NCBI GenBank assembly: GCA_902826615.1
Contig: CADEFN010000004.1
Coordinates: forward strand, 372,001-436,000
DNA from: an uncultured Gemmatimonadota bacterium
GTDB taxonomy: Bacteria > Gemmatimonadota > Gemmatimonadetes > Gemmatimonadales > Gemmatimonadaceae
Direction of reading: 5' to 3'
Length of the DNA stretch: 64,000 nt
This document shows positions 1-64,000 of this stretch, in pieces (within the stretch, counting starts at the first letter, position 1; every line of letters begins with the position of its first letter). Made by a program: the position numbers and the translations under genes. The notes under the pieces are model-generated. The model saw nothing but the letters and a program-made list of their open reading frames with translations, had not been told where the DNA came from and searched no databases.

Positions 1-969
1 CGCGGCGTCGAACCCCTGGTCATTGCGCAACCTGACTCACCGCTCGTCAGGCGCGTGAGTGGGGCCGGTCTTGCCGCCAGCGTGGTGCGCATGCGCGCGG
101 ACTGGGACCTCGCCGCGGTACGACGCATTCGGTCATCACTCCGCACCTGGCGACCCGACGTTGTGCATGCCCACGATGCGCGCGCCCATGCGCTCGCACT
201 CGCCGCGCTCACCGGACTGCGTCACATCCCCCTCGTCGTCACACGACGGGTGCAGTTTGTACCACGCGGCCGCATCAAGTATGGCTCACGCGTCGCTCGA
301 TTCATCGCCATCTCCGGCGCCGTCAAAAGCGCCATGCAGGAGGGCGGTGTCCCCGCTGACCAGATCGACATCGTCTACTCGGGTGTCCCGGCACCGCAGG
401 TGGACACTCCGCGAAACTGGCGCGCCGAGATCGGGTGGCCTCACGACGCTGTCATCTGCGGTATCGTGGGCGCCATGACCCAGGAGAAAGGGATCGATGT
501 CCTCCGCCGCGTGGCCGACTCGGTTTCGAGCGCAGCGCGGGAACGCTGCCGGCTGGTTTTCCTGGGCGGGCACGCCAAGGGCGCGGTACAGATTGGGCAG
601 ATCGAGGGGTACCGAGCGGGATTCGTCGACGAAATCCACGCCGCCATGGCCTCCCTCGACGTCCTCTGGCATCCGTCGAGCGCCGAAGGGCTCGGCACCA
701 GCGTGATCGACGCCATGGCGCTCGGGGTCCCACCCATCGCCTTTGCCGTTGGTGGTCTCCCCGAACTGATCGAGTCGGGGGTCACCGGCCTCCTGGCCCC
801 TCCCGGTGACGTGCAGGCCTTCGCCGACGCCGCGTCGAGGCTCGCCCTCGACACCGGACTTCGTGGCCGGCTCGGGGCCGCTGGACGCCCCCGCGCCGCC
901 CATTTTGGCGTCGATCAGATGGTGGACGGCACCGCCGACGTCTACACCACAGTCCTGCGCGGTAGATAG
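1..969 (+). CDS. Glycosyltransferase family 4 (partial, 5' end outside window)
   Basis: The reading frame is open from base 1, so the gene starts upstream and only the C-terminal ~322 residues are visible. The visible part has the GT-B/GT4 layout: an acceptor-domain remnant, a linker, then the nucleotide-sugar donor domain with the E-G-L-G-T-S-V-I-D-A-M-A loop and the VGGLPELI motif followed by G-x-TGLL-x-PPGD, which is the family signature. It presumably transfers a sugar from a nucleotide donor to a lipid or glycan acceptor. A family 2 glycosyltransferase follows 28 bp downstream, so the two probably act in one envelope-glycan or glycolipid pathway. The substrate cannot be read from the sequence. 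Confidence 0.9.
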   Translation, partial: RGVEPLVIAQPDSPLVRRVSGAGLAASVVRMRADWDLAAVRRIRSSLRTWRPDVVHAHDARAHALALAALTGLRHIPLVVTRRVQFVPRGRIKYGSRVARFIAISGAVKSAMQEGGVPADQIDIVYSGVPAPQVDTPRNWRAEIGWPHDAVICGIVGAMTQEKGIDVLRRVADSVSSAARERCRLVFLGGHAKGAVQIGQIEGYRAGFVDEIHAAMASLDVLWHPSSAEGLGTSVIDAMALGVPPIAFAVGGLPELIESGVTGLLAPPGDVQAFADAASRLALDTGLRGRLGAAGRPRAAHFGVDQMVDGTADVYTTVLRGR

Positions 970-997
970 TACCGCTTCGTTTTTCGCCCGCTGGTGT

Positions 998-1822
998 ATG
1001 AACGACCGGGCGCCTCCCCTAGCTTTCCTCTGTCCCAGCCAGCGCAAGGCCGTGCTCTACATCTGCATACCCGTCCACAACGAAGCCCCGACCATCGGGG
1101 TGCTCCTCTGGAAGCTCCGGTCGGTTTTTCAGGAGTACTCCCGGGAGCACGAAGTCATCGTCTTCAACGACGGGAGCACTGACGCGACCGCGGAAATTCT
1201 CGCGGGATACGAAGCGGCCCTCCCGTTGACGGTCATCGGCTCCACCACGCAGGTCGGTTACGCCCGCGCCCTCACCGAGCTGTTTGCCACCGCCTCACAG
1301 CGCACACGATACGCGCGACGCGACGCGGTCATCACCATGCAGGGTGACTTCACCGATCTCCCGGAACGCATTCCCGAGTTCGTGAAGCGATTTGAAGGTG
1401 GCGCCGACATCGTCGTCGGTGAACGGCATGAGACACCGTCCCCTGAGGGGCAGGAACCCCCGGTGCCGGTCAAGCGGATGCAGCGGCTGGCCTCCTGGGC
1501 GCTCAAACCCTTTGTGCGCACACCGGGCATCGCCGATCCATTCGGCACCTTTCGTCTCTATCGCGTCTCCGTGATCCGCGATGCGCTCAAGGCGGCAGGG
1601 GAAAAGCCCCTCGTACAGACCAATGGCTGGGCGGCCAATGTCGACCTCCTGCTCTCCCTCGTGCCGCACGCGCGGCGAGTGGAGAGCGTAACACTCGAGC
1701 CCCGCTACGATCTGCGTCCGCGTCCTTCGCGCGTCCGCCCGTTCGCCGACGCGTGGGCCCTCTTTCACTATGGCCGGAGCGCGCGCAGCCGCTCGCTTAC
1801 GGAGCTTCCGGCCAAGCCGTAA
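998..1822 (+). CDS. Glycosyltransferase family 2 (dolichol-phosphate-mannose-synthase-like)
   Basis: The N-terminus has the GT-A strand YICIPVHNEAPTI, then VIVFNDGSTDAT, and a metal-binding region around MQGDFTD. This is the typical order for GT2 enzymes of the DPM1/GtrB type that use UDP- or GDP-sugars. There is no C-terminal membrane segment, so this is the soluble form, about 274 residues. I chose the ATG at 998; a GTG at 1052, just before the conserved first strand, is an alternative. It lies 28 bp after the GT4 gene and 1 bp before the DUF3108 gene, so the three are likely one transcript. The acceptor is unknown. Confidence 0.88.
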   Translation: MNDRAPPLAFLCPSQRKAVLYICIPVHNEAPTIGVLLWKLRSVFQEYSREHEVIVFNDGSTDATAEILAGYEAALPLTVIGSTTQVGYARALTELFATASQRTRYARRDAVITMQGDFTDLPERIPEFVKRFEGGADIVVGERHETPSPEGQEPPVPVKRMQRLASWALKPFVRTPGIADPFGTFRLYRVSVIRDALKAAGEKPLVQTNGWAANVDLLLSLVPHARRVESVTLEPRYDLRPRPSRVRPFADAWALFHYGRSARSRSLTELPAKP

Positions 1823-1823
1823 C

Positions 1824-2597
1824 ATGGCCCGCTCATGGCGCGCAGGGCTCGGCCTGCTCGCAATCGTTTGCTTCCCCGGCGTGATGGGAGCACAGACGGC
1901 CACCACCGCGCCTACCGCCACGCCCATGGCCGTTCCGTTCGCCCTCGGCGAGCGCCTCACCTACGACCTGCGCTTCGGCAAGCTCAAGGTAGGCGAAGGC
2001 ACCATGGAACTCATCGACACCGAGCAGATCCGCGGGCGCGATGCCTGGCACACGCGGTTTCGCATTCGAGGTGGGGTGCCATTCTATCGGGTCGACGACG
2101 TACTCGAGAGCTGGATCGATCGCGAACACTTCCACTCCCTGCGTTTTGTCCAGGACCTCGAAGAGGGGGGAAAGGTCCGCGAACGCCGCTTCGAGATTTT
2201 CCCCGACCGCAAAGTGTTCCGCGAAGGAGATGGCGCCGAAGAAGCGAGCGTGGAAAGTCCCCTCGACGACGGTTCCTTTTTGTACTTCGTCCGCACCCTC
2301 CCCCTCGAGGTGGGGCAGACCTACCAGTTCGACCGCTACTTCCGGCCCGACCGCAACCCGGTGGTGGTCAAGGTGCTGGGGCGCGAAACCATCCGGGTGC
2401 CCGCCGGTACGTTCAGCACCATCGTCATCCAGCCGGTGATCAAGTCGAAGGGGATCTTCTCCGAGAAGGGTGAGGCACGCATCTGGCTCACCGACGACGA
2501 GCGGCGCATCATGGTGCAGATGAAAACGAAGACGAAAATCGGATCCCTCAACCTGTACCTCACATCCATCCGTCCGACGCCCCCCGCGACCCGTTAG
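1824..2597 (+). CDS. DUF3108 family exported protein
   Basis: The start at the ATG at 1824 gives a signal peptide (MARSWRAG, a hydrophobic stretch, then an AQTATT cleavage region). The mature part matches DUF3108: an early PFALGERLTYDLRFGKLKVGEGTMEL, a middle with FYRVDDVLESWID and a late RIWLTDDERRIMVQMK. The family is periplasmic, predicted all-beta, and has no proven activity. It starts 1 bp after the preceding glycosyltransferase stop, so it is co-transcribed and probably an envelope factor. The stop codon TAG is itself inside a copy of the CGTTAGGC octamer (2592-2599). Confidence 0.85.
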   Translation: MARSWRAGLGLLAIVCFPGVMGAQTATTAPTATPMAVPFALGERLTYDLRFGKLKVGEGTMELIDTEQIRGRDAWHTRFRIRGGVPFYRVDDVLESWIDREHFHSLRFVQDLEEGGKVRERRFEIFPDRKVFREGDGAEEASVESPLDDGSFLYFVRTLPLEVGQTYQFDRYFRPDRNPVVVKVLGRETIRVPAGTFSTIVIQPVIKSKGIFSEKGEARIWLTDDERRIMVQMKTKTKIGSLNLYLTSIRPTPPATR

Positions 2598-2617
2598 GCG
2601 AAGCCGATCTCGCCCGG

Positions 2618-3547
2618 GTGCGCACGATTCCCGTGGTGCAGCGCCCCAGCAAGGTTCGCGCTGAAGAGTTTGCCGCCGCACCATACCCTGGCCGTTCGTT
2701 CGCGGACTTTCTGGGGGGTCTTCCCGACATCCTGGTCGCTCGCGACTTTCGCAAGGTGGTGGCCGCCATTGCCGACGCCCATCGCGACGGTCGCGCCGTC
2801 ATTGCCATGCTCGGCGGGCACATCGTGAAAACGGGGCTCGCCCCCGTGCTGCTCGATCTCATGCGACGGGGGATCATCTCCCACCTCGGCATGAATGGGT
2901 CGGCCGCCATTCACGACTACGAGATGGCGCGATTCGGTGCTACATCGGAGGATGTTGCAGCCGGTTTGCGTGACGGCTCATTCGGGATGGCCGAGGAGAC
3001 GGGGCGTGAGCTCAACGAGGCCTTCATTCGCGGGCAGGAGTCGGGCTGGGGAATGGGCGAAGCCGTCGGCCGCGCGCTCTCCACCCACCCGGCCCTCGCC
3101 CACCCCGAACTCTCGATCCTCCTCGGCGCACACCGTCTCGGCGTGCCCGCCACTGTCCACGCCGCGTTAGGCGCCGAGATCATCCATCAGCACCCCGCGG
3201 CCAGCGGAGCCGCCATCGGCGACACCAGTCATCGCGATTTCCGTCGCCTGGCGCATTCCATCATCCGTCTGCATGACGGTGGTGTGGTGCTCAACCTGGG
3301 CAGCGCCGTCATCATGCCCGAGGTCTTTCTCAAGGCACTCACGGTGGCACGCAACCTCGGCGAGGGGCGCCCCACCCATTTCACCACCTGCGATCTCGAC
3401 ATGTCGCGCCACTACCGCCCGCGCATGAACGTGGTCCAGCGGCCCGTGCTGGCCGGTGGTCAGGGCTTCGAGATCACCGGGCACCACGAAATCATGGTGC
3501 CCTTGCTGGCGTGGGCCGTGGTCGAGGAGCTCGCCGCACGGGGATAG
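2618..3547 (+). CDS. Deoxyhypusine-synthase-like protein (function uncertain)
   Basis: A 309-residue soluble protein with a GTG start, 20 bp after the DUF3108 gene. Key blocks are a nucleotide-binding-like AMLGGHIVKTGLAP, then GMNGSAAIHDYEMA, G-A-T-S-E-D-V-A, and the late FTTCDLDMSRHYRPRMNVVQRP and ITGHHEIMVPLL. I relate this to the deoxyhypusine synthase superfamily from memory of bacterial homologues annotated that way. The eukaryotic active-site lysine region is not recognisable, so the assignment is weak. Bacteria lack eIF5A, so a hypusine role is unlikely; homospermidine-type chemistry on polyamines or another NAD-linked reaction is conceivable. The gene itself is secure. Confidence 0.6.
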   Translation: MRTIPVVQRPSKVRAEEFAAAPYPGRSFADFLGGLPDILVARDFRKVVAAIADAHRDGRAVIAMLGGHIVKTGLAPVLLDLMRRGIISHLGMNGSAAIHDYEMARFGATSEDVAAGLRDGSFGMAEETGRELNEAFIRGQESGWGMGEAVGRALSTHPALAHPELSILLGAHRLGVPATVHAALGAEIIHQHPAASGAAIGDTSHRDFRRLAHSIIRLHDGGVVLNLGSAVIMPEVFLKALTVARNLGEGRPTHFTTCDLDMSRHYRPRMNVVQRPVLAGGQGFEITGHHEIMVPLLAWAVVEELAARG

Positions 3548-3548
3548 C

Positions 3549-3570
3549 GGGGCCGGTCGGTGCCGGCCCC
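3549..3570. terminator. Bidirectional hairpin between convergent genes
   Basis: A perfect 8-bp GC stem (GGGGCCGG at 3549-3556, CCGGCCCC at 3563-3570) with a 6-nt loop lies between the + strand gene ending at 3547 and the - strand peptidase ending at 3583. There is no strong T tract on either side. Confidence 0.55.
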
Positions 3571-3582
3571 TGGTGGTGCTCT

Positions 3583-5148
3583 CTACTGCACGGCGCCGGG
3601 CTTGGGTCGAGAGGTGCGATTCCCCAGCACCACACCCATGCGATACATCAGGTCGCCGATACGCGCCATCTTGTCGTAGTCGATCAGCGCCGCCTCGTCC
3701 GTCACCTGGTGATACTGCGGATGCAGCCCCGTGGTGAAGAAGACAATCGGGATCCCCTTCTTCGCGTAGTTGAAGTGGTCGCTGCGATAGTAGATGCGCT
3801 CGGGGTGGGTGGTCGTGTCCCACTCGCGGTTGAACGCAAAGGGTTTGGCGCCGGTGGTGTTCACCGAATCGAGCACCGCACCCAGCACACTGCTTTGGCC
3901 ATCCGGCGCCGCCCCCGGCCCAACGACGTACAGCGAGTCGGCCCCGTTACGTCCGATCATGTCGGCATTGAGCTGTGCCACGATCGAATCGAGCGGAACG
4001 GTGGGCGTGTTGGTGTAGGCTTCGGAGCCAAACAGGCCCTTTTCCTCCCCGATGTGCCAGACAAACAGCGCCGAACGTTTGGGACGTGGTCCCTGCATCC
4101 ACGACCGCGCCAATGCGAGGAGTGTCACACTCCCCGAACCGTCGTCATCGGCGCCATTGTTGATCGAATCGCCGTTGACGGCGCTGCCGATTCCCACATG
4201 GTCATAGTGCGCGCCATAGGCCACGTAGGTGTTGCGCAGCTTGGGGTCGCTCCCACGCACGATACCCACCACGTTGTAGCCATTGAACACCGCTGGCTGC
4301 TCGCTGTAGCTGGCCACCAGGCGTGTCCCTGCCGCGAGTGTCGTGCCACCGCTGGGCCAGCCAGCCGGGAGCAACGCCGACCCGCGAAGCGGCGCAACTG
4401 CGACCATGGGGAACGGACGCGGACGGCTATCGGCAGCGATCGGCTTGCCATCGGAAAGCTCGATCTGCACCCCGGCAAACTGCCCGGCAGCCTGCGTGTA
4501 GACCGTATCCGGCAGCAGAAGCACCACCGCGGCCGGCTGACGCATGATCACAGCACCAAGCCGGTTGAAAATTGACTGCGGGTTCTCGAGCTCCTTGCGC
4601 TTGGCTTCGTCGAGCCCCGGAGGAGCCGTGCCGGCAATCACCACCACCTTCCCGGCCACGTTGAGCCCGGCGTAGTCGTCGCGCTTCAGGTCCTTGTCGA
4701 CCAGACCATACGACGCAAAAACGACGTCGGCGTCCACGCTGTTCTTGGGGAGGGGCGCGCCCGGCCCAAGCGCCGTGAGAAACGCGATGTCGCGTTCAAA
4801 GGTCAGGGGCGTACTTCCTGCCGCCGTCGTGATCCGAAGCGCGCCCGGCGTCACCGCCGTCCGTTTCATCGGCACGCGGTGGAAGTACCCGCTATCACCC
4901 CCCGGCTCCACGCCGAGCTGGGCGAGACGGGTCGCCAGCCACCGCGCCGCCTTGTCGGCGTACGGGGTGCCTGTCTCGCGCCCGCCGAAGGAATCAGCGG
5001 CAAAGACGAAGAGGTCTCGGCGGAGCTCCGCAGCGGTCGGGGCCACCGGTGACGCCGCGGGAGCCGTCTGCACTGTGGTGCCTGGCGTGCTACAGGCCGC
5101 TGCCAGGGTGACAAGCGGAACCGCGATCCAGCGTGTGGAGAGATGCAT
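3583..5148 (-). CDS. M28 family zinc metallopeptidase, lipoprotein
   Basis: 521 residues. The N-terminus is a lipoprotein signal with lipobox L-A-A-A-C near residue 20, so it should be anchored in the envelope facing the periplasm or surface. A PA-like insert (around FASYGLVDKDLKRDDYAGL) precedes the catalytic domain. Zinc ligands of the M28 fold are present: AHYDHVG (near residue 315), GADDDGSG, HIGEEKG, NADMIGR and SDHFNYAKKG, followed by a late QYHQVTD histidine. M28 enzymes act as aminopeptidases or carboxypeptidases. It is monocistronic, convergent with the gene to its left. The specific substrate cannot be inferred. Confidence 0.92.
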   Translation of the reverse strand: MHLSTRWIAVPLVTLAAACSTPGTTVQTAPAASPVAPTAAELRRDLFVFAADSFGGRETGTPYADKAARWLATRLAQLGVEPGGDSGYFHRVPMKRTAVTPGALRITTAAGSTPLTFERDIAFLTALGPGAPLPKNSVDADVVFASYGLVDKDLKRDDYAGLNVAGKVVVIAGTAPPGLDEAKRKELENPQSIFNRLGAVIMRQPAAVVLLLPDTVYTQAAGQFAGVQIELSDGKPIAADSRPRPFPMVAVAPLRGSALLPAGWPSGGTTLAAGTRLVASYSEQPAVFNGYNVVGIVRGSDPKLRNTYVAYGAHYDHVGIGSAVNGDSINNGADDDGSGSVTLLALARSWMQGPRPKRSALFVWHIGEEKGLFGSEAYTNTPTVPLDSIVAQLNADMIGRNGADSLYVVGPGAAPDGQSSVLGAVLDSVNTTGAKPFAFNREWDTTTHPERIYYRSDHFNYAKKGIPIVFFTTGLHPQYHQVTDEAALIDYDKMARIGDLMYRMGVVLGNRTSRPKPGAVQ

Positions 5149-5233
5149 CAGTGTTGGTGTTGGAGAGCTGGCACAAATATCCCGCCGCGAAACCTAGTGG
5201 AGCGCATGGAGGCGGCCCCGATGGAAAGCGAAA

Positions 5234-5259
5234 CGGGTCGATCCCGGAGGACCGACCCG
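5234..5259 (-). terminator. Rho-independent terminator of the small membrane protein gene
   Basis: Stem CGGGTCG/CGACCCG (5234-5240 and 5253-5259). On the - strand it is followed by TTTCGCTTTCC. It sits 27 bp downstream of the small gene on the - strand. Confidence 0.6.
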
Positions 5260-5285
5260 CTGCCGAGGCTTTCTGTTGTAGTCCT

Positions 5286-5513
5286 TTACATCGTTGCGGT
5301 GCCCGACCAGCGCTCCCGGAGCCTGCGCGCGGTGTCGGGACTGAAGATGCGAACCACCAGATAAATCAGCGCACCCACGATGGTCATAAAAATGGCCATC
5401 CGCAGGAAAACCAGCATCAGGGCGAAGAACGCACCGAAGATGCCGAAAAAGAGCTTGAGGAGAAACAGGCCCCCGACAGCGAAGAGCCCGATCATGAAGA
5501 CAGTGCGAAGCAT
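5286..5513 (-). CDS. Small two-helix membrane protein
   Basis: 75 residues with two hydrophobic segments (about residues 4-22 and 27-58, the latter likely one long or two short helices) and a basic tail TARRLRERW. There is no recognisable domain. The gene is real by its own terminator and its position in a gap between convergent and divergent neighbours. Possible roles such as a membrane stress protein or assembly factor cannot be tested here. Confidence 0.6.
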   Translation of the reverse strand: MLRTVFMIGLFAVGGLFLLKLFFGIFGAFFALMLVFLRMAIFMTIVGALIYLVVRIFSPDTARRLRERWSGTATM

Positions 5514-5772
5514 GGGAGACCTCTGGACGTGAACTGGATGAGCTTACGCGCCACCCCAGCGGAATGTTTCGCCCATTTCTGTCGCATCGACCGCTATCTG
5601 GAGCCACTATGACTTGGGACCGGACTTGCTTGTCGCAATCGAATACATAGACCTGAAGGCAGATTTCGTATCCTTCGAACTATATTTTTGACGGTTATCC
5701 ACCCACTTGCCAGACGGCACGAGCGCTAGATTGCCGCCTCCGCGAGCCTCTCCACGGCTCTCACAGAGACCC

Positions 5773-6687
5773 ATGGCCGAACCGCTTTACCAGATCATCG
5801 GACGCAAGAGATCCGAACCCCTCCCCGACCGAAAGCCCTCGTGGCTCAAGGTCAAGGCGCCGGGCGGATCCAACTATATCCGACTCAAGGGGCTCATGCG
5901 GGAGCTCAACCTCCACACCGTCTGTGAGGAGGCCCACTGCCCCAACGTCGGTGAGTGCTGGGAGCATGGCACCGCCACATTCATGATTCTGGGCGACGTC
6001 TGCACGAGGAACTGCGCGTACTGCGCGGTGAGTCACGGGCGTCCCCCGGAGTACGACATCGAGGAGCCGGCCCGCGTCGCGTCCGCCATCGCCCAGATGA
6101 ACCTGCGCCACGCGGTGATCACCTCGGTGGACCGCGACGACCTGCCTGACTTCGGCGCATACATCTTTGCCGAAACCATCCGGCAGATCCACCAGCGCAA
6201 CCCCGGCTGCTCGGTGGAGGTGCTGGTCCCGGACTTCCAGGGGAACGAAGACTCCATCCGCGCGGTGCTCGACGCCGCGCCGGAGATCTACAATCACAAC
6301 ACCGAGACCGTCCCGCGACTGTACAAGCGCGCCCGGCCCGGTGGGCGGTACGAGCGGGTAATGAAGATCTTCCGCTTTGCCAAGCAGGTTGCGCCGCAGA
6401 TCCCTACCAAGACCGGGATTATCCTCGGGCTCGGTGAGGTGGCTGAAGAGGTACTGGCGGTGATGCGTGACCTCCGCGAAGTGGATGTCGACATCCTCAC
6501 GCTCGGCCAATATCTCCGCCCATCCGACGATCACCTTCCGATCGACCGATACTATACCCCTGACGAGTTCCGCGCGCTGCGTGACGCGGGCCTGGCCATG
6601 GGATTCAAGCACGTCGAAGCGGGCCCGCTGGTCCGCTCCAGTTATCACGCCTGGGAACAGGTCCAGGCAGCAGGGATGGCCACCTGA
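5773..6687 (+). CDS. lipA: Lipoyl synthase LipA
   Basis: Radical-SAM enzyme that inserts two sulfurs into the octanoyl group carried by lipoyl domains (cytoplasmic). 304 residues from the ATG at 5773. The auxiliary cluster motif C-EEAH-C-PNVGE-C is followed by the radical-SAM motif C-TRN-C-AY-C, and the C-terminal RSSY motif supplies the serine ligand, so all features of an active LipA are present. It heads the 2-oxoacid dehydrogenase cluster, with lipB about 8.7 kb downstream. An AT-rich stretch at 5660-5690 with TATATT may hold its promoter. An in-frame extension upstream to 5707 lacks conserved residues. Confidence 0.97.
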   Translation: MAEPLYQIIGRKRSEPLPDRKPSWLKVKAPGGSNYIRLKGLMRELNLHTVCEEAHCPNVGECWEHGTATFMILGDVCTRNCAYCAVSHGRPPEYDIEEPARVASAIAQMNLRHAVITSVDRDDLPDFGAYIFAETIRQIHQRNPGCSVEVLVPDFQGNEDSIRAVLDAAPEIYNHNTETVPRLYKRARPGGRYERVMKIFRFAKQVAPQIPTKTGIILGLGEVAEEVLAVMRDLREVDVDILTLGQYLRPSDDHLPIDRYYTPDEFRALRDAGLAMGFKHVEAGPLVRSSYHAWEQVQAAGMAT

Positions 6688-6709
6688 CGACGGCGTACCG
6701 CCTCGTCAG
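6684..6709 (+). terminator. Hairpin overlapping the lipA stop codon
   Basis: CTGACGA (6684-6690) pairs with TCGTCAG (6703-6709), with a further GGC/GCC inner stem. The TGA stop of lipA lies in the left arm. No T tract follows, so it may only attenuate transcription. Confidence 0.4.
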
Positions 6710-6837
6710 AGCCACTTCATAGGTACACGGACGGCGCACCCGCGCGGCAATAGGCCGCCAGGTTCGCCCGCAGGTCGACCCTCACTTCCCGCTGCGCGCC
6801 GTGCACAGCGGGCAAACGACGGATCGCTGCCACCACT

Positions 6838-7857
6838 ATGGCCAGAAAGAAAACCGACGCCCCGGCCGACCCCGGCCTGGGGGCCACCGACGCCGCACAG
6901 CGGCGCGACCTCCTGCGCTCCATGCTCCTGCAACGCCGCTTTGAGGAGCGCTGCGCGGAAGCCTACGCGTTAGGTCGCATCGGGGGCTTCTGTCATCTCT
7001 ACATCGGGCAGGAAGCCTGCGGCACCGGCATCATCTCGATGCTGCGCCCCGACGACTACGTCATCACCACCTACCGCGACCACGGGCAGGCCCTCGCCCG
7101 AGGCATCTCGGCTCGTGCGGTGATGGCCGAGCTCTTCGGCCGCAGCGATGGCTGTGCGCGCGGCAAGGGCGGGTCCATGCACCTCTTCGACCGCAACACC
7201 AACTTCCTGGGTGGCCACGGCATCGTGGGTGGCCATGTACCGATCGGCACTGGCGTTGGGTTTGCCATCAAGTACCGCGGTGGCGACCAGGTGATTGCCT
7301 GTTTCATGGGCGAATCGGTGGTGAACACCGGAGCCTTCCACGAAGCCCTCAACATGGCCGGGCTTTGGAAACTGCCCGTGGTCTACATCATCGAGAACAA
7401 CCGGTACGGCATGGGCACCGCGCTCGAGCGCGCCTCGGCCATTCACGACATCTATCAGCGCGGCGCCGCCTACGACATGCCGCGGGGTGTCGTCGATGGG
7501 CAGGACGTGCTGGCGGTACGCAAGGCCATGGGTGAGGCCATCCACCGGGCCCGTACTGAATCGATGCCCACCCTGCTCGAAGTGCGGACGTACCGCTTCA
7601 TGGGACACTCGATGTCCGACGCCGTCAGTGGGACGTACCGTACCAAGGCCGAACTCGAGGAGTACATGCAGCGCGATCCGATCAACGTGCTGCGCGCGCA
7701 CATGGAGACACAGGGAGAAATCGACGACACCCGCATGGCCGCGCTCGATGACGAGGTCAAAGCCGAAGTGCAGGACGCCTGGGATTTTGCCGAGGCCAGC
7801 CCCGAGCCGGCACCGGAGAGTTTGTGGGAAGACGTACTGGTGGAGACCACAACATGA
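6838..7857 (+). CDS. pdhA: Pyruvate dehydrogenase E1 component, alpha subunit
   Basis: 339 residues; the thiamine-diphosphate subunit that decarboxylates pyruvate (or a related 2-oxoacid) with the beta subunit encoded next. Conserved blocks: RFEERCAEAY at the start, IGQEACGTG, TTYRDHGQALARG, KGGSMHLF, then the ThDP/Mg region FMGESVVNTG...IENNRYGMGT and the later RFMGHSMSD. The usual G-D-G of the ThDP motif is G-E-S here, a conservative Asp to Glu change at a metal-ligand position. It lies 62 bp from pdhB, and that gap holds a 9-bp tandem repeat. Pyruvate is the likeliest substrate because E2 and E3 are adjacent. Confidence 0.93.
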   Translation: MARKKTDAPADPGLGATDAAQRRDLLRSMLLQRRFEERCAEAYALGRIGGFCHLYIGQEACGTGIISMLRPDDYVITTYRDHGQALARGISARAVMAELFGRSDGCARGKGGSMHLFDRNTNFLGGHGIVGGHVPIGTGVGFAIKYRGGDQVIACFMGESVVNTGAFHEALNMAGLWKLPVVYIIENNRYGMGTALERASAIHDIYQRGAAYDMPRGVVDGQDVLAVRKAMGEAIHRARTESMPTLLEVRTYRFMGHSMSDAVSGTYRTKAELEEYMQRDPINVLRAHMETQGEIDDTRMAALDDEVKAEVQDAWDFAEASPEPAPESLWEDVLVETTT

Positions 7858-7867
7858 TCGCTCGCAG

Positions 7868-7912
7868 CGTGCTTCCCGTGCTTCCCGTGCTTCCCGTGCT
7901 TCCCGTGCTTCC
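7868..7912. repeat. 9-bp tandem repeat, locus A (5 units)
   Basis: Five exact copies of CGTGCTTCC fill most of the gap between pdhA (stop 7857) and pdhB (start 7920). The same unit family recurs at six other boundaries in the window. Confidence 0.95.
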
Positions 7913-7919
7913 CTAAACC

Positions 7920-8900
7920 ATGCCTATAGTCACCTATCGCGACGCCCTCAATCAGGCGCTCCGGGAAGAAATGCAGCGCGACGATCGTGTCTTCCTCATG
8001 GGAGAAGAAGTCGCCGTGTACCAGGGCGCCTACAAGGTGTCCAAAGGCCTTCTGCAGGAATTCGGCGAGATGCGTGTGGTCGACACCCCGATCACCGAAC
8101 TCGGCTTCGCCGGGATTGGCGTCGGTGCGGCCATGGTCGGCCTGCGCCCCGTCATCGAGTTCATGACGTGGAACTTTGCCCTCCTCGCCATCGACCAGGT
8201 GGTCAACGCCGCCGCCAAGATGCTCTACATGTCCGGCGGGCAGTACAACATCCCGATGGTGTTCCGCGGGCCTAACGGTGCGGCACTCCAGCTCTCGGCG
8301 CAGCACTCGCAGGCCTTCGAGTCGTGGCTCGCGCACATCCCCGGACTCAAGGTGGTCTCCCCCGGCAATCCGTATGATGCCAAGGGACTCCTCAAGGCCG
8401 CCATTCGCGATGACAACCCCGTCATCATGTTCGAAGGCGAAATGATGTACAACATGAAGGGTGAGGTGCCCGACGAAGAGTACATCATCCCCATCGGCAA
8501 GGGTGACCTCAAGCGCGAAGGGGATCACTGCACCATTGTCACCTATGGCAAATCGATCAACCTGGCACTGCAGGTGGCCGACGCCATGGCCAAGGATGGC
8601 ATTCGCCTCGACGTCATCGACCTGCGCTCCATCCGCCCCATCGACACCGAGATGATTGCGGCCTCGGTCCGCAAGACCAATCGCGCCGTGGTGCTCGAGG
8701 AAGGGTGGGAGTTCTGCGGCGTGGGTGCACAAATCGTGGACTACATCCAGCGGGATTGCTTTGACGAACTCGATGCGCCCGTGGTTCGCGTCCACCAGGC
8801 CGACGTGCCCATGCCCTATGCCCGCAACCTCGAGAAGCTGGCGAAGCCCGATATGAACAAGACCATCGCCGCCGTGAAAAAGGTCATGTACCTGCCGTAG
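7920..8900 (+). CDS. pdhB: Pyruvate dehydrogenase E1 component, beta subunit
   Basis: 326 residues; completes the E1 active site with the alpha subunit. Typical elements: TYRDALNQALREEMQRD at the start, FLMGEEVAVYQGAYKVSKGLL, DTPITELGFAGIGVGAAM, the potassium/structural region FMTWNFALLAIDQVVN, GPNGAALQLSAQHSQ, and the C-terminal transketolase domain with DLRSIRPIDTEMI and VLEEGWEFCGVGAQI. The length is standard for the E1 beta family. It lies directly downstream of pdhA, and E2 follows after 78 bp. Confidence 0.95.
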   Translation: MPIVTYRDALNQALREEMQRDDRVFLMGEEVAVYQGAYKVSKGLLQEFGEMRVVDTPITELGFAGIGVGAAMVGLRPVIEFMTWNFALLAIDQVVNAAAKMLYMSGGQYNIPMVFRGPNGAALQLSAQHSQAFESWLAHIPGLKVVSPGNPYDAKGLLKAAIRDDNPVIMFEGEMMYNMKGEVPDEEYIIPIGKGDLKREGDHCTIVTYGKSINLALQVADAMAKDGIRLDVIDLRSIRPIDTEMIAASVRKTNRAVVLEEGWEFCGVGAQIVDYIQRDCFDELDAPVVRVHQADVPMPYARNLEKLAKPDMNKTIAAVKKVMYLP

Positions 8901-8943
8901 AGATCGCGGAGGCACGATGGCCATGCGTGCATCGTGCCACCCG

Positions 8944-8971
8944 CGGTCTGCCGTCTACCGTCTACCGTCAG
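8944..8971. repeat. 7-bp repeat (CCGTCTR) between pdhB and pdhC
   Basis: Units CGGTCTG, CCGTCTA, CCGTCTA and CCGTCAG run head to tail just before the pdhC start. The same heptamer forms the arms of the hairpin before lipB (15381-15406). Confidence 0.7.
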
Positions 8972-8978
8972 CTCAACT

Positions 8979-10223
8979 ATGGCAACCAAAGTCTTCATGG
9001 AAGCGCTCTCTCCCACGATGGAAGAGGGGCGCCTCGTCAAATGGCTCAAGAACGAGGGTGACGCCATCAAGAACGGCGACATCCTTGCCGAGGTGGAAAC
9101 CGACAAGGCCATCATGGAACTCGTCGCCCGCGGCGAGGGCGTCCTTCGCAAACGACTGATTGCCGAAGGCGCCACGTCGGCGGTGGGCACACTCATCGGG
9201 GTGATTGCCACGGCTGACGAAAACATCGATGCCCTCGTGGCGGGCGGTGGCTCGGCGGCTGCCAGCAGCCCTCCACCAGCGGCGCCGGTGACGCCTGCTG
9301 CCGCAGCACCCGCTCCGTCACCAGCCGCGCCCGTAGCTGCGGCGCCGGCTCCGAGCGAACCTGCGGGCCGGATGCGCTCCTCACCTCTGGCGCGACGCCT
9401 GGCCAGCGAACGGGGGCTCGATCTCGGCGGGGTACACGGGTCAGGTCCCGGGGGACGCATCGTCAAGCGTGACGTCGAAGCCGCGGCCACCGCTGCCCCG
9501 GCTGCACGTGCCGCGGCTCCACGCGCGGCAGCGACTGGCGCCGACTTCCGCGATGTCCCGCTGACCCAAATCCGGAAAACCATCGCGAGGCGTCTGGCCG
9601 AGTCCATCGGCCCCGTGCCAACGTTCTACCTCACGTCCGAGCTGGACATGGAGCGGGTCGCAGAAATGCGTGGCGCCATGGCGCAACTCGGCGACGAGTA
9701 CAAGGTGTCGTTCAACGACATCGTGCTCAAGGCAGTCGCGGTGGCCCTGCACCAACATCCGGAATGCAACGCGCACTGGCTGGGTGATGCCATTCGCTAC
9801 TGGGATCGTGTGCACCTCGGCATGGCCGTGGCCATCGATGATGGTCTGATCACGCCGGTGATCTTCGATGCCCATCTCAAGGGTCTGCGCGACATCGCCA
9901 CCGAATCGCGCGACCTGGCCAAACGCGCCCGCGACCGAAAGCTCAAGCCCGACGAGTACACCGGCTCCACATTCTCGGTCTCCAACCTCGGGATGTTCGG
10001 GATCGATCAGTTCACGGCGATCATCAATCCCCCGGAAGCCGGGATCCTCGCTATTGGAGGGATCGAGCAGAAGCCGGTGGTCATCGACGGACAAATTGTC
10101 CCAAGACGGCGCATGCGTGTCACCATGAGCTGCGATCATCGGGTGATCGACGGCGCGTTGGGCGCAAAGTTCCTGCAGACCCTGCGTCGCCTGATCGAAA
10201 ACCCGCTGATGCTGGTGTACTGA
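8979..10223 (+). CDS. pdhC: Dihydrolipoamide acetyltransferase (E2) of pyruvate dehydrogenase
   Basis: 414 residues from the ATG at 8979. Domain order: one lipoyl domain (about 1-75, with the lipoylated lysine in [11 protein letters not shown]), an Ala/Pro-rich linker (about 90-130), an E3/E1-binding domain ([16 protein letters not shown]...[13 protein letters not shown]), a second linker, and the catalytic core ending in [15 protein letters not shown], which contains the active-site His-Asp pair. A single lipoyl domain is the short form of E2. It forms the core of the complex with the neighbouring E1 and E3 subunits, and its lipoyl group is made by the LipA and LipB enzymes encoded in the same cluster. 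Confidence 0.96.
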
Positions 10224-10252
10224 GCGAAGCCCTCGCGTATGCAAGTGTAACG

Positions 10253-10278
10253 ACGGCTGTGACCACCATCACAGCCGT
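10253..10278 (+). terminator. pdhC terminator hairpin, also a perfect CRP-type palindrome
   Basis: A perfect 10-bp stem (ACGGCTGTGA at 10253-10262, TCACAGCCGT at 10269-10278) with a 6-nt loop, followed by TTCTCT, 29 bp after the pdhC stop. The inner part reads TGTGA-CCACCA-TCACA (10258-10273), the consensus half-sites of CRP-family regulators. The next gene starts at 10344, so the site could act as a terminator, an operator, or both. Confidence 0.6.
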
Positions 10279-10343
10279 TTCTCTGCGGTTGCCGGGCTCA
10301 CCCGTGGGGCGTCATTCGAGGACTGCTGACCCGTCCTCACGCA

Positions 10344-13300
10344 ATGATGTCCAGACGTCTCTCCGTCCTTCTCGCCGCCGGCTGCGCCATGCTCCTCACG
10401 GCCTGTGGCGGCGAAGGCACTCCAACCGGCGGCAACCCACCCTCCGCACGTACCGGTTCCCTCACCGTCTCTTTCGCCGGACTGCCTAACGGCGCTTCGG
10501 GGTCAGTGACGGTTACCGGGCCGAGCGCGTACTCCCGCACCGTCACATCGGCCGAAACGATCACGGGGCTCCCCGAGGGGCAATACACCGTGGCGGCGCT
10601 CGAAGCCACGTCGGGTCAGGATCGCTTTGCGCCGGCGCCAGCATCACAGACCATCGCCGTTACTCGCGGTGCCACTGCCACCGCAGCCGTCACCTATAGC
10701 GTGGCCAGCGGCAGCATCGCCCTCACCATTGAAGGACTTCCCAGCGGCTCCACCGCTGCGGTCACGGTGACCGGGCCAAACAGCTTTACGCGGGCTGTGA
10801 CCACCTCTTCCACCCTGGGTGGTCTCGCACCGGGAGACTACACGATTAGCGCTGCGGCCGTGCAGGCCAATGGTCATGGCTACGCACCGGCAACCGCCGA
10901 GCGCCGGGTTCGTATCGAGCCCAGCCTGACGGCCATTCCAGCGGCGATGACGTACGAAATCGCCACCGGGGCCATCACCGCGGTGATCGCCGGGCTTCCC
11001 GGTGGGATGTCCCCAACGGCCACACTCACCGGACCGGGGAGTTTCTCCCGGAGTGTGAGTTCCGGCGAGACACTCACCAACCTCGCCCCGGGCACCTACA
11101 CGATTACAGCAACTCCGGTGAGCGTCGGTCCCGATCAGTATCGCGTCGACACGCCGGTTCAGATCCAGCTGACGCCCTCCGAAACGCCGAAGATGGCGAC
11201 TGTGCAGTACGCCCTGGCCAGCGGCCGACTCTCCATCACCATCAGCGGCCTCCCCTCGGGCACCAGCGGCAATGTGCGGGTGACGGGTCCCGGCAACTAC
11301 TCCCGTGCCGTCACCATCAACGAAACACTGCAGGGTCTGGCTCCGGGCCGCTATCGCATCACACCCAATGACGTCACCACAGGTGGCGTGACATACGGCG
11401 TGGCCAGCGGCGCCAGTGATGTCGATGTCACGGCCTCTCCCGCTCCGTTGAGCGTCGCACTCACCTACAGCATCACACGCGGCAGTCTCGCCCTCGTCAT
11501 CAACGGTCTTCCCCAGTCCATTCCGGCCGCCGTGACGGTGACCGGGCCAGACAACTTCACCACCACCGTAGCCACCACCAGTACCCTCAACGCGCTCAAG
11601 CCCGGGAGCTACACCGTTGCAGCCGCCAATGTGACAGCTGGTGTGCACATCTACGCCACAACGTCTGGCTCACAGACCGTCACTATCGGTGCCTCGGCCA
11701 CCCCTGCGCAGGCGCTGATCAGCTATGGGCTCGCGTCGGGACTCGTTTCCCTGACGGTCAACGGCCTCCCCGCGAATGTGTTCGCGAGCATCACCGTCAC
11801 CGGGCCGGGAGGATACTCTCGCCCCGTGAGCGGGTCCACCCTGCTCACGGGGCTGACGCCTGGCGCCTACACCGTGGCGGCCCAGCTCGCGCAGAGCGGC
11901 AACGCCTTCTGGTCGCCGAACCCTGCCTCGCAGGTCATCAATGTCGCGCCATCTACCTCCGCCCTGCAGGCGACCATCACGTACCAGACCGCCAACGGTG
12001 GACTGAACGTGAACATCACCGGGCTCCCCTCGGGAGCCAATGCTGCCGTCACCATCACCGGGCCCAACAACTTCTCCACCACACTCACCGGATCGCAGAC
12101 TCTCAGCGGGCTGCTCTCCGGTGGCTACACGGTGACCGCGGCAGCCGTCACCGCTGGTGGTAGCACATACACCGTCACACCAGCCACCCAAACCGCCGTC
12201 GTGGGCGGGGGTGTCACCTCGTCGATCAACGTTGCCTACGCGCAGTCGGCAGGGCCGCCACCTCCCCCAGTGCCTCTCAACCTCCTCATCGAGGGGATGC
12301 ATGTGCAGCAGACCGTGCAGAATAGCGCCGGCACGGTACCATTGGTTGCCGGGCGTGATGGCTTGCTTCGTGTCTTTGTGAAGGCCACGGCGAGCAATGC
12401 CGCCTCTCCCACGGTCCGAGTACGCCTCTATGCCGGCACCACACTGCAGTCCACCCTCACGATCAACGCACCGGCTTCGTCGGTGCCGACTTCGCCCAAC
12501 CAGGGCCTTCTGAGCGGAACGTGGAATGTCGTCATTCCGGGCTCGCTCATGCAGCCCGGTCTGAAGGTCCTCGCCGATGTCGATCCCGGCAATGCCGTCA
12601 CGGAGTCGAGCGAAGGCGACAACAGCTTCCCGACCTCAGGCTCGGCGCTGGCCATGGATGTCCGCGCCATCCCCGCGTTCGACATCCGCTTTGTGCCGGT
12701 CACACAAACCGTCAACGGCACCACCGGCAATGTCACGTCGATTAACATGGCGCAGTACCTCACCATGGCGACGAAAGTCTTCCCGTTAGGCACTGTCAAC
12801 GCCGATGTGCGAGCCCCCTTCTCCACCTCGGCGCCAGTGCTGCAGGACGAAGATGGCAACAACGCCTGGGGACAGATCCTCAGTGAGATCAACGCGTTGC
12901 GCACCGCCGATGGCTCGACCAAATACTACGCCGGTATCGTGAAGGTCGGATACTTCTCGGGCATTGCAGGTCTCGGTTACGTCCCGGGACGTGCGACCCT
13001 CAACTGGGATGACCTCCCCAGCGCCTCGGAAGTCCTCGCGCACGAACTCGGTCACAACTTCGGGCGATTCCACGCCCCCTGCGGTGGGGCCGGTGGGCCT
13101 GACCCCAACTTCCCGTATGCCGGCGGCACCATTGGCGTGTATGGTTACGACCAGGGCGCCAACTCCCTCAAGGCACCAAGCCTCACCGACCTGATGGGCT
13201 ACTGCTCCGACAACTGGGTTTCTGACTACACCTACACAGCGGTGTTCAATCACCGGATTGCCAATCCGGTGGTCGCGGCCGCGCGGGTCCTCGCCTCGTC

Positions 13301-13859
13301 GACGCCGCGCCCGGGCCTTCTCATCTGGGGACGTGTGCAGAACGGGCAGGTGATTCTCGAGCCCGCGTTCGAGGTCACGGCGGCACCCTCGCTCCCCACA
13401 CGCCCCGGCAAACACCGGCTCGAAGCCCTGGGCGCGCTCGGCGAGACCTTGCTCTCGCTCTCCTTCGACGGTGAATCGGTGGCCGACAGCAAGGATCCCA
13501 CCGCGCAGCACTTTGCGTTCGTGGTGCCAATGGAGCGGATGAAAAACACCATGCCGACACGCCTCCGCGTTGTCGGCCCCCGGAGCACGGTCGAACGCCG
13601 GTCGCAGGGCGCACTCGAGGCAGCGGTTGCGGGCGAGGCGCAGCAGGAGGGGCCGAGGCGGCTCCGGGTGAAATGGGCCGATCGCGATGTCCAGGGCGCT
13701 CTCGTGCGCGACGCCCGCACGGGGGAAATCCTCACCTTTGTGCGCGGGGCCAGCGAGGTGGCTCTCACCACCGCCGCCACCGAGCTCGACGTCACCTGGT
13801 CGGACGGGGTGCGCAGCACACGTTCGCGTGTTCGGGTAGGGCGGCCAGAACTCAGGTAG
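10344..13859 (+). CDS. Repeat-rich lipoprotein with C-terminal metzincin-like metalloprotease domain
   Basis: 1171 residues. A lipoprotein signal with lipobox L-L-T-A-C is followed by seven tandem ~85-residue beta repeats (about 36-630), each of the form G-L-P-x-G, V-T-V-T-G-P, then S-R/T-x-V and G-L-x-P-G-x-Y-T. A CARDB-like segment (about 640-770, around RVFVKATAS and DPGNAVTESSEGDNSF) comes next. Near residue 900 is HELGHNFGRFHAPCG, an HExxHxxxxxH zinc site of metzincins. The C-terminal ~250 residues look beta-rich. I infer a surface-anchored protease on a long stalk. It interrupts the pdhC-lpd order but follows its own hairpin, so it is probably separately expressed. Confidence 0.85.
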   Translation: MMSRRLSVLLAAGCAMLLTACGGEGTPTGGNPPSARTGSLTVSFAGLPNGASGSVTVTGPSAYSRTVTSAETITGLPEGQYTVAALEATSGQDRFAPAPASQTIAVTRGATATAAVTYSVASGSIALTIEGLPSGSTAAVTVTGPNSFTRAVTTSSTLGGLAPGDYTISAAAVQANGHGYAPATAERRVRIEPSLTAIPAAMTYEIATGAITAVIAGLPGGMSPTATLTGPGSFSRSVSSGETLTNLAPGTYTITATPVSVGPDQYRVDTPVQIQLTPSETPKMATVQYALASGRLSITISGLPSGTSGNVRVTGPGNYSRAVTINETLQGLAPGRYRITPNDVTTGGVTYGVASGASDVDVTASPAPLSVALTYSITRGSLALVINGLPQSIPAAVTVTGPDNFTTTVATTSTLNALKPGSYTVAAANVTAGVHIYATTSGSQTVTIGASATPAQALISYGLASGLVSLTVNGLPANVFASITVTGPGGYSRPVSGSTLLTGLTPGAYTVAAQLAQSGNAFWSPNPASQVINVAPSTSALQATITYQTANGGLNVNITGLPSGANAAVTITGPNNFSTTLTGSQTLSGLLSGGYTVTAAAVTAGGSTYTVTPATQTAVVGGGVTSSINVAYAQSAGPPPPPVPLNLLIEGMHVQQTVQNSAGTVPLVAGRDGLLRVFVKATASNAASPTVRVRLYAGTTLQSTLTINAPASSVPTSPNQGLLSGTWNVVIPGSLMQPGLKVLADVDPGNAVTESSEGDNSFPTSGSALAMDVRAIPAFDIRFVPVTQTVNGTTGNVTSINMAQYLTMATKVFPLGTVNADVRAPFSTSAPVLQDEDGNNAWGQILSEINALRTADGSTKYYAGIVKVGYFSGIAGLGYVPGRATLNWDDLPSASEVLAHELGHNFGRFHAPCGGAGGPDPNFPYAGGTIGVYGYDQGANSLKAPSLTDLMGYCSDNWVSDYTYTAVFNHRIANPVVAAARVLASSTPRPGLLIWGRVQNGQVILEPAFEVTAAPSLPTRPGKHRLEALGALGETLLSLSFDGESVADSKDPTAQHFAFVVPMERMKNTMPTRLRVVGPRSTVERRSQGALEAAVAGEAQQEGPRRLRVKWADRDVQGALVRDARTGEILTFVRGASEVALTTAATELDVTWSDGVRSTRSRVRVGRPELR

Positions 13860-13862
13860 ACC

Positions 13863-13890
13863 GGGTCGGGGCTCCGGCCCCGCCCGACCC
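13863..13890 (+). terminator. GC-rich hairpin after the metzincin lipoprotein gene
   Basis: GGGTCGGG (13863-13870) pairs with CCCGACCC (13883-13890). It starts 4 bp after the stop at 13859 and has no T tract. Confidence 0.5.
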
Positions 13891-13964
13891 CAGCTTAGAT
13901 TCCCCCGCGCCCGAACGCGCGGGGCGGGTCCCCGCGGCGGCCCACTTCTGCCACTACCAACGTC

Positions 13965-15371
13965 ATGGCTTCGTACGACGTGATCTTCATCGGCGGCGGC
14001 CCCGCCGGTTATGTAGGTGCCATCCGCTGCGGCCAGCTCGGCCTATCCGCTGCCGTCGTTGAGCGTGAGGCACTCGGCGGCACCTGCGTACTCTGGGGTT
14101 GTATTCCAGCCAAGGCGCTCCTCGAGTCGGCCTCGATCGCCAACAAGGTCCTCCATTCCGCCGAGTTCGGCGTCTCGGTCGGTGAGGTCAAGCTGGACTT
14201 CAACGTCGCCATGAAGCGGTCGCGCGGCGTCAGCACCCAGAACTCCAAGGGTGTCGAGTACCTGTTCAAGAAGAACAAGGTCACCTGGATCAAGGGCGAG
14301 GCCCGCCTGGGCGCCGGCAAGACGGTGATCGTGAAGGACGCGGCCGGAAAGGAAGAAAAACATGACGCCAGGAAGGCCGTCGTCATTGCCACGGGTTCAC
14401 GGGTTCGCGGTCTCCCGCAGGTGGGGCTCGAGCTGAACAAGACCACCGTCATCTCCTCGGACGAGGCGCTCATCCTCGACAAGGCCCCCAAACGCATCGC
14501 GGTGATTGGCGCCGGTGCGGTGGGCTGCGAGTTTGCCGATGTGTTCAACGCCTTTGGCTCGGAGGTGCACCTCCTCGAAGTGCTCCCCGGCATTCTGCCG
14601 CTGGAGGACGCCGATTGCTCGGCGGAACTCCTCAAGGCCTTCAAGAAGCGAAAGATCAATGTCGTGACCGGCGCCAAGATCTCCGACGTGAAGGTGGGGA
14701 AGAGCTCGGTGACGATGTCGGTCGAGGTCGCCGGGAAAAAGGACGCCCTCGAAGTGGACACCGTGCTGGTGGCCGCAGGACGCGCACCTAACGTGGAAAA
14801 CATCGGGCTCAAGGAAGCCGGCGTGCAGCTCACCGACCGCGGCTTCATCAAGGCCGATCCCAAAACGTTCGAAACAAGCGTCAAGGGCATCTACGCCATC
14901 GGCGACGTGATCGGCGCACCCATGCTCGCCCACAAGGGCTCACGCGAAGGCCATGTGCTGGCCGACATGCTCGGTGGGCAGCATCCACACCCCGTGAACT
15001 ACGGCAACATCCCCAACGCCACCTACTGTCATCCCGAAGTGGCGTCGATCGGCCTCACGGAGGCGCAGTGCAAGGAGAAGAAGCTCGACTACAAGGTGGG
15101 CAAGTTCCCATTCTCGGCCAACGGCCGTGCCCGCACCTCGGGTGAAACCGATGGCTTCGTCAAGATCATTCGCGACACCAAGTACGGGGAGATTCTGGGC
15201 GCCCACATTATCGGCCCTCATGCCACCGAGCTGATTCACGAGCTGGTCGTGGCCCGCGAGAACGAGTACACGGTGGAAGAAATCGATCTCGCGATCCATG
15301 CACACCCCACGTTGTCCGAGGCGGTGGCCGAGGCCGTGCTCGACTCAATGGGGAAGATGCTGCACGCGTGA
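13965..15371 (+). CDS. lpdA: Dihydrolipoamide dehydrogenase (E3)
   Basis: 468 residues. Flavoprotein that reoxidises dihydrolipoyl groups with NAD. Visible elements: the FAD Rossmann motif IGGGPAGYVGAIRCGQLG, the redox-active disulfide GGTC-VLWG-CIPAKALL (CX4C), the NAD-binding GAGAVGCEFADVFNAFG, the second FAD motif IYAIGDVIGAPMLAHKG, and the C-terminal interface with the catalytic His-Glu dyad in AIHAHPTLSEA. It serves the E2 encoded at 8979-10223 and probably other 2-oxoacid complexes. lipB follows. Confidence 0.96.
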   Translation: MASYDVIFIGGGPAGYVGAIRCGQLGLSAAVVEREALGGTCVLWGCIPAKALLESASIANKVLHSAEFGVSVGEVKLDFNVAMKRSRGVSTQNSKGVEYLFKKNKVTWIKGEARLGAGKTVIVKDAAGKEEKHDARKAVVIATGSRVRGLPQVGLELNKTTVISSDEALILDKAPKRIAVIGAGAVGCEFADVFNAFGSEVHLLEVLPGILPLEDADCSAELLKAFKKRKINVVTGAKISDVKVGKSSVTMSVEVAGKKDALEVDTVLVAAGRAPNVENIGLKEAGVQLTDRGFIKADPKTFETSVKGIYAIGDVIGAPMLAHKGSREGHVLADMLGGQHPHPVNYGNIPNATYCHPEVASIGLTEAQCKEKKLDYKVGKFPFSANGRARTSGETDGFVKIIRDTKYGEILGAHIIGPHATELIHELVVARENEYTVEEIDLAIHAHPTLSEAVAEAVLDSMGKMLHA

Positions 15372-15380
15372 GCCTGGAGA

Positions 15381-15406
15381 CGGCAGACGGCTTCTGCCGT
15401 CTGCCG
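15381..15406 (+). terminator. Perfect hairpin between lpdA and lipB
   Basis: An 11-bp perfect stem (CGGCAGACGGC at 15381-15391, GCCGTCTGCCG at 15396-15406) with a TTCT loop, 9 bp after the lpdA stop. It uses the same CCGTCTR heptamer as the repeat before pdhC. It lies inside the longest possible lipB reading frame, which is why the later lipB start is preferred. Confidence 0.55.
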
Positions 15407-15430
15407 CGTTCCGGTGTTGCGCACGTGACC

Positions 15431-16144
15431 ATGCCCCGCACCCTCTGGACGGTCCCACTCGGCACCCTCCCCTACTCCGCCGCACTCGAGCTGCAGCGCG
15501 ATGTCGCGCGGCGGCGGATTTCCGGTGACGTTCCCGAGGATGTGCTCCTCCTCGTCGAACACCCGCATGTCATCACGTTAGGCAGATCGTCAAAGCAGGC
15601 GAGTCTGGTGCTCACCCCGGGGCTCCTCGAATCGCGCGGGGTCGAGTTGTTCGAGGTGGAACGCGGCGGCGATGTCACCTATCACGGGCCTGGCCAGCTG
15701 GTCGGCTACCCGATCATCGACCTCAAACAGCATCGAAAGGACCTTCATTGGCACCTTCGGCAAATCGAGGAGGCGATCATTCAGGGGGTGGGTGAGTTCG
15801 GCATCCCGGCTCACCGCGCGGCCGGATATACAGGTGTCTGGGTCCCGGCGCTCGAGGGCGCCCCGGCGCAGCGAGCCGAGGGTCGCAAGCTGGCCTCCAT
15901 TGGCGTCCATGCCCGCGACTGGGTCACCTGGCATGGCTTTGCCCTCAATGTCACCACCGACCTCTCCTACTTCGAGCTGATGGTGCCCTGCGGTATCCCG
16001 GAGGTCGAGATGACATCGGTTTCTGCCGAGTGCGCCCGGCGAGGGCTCCCAGCCCCCGGCCTTGAAGCGGTCCAGGAGGCGGTTTCCCGGGCTTTCGGGC
16101 GGCTATACGACCTGGAGGTCACGCCGGTGCAGCAGGTGCCTTGA
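15431..16144 (+). CDS. lipB: Octanoyltransferase LipB
   Basis: 237 residues from the ATG at 15431. Transfers octanoate from acyl carrier protein to lipoyl domains, the first step completed by LipA. Signatures: LLVEHPHVITLGRSSK, then ERGGDVTYHGPGQLVGYPIIDL, the lysine in R-K-L-A-S-I-G-V-H, and the catalytic cysteine in MVPCGIPE. Frame extension to 15368 would translate the hairpin repeat and is unlikely. The ITLGRSS segment contains the CGTTAGGC octamer (15576-15583). Confidence 0.95.
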   Translation: MPRTLWTVPLGTLPYSAALELQRDVARRRISGDVPEDVLLLVEHPHVITLGRSSKQASLVLTPGLLESRGVELFEVERGGDVTYHGPGQLVGYPIIDLKQHRKDLHWHLRQIEEAIIQGVGEFGIPAHRAAGYTGVWVPALEGAPAQRAEGRKLASIGVHARDWVTWHGFALNVTTDLSYFELMVPCGIPEVEMTSVSAECARRGLPAPGLEAVQEAVSRAFGRLYDLEVTPVQQVP

Positions 16145-16248
16145 AGGGCCAACAATGGGAGCAGCGCATCCCCTCTGGGGTACACCACACCCGGCCTCCC
16201 TATATTTCCACGCTGCAATCTCTCGGCCTTTCCCACACTTCGCCCCAC

Positions 16249-16620
16249 ATGACCAGCAAGCACGCCCTGCGCGCCCTCGCGGCTGCGCTCGCACTGACCG
16301 CTATCTCCGCCTGCCAGGACTCCCGTCTCCGCGCCCTGGACGCGGGCATGGCCAAGGACTCAGTGATCGCCCTCCTCGCCGACGGCACTCCGGCCCGGGC
16401 CGATACCATCCAGAACGTTTACAAGCACACCCGATACCTCATGGATGCGAAAGAGATCGACATCTACATGTTCGATCCCAAGAACCGGAAGATGTGGGAA
16501 GACCCGAACGTGACCAACGAGGAGCTGACCCCGGTGGTCGTCATCGATGGGAAACTCGACGGCTTTGGCTGGAACCACATGGAAGACGTCACCTCCAAGT
16601 ACCGCATCCAGATTCGTTAG
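16249..16620 (+). CDS. Small lipoprotein, possibly BamE/SmpA-like
   Basis: 123 residues from the ATG at 16249. The N-terminus is a lipoprotein signal ending in A-I-S-A-C. The mature start (LRALDAGMAKDSVIALLADGTPARADTI) resembles the helix-turn of BamE-type small outer-membrane lipoproteins, in which a G-x-s-x-x-x-V-x-x-x-x-G-x-P pattern is usual. I consider the match suggestive only. TATATT at 16200-16205 upstream could be a -10 element. The stop codon TAG is inside a CGTTAGGC octamer (16615-16622). Confidence 0.6.
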   Translation: MTSKHALRALAAALALTAISACQDSRLRALDAGMAKDSVIALLADGTPARADTIQNVYKHTRYLMDAKEIDIYMFDPKNRKMWEDPNVTNEELTPVVVIDGKLDGFGWNHMEDVTSKYRIQIR

Positions 16621-16693
16621 GCTCGCACGCGGCAGGTTCACATGAGGCGCTCGGCGACGGGCGCCTCGTCTTTTTCCGCGTGCCTCGGCGGCC

Positions 16694-17524
16694 TCAGAGA
16701 CCCACCAGTCCCCCGCTGCACACCAGGGTTTGACCGCTCACGTAGTCTGACTCCGGTATGGTGAGCAGGTACACCGCACCGGCGGCCTCTTCCACCGTAC
16801 CAGGGCGGCCAAGCGGAATGCGCTGCGAGAGCGTGGCCAGCACCTCACTGTTCACGCCAAGCCTGATCTTTCGGCCTTCGATTTCTGCCTCGTTCCCGTC
16901 GGCGTAGTCCGACGCCATCCGTGTACCGATGAGCCCGAAGGCGACACAGTTCACCGTCACGTTGAGCCGCCCCCATTCGCGGGCGAGGGTCCGCGTGAGC
17001 CCGGTGATCCCCGCCTTGGCGGCGGAATAACTCGCCTGTCCGGCGCTCCCATACAAACCGGACACCGAGGAGATGTTCACCACCTTGCGCACCACACGTT
17101 TCCCGGCCGCCTGCTCCTCCTTGACCAAACCGCGAATAACGGGCTGCGCAGCGCGCAGAATCCGGAATGGCGCGGTCAGATGGGTGTCGATGACCGCTTG
17201 CCACTGCTCGTCGGTCATCTTCTGGATGACGCTGTCCCACACAAAGCCGGCGTTGTTCACGATGATGTCCAGCCCGCCCCATCTGTCGACGGCGGTTCTC
17301 ACAATCTCCTCGCCAAAACCGGTCGCGGCCACGTTGCCAACGCAGGCCACACATTCGGCGCCGAGTGACCTGATGGCCGCCATGGTTTCTTCGGCAGGCC
17401 CGGCATCGAGGTCGTTCACCACCACGCGTGCCCCCTCACGCGCGAACTTGAGCGCAATCGCCTGACCGATGCCGCGCCCCGCGCCGGTGACGATGGCGAC
17501 GCGGTCCTGCAGAGTGCCTGGCAT
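16694..17524 (-). CDS. Short-chain dehydrogenase/reductase, FabG-like
   Basis: 276 residues from the ATG at 17524, preceded by a clear GGAGG ribosome-binding site. NAD(P) site TGAGRGIGQAI, then NNAGF, catalytic Ser in NISSVSG, and Y-S-A-A-K with the Tyr-Lys pair. The acidic DLDAG after the second strand could favour NAD or leave NADP open. The end SGQTLVCSGGLVGL is typical of FabG-type reductases. The true substrate, fatty-acyl or other, is not clear from sequence. It is monocistronic, upstream of no other - strand gene. Confidence 0.88.
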   Translation of the reverse strand: MPGTLQDRVAIVTGAGRGIGQAIALKFAREGARVVVNDLDAGPAEETMAAIRSLGAECVACVGNVAATGFGEEIVRTAVDRWGGLDIIVNNAGFVWDSVIQKMTDEQWQAVIDTHLTAPFRILRAAQPVIRGLVKEEQAAGKRVVRKVVNISSVSGLYGSAGQASYSAAKAGITGLTRTLAREWGRLNVTVNCVAFGLIGTRMASDYADGNEAEIEGRKIRLGVNSEVLATLSQRIPLGRPGTVEEAAGAVYLLTIPESDYVSGQTLVCSGGLVGL

Positions 17525-17627
17525 CACTTCCTCCTTCGTCGAGTGTCGTGCAGCGAGCGCCACGCGTTGGCAGCGTGGCCGAGGTGACGCGGACAAGTCG
17601 ATACGGCATGTCCCCCGAATGCACAAC

Positions 17628-17651
17628 GGGCCCCACCTTTCGGTGGAGCCC
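17628..17651 (-). terminator. Hairpin after the Ig-repeat lipoprotein gene
   Basis: Arms at 17628-17637 and 17642-17651. On the - strand this gives a 10-bp stem with one G-U pair and a GAAA tetraloop, 28 bp after the gene's stop. No T tract follows. Confidence 0.55.
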
Positions 17652-17678
17652 GCCGTGATTGAAGCAGGTGTTACTGGA

Positions 17679-20600
17679 TTACGGAACCAGCGGGGTCGAC
17701 AGCGTGGAGAGACCGTCGCCAGCAGCCGTGACACCGACTGCGATGACCGCGGCGCCAGCGCCGGGCATCGAGGCAGGAGCCAGGTCGAACGGACCATTCG
17801 CAAGCGGAGTGGAGAGCAGATACGTCCAGAAGCGATTGGTCGTGTTGTTCGCCGGAATCGCCGTGGTCGACGATCCGAGGTACTGCCACTCACCGGCAAG
17901 GGCAGTGTAGAAGTCGACACGAGCGAACGGCGAGTTGGTGCTGTTCGTGTTCGTGACGATCTGGGCCTTCACACCAGCACCGGCGTTGAAGCCAGCAGCG
18001 AGCGGAATGATCGACCACGTACCGACCGTGCTGGTCACGTTCGTGGTGTTGTACGTCTCGAAGTTCACACCATTCTGCACGTTCAAGCCAGGGATCGCCT
18101 GGAACGGCGTGCTGGAGAACGGCGCCGAGGCGCTTCCGAGGACGTCGAACGCCGTGCCCTGGACTGCATCGGGCTTGGCGGTCGGGTCGGTGACTGCACC
18201 GAGCTGCACCGCATTGGCACCATCAACGATTTCGATACGGCGCACGAAGGCCGGGCCACCCGAGAACGGAGTCGCAAACGTGAGCGAGCCCGGGGTCGAG
18301 ATGACGTCGTCAAACGTGGTGTTGATGGTCTTGCGGGAGTAGCGGAGAACACCAACGGCCGGATAGCTCAACCCGAAGCTGTAGCCAATGCCTTCCACGT
18401 CGTCCGCGTAGGGCATGGTGATCGTCGGGAAGGTGGCGCTGGTGTACGAGCCGGGGAGACCAAGGGTCGTGACAACCGGAAGGGCCGGGTCAACCGCAAC
18501 GATGCGGGTGCCAAGAACCGTCTGGTTACCAGCCTGGTCGGTCCACGCCGAGTTGTACGTGGCGTAGCCAGCCGTGTTGATCGTGACGAGCGGGGCCTGG
18601 TTGTAACCACCAGCGATGACGACGTACGGGCCAACGTCCGTGACGCGGACGCAAGCAGGAGCCGTCACGAAGGCGGTGCCGATACCAGCGGTCGGCGTGG
18701 TGCCGACTGCGCAGACACCCGTCGGGGTGGCAGCGCTGGCGCGAGCCAGGAAGTGCGAGTGAGCAACGGCGGGCTGGAAGCCGGCACGTTCGTCAAGCGC
18801 TTCAGACTGGAAGAAGCGAGTGGCGACGTTGACCGAGAGGTCGGCCGACGAAGCAGCACCCCAACGAACCGTCGGGTTCGTCTTGTCGACACCGAAGCGA
18901 CCCGAGATCGGGGACGTTCCGAGGTTGCCGAGACGATCCGTTTCCGTAGCGCGAGCAACGTAGGGGCCCGGGGTGGCGCCACCAGTGAAGTCAACTGCGC
19001 ACTCAGGAATCGTGTTACCAGTGCCGTCGTAAGCAACCCACACAGTCGCGGCGACAGGCGTGGCGTACGGGCAGCCAGTGTACTGACCAGCGAGCGTACG
19101 GGTGGCGTTGAGGCCGACACCAGCGTCGGTCACGTTCGCCGTGTTGAAGGGACCGCCGGTCGCGGTGGAGCCGAGCGAGGTGGTCGCGTTGACCCAGCCA
19201 ACGATCTGGCCAGAGACGAGACCGAAGTTCAGCGCCGGAGCGGCCGCGAGGACCGGGCCAGCGACGTCAACACGGACCGGTGCGATGTTCGGCGCAGCCG
19301 CGTTTGAAGCCGTCAGGATACCAGCGTTCGCGAAGAGGACCGTGTGACCAGCGCCAGCGACAGCACCAACCGCACCAGGGCCGGCGTTACCGTCAGCGCG
19401 GAGCGAGTTGAGCACGCCAGGCTGAACTGCCGTGAGGGTCGATCCAAGGCAGGAGAAGTCACCAGTAAACGGCGCAGATGCGTCGGTCACGGTGGTGGCA
19501 CCAGTCGTGGTACCGTTCACCAAGCAAGCCGCATCGTTGCCGGCCACAAGGGAGTTGTCCATGTGTACGGTCGCCGACGTGACGACGTTACCCGAGTACA
19601 TCACCGGAATCGCGTTGATGCGGGTGAAGGTGTTCGGGCCGCCGTACCAGATGAACCCGCCAGCGGATACGGCCGAGTTGGTCGGCAGCGCCCAGCGTGC
19701 ATGGAAGGTGTCGAGGTTGTTCAGGTTGATCGTGATGGTGTTCGAGGCCGTCGGGCCCGAAGCGCCACGAACGAACAGGTCAGCCGTCACACCAGTCTGG
19801 CCGTTGAGGTAACGGACCGCGGCGTTGGACGAGTCTGGGGTCGTATATGCAGCGGTGTTGATCGAGAGGGTGACCGGAGCATTCGGGGCACCGTTGACCG
19901 TGAAGCCCTGCGTGGCCGCGCTCTGGTTGCCCAGGCGGACGCGCACGGAGTCGAGGGTCTGGTTACCAGCCGAGATGTTCATGCTGACTTCGATCTGGCC
20001 AGCGACGTTCGCGATGTTGACCGGGGTGTTCAGGGCGCCCGCAGTGATCGAGAGGATCGAGACGGAAGCCGAGGCCACATTGATCGTGGTCGCGACGGAC
20101 AGCGAGTTGGTGCTGGTGGTCGCGGTGGTCGTGATGACCGCCGTGCCGTTACCAACCGCAGTGACGAGGCCGCTGGTGCTCACCGTGGCGACGCCGACGT
20201 TCGACGAAGCGTAGGTGTAAGCGACCGTCGGGTTGCCCGAGGTCGTGGCGCTCGGAACGAGCTGCACGGTGCTGCCGACGCCGAGGTTGGCGTTGGTCGG
20301 AGCGACCGAGAGCGAGATCAGGTTGGGCGGCACCGGGACCACGGTCACGGCCAGTGCGGCGGACTTCGTCGCGTCAACCGTGGAAGTAGCCGCGATGATC
20401 GCGGTACCCTGTGCAACTGCTGTGATCAGACCGGAGGTCGAATTGGCGGTCGCCACTGCAGCGTTGTTCGAGGACCAAGTGACCGTACCGGCAACACCGG
20501 CGTCACGGTCAACCGTGGCGACTGCGGTGGCCGTCTGACCGACCTGGAGGCTCAGGACCTGCGGCGAGACCGTGACGCTGCGAACGGCGTTCGCGAGCAC

Positions 20601-20945
20601 GGTGACCTGCGCAGCGCCGGACTTCGAGGCATCAGCCGTCGAGGTGGCGCGAACCGTCGTGTTACCAGCAGCAACCGCGGTGACCGCACCGGCGTTGGAC
20701 ACGGTCGCAACGGCCGGCGTCGACGAGACCCACGTCACCGTGGTCGCGGCGCCACCAATCGCTTCAACACTGACACCCAGCGTGGCGCTTTCGCCGATAC
20801 GAAGCGTCAGCGTGCCTGGGCTCACCGTTACCCCGACAACAGCCGGCGTAATCGGCTGCGGAGCTTCGATGGACACGTCGTCGCCGCAAGCGGCAAGGGC
20901 TGCGAGCCCGCCGATTGCAATCAACGACCTAGAGAGTTTCTGCAT
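17679..20945 (-). CDS. Large Ig-like (BIG_2) repeat lipoprotein
   Basis: 1088 residues. A lipoprotein signal with lipobox L-A-A-C near residue 20 is followed by three bacterial Ig-like domains (about 35-115, 120-205 and 210-295), each with V-S-P/A-x-x-L-x-L-x-V/I-G and a W/Y-x-S-S-x-x-x-V-A-T core. The remaining ~790 residues are beta-rich and low in charge, with segments such as GNTIPECAVDFTGGATPGPY, and no catalytic motif that I can find. I infer a surface adhesin or structural lipoprotein. The start is supported by a GGGGGA ribosome-binding site. The + strand opposite is also open over long stretches, a GC artefact. Confidence 0.85.
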   Translation of the reverse strand: MQKLSRSLIAIGGLAALAACGDDVSIEAPQPITPAVVGVTVSPGTLTLRIGESATLGVSVEAIGGAATTVTWVSSTPAVATVSNAGAVTAVAAGNTTVRATSTADASKSGAAQVTVLANAVRSVTVSPQVLSLQVGQTATAVATVDRDAGVAGTVTWSSNNAAVATANSTSGLITAVAQGTAIIAATSTVDATKSAALAVTVVPVPPNLISLSVAPTNANLGVGSTVQLVPSATTSGNPTVAYTYASSNVGVATVSTSGLVTAVGNGTAVITTTATTSTNSLSVATTINVASASVSILSITAGALNTPVNIANVAGQIEVSMNISAGNQTLDSVRVRLGNQSAATQGFTVNGAPNAPVTLSINTAAYTTPDSSNAAVRYLNGQTGVTADLFVRGASGPTASNTITINLNNLDTFHARWALPTNSAVSAGGFIWYGGPNTFTRINAIPVMYSGNVVTSATVHMDNSLVAGNDAACLVNGTTTGATTVTDASAPFTGDFSCLGSTLTAVQPGVLNSLRADGNAGPGAVGAVAGAGHTVLFANAGILTASNAAAPNIAPVRVDVAGPVLAAAPALNFGLVSGQIVGWVNATTSLGSTATGGPFNTANVTDAGVGLNATRTLAGQYTGCPYATPVAATVWVAYDGTGNTIPECAVDFTGGATPGPYVARATETDRLGNLGTSPISGRFGVDKTNPTVRWGAASSADLSVNVATRFFQSEALDERAGFQPAVAHSHFLARASAATPTGVCAVGTTPTAGIGTAFVTAPACVRVTDVGPYVVIAGGYNQAPLVTINTAGYATYNSAWTDQAGNQTVLGTRIVAVDPALPVVTTLGLPGSYTSATFPTITMPYADDVEGIGYSFGLSYPAVGVLRYSRKTINTTFDDVISTPGSLTFATPFSGGPAFVRRIEIVDGANAVQLGAVTDPTAKPDAVQGTAFDVLGSASAPFSSTPFQAIPGLNVQNGVNFETYNTTNVTSTVGTWSIIPLAAGFNAGAGVKAQIVTNTNSTNSPFARVDFYTALAGEWQYLGSSTTAIPANNTTNRFWTYLLSTPLANGPFDLAPASMPGAGAAVIAVGVTAAGDGLSTLSTPLVP

Positions 20946-21555
20946 TCTTTTCCCCCTTCGTGCAGAGATGAGTTGGGACTACGTGAACCTGCTTGCGAAC
21001 TACCGGATACTTCCCTACAAAACTTCGCCGCTGCGGACCAGCCGCCCCGACGGGCAAGCGCCGACGGGAGGCGTAGTGCGGCCTCCGTCTGGAGTAGAGA
21101 CCCCACCTTCCTACCACCGGTCACTTTCCTGCGACCTACCCGCGGACCGGGGCTGACTCCGCTCCTGCCGCAGCCGGACAAAATACAACAGCGCCCAAAA
21201 GGGGGTCAAGGCAAGCTGGACCAAAAGGTCCAACATGTAAGCCTTCACCCCTGCGGGTCTAACTCCCGATCCCACAACAAGAACCGGGTTTACAGCGACC
21301 GCTCGTGACGGGAAGAATCCCTCACCCTTCGTACCGAAGAGACACGCCCAGTCACATCGGCGTAAATCGCGGCGCGAATGTAGGGCCACCGAACAGGCCG
21401 CGCCAGACCTTTTGCCCGACAGAAAGGGACGATCTGTCCTTTACCAGGGCAACGAGGCGGGACAGGAGGGGGCCCCTTGGGCCGACACGGGTCCCTCCAT
21501 CCTGGCGCGACGGCGACCGTACGGAGACCTGACGGGCATCCTTATCTTCCCGCCC
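20946..21555. other. Intergenic region between divergent Ig-repeat and helicase genes
   Basis: About 610 bp without a supported gene. It must hold the divergent promoters. A small perfect hairpin (TGGACC at 21217-21222, GGTCCA at 21227-21232, AAAA loop) is visible. A 41-residue hydrophobic frame on the - strand near 21111-21236 has no homology or ribosome-binding support. I see no riboswitch or RNA gene. Confidence 0.6.
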
Positions 21556-23646
21556 ATGTCCGACGTCCCGCGCATCTACCCGTCCCGACCCGTCGAATCC
21601 ACCGAACCGGCCCGGGACCTCCGCGCGGAGCTCAATGCCGAACAGGCCGCCGCGGCCACCTTCCCCTCTGGCCCCCTCCTTATCATTGCCGGCGCGGGCA
21701 CCGGAAAAACGCGCACCCTCACCTACCGCGTCGCTGACCTGCTCCAGCGGGGGATCCCGGCCGAGCGAATCCTCCTACTCACGTTCACCCGGCGGGCATC
21801 GCAGGAAATGCTCTCGCGGGTTGAACGCCTGGTGGGTTCCGCATCGCGCCAGGTGCACGGGGGCACCTTTCACTCCACCGGTCATCGGCTGCTGCGCCGG
21901 TTTGGCGCCTCCGCGGGAGTGCCGTCCGACTTCACCATCATGGATCAGGGTGACGCGGAAGATCTGATGCAGCTCTCGCGTGCATCACTCGGCGTGGCCG
22001 ACGCCAAAAAGAAGCGTTTCCCCAAAAAGGAAACGCTGCACTACATCTACTCGCGCCACATCAATACCGAGATCCCGATCGAGGAGATCATCGGCGCCGA
22101 GTATCCGCCATTCCTCGAGTACGTGGAGGCGATCACCCGCATCTACGCCGACTACACCGAGCGCAAGGCGACGCGCAACCTGGTGGACTACGACGACCTC
22201 CTTCTCTTCTGGCTGGCGATGCTGGAGGGGTCAGATTCGTTAGGCAGCCGCATTGCCGGGTTGTACGATCATGTCCTCGTGGACGAGTACCAGGACACCA
22301 ACACGCTGCAGGCCCGCATTCTGTCGGCGATGTGCCGGGGGCATGGGAATCTCTCCGTCGTGGGGGACGACGCCCAGAGCATCTATGCGTTTCGGGGCGC
22401 GTCGTTCCGGAACATCCTCGACTTCCCGAGAAGTTTTCCCGACACCACGATCGTCACGCTCGAGGAGAACTACCGCTCGGTGCAGCCGATCCTCGATGTG
22501 AGCAACACACTCATCTCGCGGGCAGCGGAGCGCTACACCAAGAATCTCTGGACCAAACGCGAGGGAGGCGAGAAGCCCTGGCTGGTGTCGGTGCAGGACG
22601 AACCGCAACAAACCCGATTTGTGGTGGAGCGTATTCTCGAGCTGCACGAGCAGGGGATGCCGCTTCGCGAGATGTCCGTGCTCTTTCGCGCCGGGTACAT
22701 GTCCGCCGACCTCGAGATCGAGCTGACCAATCGCAAGATTCCTTTTGACAAGTGGGGTGGACTCAAGTTCCTCGAGGCCGCCCATGTGAAGGACATCCTC
22801 GCCTTTCTGCGTGTGCTGGAGAATCCGCGCGACGAGGTGAGCTGGTACCGGATCCTGATGTTGCTGCCAGGGATTGGGGACTCGACAGCGCGTGGTCTCA
22901 TGGAAGGGCTGCAGGAACAAGCCTGGCACCCCGACGCCTTCCAGCGCATCGTGCCGCCCGCCCGTGCCCGCGAGGCGCACACCGCGTTAGGCACCCTGCT
23001 CCACCGTCTCCGCACCACCGACGACACACCGGGCGCCGTGGCGCGCGAGATCAGCCGGATCCGTACGCTCTACGACGACATCCTCAAGGAAAAGTACGAT
23101 CACCCCGACTCGCGGCTCTCCGACCTGGAGCAGCTGCAAGGGATCGCTGGAGGGTATCCGTCTCGTGGGGCCTTTCTATCGGCGATTGCGCTGGAGCCCC
23201 CGCAATCGACACAGGATCTTGGAAGTGGCGCCGAGGACGACGAAACAGACACCCTGGTTCTGAGCACGGTGCACAGTGCCAAGGGGAAGGAATGGGACGC
23301 GGTGTTCCTGATCTGGGCGGTGGACGGCTACTTCCCGATGTCGCGTTCGATTGGCAACGAGGAGGAGCTGGAGGAGGAGCGCCGGCTGATGTATGTGGCG
23401 ATGACCCGTGCCCGGAACCACCTGGCGGTGACCTATCCGCTGCATTCCTACGGATCTCGGCGCGGGGCGGACTATTCTATAGATCAGCTATCGCGCTTCC
23501 TTGACCGGGAAGTGCGGGGCCAAATGGAGCGGGTGGTGCCGCAGTTCGACGCGTTGCCCGATACGCCGGCCGAGCCGAGCGCGGGGGTGGATCTACGGGC
23601 GGTGATGAGGGGGAGGTTTAGGGGCGGAGGCACGGGGGGCAGGTGA
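21556..23646 (+). CDS. UvrD/PcrA-type superfamily 1 DNA helicase
   Basis: 696 residues from the ATG at 21556. SF1A motifs in order: Q motif LNAEQAAAAT, Walker A AGAGTGKT (about 46-53), FTRRASQEM (Ia), Walker B DEYQDTN (about 241-247), VGDDAQSIYAFRGA (III), LEENYRS (IV), VLFRAGYMS region, STVHSAKGKEWDAVFL (V) and EERRLMYVAMTRAR (VI). It unwinds DNA 3' to 5' in repair or replication restart. There is no C-terminal nuclease domain, so it is UvrD-like rather than AddA/RecB. The C-terminus after about 660 is short and glycine-rich. Confidence 0.93.
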   Translation: MSDVPRIYPSRPVESTEPARDLRAELNAEQAAAATFPSGPLLIIAGAGTGKTRTLTYRVADLLQRGIPAERILLLTFTRRASQEMLSRVERLVGSASRQVHGGTFHSTGHRLLRRFGASAGVPSDFTIMDQGDAEDLMQLSRASLGVADAKKKRFPKKETLHYIYSRHINTEIPIEEIIGAEYPPFLEYVEAITRIYADYTERKATRNLVDYDDLLLFWLAMLEGSDSLGSRIAGLYDHVLVDEYQDTNTLQARILSAMCRGHGNLSVVGDDAQSIYAFRGASFRNILDFPRSFPDTTIVTLEENYRSVQPILDVSNTLISRAAERYTKNLWTKREGGEKPWLVSVQDEPQQTRFVVERILELHEQGMPLREMSVLFRAGYMSADLEIELTNRKIPFDKWGGLKFLEAAHVKDILAFLRVLENPRDEVSWYRILMLLPGIGDSTARGLMEGLQEQAWHPDAFQRIVPPARAREAHTALGTLLHRLRTTDDTPGAVAREISRIRTLYDDILKEKYDHPDSRLSDLEQLQGIAGGYPSRGAFLSAIALEPPQSTQDLGSGAEDDETDTLVLSTVHSAKGKEWDAVFLIWAVDGYFPMSRSIGNEEELEEERRLMYVAMTRARNHLAVTYPLHSYGSRRGADYSIDQLSRFLDREVRGQMERVVPQFDALPDTPAEPSAGVDLRAVMRGRFRGGGTGGR

Positions 23647-23647
23647 G

Positions 23648-23685
23648 GCACGGGAAGCACGAGAATCTCCTCGTGCTTCTCGTGC
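23648..23685. terminator. Hairpin built from the 9-bp repeat (locus B)
   Basis: A 16-bp stem (23648-23663 with 23670-23685, one G-U pair) made of GGAAGCACG-type units facing each other across an AATCTC loop, placed between the convergent helicase and aminopeptidase genes. Here the repeat family makes a bidirectional terminator-like structure. Confidence 0.7.
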
Positions 23686-23709
23686 TTCTCGTGCGTACGG
23701 CGGGTGCGG

Positions 23710-24774
23710 CTACTTGCTGCTCGTTGTCCACTGCCTCATTGCCTCCCAGGGGTCCGGGGCTGTTTTCACCAATGTCGCGACTACTCCGACTGTGGCTTTG
23801 ACGCGCCCCCCGGCGCGGCGATGCACTTCATCAAATAGATAGAGGTCGGTGGCGTACGTCCGCCGGGCGATAACGGACGCATTGTCGAGCTGGATGGCGG
23901 CGAGCCGGCTGGTGTCGACCGTGGTGAGCCGAGGTGCGATGTCGCGTGTCAGGACGCGCCGCATGCGGGCGTAGACGCTGTCGCGTTCGCGGATTCGGGT
24001 GACGGAGTCGCGGCCGGGAATGGCCAGCACGCTGTCGATGCTGTGTACCGTCGCGGCCCAGAATGTTGCGAGGAGTTTGTCATCCTCCCAGTCGCGATGG
24101 GCACGTTCGGCCAGCGCGGTATCACCTCGCGACTCGAAGAATTCGATGGCACCGCGCGCGCCTGCAAAGGTGGCGAAGGACTCGTTGAAGGCGACCTTCC
24201 CCTTCACGAAAAGGGTGTTGTGCAGCAGTTCGTGAATGACCGTGTTGGCGAGCCCCGCCGAATCCTGACGCAGGGTGGTCGACATGAGGGGATCGTCGAA
24301 CCAGCCGAGGGTTGAAAAGGCACTGGCGGGCCGCACGTAGGTGTCGAACCCCGCTGCTCGCATGTCGGCTGCTGTTTGCAGTGCTTGCGCGGGGTCGAAG
24401 AAGCCCTTGTACGGGAAACGCCCCACCACCGGAAACCACCAGGTGTGCGCGGCAAGAGTGTCGCGACGGGAGGCCGAAACAACCAGCACCAGTGTGTCGC
24501 GGTCGAGCTGGGAGAAGGTGGTAAAGGATTCGCCGGTCTTGAAACCCAGTGAATCTCGAGCAAAGGCGCGTGCCGCCAGAACGAGCTCCAGCCGGCGCGC
24601 GACGGCGGGTGAGGTTGTCGAGTCTGTGATCAGCTGCTCGATGGGACGGCGCCGCGCCAGGATCTTCCCTTCCTCCCAGGCCGCGCGCACGACGTAGCGA
24701 CCCATCTCCGTGGCAGCGGTGATGAGCGCGACGAGGGCGAGGAGAATGCCGAGGGCGGTGAGGAGGCGGCGCAA
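23710..24774 (-). CDS. Membrane-anchored putative aminopeptidase (COG4324-like)
   Basis: About 354 residues from a TTG at 24774. One N-terminal membrane helix (ALGILLALVALITAAT), then a region with RRPIEQLITD, a central GRFPYKGFFDP, PASAFSTLGWFDDP, and the zinc-protease helix VIHELLHNTLF followed by FNESFATFAG. This is the pattern of the predicted aminopeptidase family Aminopep (PF10023). The frame runs open upstream to 24948, but that part encodes the 9-bp repeat (Ser-Arg-Ala triplets) and so is probably untranslated. The start codon remains uncertain because no ribosome-binding site precedes 24774. Confidence 0.8.
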   Translation of the reverse strand: MRRLLTALGILLALVALITAATEMGRYVVRAAWEEGKILARRRPIEQLITDSTTSPAVARRLELVLAARAFARDSLGFKTGESFTTFSQLDRDTLVLVVSASRRDTLAAHTWWFPVVGRFPYKGFFDPAQALQTAADMRAAGFDTYVRPASAFSTLGWFDDPLMSTTLRQDSAGLANTVIHELLHNTLFVKGKVAFNESFATFAGARGAIEFFESRGDTALAERAHRDWEDDKLLATFWAATVHSIDSVLAIPGRDSVTRIRERDSVYARMRRVLTRDIAPRLTTVDTSRLAAIQLDNASVIARRTYATDLYLFDEVHRRAGGRVKATVGVVATLVKTAPDPWEAMRQWTTSSK

Positions 24775-24783
24775 GCTTAAGAC

Positions 24784-24828
24784 GGAGGCACGGGAGGCAC
24801 GGGAGGCACGGGAAGCACGGGAAGTACG
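24784..24828. repeat. 9-bp tandem repeat, locus C (5 units)
   Basis: Units GGAGGCACG x3, GGAAGCACG and GGAAGTACG lie between the aminopeptidase start (24774) and dnaE (24974), in the divergent intergenic space. Confidence 0.9.
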
Positions 24829-24973
24829 AGAGTGCTCGAGCGGCAGGAGGGCTAATCCGGCGGTGGGATGGACGCAAGATCTTGCAGGGGTATCCCCGAA
24901 AGAGCGTTCGTTCACCACCGCGTGCCCCAGGATGGACGCATGCGGCAATGCTGGCTCCCGTCTGCCGACCGAA

Positions 24974-27900
24974 ATGTCCTTCGTCCACCTCCACTGTCAC
25001 TCCGAATACTCCCTCCTCGACGGCGCGAATCGCATCGACGACCTGATTCGGCGCGCGCAGGAGTTCGAGCAGCCCGCCCTGGCCATCACCGACCATGGCA
25101 ACATGCATGCGGCGTGGGAGTTCCAGGAGAAGGCAAAAAAGGCGGGGTTCAAACCGATTATCGGGATGGAGGCGTATGTCGCCCCCGGTGACCGGCGGAT
25201 CAAGGGGCGCGGCACCCCGGGGAGCAAACCGTACTACCACCTGGTGCTGCTGGCGCGTGACCTGGTGGGGTACCAGAACCTCAGCAAGCTCTCCTCGTTA
25301 GGCTATACTGAAGGGTTCTACACCCGCCCGCGTGTGGACCGCGAGCTGCTGCAGCAATACAGCGAAGGGATCATCGTCTCGTCGGCGTGCCTGGCGGGGG
25401 AAGTGGCGGTCCACCTCGAAATGGGCGACATGGATGCCGCCATCGCGGTGACTGACTGGTACCGCGAGGTTTTTCCGGATCGCTACTACCTGGAAGTGCA
25501 GGCCCACGACTCACCGGGTCAGGCGCAGCTCAACAAACGCATCTTCGAGCTGGCCCAGCGTACCGGGATCCCGGTCATCGCCACCAACGACTCGCACTTT
25601 CTCGGCGCGAAAGACCATGATGCACACGATGTGTTGTTGTGCATCGGACTTGGCAAGGATCGGGAAGACCATGAGCGCATGCGATACGACGGTGGCCTCT
25701 ACTTCAAGAGTGCCCCCGAAGTGGCGGCCCGTTTTCCCGATCATCCCGAAGTGCTCACCAACACGCTGGCGATCGCCGAGCAGTGTGACGTGCGCTTCGG
25801 CAAGAAGTACCACGTGCCGGCCTTTCCGCTCCCGGCGGGCGTAGCGACCGAAAACGACCTCCTGATTGCGCTGGCCACAGCCGGGGCCATTGATCGGTAC
25901 GGCGACCCACTGCCACCCGAGGTGGCAGAACGCCTGGCCTACGAGCTGGGCGTGATTACCAAAACGGGGTATGCCGGCTACTTCCTGATCGTCGCGGATT
26001 TCATCAAGGCGGCACGAGACCGCGGGATCCCGGTGGGCCCGGGACGCGGGTCGGCGGCCGGGTCGCTGGTGGCCTACGGGCTCCGCATCACCGACGTCTG
26101 CCCTCTCAAGTACGACCTGCTGTTCGAGCGCTTTCTGAATCCCGAGCGCGTGTCGATGCCCGATATCGACGTCGACTTCTGCTTCGAACGCCGGGGCGAA
26201 GTGATCGAATACGTCCGGGACAAATACGGGAAAGAAGCCGTCGGGCAGATCGTGACGTTTGGTACGATGAAGTCACGCGCCGCCATCAAGGATGTGGGGC
26301 GTGTGCTGGGCTTCACCCCCGCCGAAACCGATGCGCTGGCCAAGCTGGTGCCTAACCAGCCGAACTTCTCGCTCACGGTGAAGGAGGCGATCGAGAAAAT
26401 CCCCGAGGTGAAGAAGTTGTACGACGGCGAGGAGCGGTATCACACGCTGCTCGATTTTGCCGTCGCACTCGAAGGGTTGTCGCGTCACACGGGGGTCCAT
26501 GCCGCGGGCGTGGTGATCGCCCCGGGGCCACTGGACGACTACGTCCCCATCTGCACGCAGGAGTCGAAGGGATCGGGGGCCACCGAAGGCGAACGTGTCA
26601 TCGTCACGCAGTACGACATGAACGCGCTCGAGAAGGCGGGGATGCTGAAGATGGACTTCCTCGGCCTGACGACGCTGACGGTCATTTTCGACACGCTGCA
26701 ATCGATCAAGGCAAGCCGCGGTGTGGATGTCGATCTCGACACCATTCCGTACGACGACCCCGAGACGTACCGGATGTTGCGCATGGGCCGAACGGTGGGG
26801 GTCTTCCAGTTTGAATCGCCGCTGGCCACGGACATGCTGCGCGCCATGCGCTGCGACCGGTTTGACGACCTCGTGGCCTCCAACGCGCTGATGCGCCCGG
26901 GGCCGCTGGACGCCGGCATGCACAAGGTCTACCAGCGGCGCAAACGGGGTGAGGAGCCGATTGCCTATCAGCTCCCCGAGCTCGAAGCAATTCTGGAACC
27001 GACGTATGGCGTCATCACCTATCAGGAACAGGTGATGCGTATTGCGCAGGTGCTGGCGGGGATCTCGCTGGCCGAAGCCGATGTGCTCCGCAAGGCGGTA
27101 GGCAAGAAGGACGCCGACCTGATCAAGATCGAGCTGGGGAAGTTCAGCACCAAGGCGGTCGAGCGCGGCCACGATCAGCGCATCATCGAAGACATTGCCG
27201 CGCAGATCGAAACCTTCGGCCGGTATGGCTTCAACAAGTCGCACTCCGTCGCCTACTCCGTCATCTCGTATCAGACGGCGTGGCTCAAGGCGCACTTCCC
27301 GGCCGAGTTCATGGCCGCGTTGCTGTCGTCGTCGATTGGCGACACCGACAGTGTGGTGAAGTTCATCAACGAGGCACGCGAACTGGGGCTCACGGTCCTG
27401 CCCCCGGACGTGAACGAGTCAGGCTACAAGTTCACCGTGGTTGGGGAGAAGCGGCTGCGCTTTGGCCTGGGCGCCATTCGCAATGTCGGCCGCTCCGCCA
27501 TCGACTCGATTCTGGCCGCACACGCCGAGGCGCCGTTTACGACCCTGTTCGACCTTGCGGAACGGGTGGATCTGCGGCTGTGCAACAAACGCGTCTTCGA
27601 GGCCCTCATTCACTCCGGCGCCGTCGACACGTTAGGCGGGCACCGGGCCCAGTATCTCTCGGTACTCGATACGGCCCTGCAGGAGGCGTCCCTCAAACAG
27701 AATGAGAAAGAGACCGGGCAGTGGTCCCTGTTCGGGGGCGATGCGTCGGCGCCAGCTGGCGGCGGCACCGGCCCCGTGGCCCCGCCAACCCTCCCCAACA
27801 TCGGTCCCCTCTCCGAATCGGAGCGCCTGACGAGAGAGAAGGAGATCCTCGGCTTTTACATCTCGGGGCACCCGCTCGAACCGTATCGCGCGGAGTGCGA

Positions 27901-28483
27901 ACTCTTTGCGTCGCACACCGTCTCGCAGCTCGGGAAGTGGCAGGAAGGGGGGATGTCCCTGGGGGTCGTCGTGACGGCCATCCGTCGGCAGATCTCCAAG
28001 AAAAGCGGGGCGGAGTTCGCGCGGTTGACAGTGGAGGATTTTTCGGGATCTTCGGAGTTGCTGGTCTTCCCGGAGGCGTGGGCCGCCTTGTCGGACCGGA
28101 TCCGGCCGGATCTGCCGTTGCTGGTGAAGGGGGCGTACGGAAGGCGCGACCAGGGGGCCGACAACCCCACCTTCATCGTGGAGTCGGTTCAGCGCTTTGA
28201 GGAGATGCGCCTGGCGGGCCATGTGGCGGTGGAACTGACGCTCGACGACGGGCGGCAAGCACCTGACGACGCTGCCGCGGAGCCCGAACTGGCAGTTGGC
28301 GTCTTTGCCGATATCAGGACTGTTATTGAAGGGCATCCCGGATCGGCCCCCGTTGAGGTACGTTGGAGGGATGCCCGGTTACGGTCTCGGTCGCTGAAGG
28401 TGGCGGCCAGTGGTCCGGCGCTAGGGGAATTGCGAGCGCTGCTTGGCGTGGAGCGGGTGCGACTGATACGCGTTGGAGGGTAA
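24974..28483 (+). CDS. dnaE: DNA polymerase III alpha subunit
   Basis: 1169 residues from the ATG at 24974. N-terminal PHP domain with [21 protein letters not shown] and [17 protein letters not shown], so most metal ligands look intact and proofreading by PHP is possible. The catalytic polymerase core has [10 protein letters not shown] and the aspartates PDIDVDF (about 395-401), then [26 protein letters not shown] and [13 protein letters not shown]. The C-terminal part has a helix-hairpin-helix and an OB fold ([26 protein letters not shown]). It is the main replicative polymerase, and is followed after 4 bp by accA. Confidence 0.97.
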
Positions 28484-28487
28484 CGCT

Positions 28488-29456
28488 GTGGCGAGTACAC
28501 CGACGCTCGAGTTCGAGCGACCGATTTTCGAGCTGGAAAAACAGATTGATGAACTGAAGCGGATGGCGGGTGACCAGCATCTGAGCGTCGATGAAGAGAT
28601 CGCGCCGCTGCAGGAGAAACTCGTCGCGCTCCGTGGCGAGGTGTACAAGAACCTCTCGCCGCTGCAACGCCTGCAGGTGGCGCGCAGCAACAAGCGCCCG
28701 TTCAGCCTGGACTACCTGCGGCTCTGCTTCACCGACTTTGTTGAGCTGCATGGTGACCGCCTGTACCGGGAAGATGCGGCCATTGTCGGGGGATGGGCCC
28801 GGCTCGATGGCGAGACGGTGATGGTGATCGGGCACCAGCGTGGCCGCGACACCAAGGAGAACCTGCGACGCAACTTCGGCATGCCCCATCCCGAGGGGTA
28901 TCGCAAGGCGCTGCGCCTGATGAAGCTGGCCGAGAAGTTCCAGGTCCCGGTGTTCACCTTCATTGACACCCCAGGAGCCTGGGCTGGGCTGGGCGCCGAA
29001 GAGCGGGGGCAGGCCGAGGCGATCGCCCGCAACCTCTTCGAGATGAGCCATCTCGAGGTCCCGATTGTGGCCACCGTGATTGGCGAGGGCGGCTCGGGGG
29101 GTGCGCTGGCGTTAGGCGTGGCCGACCGGGTGATGATGCTGGAGAACTCGGTGTACTCGGTGATCACCGTGGAGGGGTGTGCGGCCATCCTCTGGAAGGA
29201 CGGCAAGAGCCCCGAGATGCGCGAGCGCGCCGCGACGGCGCTCAAGATCACCGCCCAGGATCTCCTGGAACTTGGCGTGATCGATGAAATCATTCCCGAA
29301 CCCGTCGGGGGCGCGCATACCAACCACGAAGTGGCGGCGGCCAGTTTGCAGGAAGCGCTGATCCGCCACTACGAGGAACTCCGGAAGATCAAGCCGGAAA
29401 AGCTGGTGCGACGCCGGCGCGAGAAATTCCTGAAAATGGGTCAGTTCACGGAGTGA
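28488..29456 (+). CDS. accA: Acetyl-CoA carboxylase carboxyltransferase subunit alpha
   Basis: 322 residues from the GTG at 28488, which has a GGAGGG ribosome-binding site overlapping the dnaE end; a TTG at 28473 would lie inside that site. Signature regions: [18 protein letters not shown] coiled start, [91 protein letters not shown] and [16 protein letters not shown]. Together with AccD it transfers CO2 from carboxybiotin to acetyl-CoA, the first step of fatty-acid synthesis. The accA-dnaE pairing is common in bacteria. Confidence 0.97.
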
Positions 29457-30652
29457 GTTTGCTCGTCGAAATCGCATTCAAGGGCAATCGCAAGGAGTTC
29501 TTCCATTGGAAGGATGACTCGCCACTCCCCCTCCGCGCGCCGGTCATCGTGGAAGCGGATCGTGGGGAGGATCTGGGCTACGTGTACGCCACCGGTGAGC
29601 TGGCGGAAAAGCGCATTGCGGGTGTTTCGCACAAACCCGAGGAGCCGGTGACCTTTGTGGTGCGGCGTCGGGCGACGCCGGACGAGGTGAAGAAGGTCGA
29701 AGAGCTGCGCGAAGAAGACGAAACGGCACGTCGTCAGGCGGCGGAAAAGGTGCGTGTGGCTGGTCTTCAGATGAAGGTGTCTGACGCCGAATGGCGATGG
29801 GACCGCCGCAAGCTCACCTTCTACTTCACCGCCGAAAAGCGCGTCGATTTCCGCAACCTGGTCCGCGACCTGGCCGCGCTCTTTCGCACGCGCATCGAGC
29901 TCAAGCAGATCGGTGTGCGCGACGAAGCCAAACGACTGAGCGGTATCGGGCGGTGTGGTCGCGAGTATTGCTCCGCATCGTGGCTGCCCGATTTGCGCCC
30001 CGTGAATCTCGGCGTCGCGCGCGACCAGCGTCTGTCGCTCAACCCGACACAGATCTCCGGTGCCTGCGGTCGTCTGATGTGCTGCCTGCGCTACGAACAC
30101 GATTTCTACGTCCAGCAGCGCAAACGTTTTCCAAAAGAAGGAAAGATCCTGGAAACGTCGAAGGGTGAAGAGAAGGTGCTCTTCAACGACATTTTCCGGG
30201 AACGGGTCACGCTGCGTTCGGCGGAAGGAGAGGTACGCATCGTGCCGCTGGCGGAGTTCAGGCGCGAATGGAAGCATGCCCCGGCCAGCGACCGGATGCA
30301 GGAAGAAGAAACGCCAGCGATGCCAGTGGAAGGGCTGAGCGACGAGGTGCTGCGGCTGCAGGACACGTCGGAGATGCCGGCCTGGTTACCGCGCTCGGCC
30401 CCGGAGGATCGTGGCGGACGGGTGCTGCCGGTGAGGCGGGAAGCACGGGAAGCACGGGAAGCACGGGAGGCACGGGAGGCACGGGAGGCACGGTCGATGC
30501 CAGAGGCGAAAGTGAATCCGCCGGCGGGATCCGAAGAGAGTGCGGAAGCCGGCGAACGACGCGGGCGGCGGCGGCGTGGCAGACGGGGCGGGCGGCGTAA
30601 CGACAACCGGTCGCCGGGTTCGGGGCCTGCCACAGAAGGGAGCAGCGAATGA
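29453..30652 (+). CDS. PSP1 domain protein (RicT/YaaT-like)
   Basis: 399 residues, GTG start overlapping the accA stop by 4 bp. The PSP1 core (about 1-270) includes [11 protein letters not shown], a basic helix, [34 protein letters not shown], and the cysteine sets CGREYC and CGRLMCC that bind an Fe-S cluster in RicT. In Bacillus, RicT works with RicA and RicF in RNA maturation and phosphorelay control. After residue ~325 a run of Arg-Glu-Ala triplets is encoded by six 9-bp repeats (30439-30492), then a basic low-complexity tail [14 protein letters not shown]. The tail is likely disordered and may bind RNA. Confidence 0.88.
30439..30492. repeat. 9-bp tandem repeat, locus D (6 units, in frame in the PSP1 gene)
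   Basis: Three GGAAGCACG and three GGAGGCACG units read in frame as (Arg-Glu-Ala)n between the PSP1 core and the basic tail. This is the only copy of the family that lies inside a gene. Confidence 0.95.
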
Positions 30653-32178
30653 CACGCCGGTTTTATCTCACGACCGCCATCGACTACGCCAACGGCGAGC
30701 CGCATCTCGGTCATGCGTTCGAGAAAATCGGCGCCGATGTGATCGCGCGGTACCAACGCCTGGCGGGCGCCGACGTGCATTTCCTCACGGGCCTCGACGA
30801 ACATGGCCAGAAGGTGGCGCAGACCGCCGCCGAACGTGGCGTCTCCCCGCAGGAGTTTGTCGATTCGATTGCCGAGCGTTTCATCGCCATGTGGCAGCAG
30901 CTCGGGATTTCATACGACCAGTTCATCCGCACCACCGACGCGCCGCACAAAAGTGGCGTGCGGGCGCTCATCAAGCGCATTCACGAGGCCAGCCCCGACG
31001 ACTTCTACGAGAAGACCTACGAAGGCTGGTATTGCGTTGGCTGCGAACTGTTCAAGCGTGACAACGAAATCGCAGACGGGAAGTGTGTGCTCCACCCTAC
31101 ACGCGACCTGCAGTGGACGCAGGAACGCAACTTCTTCTTCCGTCTCAAGAAATACGAGCCCTTCCTGCGCCGGCTGATCACCGAACGGCGTGAATTCCTG
31201 CGCCCCGATTCGCGCCGCAACGAGATGCTGGCCCTGCTCGATCAGGGACTCGAGGACATCTCGATCACGCGGTCAAAGCTGTCCTGGGCCATTCCCTTCC
31301 CCCTCGCGTCGTCCACCGGCGAACAACAAGGCACGTGGGTCTGGTTCGATGCACTCCCCAACTACCTCACCGCAACCGGCTACCCCGAGAAAGGATTTCG
31401 CGATCGCTGGCCGGCGCAGCTGCATATCGTCGGCAAGGACATCAACCGCCTGCATTCGGTGGTTTGGCCTGCCATGTTGCAGGCTGCGGAACTCCCGATT
31501 CCCGAACAGGTGTGGGTGCACGGCTTTGTCCAGCTCGGTGGCGAACGCTTCAGCAAATCGGCGGGCGTCAAACTCGAGCTGAGTGAGGCCATCGACCGCT
31601 TTGGAGTTGATGCCTTCCGCTACTTCCTGATGCGCGAAGTGCCATTTGACGCTGACGGCAACTTCTCGTGGGAACGTTTCGAGGAGCGATACAACGCCGA
31701 CCTCGCCAATGCGTGGGGGAATCTGGCCAGCCGTTCGATCGCGATGGTGGAGAAGTATTGTGACGGCGTGGTGCCGGCAGCGGCTCATACCTCGCTCGAC
31801 GAAGGCGATGCCGGCGACTACTCCGCCTATCACGCCGCCATGAGCGGCGAAAACGGCTACCTGCTGCACGACGGATTGCGCGCGGTGTGGGCCACGGTGT
31901 CGCGCGGCAACGAATACGTCGACCGGCAGGCGCCGTGGAAACTCGCCAAGGACCCTGCACAGCGTGCCGAGCTCGATGCCACGATGGCCGCGCTCATTCG
32001 CCATCTCGCACGTCAGTGTGTGGCGATCTACCCCTTCATGCCCGGCAAGGCGAGTGAGCTCTGGTCGGCACTCGGCGCACCGATGGCACTGGCGGAGCAG
32101 CGCTTCGAACAGCTGTCCGCACTGGACTGTGCCGGGTGGAAGGTGACCAAGGGGGCGGGGCTGTTTCCGAAGGGGTGA
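30649..32178 (+). CDS. metG: Methionyl-tRNA synthetase
   Basis: 509 residues, overlapping the PSP1 gene by ATGA. Class I synthetase motifs: the HIGH-type GEPHLGHAF near residue 20 and the KMSKS-type GERFSKSAG near residue 300. The knuckle YCVGCELFKRDNEIADGKC gives zinc ligands. The anticodon-binding helical domain follows (RYNADLANAWGNLASR). It ends without the C-terminal tRNA-binding domain seen in E. coli MetG, so it is the compact form. It charges initiator and elongator tRNA-Met. Confidence 0.96.
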   Translation: MTRRFYLTTAIDYANGEPHLGHAFEKIGADVIARYQRLAGADVHFLTGLDEHGQKVAQTAAERGVSPQEFVDSIAERFIAMWQQLGISYDQFIRTTDAPHKSGVRALIKRIHEASPDDFYEKTYEGWYCVGCELFKRDNEIADGKCVLHPTRDLQWTQERNFFFRLKKYEPFLRRLITERREFLRPDSRRNEMLALLDQGLEDISITRSKLSWAIPFPLASSTGEQQGTWVWFDALPNYLTATGYPEKGFRDRWPAQLHIVGKDINRLHSVVWPAMLQAAELPIPEQVWVHGFVQLGGERFSKSAGVKLELSEAIDRFGVDAFRYFLMREVPFDADGNFSWERFEERYNADLANAWGNLASRSIAMVEKYCDGVVPAAAHTSLDEGDAGDYSAYHAAMSGENGYLLHDGLRAVWATVSRGNEYVDRQAPWKLAKDPAQRAELDATMAALIRHLARQCVAIYPFMPGKASELWSALGAPMALAEQRFEQLSALDCAGWKVTKGAGLFPKG

Positions 32179-32298
32179 GGAGGCGACGGAAGGTGAGGAG
32201 GGCGTAGGTGTACGGCTGAGGCCGGCTCGTGAGCAGACTGATCTGTGATTTTCGGCCTTGTGACCAAAGCTCGCAGCGCGCCTCTTTCTGGGTGAGGC

Positions 32299-33255
32299 AT
32301 GGTCGCCTCTCGACTCGCTCCTCGCCTCCACAGACCCGTGCGCCGCTGGACCGTCCTCGTCGTATCTCACGATAGTGAAGCGCCTCGCAGCTACTCGGTT
32401 ACCGAGCGGGCACTGCGCGTTGCGGCCGGAGCGGTCATGGCGCTGGTGCTGGTCGCCCTGATCGGTCTTGGGACGATCATCGCGTCGGTGACACGGAAGG
32501 AGCCGGCTGCGCCGACAATGGCGTCCACGGGCTCGCTCATCTCCACGCCACCCGAACTGGACTCCCTTCGACGCCGCGTGGGTCAGCTACGGGTCATGCT
32601 GGACACGGTGCGGGGTCAGGATGCCCGTCTGAGGCGCGAACTCGGCGAACCCGGGCTGGACTCCACCACGGTGCTTCAGCGCTTCCTTGCCCGTCTTCCG
32701 CGCATTCTACGACCCTCGCAAAAGGGGGCGACCGTGCTGGCGCCTCTCGACCCTGCCGACACCGCTGCCGCCACCCGCGCGGCCGGTGCCGCCGGCCGGT
32801 CGGCCGATTCGCTGCTGGCCCATGCTGACGAGCTGGCGGAGCGCATGCGAAAGCTGGCGCCGAGGGACGACCTTCGGCTCGACACGCTCGAGATCCTCTC
32901 GCTCCGTCCGGAGTCGCTGAGTGTGGCGGTCTCGGGGGCTCGGCGTGTTGCACGCGAAGGACGCCAACTGCGCTGGTCCCCCAGTCGCCCTGGAGCCCTC
33001 CTGGCTGGCTTCGAGGGTGAGGTGGCGAAGGTGACAGTGAATGGGTCGGCGAACTGTGAAGTGGAGCTGCGAGCACGTGGTGGGCTCAGCGCGCACATCC
33101 GCGCCACGGGGCGTGCCCTTGTCCGCAAAGGCCAGCGAGTGCGGATTGACCAGCCGCTGGTGGTGGTCAGCGGGCTGACCCCCGACTCGACACTGGCAGC
33201 CCGCTACGAACTGCGGCGAAATGGGGTGGTGCTCGACCCGGCGCGCACGCGTTAG
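32299..33255 (+). CDS. Membrane-anchored LytM/M23-like protein without zinc ligands
   Basis: 318 residues. A basic N-terminus is followed by one transmembrane helix (about 36-58), a coiled segment (LDSLRRRVGQLRVMLDTV) and an Ala-rich linker, and then a C-terminal beta domain with the M23 layout (about 235-312): AKVTVNGSANCEVELRARGGLSAHI, KGQRVRIDQPLVVVSG, YELRRNGVVLDPAR. In active M23 enzymes the last part carries H-x-H; here it reads L-A-A-R-Y-E, so both histidines are gone. I infer a degenerate LytM protein that regulates a peptidoglycan amidase, as EnvC and NlpD do, or a scaffold. The stop codon overlaps CGTTAGGT (33250-33257). Confidence 0.75.
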   Translation: MVASRLAPRLHRPVRRWTVLVVSHDSEAPRSYSVTERALRVAAGAVMALVLVALIGLGTIIASVTRKEPAAPTMASTGSLISTPPELDSLRRRVGQLRVMLDTVRGQDARLRRELGEPGLDSTTVLQRFLARLPRILRPSQKGATVLAPLDPADTAAATRAAGAAGRSADSLLAHADELAERMRKLAPRDDLRLDTLEILSLRPESLSVAVSGARRVAREGRQLRWSPSRPGALLAGFEGEVAKVTVNGSANCEVELRARGGLSAHIRATGRALVRKGQRVRIDQPLVVVSGLTPDSTLAARYELRRNGVVLDPARTR

Positions 33256-33273
33256 GTCGCGCGAACCCACGAA

Positions 33274-33828
33274 CTAAAGCTTTACTGCAGGTTCGCCGAG
33301 CTGCTTCGCCACGCGTGCTTGCAGGCGTTTTTCGAGTACCCCGGTGGAGGAACAGGGTACGGCCATACCACCGTCGTCAGGACGAGCCGTCGCGCTCGCC
33401 TGCAGTGACAAGGTGGTCTGCGACGGCGTGCTGGCCCGCACAGCCGAGGCCACCCGAAGCCCGAGCGCATAGCGGTCGGCCGTGCGTCCCATCGCGCTCT
33501 GCCCGCAATCAAAGAAGGTGGACATGCGTGCGCCGTCAAACGAACCACGCACGTTGAGCCGCCGCGCGGAGAGCTGCCCCGCCTTGGGGTTCGACTCGGT
33601 GACATCCATTTTCAGCTCGGCAAACGCCACCGGGAGCGCCTGGAACACCTGCTCCGAGGTGGCACCGAGCTGGCTGGTGTAAACGTCTCGAGTACGATCA
33701 ATCTCCCAGCCGGTCAGCGCCACTTCGCCATCGAAGAGGACTTGCTCGTGCCTCACCTGCGGCACCACACCCTGACTGGTCGCACAGGCACAGAGGGCGA
33801 ACACGAGTACCACCGCATTGATCCGCAT
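33274..33828 (-). CDS. Lipoprotein of unknown function
   Basis: 184 residues from the ATG at 33828 with a GGGAGG ribosome-binding site. Lipobox A-L-C-A-C near residue 14. The mature part is a mixed alpha/beta domain with a conserved-looking pair of cysteines (FFDCGQSAMGRT and VPCSSTGVLEKRL) and the segment VFQALPVAFAELKMDV. I do not recognise the family. It lies 28 bp downstream of the small lipoprotein gene of SusCD locus 1 and is probably co-transcribed with it. Confidence 0.65.
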   Translation of the reverse strand: MRINAVVLVFALCACATSQGVVPQVRHEQVLFDGEVALTGWEIDRTRDVYTSQLGATSEQVFQALPVAFAELKMDVTESNPKAGQLSARRLNVRGSFDGARMSTFFDCGQSAMGRTADRYALGLRVASAVRASTPSQTTLSLQASATARPDDGGMAVPCSSTGVLEKRLQARVAKQLGEPAVKL

Positions 33829-33856
33829 CGCAACCTCCCGGGGTTGATCCAGACAC

Positions 33857-34309
33857 CTACTTCCTGTCGCCGCGACCACCACCGCTGATAAAGCCGTCGA
33901 GACCGGTGTTGATGCCAAACGCTTCGCCGGCGAGCACAACACCGACCACGGTAAGCCCGACCACCATCCAGCTGCGCTTTTTGTCGATGCGACGTTCGAA
34001 CACCTGAGTCACCAGGTTCTTGGGGATGTTGGCCTGCTCCCCTTTCCACAGCGTCTCGATACCGCCCCGGGCGTTGGTCTGGGTGACCGACACTACATAG
34101 CGGGAGCCAGTGACATCGCCGAGGCGCCCGGTCACCGACACCAGCTGGGCCCCGAGTTGTGGGGCCAGCTCGAGGGAACCGTTAGGCGTGAGTTCGAGCA
34201 CCACCTCGCGCCCTGCAGTGACAACGCCGGGTTCGATGGGCACGGAGCGATAGCAGGCCGTGGAGGCCATCAGGGCAAACAAGAACAGAAGAGAACAAGA
34301 CCTTCGCAT
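33857..34309 (-). CDS. Small membrane-anchored lipoprotein of SusCD locus 1
   Basis: 150 residues: lipobox S-T-A-C-Y near residue 19, a beta domain (about 20-105; EVVLELTPNGSLELAPQLG then VSVTGRLGDVTGSRYVVSV), a basic patch FERRIDKKRSW, and a C-terminal hydrophobic helix VGLTVVGVVLAGEAFG. It is homologous in order and motifs to the protein at 46053-46532, which follows the second SusD gene (shared A-C-Y start, G-x-V-x-L-x-L/I pattern, V-F/Y-x-R-x-x-x-x-x-R-S, then a helix). Function unknown. A terminator-like hairpin separates it from SusD here. Confidence 0.75.
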   Translation of the reverse strand: MRRSCSLLFLFALMASTACYRSVPIEPGVVTAGREVVLELTPNGSLELAPQLGAQLVSVTGRLGDVTGSRYVVSVTQTNARGGIETLWKGEQANIPKNLVTQVFERRIDKKRSWMVVGLTVVGVVLAGEAFGINTGLDGFISGGGRGDRK

Positions 34310-34375
34310 GAGTGCTGTGCGGGTTGCGTGACGACGGGCGGGTTGGCCCGAGGCTGGTACACCTGAGAAAACAAA

Positions 34376-34408
34376 TGTGCCCGGCCCGCCAATGGCAGAC
34401 CGGGCACA
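34376..34408 (-). terminator. Terminator between SusD (locus 1) and the small lipoprotein gene
   Basis: A 9-bp perfect stem (TGTGCCCGG and CCGGGCACA) with a 15-nt loop. On the - strand it is followed by TTTGTTTTCTC. Read-through would be needed to express the downstream gene from the susCD promoter. Confidence 0.65.
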
Positions 34409-34425
34409 CCTGTGAGCAAGAGCGC

Positions 34426-35817
34426 TTACTTCTGACCGCGGCAGGCCGTGCCGTCTGCCGAGGTGGCGTTGGCCGGATCATTCGCGTTCCGGCGCGGCTG
34501 CGAGCCGGGGAGCGGAATGTTCGGGTTCGCCGTACGCTCGGCAACCGGGTAGGTGAAACGAGCGGGAATACCAGCCGCCGATGCCGAGTTGGCCGGGGTG
34601 ATGTTGGGGAAACAGGTGCGCTTGTAGTCTGCCATCACTTCGGGGCTCTGGAAGATGGCGATGTACTTCTCTTCGAGGGCCTGACGGAGCAATGCGGCAC
34701 CAGTGAGCGCGGTGAGCGCGGGGAGACCGGCATCGGTCCGCAACGCATTCATCGCAGTACGAGCCAGGGCTTCGTTGCCGGTGCGATACGCCGCCTCGGC
34801 GATAATGCCCTGCGTCTCCTCCCAGGTGACGAGCGGCTGGGCGAAGTCCTGCACCAGGCGCGTGTCGCTGAGGTTGGAGTGTTTATCCGGATCGAGCCCT
34901 TCGCCCGGCGCAGCCCCACCATACACCCCCTGGTCGTTGAGGGCGAAGTAGCTAGAGATGCGCGGATCATTGCGTGACTTCATGAGGTCGACAAGGAACT
35001 TGCCGGGGCGAATGTAGCTGTCCCGGTCTCTGGCGATGAACTGCCACCAGATGTTTTCCTCGCCTGAGGCCGAGCTGTGGTACTCAGTGAGGTTCCCTGC
35101 CTTGCTCGCGATGCCCTGCTGGGCCTGGGCCAGTGCCAGCGCATAGGCCGCTGAGCTGGTTTCGGCTGTGTGCATGTAGAAGCGTGCCTTGAGGGTACGC
35201 GCCACACGCGTCCATGCCGCCGGATCACCACCGAACGAGAGGTCCAGATTACCAACACTCGACGCCGAGCCGGCGGCGAGGTCGGCGATGGCACCGTCGA
35301 GCAGTGTCTGCAGCGCCGCGTACACCGCCGCCTGGTCGTCGAGCTTTGGCGTCGGGAACTTGGCCGGGTCTGCCGCTTCGCTGTACGGGACCGCGCCGTA
35401 GTTGCTGGCGAGGAAGCCCATGTTCATGGCTTCCCACACCTTGGCGATGCCAAGCATGGTCCGGTTGCCAGCTGCCCGGGCACTGGCCTGGATGGAACGA
35501 ATGTCGGGCAACCCACCACCGGTGTACGCCGCCGTGAATTCTCCGAACAGGTTTTCGGTCACGGAGTACTGGTCGTAGCCGATGTACTGACGATCGGTGC
35601 CCGCCATCTGCTGTGTCCACATGGACAACACACGAGCAGCGTGGCCGGAGAGCACGTAGTACGAGTTCACCTGCATGGCGGTGAAGAGCTGCGACGCCTG
35701 GGCGCTGGTGGCGCGGTTGGGGTCGCTGTCCAGCTTGTCACCGGCGAGAAAGTCGCTGCATGCAGCGCCCGCGAAAATCAGCGAGGCGCTGGCACCAGCT
35801 CTGAGGTATCGATTCAT
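34426..35817 (-). CDS. SusD/RagB-type outer-membrane lipoprotein (locus 1)
   Basis: 463 residues. Lipobox A-G-A-A-C at about residue 20, then the conserved start DFLAGDKLDSDPNRAT, TPR-like helices including MLGIAKVWEAMNMGFLASNYGAVPYSEA, and the late TWEETQGIIAEAAYRTGNEALARTAMNALRTDAGLPAL typical of the SusD-like_2 branch. It forms a lid on the TonB-dependent SusC-type porin encoded 20 bp upstream and captures substrate (glycan, peptide or other). The ligand cannot be read from sequence. Confidence 0.9.
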   Translation of the reverse strand: MNRYLRAGASASLIFAGAACSDFLAGDKLDSDPNRATSAQASQLFTAMQVNSYYVLSGHAARVLSMWTQQMAGTDRQYIGYDQYSVTENLFGEFTAAYTGGGLPDIRSIQASARAAGNRTMLGIAKVWEAMNMGFLASNYGAVPYSEAADPAKFPTPKLDDQAAVYAALQTLLDGAIADLAAGSASSVGNLDLSFGGDPAAWTRVARTLKARFYMHTAETSSAAYALALAQAQQGIASKAGNLTEYHSSASGEENIWWQFIARDRDSYIRPGKFLVDLMKSRNDPRISSYFALNDQGVYGGAAPGEGLDPDKHSNLSDTRLVQDFAQPLVTWEETQGIIAEAAYRTGNEALARTAMNALRTDAGLPALTALTGAALLRQALEEKYIAIFQSPEVMADYKRTCFPNITPANSASAAGIPARFTYPVAERTANPNIPLPGSQPRRNANDPANATSADGTACRGQK

Positions 35818-35837
35818 ATGAGGTCTGATCTCCGTGA

Positions 35838-38800
35838 TTAGCGCTTCAACCCGACCGTGACAATCACCGAACGAGCCTGCGGATTGTTGAAGTATTCGTT
35901 ACCACGCGCGGCACTGGCTCCGCCGAGGTTGCTCTCGGGGTCGATGCCGGTGTAGTCCGTGCTCAGCCAGAGGTTGCGGCCGGAGAGACGGAGGTCGAGC
36001 GCCGAGAAACCGGAGCGACGCACGAAGTCGTTGGTCAGCGTGTACGAAACCGACACTTCACGCAGCCGCATGAAGCCCGAGTTCTCGACAAACTGCGATG
36101 CCGGTCCAACGAACCCCGAGCCGAGGTTCTGGAACCACGAGCCTTGATCGAGCACCACCGGCTTTGCGACGCCGTTGACTACACCCGGGCCAAAAACGGG
36201 GCCTGGCAACCAGTCTTTGCCGAAGCTTCGCGTCTGACCACGAATTTCGGTGTCCTTGTGCGCACCAAAGTTGTAGAGTGCGCCCTTGGTGCCGTTCCAC
36301 ATCTGGCCCCCGTTGCGGATGTCGAGCAGTGCAGAGACCTGCACCTTCTTCCACAGGGTGACGTTGGACGTGATGCCGGACGTCCAGTTGGGCTGCGGGT
36401 TACCGACAACACGCTGTGTAGGATCGAAGATCGGGAAGCCGTCTGCGCCGATGTACATGGTGCCTTCCTTGGCACCAGCCGTCTGGCAGAGCGCGTTGAT
36501 GTCGATTCCCTCGACGACGTTTTCGGCCTCGCCGAAACGGCAACGAGCGAAGTCGTAGTCGAGAATGATGCCGTGCGAATAGCCCTGCTTGATGCCGGAC
36601 ACAAAGCCACCACCCAGGAAGAACTGGTCGGCGCCCTTGAGATCGGAAACAAGGTTGCGGTTGCGCGACCAGAGCACACCAACCGACCAGTCAAGGTTGG
36701 GCGTGCTGATCGGGCGCACGTTCATCGAGAACTCGAGGCCCTTGTTGGTGATCTCGGCTGCGTTCTGAACCTGGCTCAGGAAGCCGGTCGAAGGCGGCAC
36801 CGGTCCCTGCAGAATCACGTCCGTCGACTTGGCGCTGTAGTACGTAATGCCGACGTCGACCTTCGAATCGAAGAAGGCGGCGTCGATGCCGTATTCCAGC
36901 TCGCCGTTCCGCTCGGGCTTGAGGAGGTCCTGACCCTTGGTGGCCGAGAGGAAAATGCCGGCGTTGCCAGACTGCGCGACGTTGAGGCCGTTGGTCCAGC
37001 CGTCGAAGATTGTGCCCACGGCATAACCCGAGAACACCTGGTACGGCTGCGGCTCACGACCCGTCTGCCCGTAGGCCACACGCGCCTTGGCGTACGACAG
37101 CAGTCCCTGTCCGGCTTCGATGCCGAGTGCGCGAGAGAACTCCCACGCCACCTGGCCTTTCGGGAAGTAGTTGCGACGGACGCTCTTGCCGAAGGTCGAC
37201 GACGCATCGCTGCGCACGCCGGCCGTCAGGAAGACCTGATTCCAGAGGTCAACCTTGGCTTCGCCGAAGTACGACTCGAGACGAACCAGCGATTCGAAGT
37301 CGAGCGGGAGCAGGTTCGACGAGATGGTGTTGGAGAGCGTGAAGAGGTCGGGCGAGATGAACCCGCGTCCGCGCGCCTGGAGCTGCTCGTAGCTGCGCGA
37401 GTTGAGGTTCTGTCCAACCGTGACCGAGGTGTTCATCCACGGGCGCACCTGCTTTTCCGCCGTCGCGATCAGGTTGTGGTCAACCTGGAAGATCGTGTAG
37501 TTGCCACGATCGATCAGACCAGTGGGGTCCGACGAGTTGGAGGGCGGCAGACCTTCGATACGCGCATCGGAGCTGTAGTCGGCACCGAGGGTGTACTTGA
37601 GGGTGAGCCACGAGAACGGCGTGTAGTCCAGGTTGATGTTTCCGAACGCCCGTCCGACTTCGCTCGTGTTGGCCATCTCGTTCACGATGAAGAACGGATT
37701 GTCATACGTGCGCGAATCGTAGCCCGAGGTAGCGCCTGGACGCGGGAAGCGGTACGCCCGATGCAGGCCAGTCGTGGGATCGAGGTACGAGCGGTTGTCG
37801 TACTCGGGCGAAGTGCGAAGCGCCGCGAGCAGAAGACCGGAAAGGTTCGAGCCCTTCTGGATGAAGCGACCCGCCGAGCTGCTGTAGTTGACGGAGGCAC
37901 CGACGCGGAACTTGGAGTTCACTTCGAGGTTGCCCTTCACCAGCGCCGTGGTCCGCTTGTAGCGGTCGCTGTCTTCGATGATGATGCCCTGGTTGTCCAT
38001 GTAACCGCCGGACACATAAAACGTGGTGCGCTCGGTTCCGCCCGACACGGAGAGCGAGTTGTCGGTCACACGACCGGTCTCGAACATTTCCATGAAGTGG
38101 TTGAACGTCGGGGTGCCGGCCGCGAGACGCGGACCAAACGAGGCGCCCGTAAGACGGCAGTCGTCGGTGCGGCAGACAGCAGCCACGCCACCGTTGCCCT
38201 GCCCAAACAGCGTTTGGAGCGGATAGTCGCGGTTGACTTCGTCGGTGGAGTAGGTGGAACGCAGGTTCCACGTCACCGCACCCGAGCGACCACGCTTGGT
38301 GGTGATGAGCACCACGCCAGCGCCGGCGCGGGCGCCGTAGATGGCGGCTGCGGCAGCACCCTTGAGGATCTCGACCGACTCCACGTCGGCGGGATTGAGA
38401 TCCATCATGCGGTTCGGCGCCGTGGTGCCGGCGGTGGAGAAGGTCGTGACGTTGGTCGAGTTGTCGACCGGAATGCCGTCGACCACGAAGAGCGGCTGCG
38501 ACGTGCCTTCAATCGACTTCTGACCGCGAATCTGAATGAAGGACGACGAACCCGGCTCACCCGACGACGACGAAACAGTCACGCCCGCTGCCTTGGCCGC
38601 GAGGGACTGCACGACGTTGACCTCGTTGGCCTTGAGGATGTCTTCGGACTTGACCGAAGAGATCGTGACGCCGAGACGCTCCGTGGAGCTCTGCGTTCCT
38701 GCGCCGGTCACCACGACTTCGCCGAGGCGGAGCGGGTTGGCTTCGAGGGTGAAGTTCTGCGTCACCGACCCACGAAGGGAGATGGTGGCGAACTGCACCT

Positions 38801-39056
38801 TGTAGCCGATGGCTCGAACGCCAAGCCGGGCCTGCTGACCCTGGGCTCGGGCTGAGGGTACGGCGAGGGTGAACTGCCCATCCTCGCGAGTTTGAACGCC
38901 CAACCCCATTCCATCGAGGTAGACGCTAGCGAACGCGAGCGGCGCACCGGCTTCGTTGGTCACCCGGCCCGTCACCGTGGCTCCATCCTGAGCCGTGGCA
39001 ACGAGGGGAACCAGCAGAGCCAGAGCCGCTCCAACCAAACGAGACCATCGTGTCAT
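35838..39056 (-). CDS. SusC/RagA-type TonB-dependent outer-membrane transporter (locus 1)
   Basis: 1072 residues from the ATG at 39056 (GGAGG ribosome-binding site). Signal peptide ending V-A-T-A-Q-D, a carboxypeptidase-regulatory-like domain (VTGRVTNEAGAPLAFASVYLDG), the TonB plug with EVVVTGAGTQ, LAAKAAGVTV, IRGQKSIEG, PLFVVDGIPVD and VESVEILKGAAAAAIYGARAGAGVVLITTKRG, then a 22-strand barrel ending in an aromatic-poor VTVGLKR. SusC proteins import ligands captured by SusD, driven by TonB. It heads the locus and is followed by the SusD gene. Confidence 0.95.
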   Translation of the reverse strand: MTRWSRLVGAALALLVPLVATAQDGATVTGRVTNEAGAPLAFASVYLDGMGLGVQTREDGQFTLAVPSARAQGQQARLGVRAIGYKVQFATISLRGSVTQNFTLEANPLRLGEVVVTGAGTQSSTERLGVTISSVKSEDILKANEVNVVQSLAAKAAGVTVSSSSGEPGSSSFIQIRGQKSIEGTSQPLFVVDGIPVDNSTNVTTFSTAGTTAPNRMMDLNPADVESVEILKGAAAAAIYGARAGAGVVLITTKRGRSGAVTWNLRSTYSTDEVNRDYPLQTLFGQGNGGVAAVCRTDDCRLTGASFGPRLAAGTPTFNHFMEMFETGRVTDNSLSVSGGTERTTFYVSGGYMDNQGIIIEDSDRYKRTTALVKGNLEVNSKFRVGASVNYSSSAGRFIQKGSNLSGLLLAALRTSPEYDNRSYLDPTTGLHRAYRFPRPGATSGYDSRTYDNPFFIVNEMANTSEVGRAFGNINLDYTPFSWLTLKYTLGADYSSDARIEGLPPSNSSDPTGLIDRGNYTIFQVDHNLIATAEKQVRPWMNTSVTVGQNLNSRSYEQLQARGRGFISPDLFTLSNTISSNLLPLDFESLVRLESYFGEAKVDLWNQVFLTAGVRSDASSTFGKSVRRNYFPKGQVAWEFSRALGIEAGQGLLSYAKARVAYGQTGREPQPYQVFSGYAVGTIFDGWTNGLNVAQSGNAGIFLSATKGQDLLKPERNGELEYGIDAAFFDSKVDVGITYYSAKSTDVILQGPVPPSTGFLSQVQNAAEITNKGLEFSMNVRPISTPNLDWSVGVLWSRNRNLVSDLKGADQFFLGGGFVSGIKQGYSHGIILDYDFARCRFGEAENVVEGIDINALCQTAGAKEGTMYIGADGFPIFDPTQRVVGNPQPNWTSGITSNVTLWKKVQVSALLDIRNGGQMWNGTKGALYNFGAHKDTEIRGQTRSFGKDWLPGPVFGPGVVNGVAKPVVLDQGSWFQNLGSGFVGPASQFVENSGFMRLREVSVSYTLTNDFVRRSGFSALDLRLSGRNLWLSTDYTGIDPESNLGGASAARGNEYFNNPQARSVIVTVGLKR

Positions 39057-39212
39057 ACTCGGAGCCTCCTGGGTGAAACGCTGGAAAAGAGGAGATCGAC
39101 AACCGTCCGTCTTCCACCCATGGGCTTCGCACCACGCGTCCTGCAGCGGGCGGTCACGACGACGTGACGGAACACTTACGCAGGACAACTACATGGGTGA
39201 GTAGGACCCGCA

Positions 39213-39241
39213 AGACTACGCCGGTCTTTCTGCCTCGTCAA
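39213..39241 (-). promoter_or_regulatory. Candidate sigma-70 promoter of SusC locus 1
   Basis: On the - strand, TTGACG (39241-39236), a 17-nt spacer and TAGTCT (39218-39213), leaving a leader of about 150 nt before the SusC start at 39056. It is the best-spaced match in this interval, but the -10 is imperfect. Confidence 0.45.
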
Positions 39242-39315
39242 CCAGAAAGTGACGAATGTCGTGCGCCTTTTTGTATGATTGAACGCTTCACTTACACTGA
39301 CTCTCATAACGCCAA

Positions 39316-39345
39316 GAGCCGCGTGCATCTTCATGCACGCGGCTC
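39316..39345 (-). terminator. Terminator of the TPM-nucleotidyltransferase-LemA operon
   Basis: A perfect 13-bp stem (39316-39328 with 39333-39345) and a 4-nt loop. On the - strand it is followed by TTGGCGTTATG. It is placed 47 bp after the lemA stop. Confidence 0.7.
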
Positions 39346-39392
39346 CATATCCAGCACATGCCGCCTCGCGGGGCGGCCCCTCAGGATTTCCC

Positions 39393-39956
39393 CTACTTGC
39401 TGAAGTCCACCTTGGGTGCGTCGCCCGTGGCGGCAGCCGTCGCCTCAAAGTACTCGCGCGCCTTGGCACCGGTGACCTTGGCCGTCACCACCTGCGGGAA
39501 GACTCGGATGTACGTGTTGTAGGTCTTGACCGCTTCATTGTAGTCCGTCCGTGCCGTGGCCACCCGATTCTCCGTCCCGGTCAGCTCGTCCTGCAGCCGC
39601 AAGAAGGCGGCGTCAGACTTGATCTGCGGATAGGCCTCGACGGCGATGTTCAGCCCCCGAACCGCGGTGGAAAGCTGCTCATTGGCGTCGGCCATGCCGC
39701 GCGGGTCCCCCTTCTGGATCGCGCTGGTCAAACCGGCGCGCGCCTGTGCCACCTGGGTGAACACCTCCAACTCCTGCTTGGCCTGACCCTTCACCGTCTC
39801 CACCAGATTGCCGATGAGGTCCACCCGTCGCTGCAGCTGCACTTCGATCTGCTGCTTGCCCTGGTTCACCGCCTCGTCGTACGTCTGGATGGTGTTGTAC
39901 CCGCACCCCACGAGGGCAAAGGGGAGGACGACACTCAAGAAGCTTCGCATGCGCAT
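39393..39956 (-). CDS. lemA: LemA family protein
   Basis: 187 residues from the ATG at 39956. N-terminal lipoprotein-like segment (LPFALVGCGYN), then the long helical LemA core: YDEAVNQGKQQIEVQLQRR, VDLIGNLVETVKGQAKQE, LRLQDELTGTENRVATARTDYNEAVKTYNTYI and the end motif FPQVV. LemA proteins are membrane-linked four-helix proteins of unclear function, often encoded beside TPM-domain proteins, as is nearly the case here. The gene lies 96 bp from the nucleotidyltransferase gene, with a terminator following. Confidence 0.93.
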   Translation of the reverse strand: MRMRSFLSVVLPFALVGCGYNTIQTYDEAVNQGKQQIEVQLQRRVDLIGNLVETVKGQAKQELEVFTQVAQARAGLTSAIQKGDPRGMADANEQLSTAVRGLNIAVEAYPQIKSDAAFLRLQDELTGTENRVATARTDYNEAVKTYNTYIRVFPQVVTAKVTGAKAREYFEATAAATGDAPKVDFSK

Positions 39957-40052
39957 GGGACTGACTCCGTGATGAATGACAAACGACAAAAATCTCTTGT
40001 AGTACGAGGCTCGCGCGTCAGCGGGAGCCATCTGTGGCTGTGTAACGGACAC

Positions 40053-40766
40053 CTACTCCACGTGGCGATCGACGTATGCGGCCAGCGCACCCGCGGCCTG
40101 CAGGTACTGCTCGACCACGCCCTCCACCTCCGCGGCCGCCAGTTTCTCCTTTGACCGTGTGTGACGTACTATGCGCGTTACCACCGCAAAGTCGATCCCG
40201 GCGCGTTCGGAAGCCCGCACACACACGGTTTCCGAATCGGCAGGTGGCTCTTCACCATGCAGCCGCAGCGTCGCACGCAATAATACGAGCATGGTGCTCA
40301 CCGACTGCTCGAGCAACTCGCGCAGCGCGGTGGTGTCCTTGCCCGTGACCAGCACGGCATGACGCAGGCGCAGCAGCTTGCTCATGGCTTCATGTTCGAG
40401 CTGCAGACGCAACTCGGCGTTTGACACCTTCAGTCCGTCGAGCGGCAGTGTACCCGCCAGTACCTTGTGATGTGCCAGGATGTCGGCGTACTCCATCGGG
40501 AAGATGTCGGCACTCCCGAGCCACTCGGTCCGCGTGAGCGTGAGGGGAGGAGGGTTCCCCGCCTCTCGCCAGCTGCGGGCCACCGGCGATTCCTTTCGCA
40601 GGTAGTCCATGGTGATGCGTTCGACCACCACCAGCACGTTGAGGTCGCTGTGGTTGGCGAGGTGTTCGCCGCGTGCCGCCGATCCGTACAGCGCCACCGC
40701 CACCAGCTCGGCGCCGTAAATCGCCTTGAGCTGATCGATGAGCTGATTGAGTGTCATCTGGGCCAT
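40053..40766 (-). CDS. Nucleotidyltransferase-fold protein with altered catalytic motif
   Basis: 237 residues from the ATG at 40766, one base after the TPM gene stop. The N-terminal minimal nucleotidyltransferase domain has LYGSAARGEHLANHSDLNVLVVV. The family motif is GS-x9-11-D-x-D; here the second acidic residue is Asn (S-D-L-N), so catalysis may be lost or modified. The C-terminal helical part (RLQLEHEAMSKLLRLRHAVLVTGKD) resembles the helical partner domains of HEPN/MNT-type proteins. It is placed between TPM and LemA genes, which normally adjoin. Function is unknown. Confidence 0.75.
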   Translation of the reverse strand: MAQMTLNQLIDQLKAIYGAELVAVALYGSAARGEHLANHSDLNVLVVVERITMDYLRKESPVARSWREAGNPPPLTLTRTEWLGSADIFPMEYADILAHHKVLAGTLPLDGLKVSNAELRLQLEHEAMSKLLRLRHAVLVTGKDTTALRELLEQSVSTMLVLLRATLRLHGEEPPADSETVCVRASERAGIDFAVVTRIVRHTRSKEKLAAAEVEGVVEQYLQAAGALAAYVDRHVE

Positions 40767-40767
40767 G

Positions 40768-41673
40768 TCACCAACTCCCGCTGGAACCGCCGCCGCTGAA
40801 TCCGCCTCCACCCCCAAACCCACCAAAACCTCCGCCGCCACCACCCCAGCTTCCCCCGCCAAATCCGCCGCCGCCCCAGCCCCCGTGCCGCCGGCGCGGC
40901 GTGGTCATGCTGTCCACCACCATGGCCGTCAGACACCCACGCCCGCCCCCGCGTCGCGCCGCCTGCGCCATCGCCGAGAAGACAAACATCAGGATGATCA
41001 GCACGATCAGCAACGTCACCGGCGAGATCTCTCTCGTCGAACCGGAAAAACGCTGCTCGAACCTCGGATTCAGGACCGCGCTATCAAGCGAAAAGCCGAA
41101 GTTGGCCGCGTAACGCTGCGCCACCCGCTGCGTGATGAGCTCGATGCCTGACGAGTAGTCCTGCTGCTGGAAATACGGGGTGGCCTCTCGCCTGATGTCC
41201 CCCGCCGTCCCATCCGTGATAAACCCTTCGGTTCCCCGCCCTGTCATGATCGAGATCTGACCACGACCATCTGACGCCGATTCCTTGGGCACCAGCAAGA
41301 TGACAAGCCCGGCGTTTCGCGACGCGCTCCCGATCGCGGTTCCCTCGCCGACCTTCCAGTCGCGCCCGATCTGCAGCGCGACATCGCCCGCTTCGCGCCC
41401 GGACACGTCGGGGAGGGTGACCACCACAATCTCTCCACCGGACTGCGACTTCACCGCAAAGATCAGGCGGTTCATCCGCTCGACGGCGTCCGACGAAAGC
41501 ACCCGTGCCTCGTCGACAACCATATCCGCCTGGGTCGCGCTGAAGCCGCGAGGCGGTGGTGGGAGCGTGACGCCCTGCTGAAGCAGAAGGGCGACGCCAA
41601 GGATCGTCAGGAAAGCGTTCAATGCGGCAGGAAAAGGATGGCCCGCGGTCAGCCGAGTCACTCGACGCGGCAC
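40768..41673 (-). CDS. TPM domain protein with Gly-rich C-terminus
   Basis: 301 residues, GTG start. Signal or anchor helix (NAFLTILGVALLLQ), then a TPM domain (about 45-175; MVVDEARVLSSDAVERMNRL, GGEIVVVTLPDVSG, SRNAGLVILLVPKE, IMTGRGTEGFITD), a transmembrane helix (VTLLIVLIILMFVFSAM) near 215, and a Gly/Phe-rich tail (GGWGGGGFGGGSWGG). TPM proteins have reported phosphatase or repair roles (photosystem II assembly in plants) and often pair with LemA in bacteria. It is the first gene of the operon. Confidence 0.88.
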   Translation of the reverse strand: MPRRVTRLTAGHPFPAALNAFLTILGVALLLQQGVTLPPPPRGFSATQADMVVDEARVLSSDAVERMNRLIFAVKSQSGGEIVVVTLPDVSGREAGDVALQIGRDWKVGEGTAIGSASRNAGLVILLVPKESASDGRGQISIMTGRGTEGFITDGTAGDIRREATPYFQQQDYSSGIELITQRVAQRYAANFGFSLDSAVLNPRFEQRFSGSTREISPVTLLIVLIILMFVFSAMAQAARRGGGRGCLTAMVVDSMTTPRRRHGGWGGGGFGGGSWGGGGGGFGGFGGGGGFSGGGSSGSW

Positions 41674-41791
41674 CTAAGCTACAGCCAATATGCCCCCGGA
41701 CAGCAACCCCACAGCCACACTCTCTGTATCTTTCGCCCTCGGGCGACCGAGTCACTCCCGACCCTACGCAAAACCCCCACATTCAGGTTCA

Positions 41792-42448
41792 ATGCGACTG
41801 CCGGTCATACTCCTTCTGGGTGCCGCACTCTCCGGTTGCGGTGAAGCCAGCGCGCGTAGCCTCCCCGAAACGGGTGATGCCGTCCAGCCCTCGGCCAATG
41901 ACCCGCGTGTGGCCAAAGCCGACATGGCGCGCATCGATGGCAAACCGACCGCGGGCGTCTGGATCCTGATGATCAGCGATTTCCAGTGCCCGTACTGCAA
42001 AGAGTTCCACGACGTCACCGCCGCCAAGCTGCGCAAGGAGTTTGTGGACAAGGGTCAGGCGCGCCTGGCCTACCTCAACTTCCCGCTCCGCATTCACCCC
42101 AACGCCATCCCGGCGGCCGAAGCCGCAATGTGTGGCGGGGCCCAGGACAAGTTCTGGCCGATGCACGACCTGGTCTTCGCATCGCAGAAGGAGTGGGCCG
42201 CCACCACCAATCCGCTGCCAATCTTTGGACGTCTCGCGAAGGAAGCGGGACTCGACACGGCGGCGTGGAACAGCTGCATGAAGGATCATGTCATGCTCCC
42301 CATGATTCAGGCCGACTACCAGCGGGGTGCGAGCGCGGGAGTCAAGTCGACGCCCACCTTCCTGGTGGGTGACGTCAAACTCGAGGGGAACGCCCCAATC
42401 GAAGCGTTCCGGCAGGCCATGAAGCAGGCGACCACCAAAACGAAGTAA
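41792..42448 (+). CDS. DsbA-like thioredoxin-fold lipoprotein
   Basis: 218 residues from the ATG at 41792. Lipobox-like L-S-G-C-G at residue ~15, then a DSBA/thioredoxin_4 domain: VWILMISDFQCPYCKEFHD with the CPYC active site, LRIHPNAIPAAEAAMCGGAQDKFWPMHD, and the cis-Pro loop GVKSTPTFLVGD. It is likely a periplasmic thiol oxidoreductase (DsbA or DsbG role) that acts on exported proteins. It sits 2 bp before waaA and is probably co-transcribed with it. Confidence 0.9.
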   Translation: MRLPVILLLGAALSGCGEASARSLPETGDAVQPSANDPRVAKADMARIDGKPTAGVWILMISDFQCPYCKEFHDVTAAKLRKEFVDKGQARLAYLNFPLRIHPNAIPAAEAAMCGGAQDKFWPMHDLVFASQKEWAATTNPLPIFGRLAKEAGLDTAAWNSCMKDHVMLPMIQADYQRGASAGVKSTPTFLVGDVKLEGNAPIEAFRQAMKQATTKTK

Positions 42449-42450
42449 GC

Positions 42451-43755
42451 TTGCATCCCCTGCTGCGCGCCGGGTATCTCGCGGCGGGACATACCGCACG
42501 CGCACTCTCGGGCGTCGCACCCGCGAGTGCGCACAAGGTCCTGCGCGCCTTGTCCTCCCGACGCGGTGTCATGCAGCGGTGGGAACGATGGGCCGCTGCA
42601 CACCGCGATGTCAGGCGCCCCCTCATCTGGATGCATGCGCCATCGGTTGGTGAGGGATTGCAGGCGCGTCCCGTGCTGGAGCTGCTGCGGGCCGAACACC
42701 CCCAATGGCAGCTGGCCTACTCTTTCTTCTCGCCAAGCGCCGAGCCCTTTGCGCGTCGAATGAGCGAGGCAAAGAATGGGGCATCCCTGGTCGACGTGGC
42801 CGACTACCTCCCCTTTGACACGCCGGGTGACACACGACGGTTGCTCGAACTGCTCCGTCCTTCGGTGCTGGTCTTTGCCAAGCTCGATCTCTGGCCGGTG
42901 TTGTGCGAAGAGGCAACACGCGCGCGGGTGCCGTATGCGCTCATCAGCGGCACCATGTCGCCGGCATCTTCGCGCGGAAGTGGGATGGCACGGGCACTCT
43001 TGCGCGATGCCTACGCGGGAGTCGCCGCCGCCGGAGCCATCTCGGCCGACGACGCACAACGGCTGCAAGCGTTAGGCGTCTCCGCGGCCCGGCTCGAGGT
43101 AATGGGCGACACCCGGTACGACCAGGTCTGGACACGGGCCATGGCTGTGGACCGCACGTCAGGCCTGGTGGCCGCCCTCAAGTCCACACGACCCACGCTG
43201 GTGGCCGGGAGCACCTGGCCGGCCGACGAGTCAGCCCTGCTGCCGGCGTGGGAGCGCGTGCGGCAGTCGGTGCCCACCGCCCGCCTGGTCATTGCACCAC
43301 ACGAGCCAACCGCGTCTCATTGCGAACCGATCGTCCGGTTCGCTGCTGCTGCGGGTTTGTCACTCGACCGCATTACCGGGAATCGCGTGAGCGATGCCGA
43401 TGTGATCCTGGTGGATACCGTCGGAATGCTGGGCGATCTCTATGCCCTGGGTACGGCGGCGTATGTGGGCGGCGGCTTTCACGCGGCGGGGCTGCACTCG
43501 GTCCTCGAGCCCGCGGCCTTCGGGGCGCCCGTCTGTTTTGGACCCCGGCACTCCAATGCACGAGACGCCACGGTGCTGATAGAGGCCGGTGGCGCAGCTG
43601 AGGTGTCTGGCGAGGCACCGCTGGCGGAACTCCTCGCACGGTGGCTCACTGGTGGTGCGGCCGGCCCAGGGGCAAAGGCGCAGGCCGTGGTGCAAGGCGG
43701 ACTTGGAGCCGCGAGGCGCGCCACCGCGCTGGTGACACGCCTGGTGAAACCCTAA
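42451..43755 (+). CDS. waaA: 3-deoxy-D-manno-octulosonic acid (Kdo) transferase
   Basis: 434 residues, TTG start two bases after the preceding stop. N-terminal GT30 acceptor domain with WMHAPSVGEGLQARPVLELLR, YSFFSPSAEPFA and the DYLPFDTPGDTRRLLELLRPSVLVFAKLDLWPVL segment, then the GT-B donor domain with TRPTLVAGSTWPADESALL, IAPHEP and VGGGFHAAGLHSVLEPAAFGAPVCFGPRH. It transfers Kdo to lipid A precursor, direct evidence for LPS in this organism. The start could also be a later ATG, but the conserved N-terminal segment favours 42451. Confidence 0.95.
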   Translation: MHPLLRAGYLAAGHTARALSGVAPASAHKVLRALSSRRGVMQRWERWAAAHRDVRRPLIWMHAPSVGEGLQARPVLELLRAEHPQWQLAYSFFSPSAEPFARRMSEAKNGASLVDVADYLPFDTPGDTRRLLELLRPSVLVFAKLDLWPVLCEEATRARVPYALISGTMSPASSRGSGMARALLRDAYAGVAAAGAISADDAQRLQALGVSAARLEVMGDTRYDQVWTRAMAVDRTSGLVAALKSTRPTLVAGSTWPADESALLPAWERVRQSVPTARLVIAPHEPTASHCEPIVRFAAAAGLSLDRITGNRVSDADVILVDTVGMLGDLYALGTAAYVGGGFHAAGLHSVLEPAAFGAPVCFGPRHSNARDATVLIEAGGAAEVSGEAPLAELLARWLTGGAAGPGAKAQAVVQGGLGAARRATALVTRLVKP

Positions 43756-44384
43756 CGACGCAGGCCCGGCGGGCGGTACGCCACCGAAAGCCCGATCCCG
43801 TTCCGGCCAAAGAGTTCGCCGCCCCCGAAAAATGCGGCGGCGCGCACGGCAATCGCCTTGCTGAGATCGAGGTTGGCACCGACATCGAAGTTCACGCCCA
43901 GACCGACCTCGTTGTCATTGCAGTCCGTGCACACGTCGAGCGAGAGCCGGGGATGCACGTAGGGTGTGAGGTTCACCTCGCGATCGAGTTCGATTCGATA
44001 GCCGAGTGAGACACCAACCGGGATGCGAAGGGCGCTGACATCGCCGAGCGAGAGACCGGCGCCGGTTACAAGGAGAAAGTCGAGCGGAACGTCGGTCGAG
44101 GCGCGATGGAGTTCGTAGGCGTACTGCCCGCCCAGCGCGAGGAGGTTGCTCCCTCCTCCGTCGCCGGCGATAAGCCCCGCCTCGAGGGTGAACTGCGACC
44201 GCCGTCCGGCAAGCTCACGCCATTGCGCGAGGAGGGTGGTGCCCCCTTTTCCGGCATCGGCCACGCCGAAGTTGAACTCCCGCGATTCGAGGCGTGGGGG
44301 TTGGAAGGCGGGGTAGTTCCAGGCCTGTGCGCTCGCGGCCACGGGAAGGAGCATGGCGAAGAGGACGGGCAGAAGTCGCTTCAT
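43752..44384 (-). CDS. Predicted outer-membrane beta-barrel protein
   Basis: 210 residues. Cleavable signal peptide ending V-A-A-S-A-Q-A. The mature protein alternates polar and apolar residues over short strands (FLLVTGAGLSLGD, LRIPVGVSLGYRIELD, VGLGVNFDVGANLDL) and ends with GLSVAYRPPGLRR. An unusual CTDCN pair lies in one loop. It overlaps waaA by 4 bp tail to tail. No family assigned. Confidence 0.7.
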   Translation of the reverse strand: MKRLLPVLFAMLLPVAASAQAWNYPAFQPPRLESREFNFGVADAGKGGTTLLAQWRELAGRRSQFTLEAGLIAGDGGGSNLLALGGQYAYELHRASTDVPLDFLLVTGAGLSLGDVSALRIPVGVSLGYRIELDREVNLTPYVHPRLSLDVCTDCNDNEVGLGVNFDVGANLDLSKAIAVRAAAFFGGGELFGRNGIGLSVAYRPPGLRR

Positions 44385-44499
44385 TCGGGGATGGGGGTGG
44401 GGGTGTGGCGTGCTACCCTCGGCCGCATCGAAGGTTCATGGGAGCCTAACGAAGATAACGGGGCCCCGTGCTGGCGTCATCCCCGGGCCGCCTAACGCA

Positions 44500-44531
44500 G
44501 CGGGCGCCGCTTCCGGAGAAGCAGCGCCCGC
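44500..44531 (-). terminator. Terminator of the CHRD gene
   Basis: A 13-bp stem with one G-U-type mismatch (44500-44512 with 44519-44531) and a 6-nt loop, 21 bp after the CHRD stop. A CGTTAGGC octamer (44490-44497) sits directly beyond it, and a second lies at 44454-44461. Confidence 0.65.
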
Positions 44532-44552
44532 TCACCGACGTATGTCGGACGG

Positions 44553-45041
44553 TTACTTCGAGACCTGTCCGCGAATCTCGCCACCGCCGTTGCGGCGGGT
44601 GTGCACATTGAGATACGTCGTGCCGGCACGAATGCGGGTCAGCAGGGAGTCGTAGGTGAACGCGCCGCTGAAGGTAGATCCAGTCCGGCGAACCATGCCG
44701 GAATTCAGCAAACCGGTGACTCCCCGCCCAGTGGTGGGACCACTGAATACGAAGTACATCACCGGACCGGCGTTGTTCACGTCAGCAGCGTGGAAGTGGC
44801 CGGCGGTGATCGAGTCCATGCCAGCGACATTCACTTGCCATTCGATGCTGTCTGCTGACGGGAAGACTGTGACGACCGCGCTGCCTGTCGAGGTAGTGGT
44901 CACAGGGTTGGGACGTTCGGCGAGACCGGTGAGCGACACGATGTATCGCTCCGGGGCTGGTGGGGTGACCTCATCGTCCCCGCAGGCGGCCAGCGAAACC
45001 AGGGCCACAGCAGCGGCGAAGATCGTACGGCTGATACGCAT
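44553..45041 (-). CDS. CHRD domain lipoprotein
   Basis: 162 residues from the ATG at 45041. Lipobox S-L-A-A-C near residue 19. The CHRD fold is seen in YIVSLTGLAERPNPVTTTSTGSAVV, IEWQVNVAGMDSITAGHFHAADVNNAGPVMYFVFSG, and the end TTYLNVHTRRNGGGEIRGQV with its G-G-G-E-I-R-G turn. CHRD domains are named from chordin, are often secreted in bacteria, and have no assigned activity. It is probably expressed from its own promoter, because a strong terminator precedes it. Confidence 0.88.
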   Translation of the reverse strand: MRISRTIFAAAVALVSLAACGDDEVTPPAPERYIVSLTGLAERPNPVTTTSTGSAVVTVFPSADSIEWQVNVAGMDSITAGHFHAADVNNAGPVMYFVFSGPTTGRGVTGLLNSGMVRRTGSTFSGAFTYDSLLTRIRAGTTYLNVHTRRNGGGEIRGQVSK

Positions 45042-45145
45042 TACTTGTTCTCCTGAACAGAATCGACGAGACCGCCAAGGCACGTGGGGGTGCAGCGGAC
45101 CGTGTGCGGGTAATGTGGTGCAGGAAGTCGGGAAATGAAAGAGAA

Positions 45146-45179
45146 AGGGGAAGGAGTCCACATTCGGACTCCTTCCCCC
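45146..45179 (-). terminator. Strong terminator between DUF4397 and CHRD genes
   Basis: A 13-14 bp stem (45146-45159 with 45166-45179), 6-nt loop, and a T-rich tail on the - strand (CTTTCTCTTTCATTT). It ends the SusCD locus 2 transcript after the DUF4397 gene. Confidence 0.8.
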
Positions 45180-45201
45180 TGATGCAATACAAGACGGCGA
45201 C

Positions 45202-46017
45202 TCACCGCGGAGCGCGATCGACGAGGTAGATGATCCCCGGGGTGTTGAAGGCGCTGGGAGCAAGTGACCCCGCAACCGACCTCGGCACGACGATAGCTGT
45301 GACGGCACTGCCACCGATGGTGCTGCCACCAGCGGCGGAGAGACCCCCGCCGGCCGCAGTGCCCGCTGGGAGCGCGACCGGGGCAGCAAGAGCGGTAGTG
45401 CTGCCCGAAGCATTCGCACGAAGCGCGCGTGCACCGGTTGCTACCAGTTGGTAGGGCGTTGCGGCGCCATAGGCAACGTTGGCGGCAAAGCTCGAGAAGG
45501 GGCCGGCAGTGGCAGCCGCGCTCTCCACGTCTACAGCTCCGAGTCCTACACCAGCGTTGACCACACGGAGGGCAATCTGTGATCCGGAGATCGTGGCGGG
45601 AATCGGATCTTCGAGCACCCAGATTCGGTCTGCCGGAGCCTGACCAGGTCGAGCCAGGCCGACGTGGATGAGGGTGTAGTAGGCGTTCGCGGTGAACGTG
45701 ATGGCCGTATCGATCACGACCTGCGACGTGATGGAGGCGACCTCACTTGTGGGGAAGATCCTCAGCCGACGCGCCCCCGCCCCCATGGCGCGATAGGGAG
45801 TATTGGCCCTGAACTGCATGTTGAGGGCCTCGGGCGAGTTGACGACGGCGTCGATGGGACGCCAGTCCATGTTTGAGGTGTCCGGCACAACATGGACATA
45901 GCGCACAAAGGCAATGGGCGGCGTCGGCGCCAGAATGGGCCCGGTATCGTCTTCACCGCAGGCGGTGATTCCGGCAGCCAGAATCGCAGTGGCAACGGCC
46001 GTGGCGATGGGTCTCAT
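45202..46017 (-). CDS. DUF4397 domain lipoprotein
   Basis: 271 residues from the ATG at 46017. Lipobox I-T-A-C near residue 20. The DUF4397 core is seen in FVRYVHVVPDTSNMDWRPIDAVVN, MQFRANTPYRAMGAGARRLRIF, and TYYTLIHVG-type segments (AFTANAYYTLIHVGLA), with a second repeat from IALRVVNAGVGLGAVDV onward. These are beta-sandwich surface proteins. It lies 36 bp after the small lipoprotein gene, with a GGAGA ribosome-binding site, so it belongs to SusCD locus 2. Confidence 0.85.
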   Translation of the reverse strand: MRPIATAVATAILAAGITACGEDDTGPILAPTPPIAFVRYVHVVPDTSNMDWRPIDAVVNSPEALNMQFRANTPYRAMGAGARRLRIFPTSEVASITSQVVIDTAITFTANAYYTLIHVGLARPGQAPADRIWVLEDPIPATISGSQIALRVVNAGVGLGAVDVESAAATAGPFSSFAANVAYGAATPYQLVATGARALRANASGSTTALAAPVALPAGTAAGGGLSAAGGSTIGGSAVTAIVVPRSVAGSLAPSAFNTPGIIYLVDRAPR

Positions 46018-46052
46018 GAGAACATCTCCAAGGTGGAACGTGGTATCTGGAT

Positions 46053-46532
46053 TCAGAAGCGGGGCACGCGGCTCTGCTCGGGCCCCGGTGGCAGCATCGG
46101 ATCGGGATCGCGTTCGCGTCCCTCCCCTGTCAGTGCCCGCGTCACGATCAAAGCAATTACGCCTCCCCCCACCGCTGCGGCGGTCAATACCGATCGTCGG
46201 CGTGACAGGGTGCGTTGGTACACACGCCCGACATGTTCGCGCTCGATGGTGACCGTTTCCCCTGCCCACTGCGCATCACTGTCGCGCAGGTAGGATATTC
46301 TAAACACCTGAAGCTTGTACGATTCCTCTGACGTGGCGCTCACCCGGCCTTCGATCTGGGAGACACCGGGACCAAAGCGCTCGCTCAGCGCCACGCGGCC
46401 CCGGTCGGAGATGTCGAGCGCCACCGTTTCGCCGGTGACAACCGGTCGCACCGACACATCCACCGGTGTGCTGACGTAACACGCGCTCGCCACGAGCGCG
46501 CCGGGCAGCACACGCCACCATCCCCGCGTCAT
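46053..46532 (-). CDS. Small membrane-anchored lipoprotein of SusCD locus 2
   Basis: 159 residues, overlapping the SusD stop by ATGA. Lipobox V-A-S-A-C-Y, beta region (TGETVALDISDRGRVALSERFG, VSQIEGRVSATSEESYKLQVF), the basic motif VYQRTLSRRRSVL, a hydrophobic helix AAAVGGGVIALIVTRAL, and a Pro/Glu-rich tail. It shares architecture and motifs with the protein at 33857-34309, the third gene of the other SusCD locus. Function unknown; it is translationally coupled to SusD here. Confidence 0.78.
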   Translation of the reverse strand: MTRGWWRVLPGALVASACYVSTPVDVSVRPVVTGETVALDISDRGRVALSERFGPGVSQIEGRVSATSEESYKLQVFRISYLRDSDAQWAGETVTIEREHVGRVYQRTLSRRRSVLTAAAVGGGVIALIVTRALTGEGRERDPDPMLPPGPEQSRVPRF

Positions 46533-48184
46533 CAGAAGCCGTAAGTCCCGCGAGGAGCGGTGCCGGGGCCGCCTCCCCCCATGTCGTAGAACGGCCGGGA
46601 CCTGGCATCCATTTCCTGGTTTGGCACCGGGAAGTGGAACGCCGTACCGGCCACGAGGTCACCCCAACCGCGGCTGTCGAAATACCAGGAGCCAAAGCGA
46701 CCATGCGCCAGCTCGGAGCGCATCTCGTACTTCATGGCCTCGAGAATGTTGCCGCACGCCGTTGACGTGAACGCGGGGCCCACGGGTACACGCGGCACAC
46801 ACTGCGCGCCCCCTGGTACCGGATCCGTCAGCGAGTTCACGACACCGGAAAGAGGGGGAAGTCCTGCGCGTACGCGTGACGGGTCGATCTTGGCTGCCGC
46901 GAGTGCAAACTGGCCCTTGCGGATGTAACCCTCTGCTGCGAGCAGGTTGGCCTCCTCGGGGCGGAACTCGGGGAACACCCCGGTGCTAGCGGCATTCCGG
47001 ATGTACTTGTAGCGCACGTAATCGTAGTTGGAGGTCCCCCACGGGTCCCCTGGAACGTCGAGCGAGGTGGAGCGGTTGCGCACGTACGGGAAGCTGGTCG
47101 CCGAGGTCGGTTCGGGTGAGGCCGCCTGCTGCGCGGCACGGGTCGCCCCCTGTGGCCAGCGTTTGTCGGGGGTGACCACCAGGAACGGCGCGCGGTTGGT
47201 GAGCGGTGTGGCAAGCCAGGCATCATACGCGCCCGACACGTCCGCCATTCCCCAGTACAGCGGCGAAATCTGGCTCCACCCCGCCGACACATGCATCTGG
47301 CTCGACTGGAACCCGATGTTCCACCCGGACGACCCGCCGATCGTGACCATCACGGGAGCGGTCACGCCGGCATTGGCATCGGCAATCACCGCATCCCAGT
47401 TCACCGCGCCGCGTTCCGCCGGAGTCCGCGCCACCTGCGCACGGAAGCGGGCGCGCATCTGGCGCACGAGCTGCACGAACTGGTCGCGGGTCAGGCTCGT
47501 GCCGGACATCCAGGACTGCGGCGCGGCGAATCCACCGCTGGCGTTGTCGGTTGCCGCCGCGGTTGACGCAATGGCCTGCGCACTGTCGAGGTAGGCAATG
47601 GCCGCCTGCATCACGGTGTTGTACCCGCTGAGCGGCGGGATGGAGTCTCCTGGCAAACTGGGCGAAACTACTGCGGCTGAATCAAAGACAAGAGCCAGAT
47701 TCCCCAGCGAGCAGGCCACGCCAAAGAAGCCGAACGACTTCACGCGCGCGTACAGACCTGCTGCCACCTGCGTGGGTTGATCCGTCTTGATCTTGTCAAG
47801 CGCCCCGATACCATTGGATAGCTGACGCGACAACCGGGAGAGCAGCGAAAACGTGTCAAACGGTTCGGTTGTACCCGGGCCTCCTCGCGAATTCACGATC
47901 GGCGTGCGCGGAATGCCCACACGCGTCCCCATCGAGAAGTTGTTGAGCTGCGAATAACTCTCGAGACTGAGCACCAGCAGCTGCGGCTCGATGGTGTTCT
48001 GCTGATACGCATTCCGGCACTGCTGATATCCTGTCCCGATGGTCTGCTCGATAGTGGCGACGGCCGCGAAGACCCGCTCGACGTCGGGGTTGTTTTCGTT
48101 ATCGACCACCAGTTCATCGCCGCATGCCATCGCCGCGCACGCCAGCACCGCGAGCGCGACAGTCGTCCGGTTCACACGAAGCAT
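46532..48184 (-). CDS. SusD/RagB-type outer-membrane lipoprotein (locus 2)
   Basis: 550 residues from the ATG at 48184. Lipobox A-A-M-A-C-G; conserved D-N-E-N-N-P-D-V-E-R start; TPR-like helices (TQVAAGLYARVKSFGFFGVACSLGNLALVFDSAA), a starch-binding-like middle, and a late EFRPEEANLLAAEGYIRKGQFALAAAKIDPSRVRAGLPPL. It pairs with the SusC gene 62 bp upstream. A 9-bp stem hairpin (48209-48237) lies between them and could set their ratio. Ligand unknown. Confidence 0.9.
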   Translation of the reverse strand: MLRVNRTTVALAVLACAAMACGDELVVDNENNPDVERVFAAVATIEQTIGTGYQQCRNAYQQNTIEPQLLVLSLESYSQLNNFSMGTRVGIPRTPIVNSRGGPGTTEPFDTFSLLSRLSRQLSNGIGALDKIKTDQPTQVAAGLYARVKSFGFFGVACSLGNLALVFDSAAVVSPSLPGDSIPPLSGYNTVMQAAIAYLDSAQAIASTAAATDNASGGFAAPQSWMSGTSLTRDQFVQLVRQMRARFRAQVARTPAERGAVNWDAVIADANAGVTAPVMVTIGGSSGWNIGFQSSQMHVSAGWSQISPLYWGMADVSGAYDAWLATPLTNRAPFLVVTPDKRWPQGATRAAQQAASPEPTSATSFPYVRNRSTSLDVPGDPWGTSNYDYVRYKYIRNAASTGVFPEFRPEEANLLAAEGYIRKGQFALAAAKIDPSRVRAGLPPLSGVVNSLTDPVPGGAQCVPRVPVGPAFTSTACGNILEAMKYEMRSELAHGRFGSWYFDSRGWGDLVAGTAFHFPVPNQEMDARSRPFYDMGGGGPGTAPRGTYGF

Positions 48185-48208
48185 CGTGATCACTTTGGGA
48201 TGAAGGAG

Positions 48209-48237
48209 AGGAGCGCGGCCCCTGAGGACGCGCTCCT
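48209..48237 (-). terminator. Intercistronic hairpin between SusC and SusD (locus 2)
   Basis: AGGAGCGCG and CGCGCTCCT form a perfect 9-bp stem with an 11-nt loop, without a clear T run. It more likely stabilises or attenuates the message than terminates it. Confidence 0.4.
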
Positions 48238-48245
48238 TCTGCCGG

Positions 48246-51200
48246 TTAGAAGCGGGTACCGATGGTGAACGTGAAGGTGCGCATCTGGGGGTACTGATAC
48301 GCGGCAACCGCCGTGATGGCCGAACTATTGAGGTTGGTGCCGGCGACGCCGACTTCGGGGTCCCATCCCGAGAACTTGGTGAGGGTCAGCAGGTTGCGTC
48401 CGACCAGGGAGAGATTCACGTCACCGACGCCCAGGAAGCGACCGAGAGAGTACCCGACGCTCAGCTCCCGCAACTTGGTGTACGAGCCATCTTCGGTCGT
48501 GATGTTGTTGGACCCGAGGATGTCGTACAACCCACCGACACCCGCCGTGTTATCCGGCGCGGTGGTGCGCCAGTAGTATCCCAGCGGCTTGGCATCCTCC
48601 ACCGAACGCCCGGACTGGTCCTGTTCCTTGACCGTAAAGTCACCTAACGACCAGTGACGTTCCTCGTTGAAGATCGACGTTCCCAGCGACATGTCGATGA
48701 GCCCGTACACGTTGAACTTCTTGTACGAGATGTTGTGCGACATGGTGATGCGGTGCTTGGGCAGGGTGTTCCCGAGCCGCTGCAACACCGCGTTTCCGGT
48801 GGAGTCGCGGAGAATGATCGGCATACCCCAGCTGTAGCTGGGAATGCCCCACGGGGCGGTGACCTGTCCCCCCGCGATCTTGCAGTTCGGAACGCCCGTG
48901 GTGCCGGTGGCCGTTCCCGCCCGGACACAGCCGGGATTGGTGGCCTGCCACAGGTTCTTCGTGATCCCTTCCTTGGTGGTATTGCCCTGTCCCACCCAGA
49001 CAATCAACCCCTGATCGTTCTTCTGATAGCTCTTGCCAGCGCCGCAGTCGGACGCGAACTCCGCCGGCAGCTGCGAGCACTTTGTCACGAAGTAGCGGCC
49101 CCACACCGTGCCGATTCGCTCGCCCTTGGCAAACCTGAAGCGCGAGCTCTCGGTGGTCTGGAAGAACTCGGGAATCTGCAGGTCGGTGATGAACGAATAG
49201 GTCTGATCCCAGCCCACGCGCGTCGACCAGTTGAGTGTGTTGGTCTGGATCACGGGGATGTTCAGCGAGACCTCCCACGTATGGTTGTCGAGCGTCCCGG
49301 CATTCTTCCATTGGCTCGCAAAGCCGGAGGACACCGAAGGCGGCACCTGCAGGATCTGGTCGTCGGTCGACGAATACGCATACGTCACGTTCAGGCCAAA
49401 CCGGCTGAACAGCTCGGCATCGATACCGAACTCCTGCTCGGTGGTGTATTCAGGCCGGAGGTCCTTGTTGCCCAATGCCTGCGCGGTCACGGCACCGCCG
49501 GTCCCGATGGTGAACGTCTCGTATTGCGCCGAGAATCGCGGTCGCCCGCCGGCCGTGCCGTAAGACGCACGCAGCTTGAAATCGTTCACGGCCTTCTTCG
49601 CCGGCCACCAGGCTTCATCGGAGGCGCGCCACGCCATCGAACCCCGATAGTACGTGGCCCAGCGGTTGTTTTCACCAAACAGCGACGAGCCGTCGCGGCG
49701 CACCAGGCCATCGACGATATAACGGCCCTTGTAGTCGAGCGCACCGCCGAGCACTCCACCGACGGCACGCACCGTCTCGTTGGAGCTGGTCAGGAAGAAG
49801 TTGGACGTCACATTGGTCAGCGTCCCCAGACCGGGGATGGCCAGCTGCGTCCCTTCGGAACGAATCCCGGATGCCGCCTGCCGCTCATACGCATACCGCG
49901 CATTCAGTCGCGCATCGACGCCGTCAAAGAGGAAATTCGCGCGACGTGCCGTTCCCTGCACGGACAAGTTGATATTGTCATCCAGACCGCTGTCCTCTCG
50001 CCGATCACCGATGCCGGTGGTCCCGGTCGACGTGGTCACGCGGTACCCCCGGTCGCGCTGGAAAAAGAACGTCTGGCGGCGCCGGTCATACGAAGCATTG
50101 GCCTCGAAGTCCAGCCATGAAGCCGCGGCAAACCGTGTGGTATTCGAGGCCAGGAACCGGTCGGTGTCGGTGCGCCCTTCGTTCTGTTCGTTCCAGTACA
50201 GCGGATTGGCGTTCTGATCCCCCTGATTCAGCGGGTTCGATCGCACAAAGAGGCGCCCGAACGAGTCACGCCGCATCAGGTTCACACCGGCCGGCACCCG
50301 CGTGAGGCGAAAGAACTCACCGTCGGGAAACTGGGTGTTGTTCGAGTAGAACGTGTTGATCTGCGTGGTCCACTTGTTGTTGATCTGCTGATCCGCGTTG
50401 AGCCGGAAGGTGTTGCGGGTGTACCCCTCGAGGAAGGCCACTGCCCCTTCCTGCCTCAGCTGCGACGCACTGGCGAAGACACCCGTGTTGTTGAACTTGC
50501 CGGTCATCTCCAGCGTCGCATTGTTGAACAACCCGTTGGTCGTCGCGGCCGCAATGGGGTTGTAGGCCCGGGGGAAGAACCCGGACTGGAATAGCCCACG
50601 CAGTTCGCGCTTGGTGGGAGCGAGGGCGATGCCACCGTCACCCTGGAAGAGGTTCGGCCCGAGAGCAAAGCCACCGCCACCCTCATTGATGCGGAGGGCC
50701 TCCTCTTCAAAGTCCATGGTGCGCAAACACTGCGCCTGCCCATTCACCAGCCCCGACGCCAGGTTGGTAGCGCGCTGGCAGAATCGGCGGTTGGTTTCGT
50801 CCATCATCAGAAAGTGATTCTGCGCGAGCTGGAATTCCCCGGCGATGTCGTTGAATCCAGCCTCATTGCGGAAGCTGAAGCGCGTACCAGCGCGGGCGTT
50901 CTTCGCGCTCTTCGTCACCACCTGGATAACGCCGTTCCCGGCGCGCGACCCGTACACCGACGACGCGGCGGCTCCCTTCACCACCTCGATGTTCTCGATG
51001 TCCTGCGGATTGAGATCCTGCAGGCCGCCGTCGTAAATGACGCCGTCCACGATTACCAGCGGCGCCTGCGACCGCCCGGCTGCATTCAATGACTTGGGAC
51101 CCCGAAGCACAATGGCGGGAGCCTGGCCGGGCCGGCCCGACGGCGACACGATCTGCGCGCCGGTCACCTTGCCCTGCAGCTGCGTCAGTGCGTTGGTCCC

Positions 51201-51653
51201 GGGAACCGGAAGGTCGGCCACACTCACCTGGTCCACCGTGAAGGCCAGCTTCCGCTTCTCGGTCGCGCCCGTCACGCCGGTCACGACCACTTCTGAGAGA
51301 CGATTGACGTCAATCTCCAGTGAGAAGTTCTTCGTCAGCGCACCGGCGGCGAGGGTCAGCGATTCCTGCTGCGGTTTGTGCCCGATCATGCGCACCCGCA
51401 CAATCACTGTTTGGCCGCGAACACGCTCCGCTGGCACATTGATTCGGTACGTGCCGTCCTCTGACGTTCCGACGGAGATTGAAAGCTCGGTGATCTGGAC
51501 GTTCGCGCCGAATAACGGCGTACCCGACGTCGCTTTCACCGTGCCCGTGATGGTCGCGGACTGCGCGGACGCGACACTCGTCGCTGCCACCAATCCCAGG
51601 AACCCTGCGACAATCCGGCTGGTCCACGACAGACAAGGCAATCGGTTCATCAT
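48246..51653 (-). CDS. SusC/RagA-type TonB-dependent outer-membrane transporter (locus 2)
   Basis: 1135 residues. Signal peptide (AATSVASAQS), carboxypeptidase-regulatory-like domain (TITGTVKATSGTPLFGANVQITE), plug with EVVVTGVTGATEKRKL, LQGKVTGAQIVSPSG, VIVDGVIYDGGLQDLNPQDIENIEVVKGAAASSVYGSRAGNGVIQVVTK, and a long barrel ending F-T-F-T-I-G-T-R-F with the terminal Phe usual for outer-membrane proteins. GGAGGG touches the first ATG (51653), so the ATG at 51650 may be the true start. It is the first gene of locus 2. Confidence 0.95.
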   Translation of the reverse strand: MMNRLPCLSWTSRIVAGFLGLVAATSVASAQSATITGTVKATSGTPLFGANVQITELSISVGTSEDGTYRINVPAERVRGQTVIVRVRMIGHKPQQESLTLAAGALTKNFSLEIDVNRLSEVVVTGVTGATEKRKLAFTVDQVSVADLPVPGTNALTQLQGKVTGAQIVSPSGRPGQAPAIVLRGPKSLNAAGRSQAPLVIVDGVIYDGGLQDLNPQDIENIEVVKGAAASSVYGSRAGNGVIQVVTKSAKNARAGTRFSFRNEAGFNDIAGEFQLAQNHFLMMDETNRRFCQRATNLASGLVNGQAQCLRTMDFEEEALRINEGGGGFALGPNLFQGDGGIALAPTKRELRGLFQSGFFPRAYNPIAAATTNGLFNNATLEMTGKFNNTGVFASASQLRQEGAVAFLEGYTRNTFRLNADQQINNKWTTQINTFYSNNTQFPDGEFFRLTRVPAGVNLMRRDSFGRLFVRSNPLNQGDQNANPLYWNEQNEGRTDTDRFLASNTTRFAAASWLDFEANASYDRRRQTFFFQRDRGYRVTTSTGTTGIGDRREDSGLDDNINLSVQGTARRANFLFDGVDARLNARYAYERQAASGIRSEGTQLAIPGLGTLTNVTSNFFLTSSNETVRAVGGVLGGALDYKGRYIVDGLVRRDGSSLFGENNRWATYYRGSMAWRASDEAWWPAKKAVNDFKLRASYGTAGGRPRFSAQYETFTIGTGGAVTAQALGNKDLRPEYTTEQEFGIDAELFSRFGLNVTYAYSSTDDQILQVPPSVSSGFASQWKNAGTLDNHTWEVSLNIPVIQTNTLNWSTRVGWDQTYSFITDLQIPEFFQTTESSRFRFAKGERIGTVWGRYFVTKCSQLPAEFASDCGAGKSYQKNDQGLIVWVGQGNTTKEGITKNLWQATNPGCVRAGTATGTTGVPNCKIAGGQVTAPWGIPSYSWGMPIILRDSTGNAVLQRLGNTLPKHRITMSHNISYKKFNVYGLIDMSLGTSIFNEERHWSLGDFTVKEQDQSGRSVEDAKPLGYYWRTTAPDNTAGVGGLYDILGSNNITTEDGSYTKLRELSVGYSLGRFLGVGDVNLSLVGRNLLTLTKFSGWDPEVGVAGTNLNSSAITAVAAYQYPQMRTFTFTIGTRF

Positions 51654-51809
51654 CCCTCCAACGGTGGGGAATGGACTTGCTCTGACGGGACGCCGGACTG
51701 CGGCCCATCAGGAAAAACACTACGTGACAGGCGTCGTTGACTATTGTGCGGCGATCTCGACCGATCCGCAATATGTAGTACTACGGCTGAAGCCCACCCC
51801 AAACGAAAA

Positions 51810-51831
51810 GGCGACCGCTCATGCGGTCGCC
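51810..51831 (-). terminator. Terminator of the atpAGDC operon
   Basis: A 9-bp stem GGCGACCGC/GCGGTCGCC with a 4-nt loop. On the - strand it is followed by TTTTCGTTT. It lies 24 bp after the atpC stop and is a classical Rho-independent terminator. Confidence 0.85.
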
Positions 51832-51854
51832 CTTTTCCCACCTGGCTCCTTCCG

Positions 51855-52100
51855 TTACAGCTTTTCGGCCCGCTCCGTGACGACCCGAACGTTGTTGTCC
51901 ACCACCTGGAGGAATCCTCCCTCCACCTGGTAGCTCCCGGCCGAGCCGGCCAGCCGCAGCGTCCCCTTTCCGAGCAGCGTCATCATCGGCGCATGGGAAG
52001 TGAGAATGCCCACCTCCCCATCGAAGGCGGGGGCCACCAGCGACTCCACCTCGCCCTCGAACAGCACCTTCTCCGGAGAAATCACCGAGACCTTGAGCAT
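51855..52100 (-). CDS. atpC: ATP synthase F1 epsilon subunit, short form
   Basis: 81 residues, only the N-terminal beta-sandwich domain (LKVSVISPEKVLFEGEVESLVAPAFDGEVGIL, SHAPMMTLLGKGTLRL). The usual C-terminal helical hairpin (about 45 residues), which inhibits ATP hydrolysis in most bacteria, is absent, since the gene stops after VVTERAEKL. It couples the central stalk to the c-ring. It lies 2 bp after atpD and is the last gene of the operon. Confidence 0.93.
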   Translation of the reverse strand: MLKVSVISPEKVLFEGEVESLVAPAFDGEVGILTSHAPMMTLLGKGTLRLAGSAGSYQVEGGFLQVVDNNVRVVTERAEKL

Positions 52101-52102
52101 CG

Positions 52103-54468
<2,366 letters not shown>

Positions 54469-54557
54469 GTCTCAAGGGGCAGATGGCTGATGGCGGTACC
54501 TGCGCTTCCGCCATCGTCTCCCGCGCCGCAGCCGGCGCGGGTAGCTGCAACCAGCGA

Positions 54558-56126
54558 TTAGCGAACCGTCTTGGAGTACGCCGCGATGCCGTTCTTGAGA
54601 GCGGCCTCGGTGTCCTTCGACAGCTGCTTCTCCTTGCGGAGCGCATCGCCGACCTGCGGAAACTGCGCTGCCATGTACTCGTGGAACCCTGTTTCCCAGG
54701 CGCGAATACGATTGACCGGGACTTCATCGAGGAAGCCGTTGGTCACCGCGTAGATGATCATGACCTGCTGCTCCACCGGCATCGGCGAGTACTGCGGCTG
54801 CTTGAGCACTTCCACCGTGCGCGCGCCACGCTCGAGCTGCTTTTTGGTCGCGGCATCGAGGTCGGAGGCAAAGGCGGCAAAGGCTTCGAGCTCGCGATAC
54901 TGCGCCAGGTCGAGCCGCAGGCGGCCGGCCACCGAACGCATCGCCTTGATCTGCGCCGAACCACCCACGCGCGACACCGAGATGCCGACGTTGATGGCGG
55001 GGCGGACACCGGAGAAGAAGAGATCGGATTCGAGGAAGATCTGACCGTCCGTGATCGAGATAACGTTGGTCGGGATGTAGGCCGACACGTCACCGGCCTG
55101 CGTTTCGATCACCGGGAGCGCGGTCAGCGAGCCGCCCGGCTTGAAGATCATCTTGTTGTCGACCACGTCAGCATCTTCGCGCAGCTTGGCCGCGCGCTCG
55201 AGAAGACGCGAGTGGAGATAGAAGACGTCGCCCGGGAAGGCTTCGCGACCCGGCGGCCGGCGAAGCACCAGCGAGAGCTGACGATAGGCGGCTGCCTGCT
55301 TGGACAAATCGTCGTACACACACAGCGTCGCCTTGCCCTCATGATACATGAAGTACTCGGCCATCGCTGCGCCTGTGTAGGGCGCGATGTACTGCATGGG
55401 CGCCGGATCGGACGCGGCAGCGACCACGACGATGGTGTACTCCATCGCGCCGGCCTGCTTGAGCCGCTCCACCACGCTCGCCACCGTCGAGGCCTTCTGC
55501 CCGATGGCCACGTAACAGCAGATGACGCCCGTGCCCTTCTGATTGATGATGGTGTCAACGGCAATCGCCGTTTTGCCAGTGCCGCGGTCGCCGATGATGA
55601 GCTCGCGCTGTCCGCGGCCGATGGGGATCATCGAGTCGATGGCCTTGATCCCGGTCTGCAGGGGCTCTTTGACCGGCTGCCGGACGATGATACCAGGGGC
55701 GGGCGACTCGACACGGCGCTGCATGGTGGCAATCACCGGACCCTGTCCGTCGATCGGCGCACCAAGGGCGTCGACCACACGTCCGACGAGCGCCGGACCC
55801 ACCGGAACCTCGAGCACGCGAGAGGTACGACGGACCTCGTCGCCTTCCTTGAGCTGCAGGTAGTCGCCGAGGATAACTGCGCCGATGTTGTCCTCTTCGA
55901 GGTTCAGCGCGACAGCGACGACCTTGTTTCCAGTCTCCGACGACGTGATGTCGAGCATCTCGCCCGCCATCGCCTTCTTGAGGCCGTAGATGCGGGCAAT
56001 ACCGTCCTTCACCTCCAGCACCGAACCCACCTCTTCAACATCCAATGACTGCAGGTCAGCCGCTTCGATTTCGCGGAGGAGGATGTCCTTGATCTCGCCG
56101 GGGCGAAGAATGGTGTCGGAAGCCAT
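54558..56126 (-). CDS. atpA: ATP synthase F1 alpha subunit
   Basis: 522 residues from the ATG at 56126. Non-catalytic nucleotide-binding subunit: Walker [36 protein letters not shown], the arginine-finger region [21 protein letters not shown], and the N-terminal helix [17 protein letters not shown] that binds delta. No delta (atpH) or Fo gene lies next to it; the upstream neighbour is a regulator gene. Extension to 56201 lacks conserved residues. There is no clear Shine-Dalgarno sequence. Confidence 0.97.
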
Positions 56127-56161
56127 ATCGGGAGGAGGTGCGGAAGGGCGAAGAAAAACTT

Positions 56162-56196
56162 GGGGGTAGCTTGTGAAAATTATCACAAGCTCCCCC
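56162..56196 (-). terminator. Possible terminator of the regulator operon ahead of atpA
   Basis: A 15-bp stem with one mismatch around an AAATTA loop. On the - strand it is followed by AAGTTTTTCTT. It starts 6 bp after the stop of the regulator gene and ends 35 bp before atpA, so it may instead be an operator or a leader attenuator of atpA (see findings). Confidence 0.5.
56168..56191. promoter_or_regulatory. CRP-type palindrome overlapping the atpA promoter
   Basis: A perfect palindrome AGCTTGTGA-AAATTA-TCACAAGCT containing TGTGA-N6-TCACA (56172-56187). On the - strand, GATAAT (56184-56179) is a good -10 and TTGAAT (56205-56200) a possible -35 at a 15-nt spacing, so the palindrome would cover the -10. 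This arrangement fits repression, or activation by a nearby factor. Confidence 0.6.
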
Positions 56197-56201
56197 CGCA
56201 T

Positions 56202-57041
56202 TCAATGGGACGGAGTTCGGCGTGGCGGCTTGCGAGAGCGAGCCCTGCCCTGCCCGAATCGGTCGATCAAATCGACCGCCCTGAGACGGGCCAGGGAGGT
56301 CGGCCGTGTGCCGACAATCCGAAGCGAAGTGGTGCTGAGGTGCGACGACGAGGCGAACTCGAGCACCCGGGCAACATCCCCAACGTCGTAGCCCGGGTTC
56401 TTCGCGAGCTCCGCTGCCGCGAGCAGGCGCACCAGATCGATGACTCTCTTGAGGTTTGGAGCATCTTTGTGAGCAAAGGCCCTGCTGAGGTGCTCACGGG
56501 TGATGCGGAGGGCGGACGCCAGGGTCGCGGTCTGCACCGGGCGCCCGCCATGAGCCACGAGGGTGCGCCAGGCATCCCGCTGGATGGAGGCGTTCAGCTG
56601 GAGGGGGGCCGGCGGCTCCTGCAACGCGTCGGAAAACCGCCGCGTGAAGCAGCTGCGCAAGACCAGGTCCCGGAGGAGTGCGTCGTCAATGCCGTCGATG
56701 ACCACATCGGCAAAGTCGCTTGCGGCACAACGACCCACAATCGAGGCGTCCCCGGCACGCAGCGGGGTCTGGGCGATGAAGGGGGTCGATGGATACTCGC
56801 GTGCCAGTTCGATCAGCCCGGGGGTCTCATCGTTAGGCGCGCCGACATCCACCAGGGCCACATCCACAAGTTCACGATGCAAGGCGGCCACGAAGTCCTT
56901 GAGCGTTCGCACCAGCACCAGGCGCGTGCGGTGGCGGGGAAACGCCTGGCGCACCTGCGCGCGGGCCCGCTCACGGGTGGCCAGCGCAAGAAGCGTGGCC
57001 GGAGGCGCGGGCGCCTCAGCCGCAGCGGGAGGGCGCCTCAC
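56202..57041 (-). CDS. Receiver-like / AraC-type DNA-binding regulator
   Basis: 279 residues, GTG start overlapping the NUDIX stop (GTGA). N-terminal receiver-like domain (about 30-130) with VDVALVDVGAPN, but the region where the conserved lysine is expected reads VIDGIDD, so phosphoregulation may be lost. The C-terminal half is an AraC-type double helix-turn-helix (RVIDLVRLLAAAELAKNPGYDVGDVARVLEFASSSHLSTT). It is probably a DNA-binding regulator. Its target is unknown; the atpA promoter lies immediately downstream. Confidence 0.8.
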   Translation of the reverse strand: MRRPPAAAEAPAPPATLLALATRERARAQVRQAFPRHRTRLVLVRTLKDFVAALHRELVDVALVDVGAPNDETPGLIELAREYPSTPFIAQTPLRAGDASIVGRCAASDFADVVIDGIDDALLRDLVLRSCFTRRFSDALQEPPAPLQLNASIQRDAWRTLVAHGGRPVQTATLASALRITREHLSRAFAHKDAPNLKRVIDLVRLLAAAELAKNPGYDVGDVARVLEFASSSHLSTTSLRIVGTRPTSLARLRAVDLIDRFGQGRARSRKPPRRTPSH

Positions 57042-57505
57042 GAGGCACTGGTAAGGAAGGCGTGGGCACGCTGCAGCACCCCACGTGCGTTCTCGTACGC
57101 AATCAGCTCGACGGCACGTTCATACCGCTCCCACCGGCAGGCGGTAATCCCCTCCTCCACTTGCGGCAGTGTGTCACTAGTCTCGGTTTCGAGAAGAAAG
57201 AAGTGACACACCTTGTGGATTTGCCGGCCGCGGAACCGAAAGTGCCAGTCGATGGTCTCCACCGGCGCGACCACCCGCAACTCAGCGATCCCCGTTTCCT
57301 CCGCCACCTCGCGAACTGCCGCCTGCTCCGGAGTCTCCCCCTCTTCGAGATGGCCCTTGGGGAAGCCCCAGTTGCGGTAGGAATCGCGAATGACCAGGAA
57401 CAGGGGCGCTTCGCCCGGCGGACGACGCATCACCACGCCACCCGCCGACACTTCTTCCCTGGTCCGGGAGCGTGACGAGCGGCCTCGCCGGCGTCGCGGC
57501 GTCAT
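57038..57505 (-). CDS. NUDIX hydrolase
   Basis: 155 residues. Full NUDIX box GHLEEGETPEQAAVREVAEETGI preceded by GVVMRRPPGEAPLFLVI and WGFPKG, with a late PQVEEGITACRWERYERA. Such enzymes hydrolyse nucleoside diphosphate compounds; Ap4A or mutagenic nucleotides are possible. The start overlaps the ABC gene stop (TAATG), so it is translationally coupled. A basic N-terminus (PRRRRGRSSRSRTRE) is unusual. Confidence 0.92.
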   Translation of the reverse strand: MTPRRRRGRSSRSRTREEVSAGGVVMRRPPGEAPLFLVIRDSYRNWGFPKGHLEEGETPEQAAVREVAEETGIAELRVVAPVETIDWHFRFRGRQIHKVCHFFLLETETSDTLPQVEEGITACRWERYERAVELIAYENARGVLQRAHAFLTSAS

Positions 57506-58257
57506 TACACGCCCGCGGTCGTATCGAGTTCTGCCCGCCCCTCGACAAACTGCCGAACGATTTCGTCGCCGGAGTTCCGGATCTCATCGACCGACCCGAC
57601 CTGACGCACCTTGCCCTCGTACAGCATGGCAATCCGCGTCCCGACCCGAAAGGCCGACCGCATATCGTGCGTGATGACAATCGAGGTGACACCGAGCCTG
57701 TCACGCATCCGGACCATGAGCTGATCGATCACCGCCGAAGTCACGGGGTCGAGGCCGGTGGTGGGTTCGTCGTAGAGGATGTACGAGGGACGCAGCGCGA
57801 TGGCCCGTGCCAGCCCGACCCGCTTGCGCATCCCGCCTGACAGTTCGGCGGGAAACTTGTCCTGCACGTTAGGCAGGTCGACCAGGTCGAGCACCTCGGC
57901 CACGCGGTCCCTGATCTGCGCCTCGGACATGTTCCCGCGCTTGCGCAGCCCCATCGCGACATTGTCGGCGATGTTCATCGAGTCGAACAGCGCAGCAAAC
58001 TGGAAGACGTAGCCGATTTTCGCACGGAGTTCGTAGAGGTCGCGACGCGAGAGTTTGGGCACCTCCTGATCGTCGACGAAAACCGTGCCCTGGTCCGGCA
58101 GCAGGAGACCAACGATGTGCTTGATCGCCACGGACTTTCCCGTGCCGGAGTAGCCGATAATGACCATGGTTTCGCCCTCTTTGACCTCGAGGGAGAAGCC
58201 TTGCAGCACCTTCTTCGGACCGAAGGCTTTATGAACGTTGTCGAAGAGGATGGACAC
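57505..58257 (-). CDS. MlaF/Ttg2A-type ABC transporter ATPase
   Basis: 250 residues from a GTG at 58257. Motifs: Walker A GYSGTGKS, Q-loop FQFAALFDS, signature LSGGMRKR, Walker B YILYDEP, H-loop ITHD. The closest type is the ATPase of the Mla (phospholipid) transporter. The permease (MlaE) and MlaD genes are not adjacent, so its partners must be encoded elsewhere. The frame extends upstream through the 9-bp repeat of locus F, which gives a Cys/Pro-rich extension that is probably not translated. Confidence 0.88.
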   Translation of the reverse strand: MSILFDNVHKAFGPKKVLQGFSLEVKEGETMVIIGYSGTGKSVAIKHIVGLLLPDQGTVFVDDQEVPKLSRRDLYELRAKIGYVFQFAALFDSMNIADNVAMGLRKRGNMSEAQIRDRVAEVLDLVDLPNVQDKFPAELSGGMRKRVGLARAIALRPSYILYDEPTTGLDPVTSAVIDQLMVRMRDRLGVTSIVITHDMRSAFRVGTRIAMLYEGKVRQVGSVDEIRNSGDEIVRQFVEGRAELDTTAGV

Positions 58258-58266
58258 AGACGGCGA

Positions 58267-58311
58267 GAAGCACGGGAGGCACGAGAAGCACGAGAAGCAC
58301 GCGAGGCACGG
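58267..58311. repeat. 9-bp tandem repeat, locus F (5 units)
   Basis: Five GAAGCACGG/GAGGCACGA-type units end 10 bp before the GTG start of the ABC ATPase gene (58257), in its leader. Confidence 0.9.
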
Positions 58312-58367
58312 AACAATCAACATCAGGGATGTGATGTTGGTAAGGGACTTCTGGCGGAGGTTCGGAC

Positions 58368-58397
58368 AAAAAAAGACACGGGTCATGAGCCCCCGTG
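58368..58397 (-). terminator. Rho-independent terminator of the sigma factor gene
   Basis: CACGGG (58377-58382) pairs with CCCGTG (58392-58397). On the - strand a run of seven T follows (58374-58368). It lies between the sigma gene stop and the ABC operon. Confidence 0.85.
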
Positions 58398-58438
58398 CCT
58401 TTCGTGCTTCTCGTTCTTCTCGTTCTTCCCGTGCTTCC
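58394..58438. repeat. 9-bp tandem repeat, locus G (5 units)
   Basis: CGTGCCTTT, CGTGCTTCT, CGTTCTTCT, CGTTCTTCC and CGTGCTTCC lie right after the sigma factor stop (58443). The first unit overlaps one arm of the terminator. Confidence 0.9.
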
Positions 58439-58442
58439 GCCC

Positions 58443-59330
58443 CTAAGCTGCGAAACTCGAGAGTGCTCGGCCGACGTCTCCCTCGCGCAGGCGCTTGAGG
58501 GCGCGATCGCGGAGCTGGCGGACCCGTTCGCGGGTAACGCCGAGCATGGAACCGATCTCTTCCAGCGTGTGTTCGCGCCCACCTTCGAGCCCGAAGTAGA
58601 GCCGGAGAACCTTCGCATCGCGTGGAGGAAGGGTGGAGAGGGCGAGTTCGATTTCGTCGGTGAGGAAGCGGTTCATTGCTTCCTCCTCGGTGTCGGGCAT
58701 TTCGTCCGCCACAAAGCGCTCGATGAGCGCGCGGTCACCCTCGGGATCCATGGGCGCGTCGAGCCGGACGTCGCCAGTGTTGAGGGCGGCGAGCGACTGC
58801 ACGACGTCGACCGAGAGACCGGTCAGCTGGGAGAGTTCTTCGGGCGACGGCTCCCGACGGAGCTTCTGCCTGAGGATTTCCGAGGCCTTGATGATGCGCG
58901 AGAGGTCGGCGGTGCGGTTGAGCGGAACCCGGACGGTGCGCCCCTGACGGGCAAGGGACGAGAGAATGGCCTGACGGATCCACCAGACGGCGTAGGAGAT
59001 GAACTTCACCCCCTGATCCGGGTCGAATTTCCGAGCGGCGGTGAGCAAACCAACGTTCCCTTCGCCGATGAGATCGATGAGGGGGAGGCCGCGGTTCTGG
59101 TATTTCTTGGCGACGGAGATGACGAATCGCAGGTTGCGCTTGACGAGCTCCTGGAGCGCGTCCTGATCGCCCGCACGGATTTTCCGGGCGAGCTCGATTT
59201 CTTCCATCCCCTTGAGGAGGGGATAGGTGCTGACTTCGTAGAGGTATTGGTCGAGAATGTCGCGCTCTGGCTCACTCGGAGCGATTCCCTGGGGAGTCGT
59301 CCGGCGGCGACGGCGCTTGACTTCGGTCAT
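58443..59330 (-). CDS. RNA polymerase sigma-70 family factor (RpoD/SigA type)
   Basis: 295 residues. Region 1.2 (DILDQYLYEVSTYPLLKGMEE), region 2 (VKRNLRFVISVAKKYQNRGLPLIDLIGEGNVGLLTAARKFDP, FISYAVWWIRQAI), region 3 (TVRVPLNRTADLSRI) and region 4 with HTH TLEEIGSMLGVTRERVRQLRDRALKRLR. It lacks region 1.1 and the long non-conserved region, so it is a short group 1 or group 2 factor; I cannot decide whether it is the housekeeping sigma of the cell. It is followed by a strong terminator. Its leader has a TATATC -10-like sequence near 59357. Confidence 0.93.
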   Translation of the reverse strand: MTEVKRRRRRTTPQGIAPSEPERDILDQYLYEVSTYPLLKGMEEIELARKIRAGDQDALQELVKRNLRFVISVAKKYQNRGLPLIDLIGEGNVGLLTAARKFDPDQGVKFISYAVWWIRQAILSSLARQGRTVRVPLNRTADLSRIIKASEILRQKLRREPSPEELSQLTGLSVDVVQSLAALNTGDVRLDAPMDPEGDRALIERFVADEMPDTEEEAMNRFLTDEIELALSTLPPRDAKVLRLYFGLEGGREHTLEEIGSMLGVTRERVRQLRDRALKRLREGDVGRALSSFAA

Positions 59331-59513
59331 GGATGCAAGGTCCTCGAGGACACTGTGATATAGAAGTAAAAACCACGCAGCGGCGGCAGAAGTTTCCTGG
59401 CCGCGAGCCGGGCGTTTCGCAGGCCACGACGCGCACTCGTCAGGCAGCTGTCCACAGGCCGCGAAAGCCGCTGCAAAATACCCTTGGTGCGGGTTTCCGC
59501 TAGAGTGATTTTC

Positions 59514-59542
59514 TTGACTTCGACTATACCCCGGGATACAAT
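59514..59542 (+). promoter_or_regulatory. Strong sigma-70 promoter of the tRNA operon
   Basis: TTGACT (59514-59519), a 17-nt spacer, TACAAT (59537-59542). The first tRNA starts at 59584, about 35 nt after the likely transcription start. Confidence 0.75.
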
Positions 59543-59583
59543 TCTCGGTTCCTGATCCCGGGCTTTGTTTTGGGCCTGAGTGC

Positions 59584-59656
<73 letters not shown>

Positions 59657-59720
59657 TCGCTGGCCGAAAGCTGAGGGGGCCGGCGGGGGTACGATCTGAG
59701 AACCCTCATGCGTAGTCGTT

Positions 59721-59793
59721 GCGGGAATAGCTCAGTTGGTAGAGCACAACCTTGCCAAGGTTGGGGTCGCGGGTTCGAGTCCCGTTTCCCGCT
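59721..59793 (+). tRNA. tRNA-Gly (GCC)
   Basis: 73 nt. Acceptor GCGGGAA/TTCCCGC, anticodon GCC at 59754-59756, T arm GGGTTCGAGTCCC, discriminator T. Confidence 0.95.
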
Positions 59794-59846
59794 CTGTTCG
59801 AAAGTGTTGGGCGCCCGCGCGGCCTTTGGCCGCGCGTCGTGTCTCA

Positions 59847-59920
59847 GGGCGGTTAGCTCAGTTGGTTAGAGCGCCACGTTGACATCGTGGAGGTCACAAG
59901 TTCGAGTCTTGTACCGCCCA
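59847..59920 (+). tRNA. tRNA-Val (GAC)
   Basis: 74 nt. Acceptor GGGCGGT/ACCGCCC, anticodon GAC at 59881-59883, T loop TTCGAGT, discriminator A. Confidence 0.95.
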
Positions 59921-59947
59921 CTCGCAGTCGCTGTTGCATCACCGTTT

Positions 59948-60021
59948 GCGCTCGTAGCTCAATTGGATAGAGCATCTGACTACGGATCAGAAGGTTGGGA
60001 GTTCGAGTCTCTCCGAGCGCA
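59948..60021 (+). tRNA. tRNA-Arg (ACG)
   Basis: 74 nt. Acceptor GCGCTCG/CGAGCGC, anticodon ACG at 59982-59984 (A34 presumably edited to inosine), discriminator A. Confidence 0.95.
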
Positions 60022-60055
60022 TGCTGCAACCCGCTGGACCAGCTTTTACCGATTT

Positions 60056-60131
<76 letters not shown>

Positions 60132-60141
60132 GGATATCACA

Positions 60142-60176
60142 GAAGCCCGGCTACCAACTACATGGCGCCGGGCTTC
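60142..60176 (+). terminator. Terminator of the tRNA operon
   Basis: A perfect 10-bp stem (GAAGCCCGGC at 60142-60151, GCCGGGCTTC at 60167-60176) with a 15-nt loop, then GCTGTTTCTG. Confidence 0.7.
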
Positions 60177-60578
60177 GCTGTTTCTGGGGGATGGCTCCCG
60201 ACCGGAAGGACCGCGCAGTACAGGTAGCCGGCCAGAGCTTGCGGAAGGGAACGCCGAGTATGACGACCGATCATGGCGTCGATTGCTCGCGAGCTTGGCT
60301 ACGGGACCACGCCGTCGCCCGCTTTATTAGGCCATGCGCTCAACGAAAGGGCGTCACATTACTGCGACGCGCCGGATCCGACGATCCGTGACGCCGCGGA
60401 CCGGATCGGCAGCGACGATCGACGCGAAACTGGCTCGGTATTGGGGAGAGCTCGCCTCTGGATAACACGCACCCGATGGCATGTTCGTGATGTTCACTGC
60501 CTAAAACCATGCAGAGCAACACGTTAGAAGCGCACTGGCGCGCATTCACGCGTGCCTCTACAATGCGCCTAACACAAA

Positions 60579-60596
60579 AGCCCGCGGTAGCGGGCT
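60579..60596 (-). terminator. Short hairpin with T tract on the - strand
   Basis: AGCCCGC and GCGGGCT with a GGTA loop; on the - strand followed by TTTGTGTT. It could terminate transcripts arriving from the island to the right. Confidence 0.5.
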
Positions 60597-60619
60597 CCTG
60601 TGGAGATCTCAGGTTGAAA

Positions 60620-60714
60620 GGCCGGTTGTCCCGAGTGGTCGAAGGGTACGGAGCTCGCAACTCCGCTGGTCCCAAAAATGGTCCTCATCGTGGGTTCGAA
60701 TCCCACACCGGCCT
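60620..60714 (+). tRNA. Long-variable-arm (Ser-like) tRNA with anticodon CGC
   Basis: About 95 nt. Acceptor GGCCGGT (60620-60626) pairs with ACCGGCC (60707-60713), and the flanking A60619-T60714 could extend it to 8 bp. D arm resembles tRNA-Ser (CCC/GGG with GAGTGGTCGAA loop). Anticodon stem CGGAG/CTCCG with loop CTCGCAA gives anticodon CGC at 60656-60658. A 24-nt variable region (60666-60689) follows, then a normal T arm GTGGG-TTCGAAT-CCCAC. Spacing between the acceptor, D and anticodon stems is one base longer than usual on each side. Class II form with an alanine-type anticodon is anomalous. Confidence 0.65.
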
Positions 60715-61445
60715 CACAGCTTGGCTTGGCGCTGATTGCCCGCCTAGCGCTCAGATGATACGCGCTAGGAAGCGCTGCGGCAACAGTTTTTTGCGGGTCT
60801 ACCCCTGTTTACCCCCGTTCTGCCTACCAACAACTCCTTATTCACTAGGTGACTTGCGCCGAGCCGACGGCCCCGTCAATTGAAATGCCCCGGCGCACAG
60901 GTACTCCCGGCCGGGCTGTCGCTATTCGCTGGAAAAACCACCGCAAAACCCTCGCACGTTCGCGCGGCTCTGCTCGGCGCCCGGAGTTGCTCCGGGGACT
61001 CCGAAGGGTTCCGCCAGCGCCGCCCGCACTTCCGCCTCGCTCCGGAGGTTGACCTCCACCGTTCGACGGCCGACGAGCTTGGAGTAGCGTCGCTCGAGCT
61101 TCCCGGGGTCAGTGACGCAGTGCCGGCCCTGGCGTGCGACGCGGTCCGCTGCGCGCACGGACTGCGAATCGAGCCCATGCCGGACGCGTCCCCGATTCGC
61201 CCCGCAGGTCGCGCATGACCCTGTGGGCGGCCGCGACCTCATGGAGGCGGAGCAGCTGGCGCACCGCGAACTGCAGAATCAGCGGCCATTTGGCACGAGA
61301 TTCTCCAGCTACTAGGGAGCGACGCCGTGGCGTTATGGCCGGAGCCGCGCCCGCTCAACCATAAGTTCGACCACGAGTCCTGAGTACGCGGAAACTTGGA
61401 GCTCCCAGTATGGGCAACCATCTCGCCTCGGCGACAGGTGACGTC
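60715..61445. other. Decayed DNA downstream of the last tRNA
   Basis: About 730 bp without a convincing gene. Short overlapping frames occur on both strands. One inverted repeat (CCTAGCGC at 60743-60750, GCGCTAGG at 60762-60769) lies 29 bp after the tRNA. The sequence looks like a degraded integration zone, but I find no integrase or transposase fragment. Confidence 0.5.
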
Positions 61446-61961
61446 TCAAGCACCACCCTTCGCCGCCGACGAGCTCACGATCAACGAAAGCATGTTGTGA
61501 ATGCGCTTCAAGACCATCAAGAGCGTCAGCGCGAAGTGTAGGACCAATGCCACCGAGGCGGTCGACCACATCACCGATGGCTGACACAGGTTGGCCTGCA
61601 CCACGAGCGGCACAATCGCGGCGAAAGAGCAAAGGATCGCATACGAGACGTTGGAATAAACCTCCCGAACGAACTGCTGCGCGTGTGTGCGGCCGACCGG
61701 AGCGGGGAGCCGCGAGCCAACATCAGTGATCAGAACCAAGAGGTTGAAGAGGAGTCCAGCAAGGATGGACAGCGCAGTAATCAGCACATTCACCGCCGCC
61801 TCCTGCAGCTTGAAGCCGAACCACCATGAGATGCCGACGCCGACGAGTGGAAGGCCAACGAACAACGCCAGATCGGCCCGGCTCGTTTTTGCGCTCCCTT
61901 GCACTCGCAAGGTGCCATAGTGGTCAAACACGATTCGCCTGACGTCCACCTTGTCAAACAT
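61446..61961 (-). CDS. Small four-helix membrane protein of the two-gene cassette
   Basis: 171 residues. Soluble N-terminus (FDKVDVRRIVFDHYGTLRV), then four hydrophobic segments: ADLALFVGLPLVGVGISWW, AAVNVLITALSILAGLLFN, YAILCSFAAIVPLVVQA and ASVALVLHFALTLLMVLK. It starts 4 bp after the upstream gene, with a GAGGAGG ribosome-binding site overlapping that gene's stop, so the two are tightly coupled. No family recognised. Small multi-helix membrane proteins coupled to a soluble partner are a common effector design in defence operons, which is an inference only. Confidence 0.65.
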   Translation of the reverse strand: MFDKVDVRRIVFDHYGTLRVQGSAKTSRADLALFVGLPLVGVGISWWFGFKLQEAAVNVLITALSILAGLLFNLLVLITDVGSRLPAPVGRTHAQQFVREVYSNVSYAILCSFAAIVPLVVQANLCQPSVMWSTASVALVLHFALTLLMVLKRIHNMLSLIVSSSAAKGGA

Positions 61962-61965
61962 TCTT

Positions 61966-62883
61966 CTATCCTCCTCGCAGCTGCGCGCTCACTTCGGCAA
62001 GAAGCTCCTGTGCCCGCTTGTTGATGCTCTCGAAGACGGGGTGACCGTCTCCTCCTAATTTGATCTCGTCCGTCACATCAACGTATGGCAGTAGGTTCTC
62101 CAAGTTGCCAACTTGCACGGTCCGCACCTTGCCCTCGTGCTGAAGCTTGAGCCGGAGCGTGGAGGGCTTGCCGTCCGTCTCGTCTTCGAACTCAAGGGCG
62201 CTGGCTATGCCGCGCCGTAGTCGCTTCAACCATTCCTGCTCAATGAAGGGCACTCCGGAGCGGGCTCGAAACTCGATAGTCATTCTCCCCGTGCTGCGCC
62301 CCACGTCACCCAAGAAGTGATAGTGGTCCGCGATGTCCGGCGGAACGGAGTAGCTCGTCACCTCAATGGCGATCACGTCGCCTTGGAGGATGGCCCGAAG
62401 GAGGGAAGAGGGAACCACGCGCTTCACATCCAGAATTTGGTCCGGATTCGCATCCTCGAACGCCTGGCGCATCGCGGTTTTGAGCGATTGGTAGACACCA
62501 TGGGGCCCGAAACGTTGCAGGGCCAACAGCGCAACGTTGCTGTCGTCAGGAGCGTCCACTCGGAAGTAAAAGGGAAGAAGTTCCGCGTCGTCCGTGGAGC
62601 GGCGGAATGACTTCTTCATCGTTGTGACGTTTACCCCGTCCGCCGCGTACCCGAACTCGCCAGCCTCGATGGTGCCCCACACGTCCGAGGAATTTGAGCG
62701 ACACGTCGAGACGTGCTGCAGAGTCTGCTCATCTGCGGAGACCTGATTGCGACGGCTGGTGAAGAAAGTCTTCAGAAATCGGTGGAAAGACGCCCCGGAA
62801 GCGGCATTGCCAAGTGGCAGGAATTCTCGTGAGCGGCGCTCCCGCACGCGAAGAGCGTAAGTAGCGAGCGTTATGCTGGGCAT
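61966..62883 (-). CDS. Soluble protein of unknown function, first gene of the cassette
   Basis: 305 residues from the ATG at 62883; the frame runs open further to 62970 without conserved features. Landmarks: a start TLATYALRVRERRSREFLPLG, DVWGTIEAGEFGYAADGVNV, DDAELLPFYFRVDAPDDSNVALLALQRFGPHGVYQSLKTAM, then a basic C-terminal domain VPFIEQEWLKRLRRGIASALEF. I recall similar hypothetical proteins in accessory regions beside small membrane proteins but cannot name a family. No nuclease or NTPase motif is visible. Confidence 0.65.
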   Translation of the reverse strand: MPSITLATYALRVRERRSREFLPLGNAASGASFHRFLKTFFTSRRNQVSADEQTLQHVSTCRSNSSDVWGTIEAGEFGYAADGVNVTTMKKSFRRSTDDAELLPFYFRVDAPDDSNVALLALQRFGPHGVYQSLKTAMRQAFEDANPDQILDVKRVVPSSLLRAILQGDVIAIEVTSYSVPPDIADHYHFLGDVGRSTGRMTIEFRARSGVPFIEQEWLKRLRRGIASALEFEDETDGKPSTLRLKLQHEGKVRTVQVGNLENLLPYVDVTDEIKLGGDGHPVFESINKRAQELLAEVSAQLRGG

Positions 62884-63274
62884 CAGGTGCGGTTCCCAAT
62901 GGTTGGAGGATACTGGAGTATGAGGGCGCGGCAGAGCGGAGGAAAGGGCAAGACTGGGCGATACATCCAAGCGTTGAGTGCCCGCTGGGAGTCTCAGATT
63001 TCAGTCATCCGCACTATGATGGTGATCGTGATGCGGCCCAACGCCTCGCGCCCCGTCGGATTTGGGATATCCCCCTAGCGCCTAGTCATGCCCGTCATCG
63101 TGTTCTTACTAGCTGTGCGATCACGTTATTAGGTAGCCCAGTTCTCAGGCCACGGTGAACTGCGCGTGCCCAAGACCGTGAAGGGGCGGCGACAGCCCGG
63201 CGGCCTCGCGCGCCCCGGCACATCGTGCGCCAATCGCTTGCATCGTGGTGTTCGTCTGGTCCGATGCTGTGAGG
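62884..63274. other. Gene-free stretch upstream of the cassette
   Basis: About 390 bp. It should contain the cassette promoter on the - strand. No RNA gene, repeat or supported reading frame is seen. Confidence 0.55.
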
Positions 63275-64000
63275 TCAGGACATCAGCAGGATGGCCCCAA
63301 GGGACAGCGCCAGCACAATGAGGGCGAGCGACACACGCCGACGGAATGCCCCGCCGCCAGCCACGGCGACAACACCCAGTTTGAACAGGGTGGTGCCAAG
63401 AACGCCGATGACGATGACATCGGGCAGGAGTCCCTGGGCAACACCGGCACCCAGTCCGTTCTGTCTCGCCACGGAGATGGTCAGGGCATCGACGTCGGCC
63501 ATCCCCATCAGAAATCCCGAAGCCAGAAGCCCAGCGTCACCCAGGTAGCGCGTGACGGTGGCAATGGCGTAGATGGCCACCTGATACACCAGCGCCAGCC
63601 TGAGGGCCGCCATGACATTCATGGGATTGCGCCCCGGCTCGTCGGGGACCGCCGCACCAGTGCGCCGGTGTCGCGTGGCGCCTAACGCCAAGAGCACGAC
63701 AAGGAACGGCACCAGAAGCCGCAAGGCCATCGTGCGGCCAAGTGGGGCGTTGAGCACCAGGGCCGTGAGGACAACCCGCGGAAAGAGGACGACATTCGCA
63801 GCAATGGCTCCACTGGCCAGGGCAATGGCGGAGGCCGGTTGTACTCGTGAGAGCCTGGCATACGAGAGCGTCACCGCCGTCGATGACACCAATCCGCCCA
63901 GAAGCCCCGCCACCGTGTATCCCTCCTGCGTACCAACCCGGCGGCGCGCGACGTACCCGGTGAACTCGAGGCCCGTGATGAGCAGCACGATGATCCAGAG
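63275..64000 (-). CDS. MgtC/DUF4010 family membrane protein (partial, start outside window)
   Basis: The frame is open to the window end, so the N-terminus (probably the MgtC/SapB-like part) is missing and about 241 residues are visible. At least six hydrophobic segments and the DUF4010 pattern are present: GGLVSSTAVTLSYARLSR, ASGAIAANVVLFPRVVL, and the strong ASGFLMGMADVDALTIS segment followed by AQGLLPDVIVIGVLGTTLFKLG. The family is an inner-membrane protein of unproven transport or ion-homeostasis role. Confidence 0.85.
   Translation of the reverse strand, partial: LWIIVLLITGLEFTGYVARRRVGTQEGYTVAGLLGGLVSSTAVTLSYARLSRVQPASAIALASGAIAANVVLFPRVVLTALVLNAPLGRTMALRLLVPFLVVLLALGATRHRRTGAAVPDEPGRNPMNVMAALRLALVYQVAIYAIATVTRYLGDAGLLASGFLMGMADVDALTISVARQNGLGAGVAQGLLPDVIVIGVLGTTLFKLGVVAVAGGGAFRRRVSLALIVLALSLGAILLMS

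Follow-up and report, generated by a model that had tools for sequence, protein, structure and literature searches.

The window, meaning the whole 64,000-nucleotide stretch of DNA analysed here, covers positions 372001-436000 of contig C4 in a 5.9-Mb, 99% complete genome of an uncultured Gemmatimonadaceae bacterium. Near its right end a conserved tRNA cluster is followed by the remains of an integrase, by a class II tRNA gene that combines a serine-type body with an alanine-type anticodon, and by two genes without an assigned family:

60056-60130, + strand: tRNA-Pro(CGG), which closes the conserved Ala-Gly-Val-Arg-Pro cluster; the match to congeners breaks off at 60131.
60131-64000, unstranded: left part of a 14.8-kb stretch reaching to tRNA-Arg(TCG) at about 74910 (C4:446910), from congener comparison.
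60264-60407, + strand: C-terminal remnant of a decayed tyrosine recombinase (integrase) gene, from tblastn (E = 4.6e-7, Novosphingobium integrase) and an HMM.
60620-60714, + strand: gene for a class II tRNA with a serine-type body and the anticodon CGC, from ARAGORN, RF00005 (39.5 bits) and an MFE fold that is the cloverleaf.
60620-60626, + strand: acceptor stem, 5' strand GGCCGGT, 7/7 Watson-Crick with 60707-60713, from sequence and fold.
60630-60646, + strand: D arm CCC-GAGTGGTCGAA-GGG, with a loop of serine type and an additional nucleotide at either side, from sequence and alignment with the genome's own tRNA-Ser(CGA).
60649-60665, + strand: anticodon arm CGGAG-CTCGCAA-CTCCG, from the fold.
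60656-60658, + strand: anticodon CGC, from ARAGORN and alignment.
60666-60689, + strand: variable region of 24 nt, whose weak stem GGTCC/GGTCC contains a U.U mismatch, from the fold.
60690-60706, + strand: T arm GTGGG-TTCGAAT-CCCAC, identical to that of the own tRNA-Ser(CGA), from alignment.
60714, + strand: discriminator U73, from sequence and the tRNA list.
61446-61961, - strand: gene without assigned family (nothing above cut-off in Pfam, NCBIfam or PADLOC).
61966-62970, - strand: gene without assigned family (nothing above cut-off in Pfam, NCBIfam or PADLOC).

Two programs place the tRNA where a preliminary description, made from the letters alone, had put it. ARAGORN, which makes about two chance calls per 3.84 Mb of Markov-simulated sequence, calls it at 60620-60715 with anticodon CGC, and the Rfam tRNA covariance model RF00005, a kind of check which that description had itself proposed, matches 60620-60714 at 39.5 bits, above its gathering score of 29 (E = 4.1e-7 for the 351 bp searched, 1.7e-6 genome-wide). 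An Rfam search of the whole window at default filters missed the gene, which is therefore an atypical tRNA, and its RF00005 score is the second lowest of any tRNA in the genome. Its unconstrained RNA fold is a full cloverleaf (-35.0 kcal/mol) with acceptor, D (CCC/GGG), anticodon and T stems of 7, 3, 5 and 5 bp, and a variable stem that pairs as GG-U.U-CC. Sequence, fold and alignment bear out the original view of a class II molecule with a 24-nt variable region, a serine-type D arm and a normal T arm, and ARAGORN bears out the anticodon CGC in the loop CTCGCAA, which reads GCG (Ala). The unusual stem spacing pointed out at that stage is also real: the acceptor and anticodon stems stand 22 nt apart, compared with 20 nt in the own tRNA-Ser(CGA), and the D stem is flanked on either side by an additional position (T60629 and T60647, which may form a U.U mismatch). 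Real too is the capacity of the acceptor to extend to 8 bp through an optional pair, A60619:U60714, with a probability of 0.72 in the fold. The discriminator is U73, compared with G73 in the normal serine tRNAs of the genome, and CCA is not encoded at the 3' end.

The nearest tRNA in the same genome is tRNA-Ser(CGA), at 69% identity, with a 20-nt block identical in the alignment and an anticodon loop, CTCGAAA, from which CTCGCAA departs solely by A36 to C. When the two are aligned, all 20 of the 20 pairs in the acceptor, D, anticodon and T stems are standard in both, and pairing holds in 40 of 40 cells, with seven pairs changed on both sides and none broken, a result that is abolished when the pairing partners are shifted. 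Because of these seven compensatory changes, which fall in the acceptor and anticodon stems, and the lack of any broken pair, the comparison argues that, somewhere and until recently, selection maintained the fold of the molecule. It also divides an alternative put forward at the outset, that of a decayed tRNA-Ser at an integration site: the link to an integration site stands, given the broken integrase tail and the DNA missing in congeners, whereas decay is contradicted by the intact and compensated stems. That the gene is a decayed copy of tRNA-Ser(CGA), or its duplicate at an att site, would suit both this setting and the shared 20-nt block, but is highly improbable in the face of such stems and of an acceptor 3' strand that differs from that of tRNA-Ser(CGA), since an att copy should share precisely that strand.

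In terms of identity, the molecule is a class II cloverleaf closest to tRNA-Ser that carries CGC and not a serine anticodon (NGA or GCU); of the features of tRNA-Ala it has the anticodon and lacks G3:U70, its third acceptor pair being C-G. Selenocysteine tRNAs have a 13-bp branch, a long D stem and usually the anticodon UCA; this identity was rejected on account of the CGC anticodon and the D stem of 3 bp, and the optional 8/5 branch alone would fit it. The tRNA set of the genome, gathered by Rfam search and retrieval of regions, contains ordinary tRNA-Ala with GGC, TGC and CGC and ordinary tRNA-Ser with CGA, GGA, TGA and GCT, among them the normal tRNA-Ser(CGA) and tRNA-Ala(CGC) for which the preliminary description had proposed to look elsewhere in the genome, and the genome has one SerRS above cut-off, at C3:39217-40470. 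As the normal alanine and serine sets are complete, the tRNA at 60620-60714 is an extra one. The codon that it would read, GCG, is used about 38 times per 1000 codons (ten genes).

The surroundings of the gene point to a past insertion. In two congeners, G002 and G001, tRNA-Arg(TCG) comes within 280 nt or 1.6 kb of the end of the Ala-Gly-Val-Arg-Pro cluster, and the 14.8 kb that here separate tRNA-Pro(CGG) from tRNA-Arg(TCG) are missing at the same place. The fragment at 60264-60407 encodes about the last 48 residues of a tyrosine recombinase; an HMM of three integrases run against all frames of the window gives it E = 4.6e-8, against 3.2 for the next-best match, a somewhat flattering value as the model was made from integrases found with this very fragment. 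The tRNA starts 213 bp downstream of this integrase tail on the same strand. Because att repeats, sought around the tRNA and around tRNA-Pro, were not found, and because the 14.8 kb hold, by reading, mostly ordinary metabolic genes, its membership in an old element is read from position only, and we infer from that position that it arrived on an integrative element. No aminoacyl-tRNA synthetase was seen on reading the ORFs of the adjoining 14.8 kb. The two genes at 61446-61961 and 61966-62970, the second of which has a relative (36%) in only 1 of 98 other genomes of the family, are likely mobile cargo; a role for them in defence or phage biology was considered and rejected, with nothing from PADLOC and at most a weak PHROG match of function not known.

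Such a setting leaves a considerable, if minority, chance that the tRNA is an intact gene left behind by a dead element, hardly or not at all transcribed, not aminoacylated and without present function. The broken state of the adjoining integrase agrees with this, as do the lack of any match to a sigma-70-like promoter on the strand of the tRNA, its absence from all relatives searched, the combination of U73 with two U.U mismatches, and the tRNA score that is lowest but one in the genome; selection until recently, somewhere, as argued by seven compensated and no broken stem pairs, speaks against it. An integrase remnant nearby would likewise suit a tRNA of a mobile element or phage that serves counter-defence, its altered anticodon loop resisting or soaking up a defence that cuts tRNAs, a role discussed for phage tRNAs and possibly for plasmid tRNA arrays (PMC12803027). 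This is improbable, however, for a single tRNA outside any array, when two patterns retrieved no class II serine-like CGC tRNAs from IMG/VR and the phage, plasmid and IMG/VR matches to 60620-60714 consist of the generic T arm or short pieces only.

A covariance model built from 60620-60714 alone gives itself 127 bits and any other locus in 395 genomes of the phylum at most 61 bits, and no orthologue was found among these genomes. All 29 of the 29 next-best loci inspected are ordinary tRNA-Ser, mostly CGA. A pattern for class II serine-like CGC tRNAs gave no true case in the phylum sample besides the source genome, and its matches in the family genomes checked and in G320 lie at sites without a tRNA; across 84,980 species it gave three true cases, one in a Gottesmanbacteria metagenome-assembled genome (MAG) and two in Rubrobacteraceae. 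This count is a lower bound, as a tRNA whose D loop departs from the fixed part of the pattern would be missed. The Gottesmanbacteria tRNA (L070:6113-6201, - strand) has an ordinary tRNA-Ser body with G73, CCA and the loop CTCGCAA (CGC) and is, judged by sequence, a cleaner candidate for serine at GCG than the tRNA at 60620-60714. The two Rubrobacteraceae tRNAs (L072 and L073) covary in five pairs, occur as a type in 2 of 39 genomes of their class, and adjoin Fic and transposase genes or a CopG-type gene. In the Rubrobacter MAG that has a class II CGC tRNA, a further class II tRNA with a serine-like body (L088:109-194, that is G221:C62:3358-3442) has G73 and a loop, TTTTTAG, that reads UUU (Lys).

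The CGC anticodon, U73 and a two-nucleotide linker between D and anticodon arms, common to L072 and L073, could suggest that a single family of class II CGC tRNAs, spread by horizontal transfer, takes in both the Rubrobacteraceae and our locus. We consider this very doubtful, as a model of the two Rubrobacteraceae tRNAs gives 60620-60714 57.2 bits versus about 58-66 for ordinary tRNA-Ser, and the loci have no neighbour genes in common. The likeness in U73 and CGC is best taken, on these scores, as one of independent origin, and both the Gottesmanbacteria and the Rubrobacteraceae class II CGC tRNAs are apparently independent of the one studied here.

The reading that we tentatively prefer, at a little under an even chance, is that 60620-60714 is an intact serine-type tRNA, the remnant of an element and derived from a tRNA-Ser(CGA)-like gene, that gives low-level serine at GCG. 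An integrative element once beside tRNA-Pro(CGG) would have left it as remnant cargo, and in its tRNA-Ser(CGA)-like ancestor a change of the third anticodon base from A to C would have turned decoding from UCG (Ser) to GCG (Ala). Charging, if any, would be with serine, as SerRS recognises its tRNAs by the long arm, irrespective of the anticodon, which makes the molecule a candidate substrate of that enzyme. SerRS and AlaRS ignore the anticodon, and the decoding of yeast tRNA-Ser has been changed by anticodon mutation (PMC11415595); in Escherichia coli, allo-tRNAs that combine a serine-type body with a foreign anticodon insert serine (PMC7609411), and so do serine-type bodies with other anticodons (PMC7609411, PMC11415595). 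Insertion of serine at GCG codons, for which the molecule would compete with the normal tRNA-Ala(CGC), is thus possible by analogy, and AlaRS editing should not clear the product, since such editing of Ser-tRNA needs G3:U70 (PMC11415595), absent here. G73 and the long arm are serine identity elements (PMC7609411), and U73 argues for weak charging by SerRS; with a variable stem that is also weak, little charging is to be expected. Strong activity is further opposed by the lack of a promoter match and by the high use of GCG, a common codon at which efficient missense would burden the whole proteome. Weak serylation, if the gene is expressed, is our best reading.

Among known systems, the allo-tRNAs, invoked in the preliminary description, have a 12-bp acceptor branch of the 8/4 or 9/3 type (Mukai et al. 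2017, reviewed in PMC7609411), are sporadic, and include some suspected of an association with transposable elements or toxin-antitoxin loci (PMC7609411). Our tRNA resembles them in being class II, in its serine-type body with a long variable arm, in its non-serine anticodon and in its sporadic occurrence, but its acceptor and T stems are 7/5 or 8/5, not 8/4 or 9/3, and it has U73 in place of the serine discriminator G73, so it does not belong to them: it is allo-tRNA-like in working principle, not by definition. The Streptomyces tRNA-ProX/ProRSx system likewise joins the body of another amino acid to an alanine anticodon, in addition to a full normal set (PMC10365949, PMC11415595), although there the body is of proline type with its own synthetase nearby, and here it is of serine type with none nearby. 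Yeast tRNA-Ser(CAG) and tRNA-Ala(CAG) arose from tRNA-Ser or tRNA-Ala by anticodon change, workable because SerRS and AlaRS ignore the anticodon (PMC11415595), but they are eukaryotic and nuclear, read a Leu codon and form part of an established code ambiguity. Ordinary bacterial tRNA-Ser(CGA) shares with our tRNA the D loop, T arm, long variable region and anticodon loop except base 36, and differs in CGC, U73, the weak variable stem and a D arm with an additional position on either side.

The genome holds a second odd class II tRNA, with a Leu-like body, at G000:C6:380566-380651 (L100:8568-8653; 36.4 bits), whose loop CCTGGAA, with C33, is read as UGG (Pro). It is separated by 15 nt from a preceding SecB-like gene, within an element integrated at tRNA-Lys(TTT) that also carries integrase, excisionase-like, MqsA-family and Rep genes; elements of the source genome therefore do carry such tRNAs. 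A bolder reading, which we regard as unlikely, would have integrative elements of soil-type bacteria bear lone class II tRNAs, whose sense-codon anticodons are foreign to the tRNA body, as deliberate missense tRNAs, often beside toxin-antitoxin or Fic genes, with 60620-60714 and the Leu-type UGG tRNA as two of them and, within that reading, serine at GCG beyond AlaRS editing for want of G3:U70. The occurrence of odd class II tRNAs near elements or toxin genes amounts to four cases without a control, a lead and not a rule.

Should it prove silent, the tRNA at 60620-60714 would be an example of a faultless-looking tRNA that an element leaves in a genome and that annotation assigns to the wrong amino acid. 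Should it prove active, the genome would encode a natural Ala-to-Ser missense tRNA of canonical 7/5 build, less elaborate than the allo-tRNAs, for a codon that is among the most used in the host, and ambiguity of the genetic code would thereby be linked to mobile elements.
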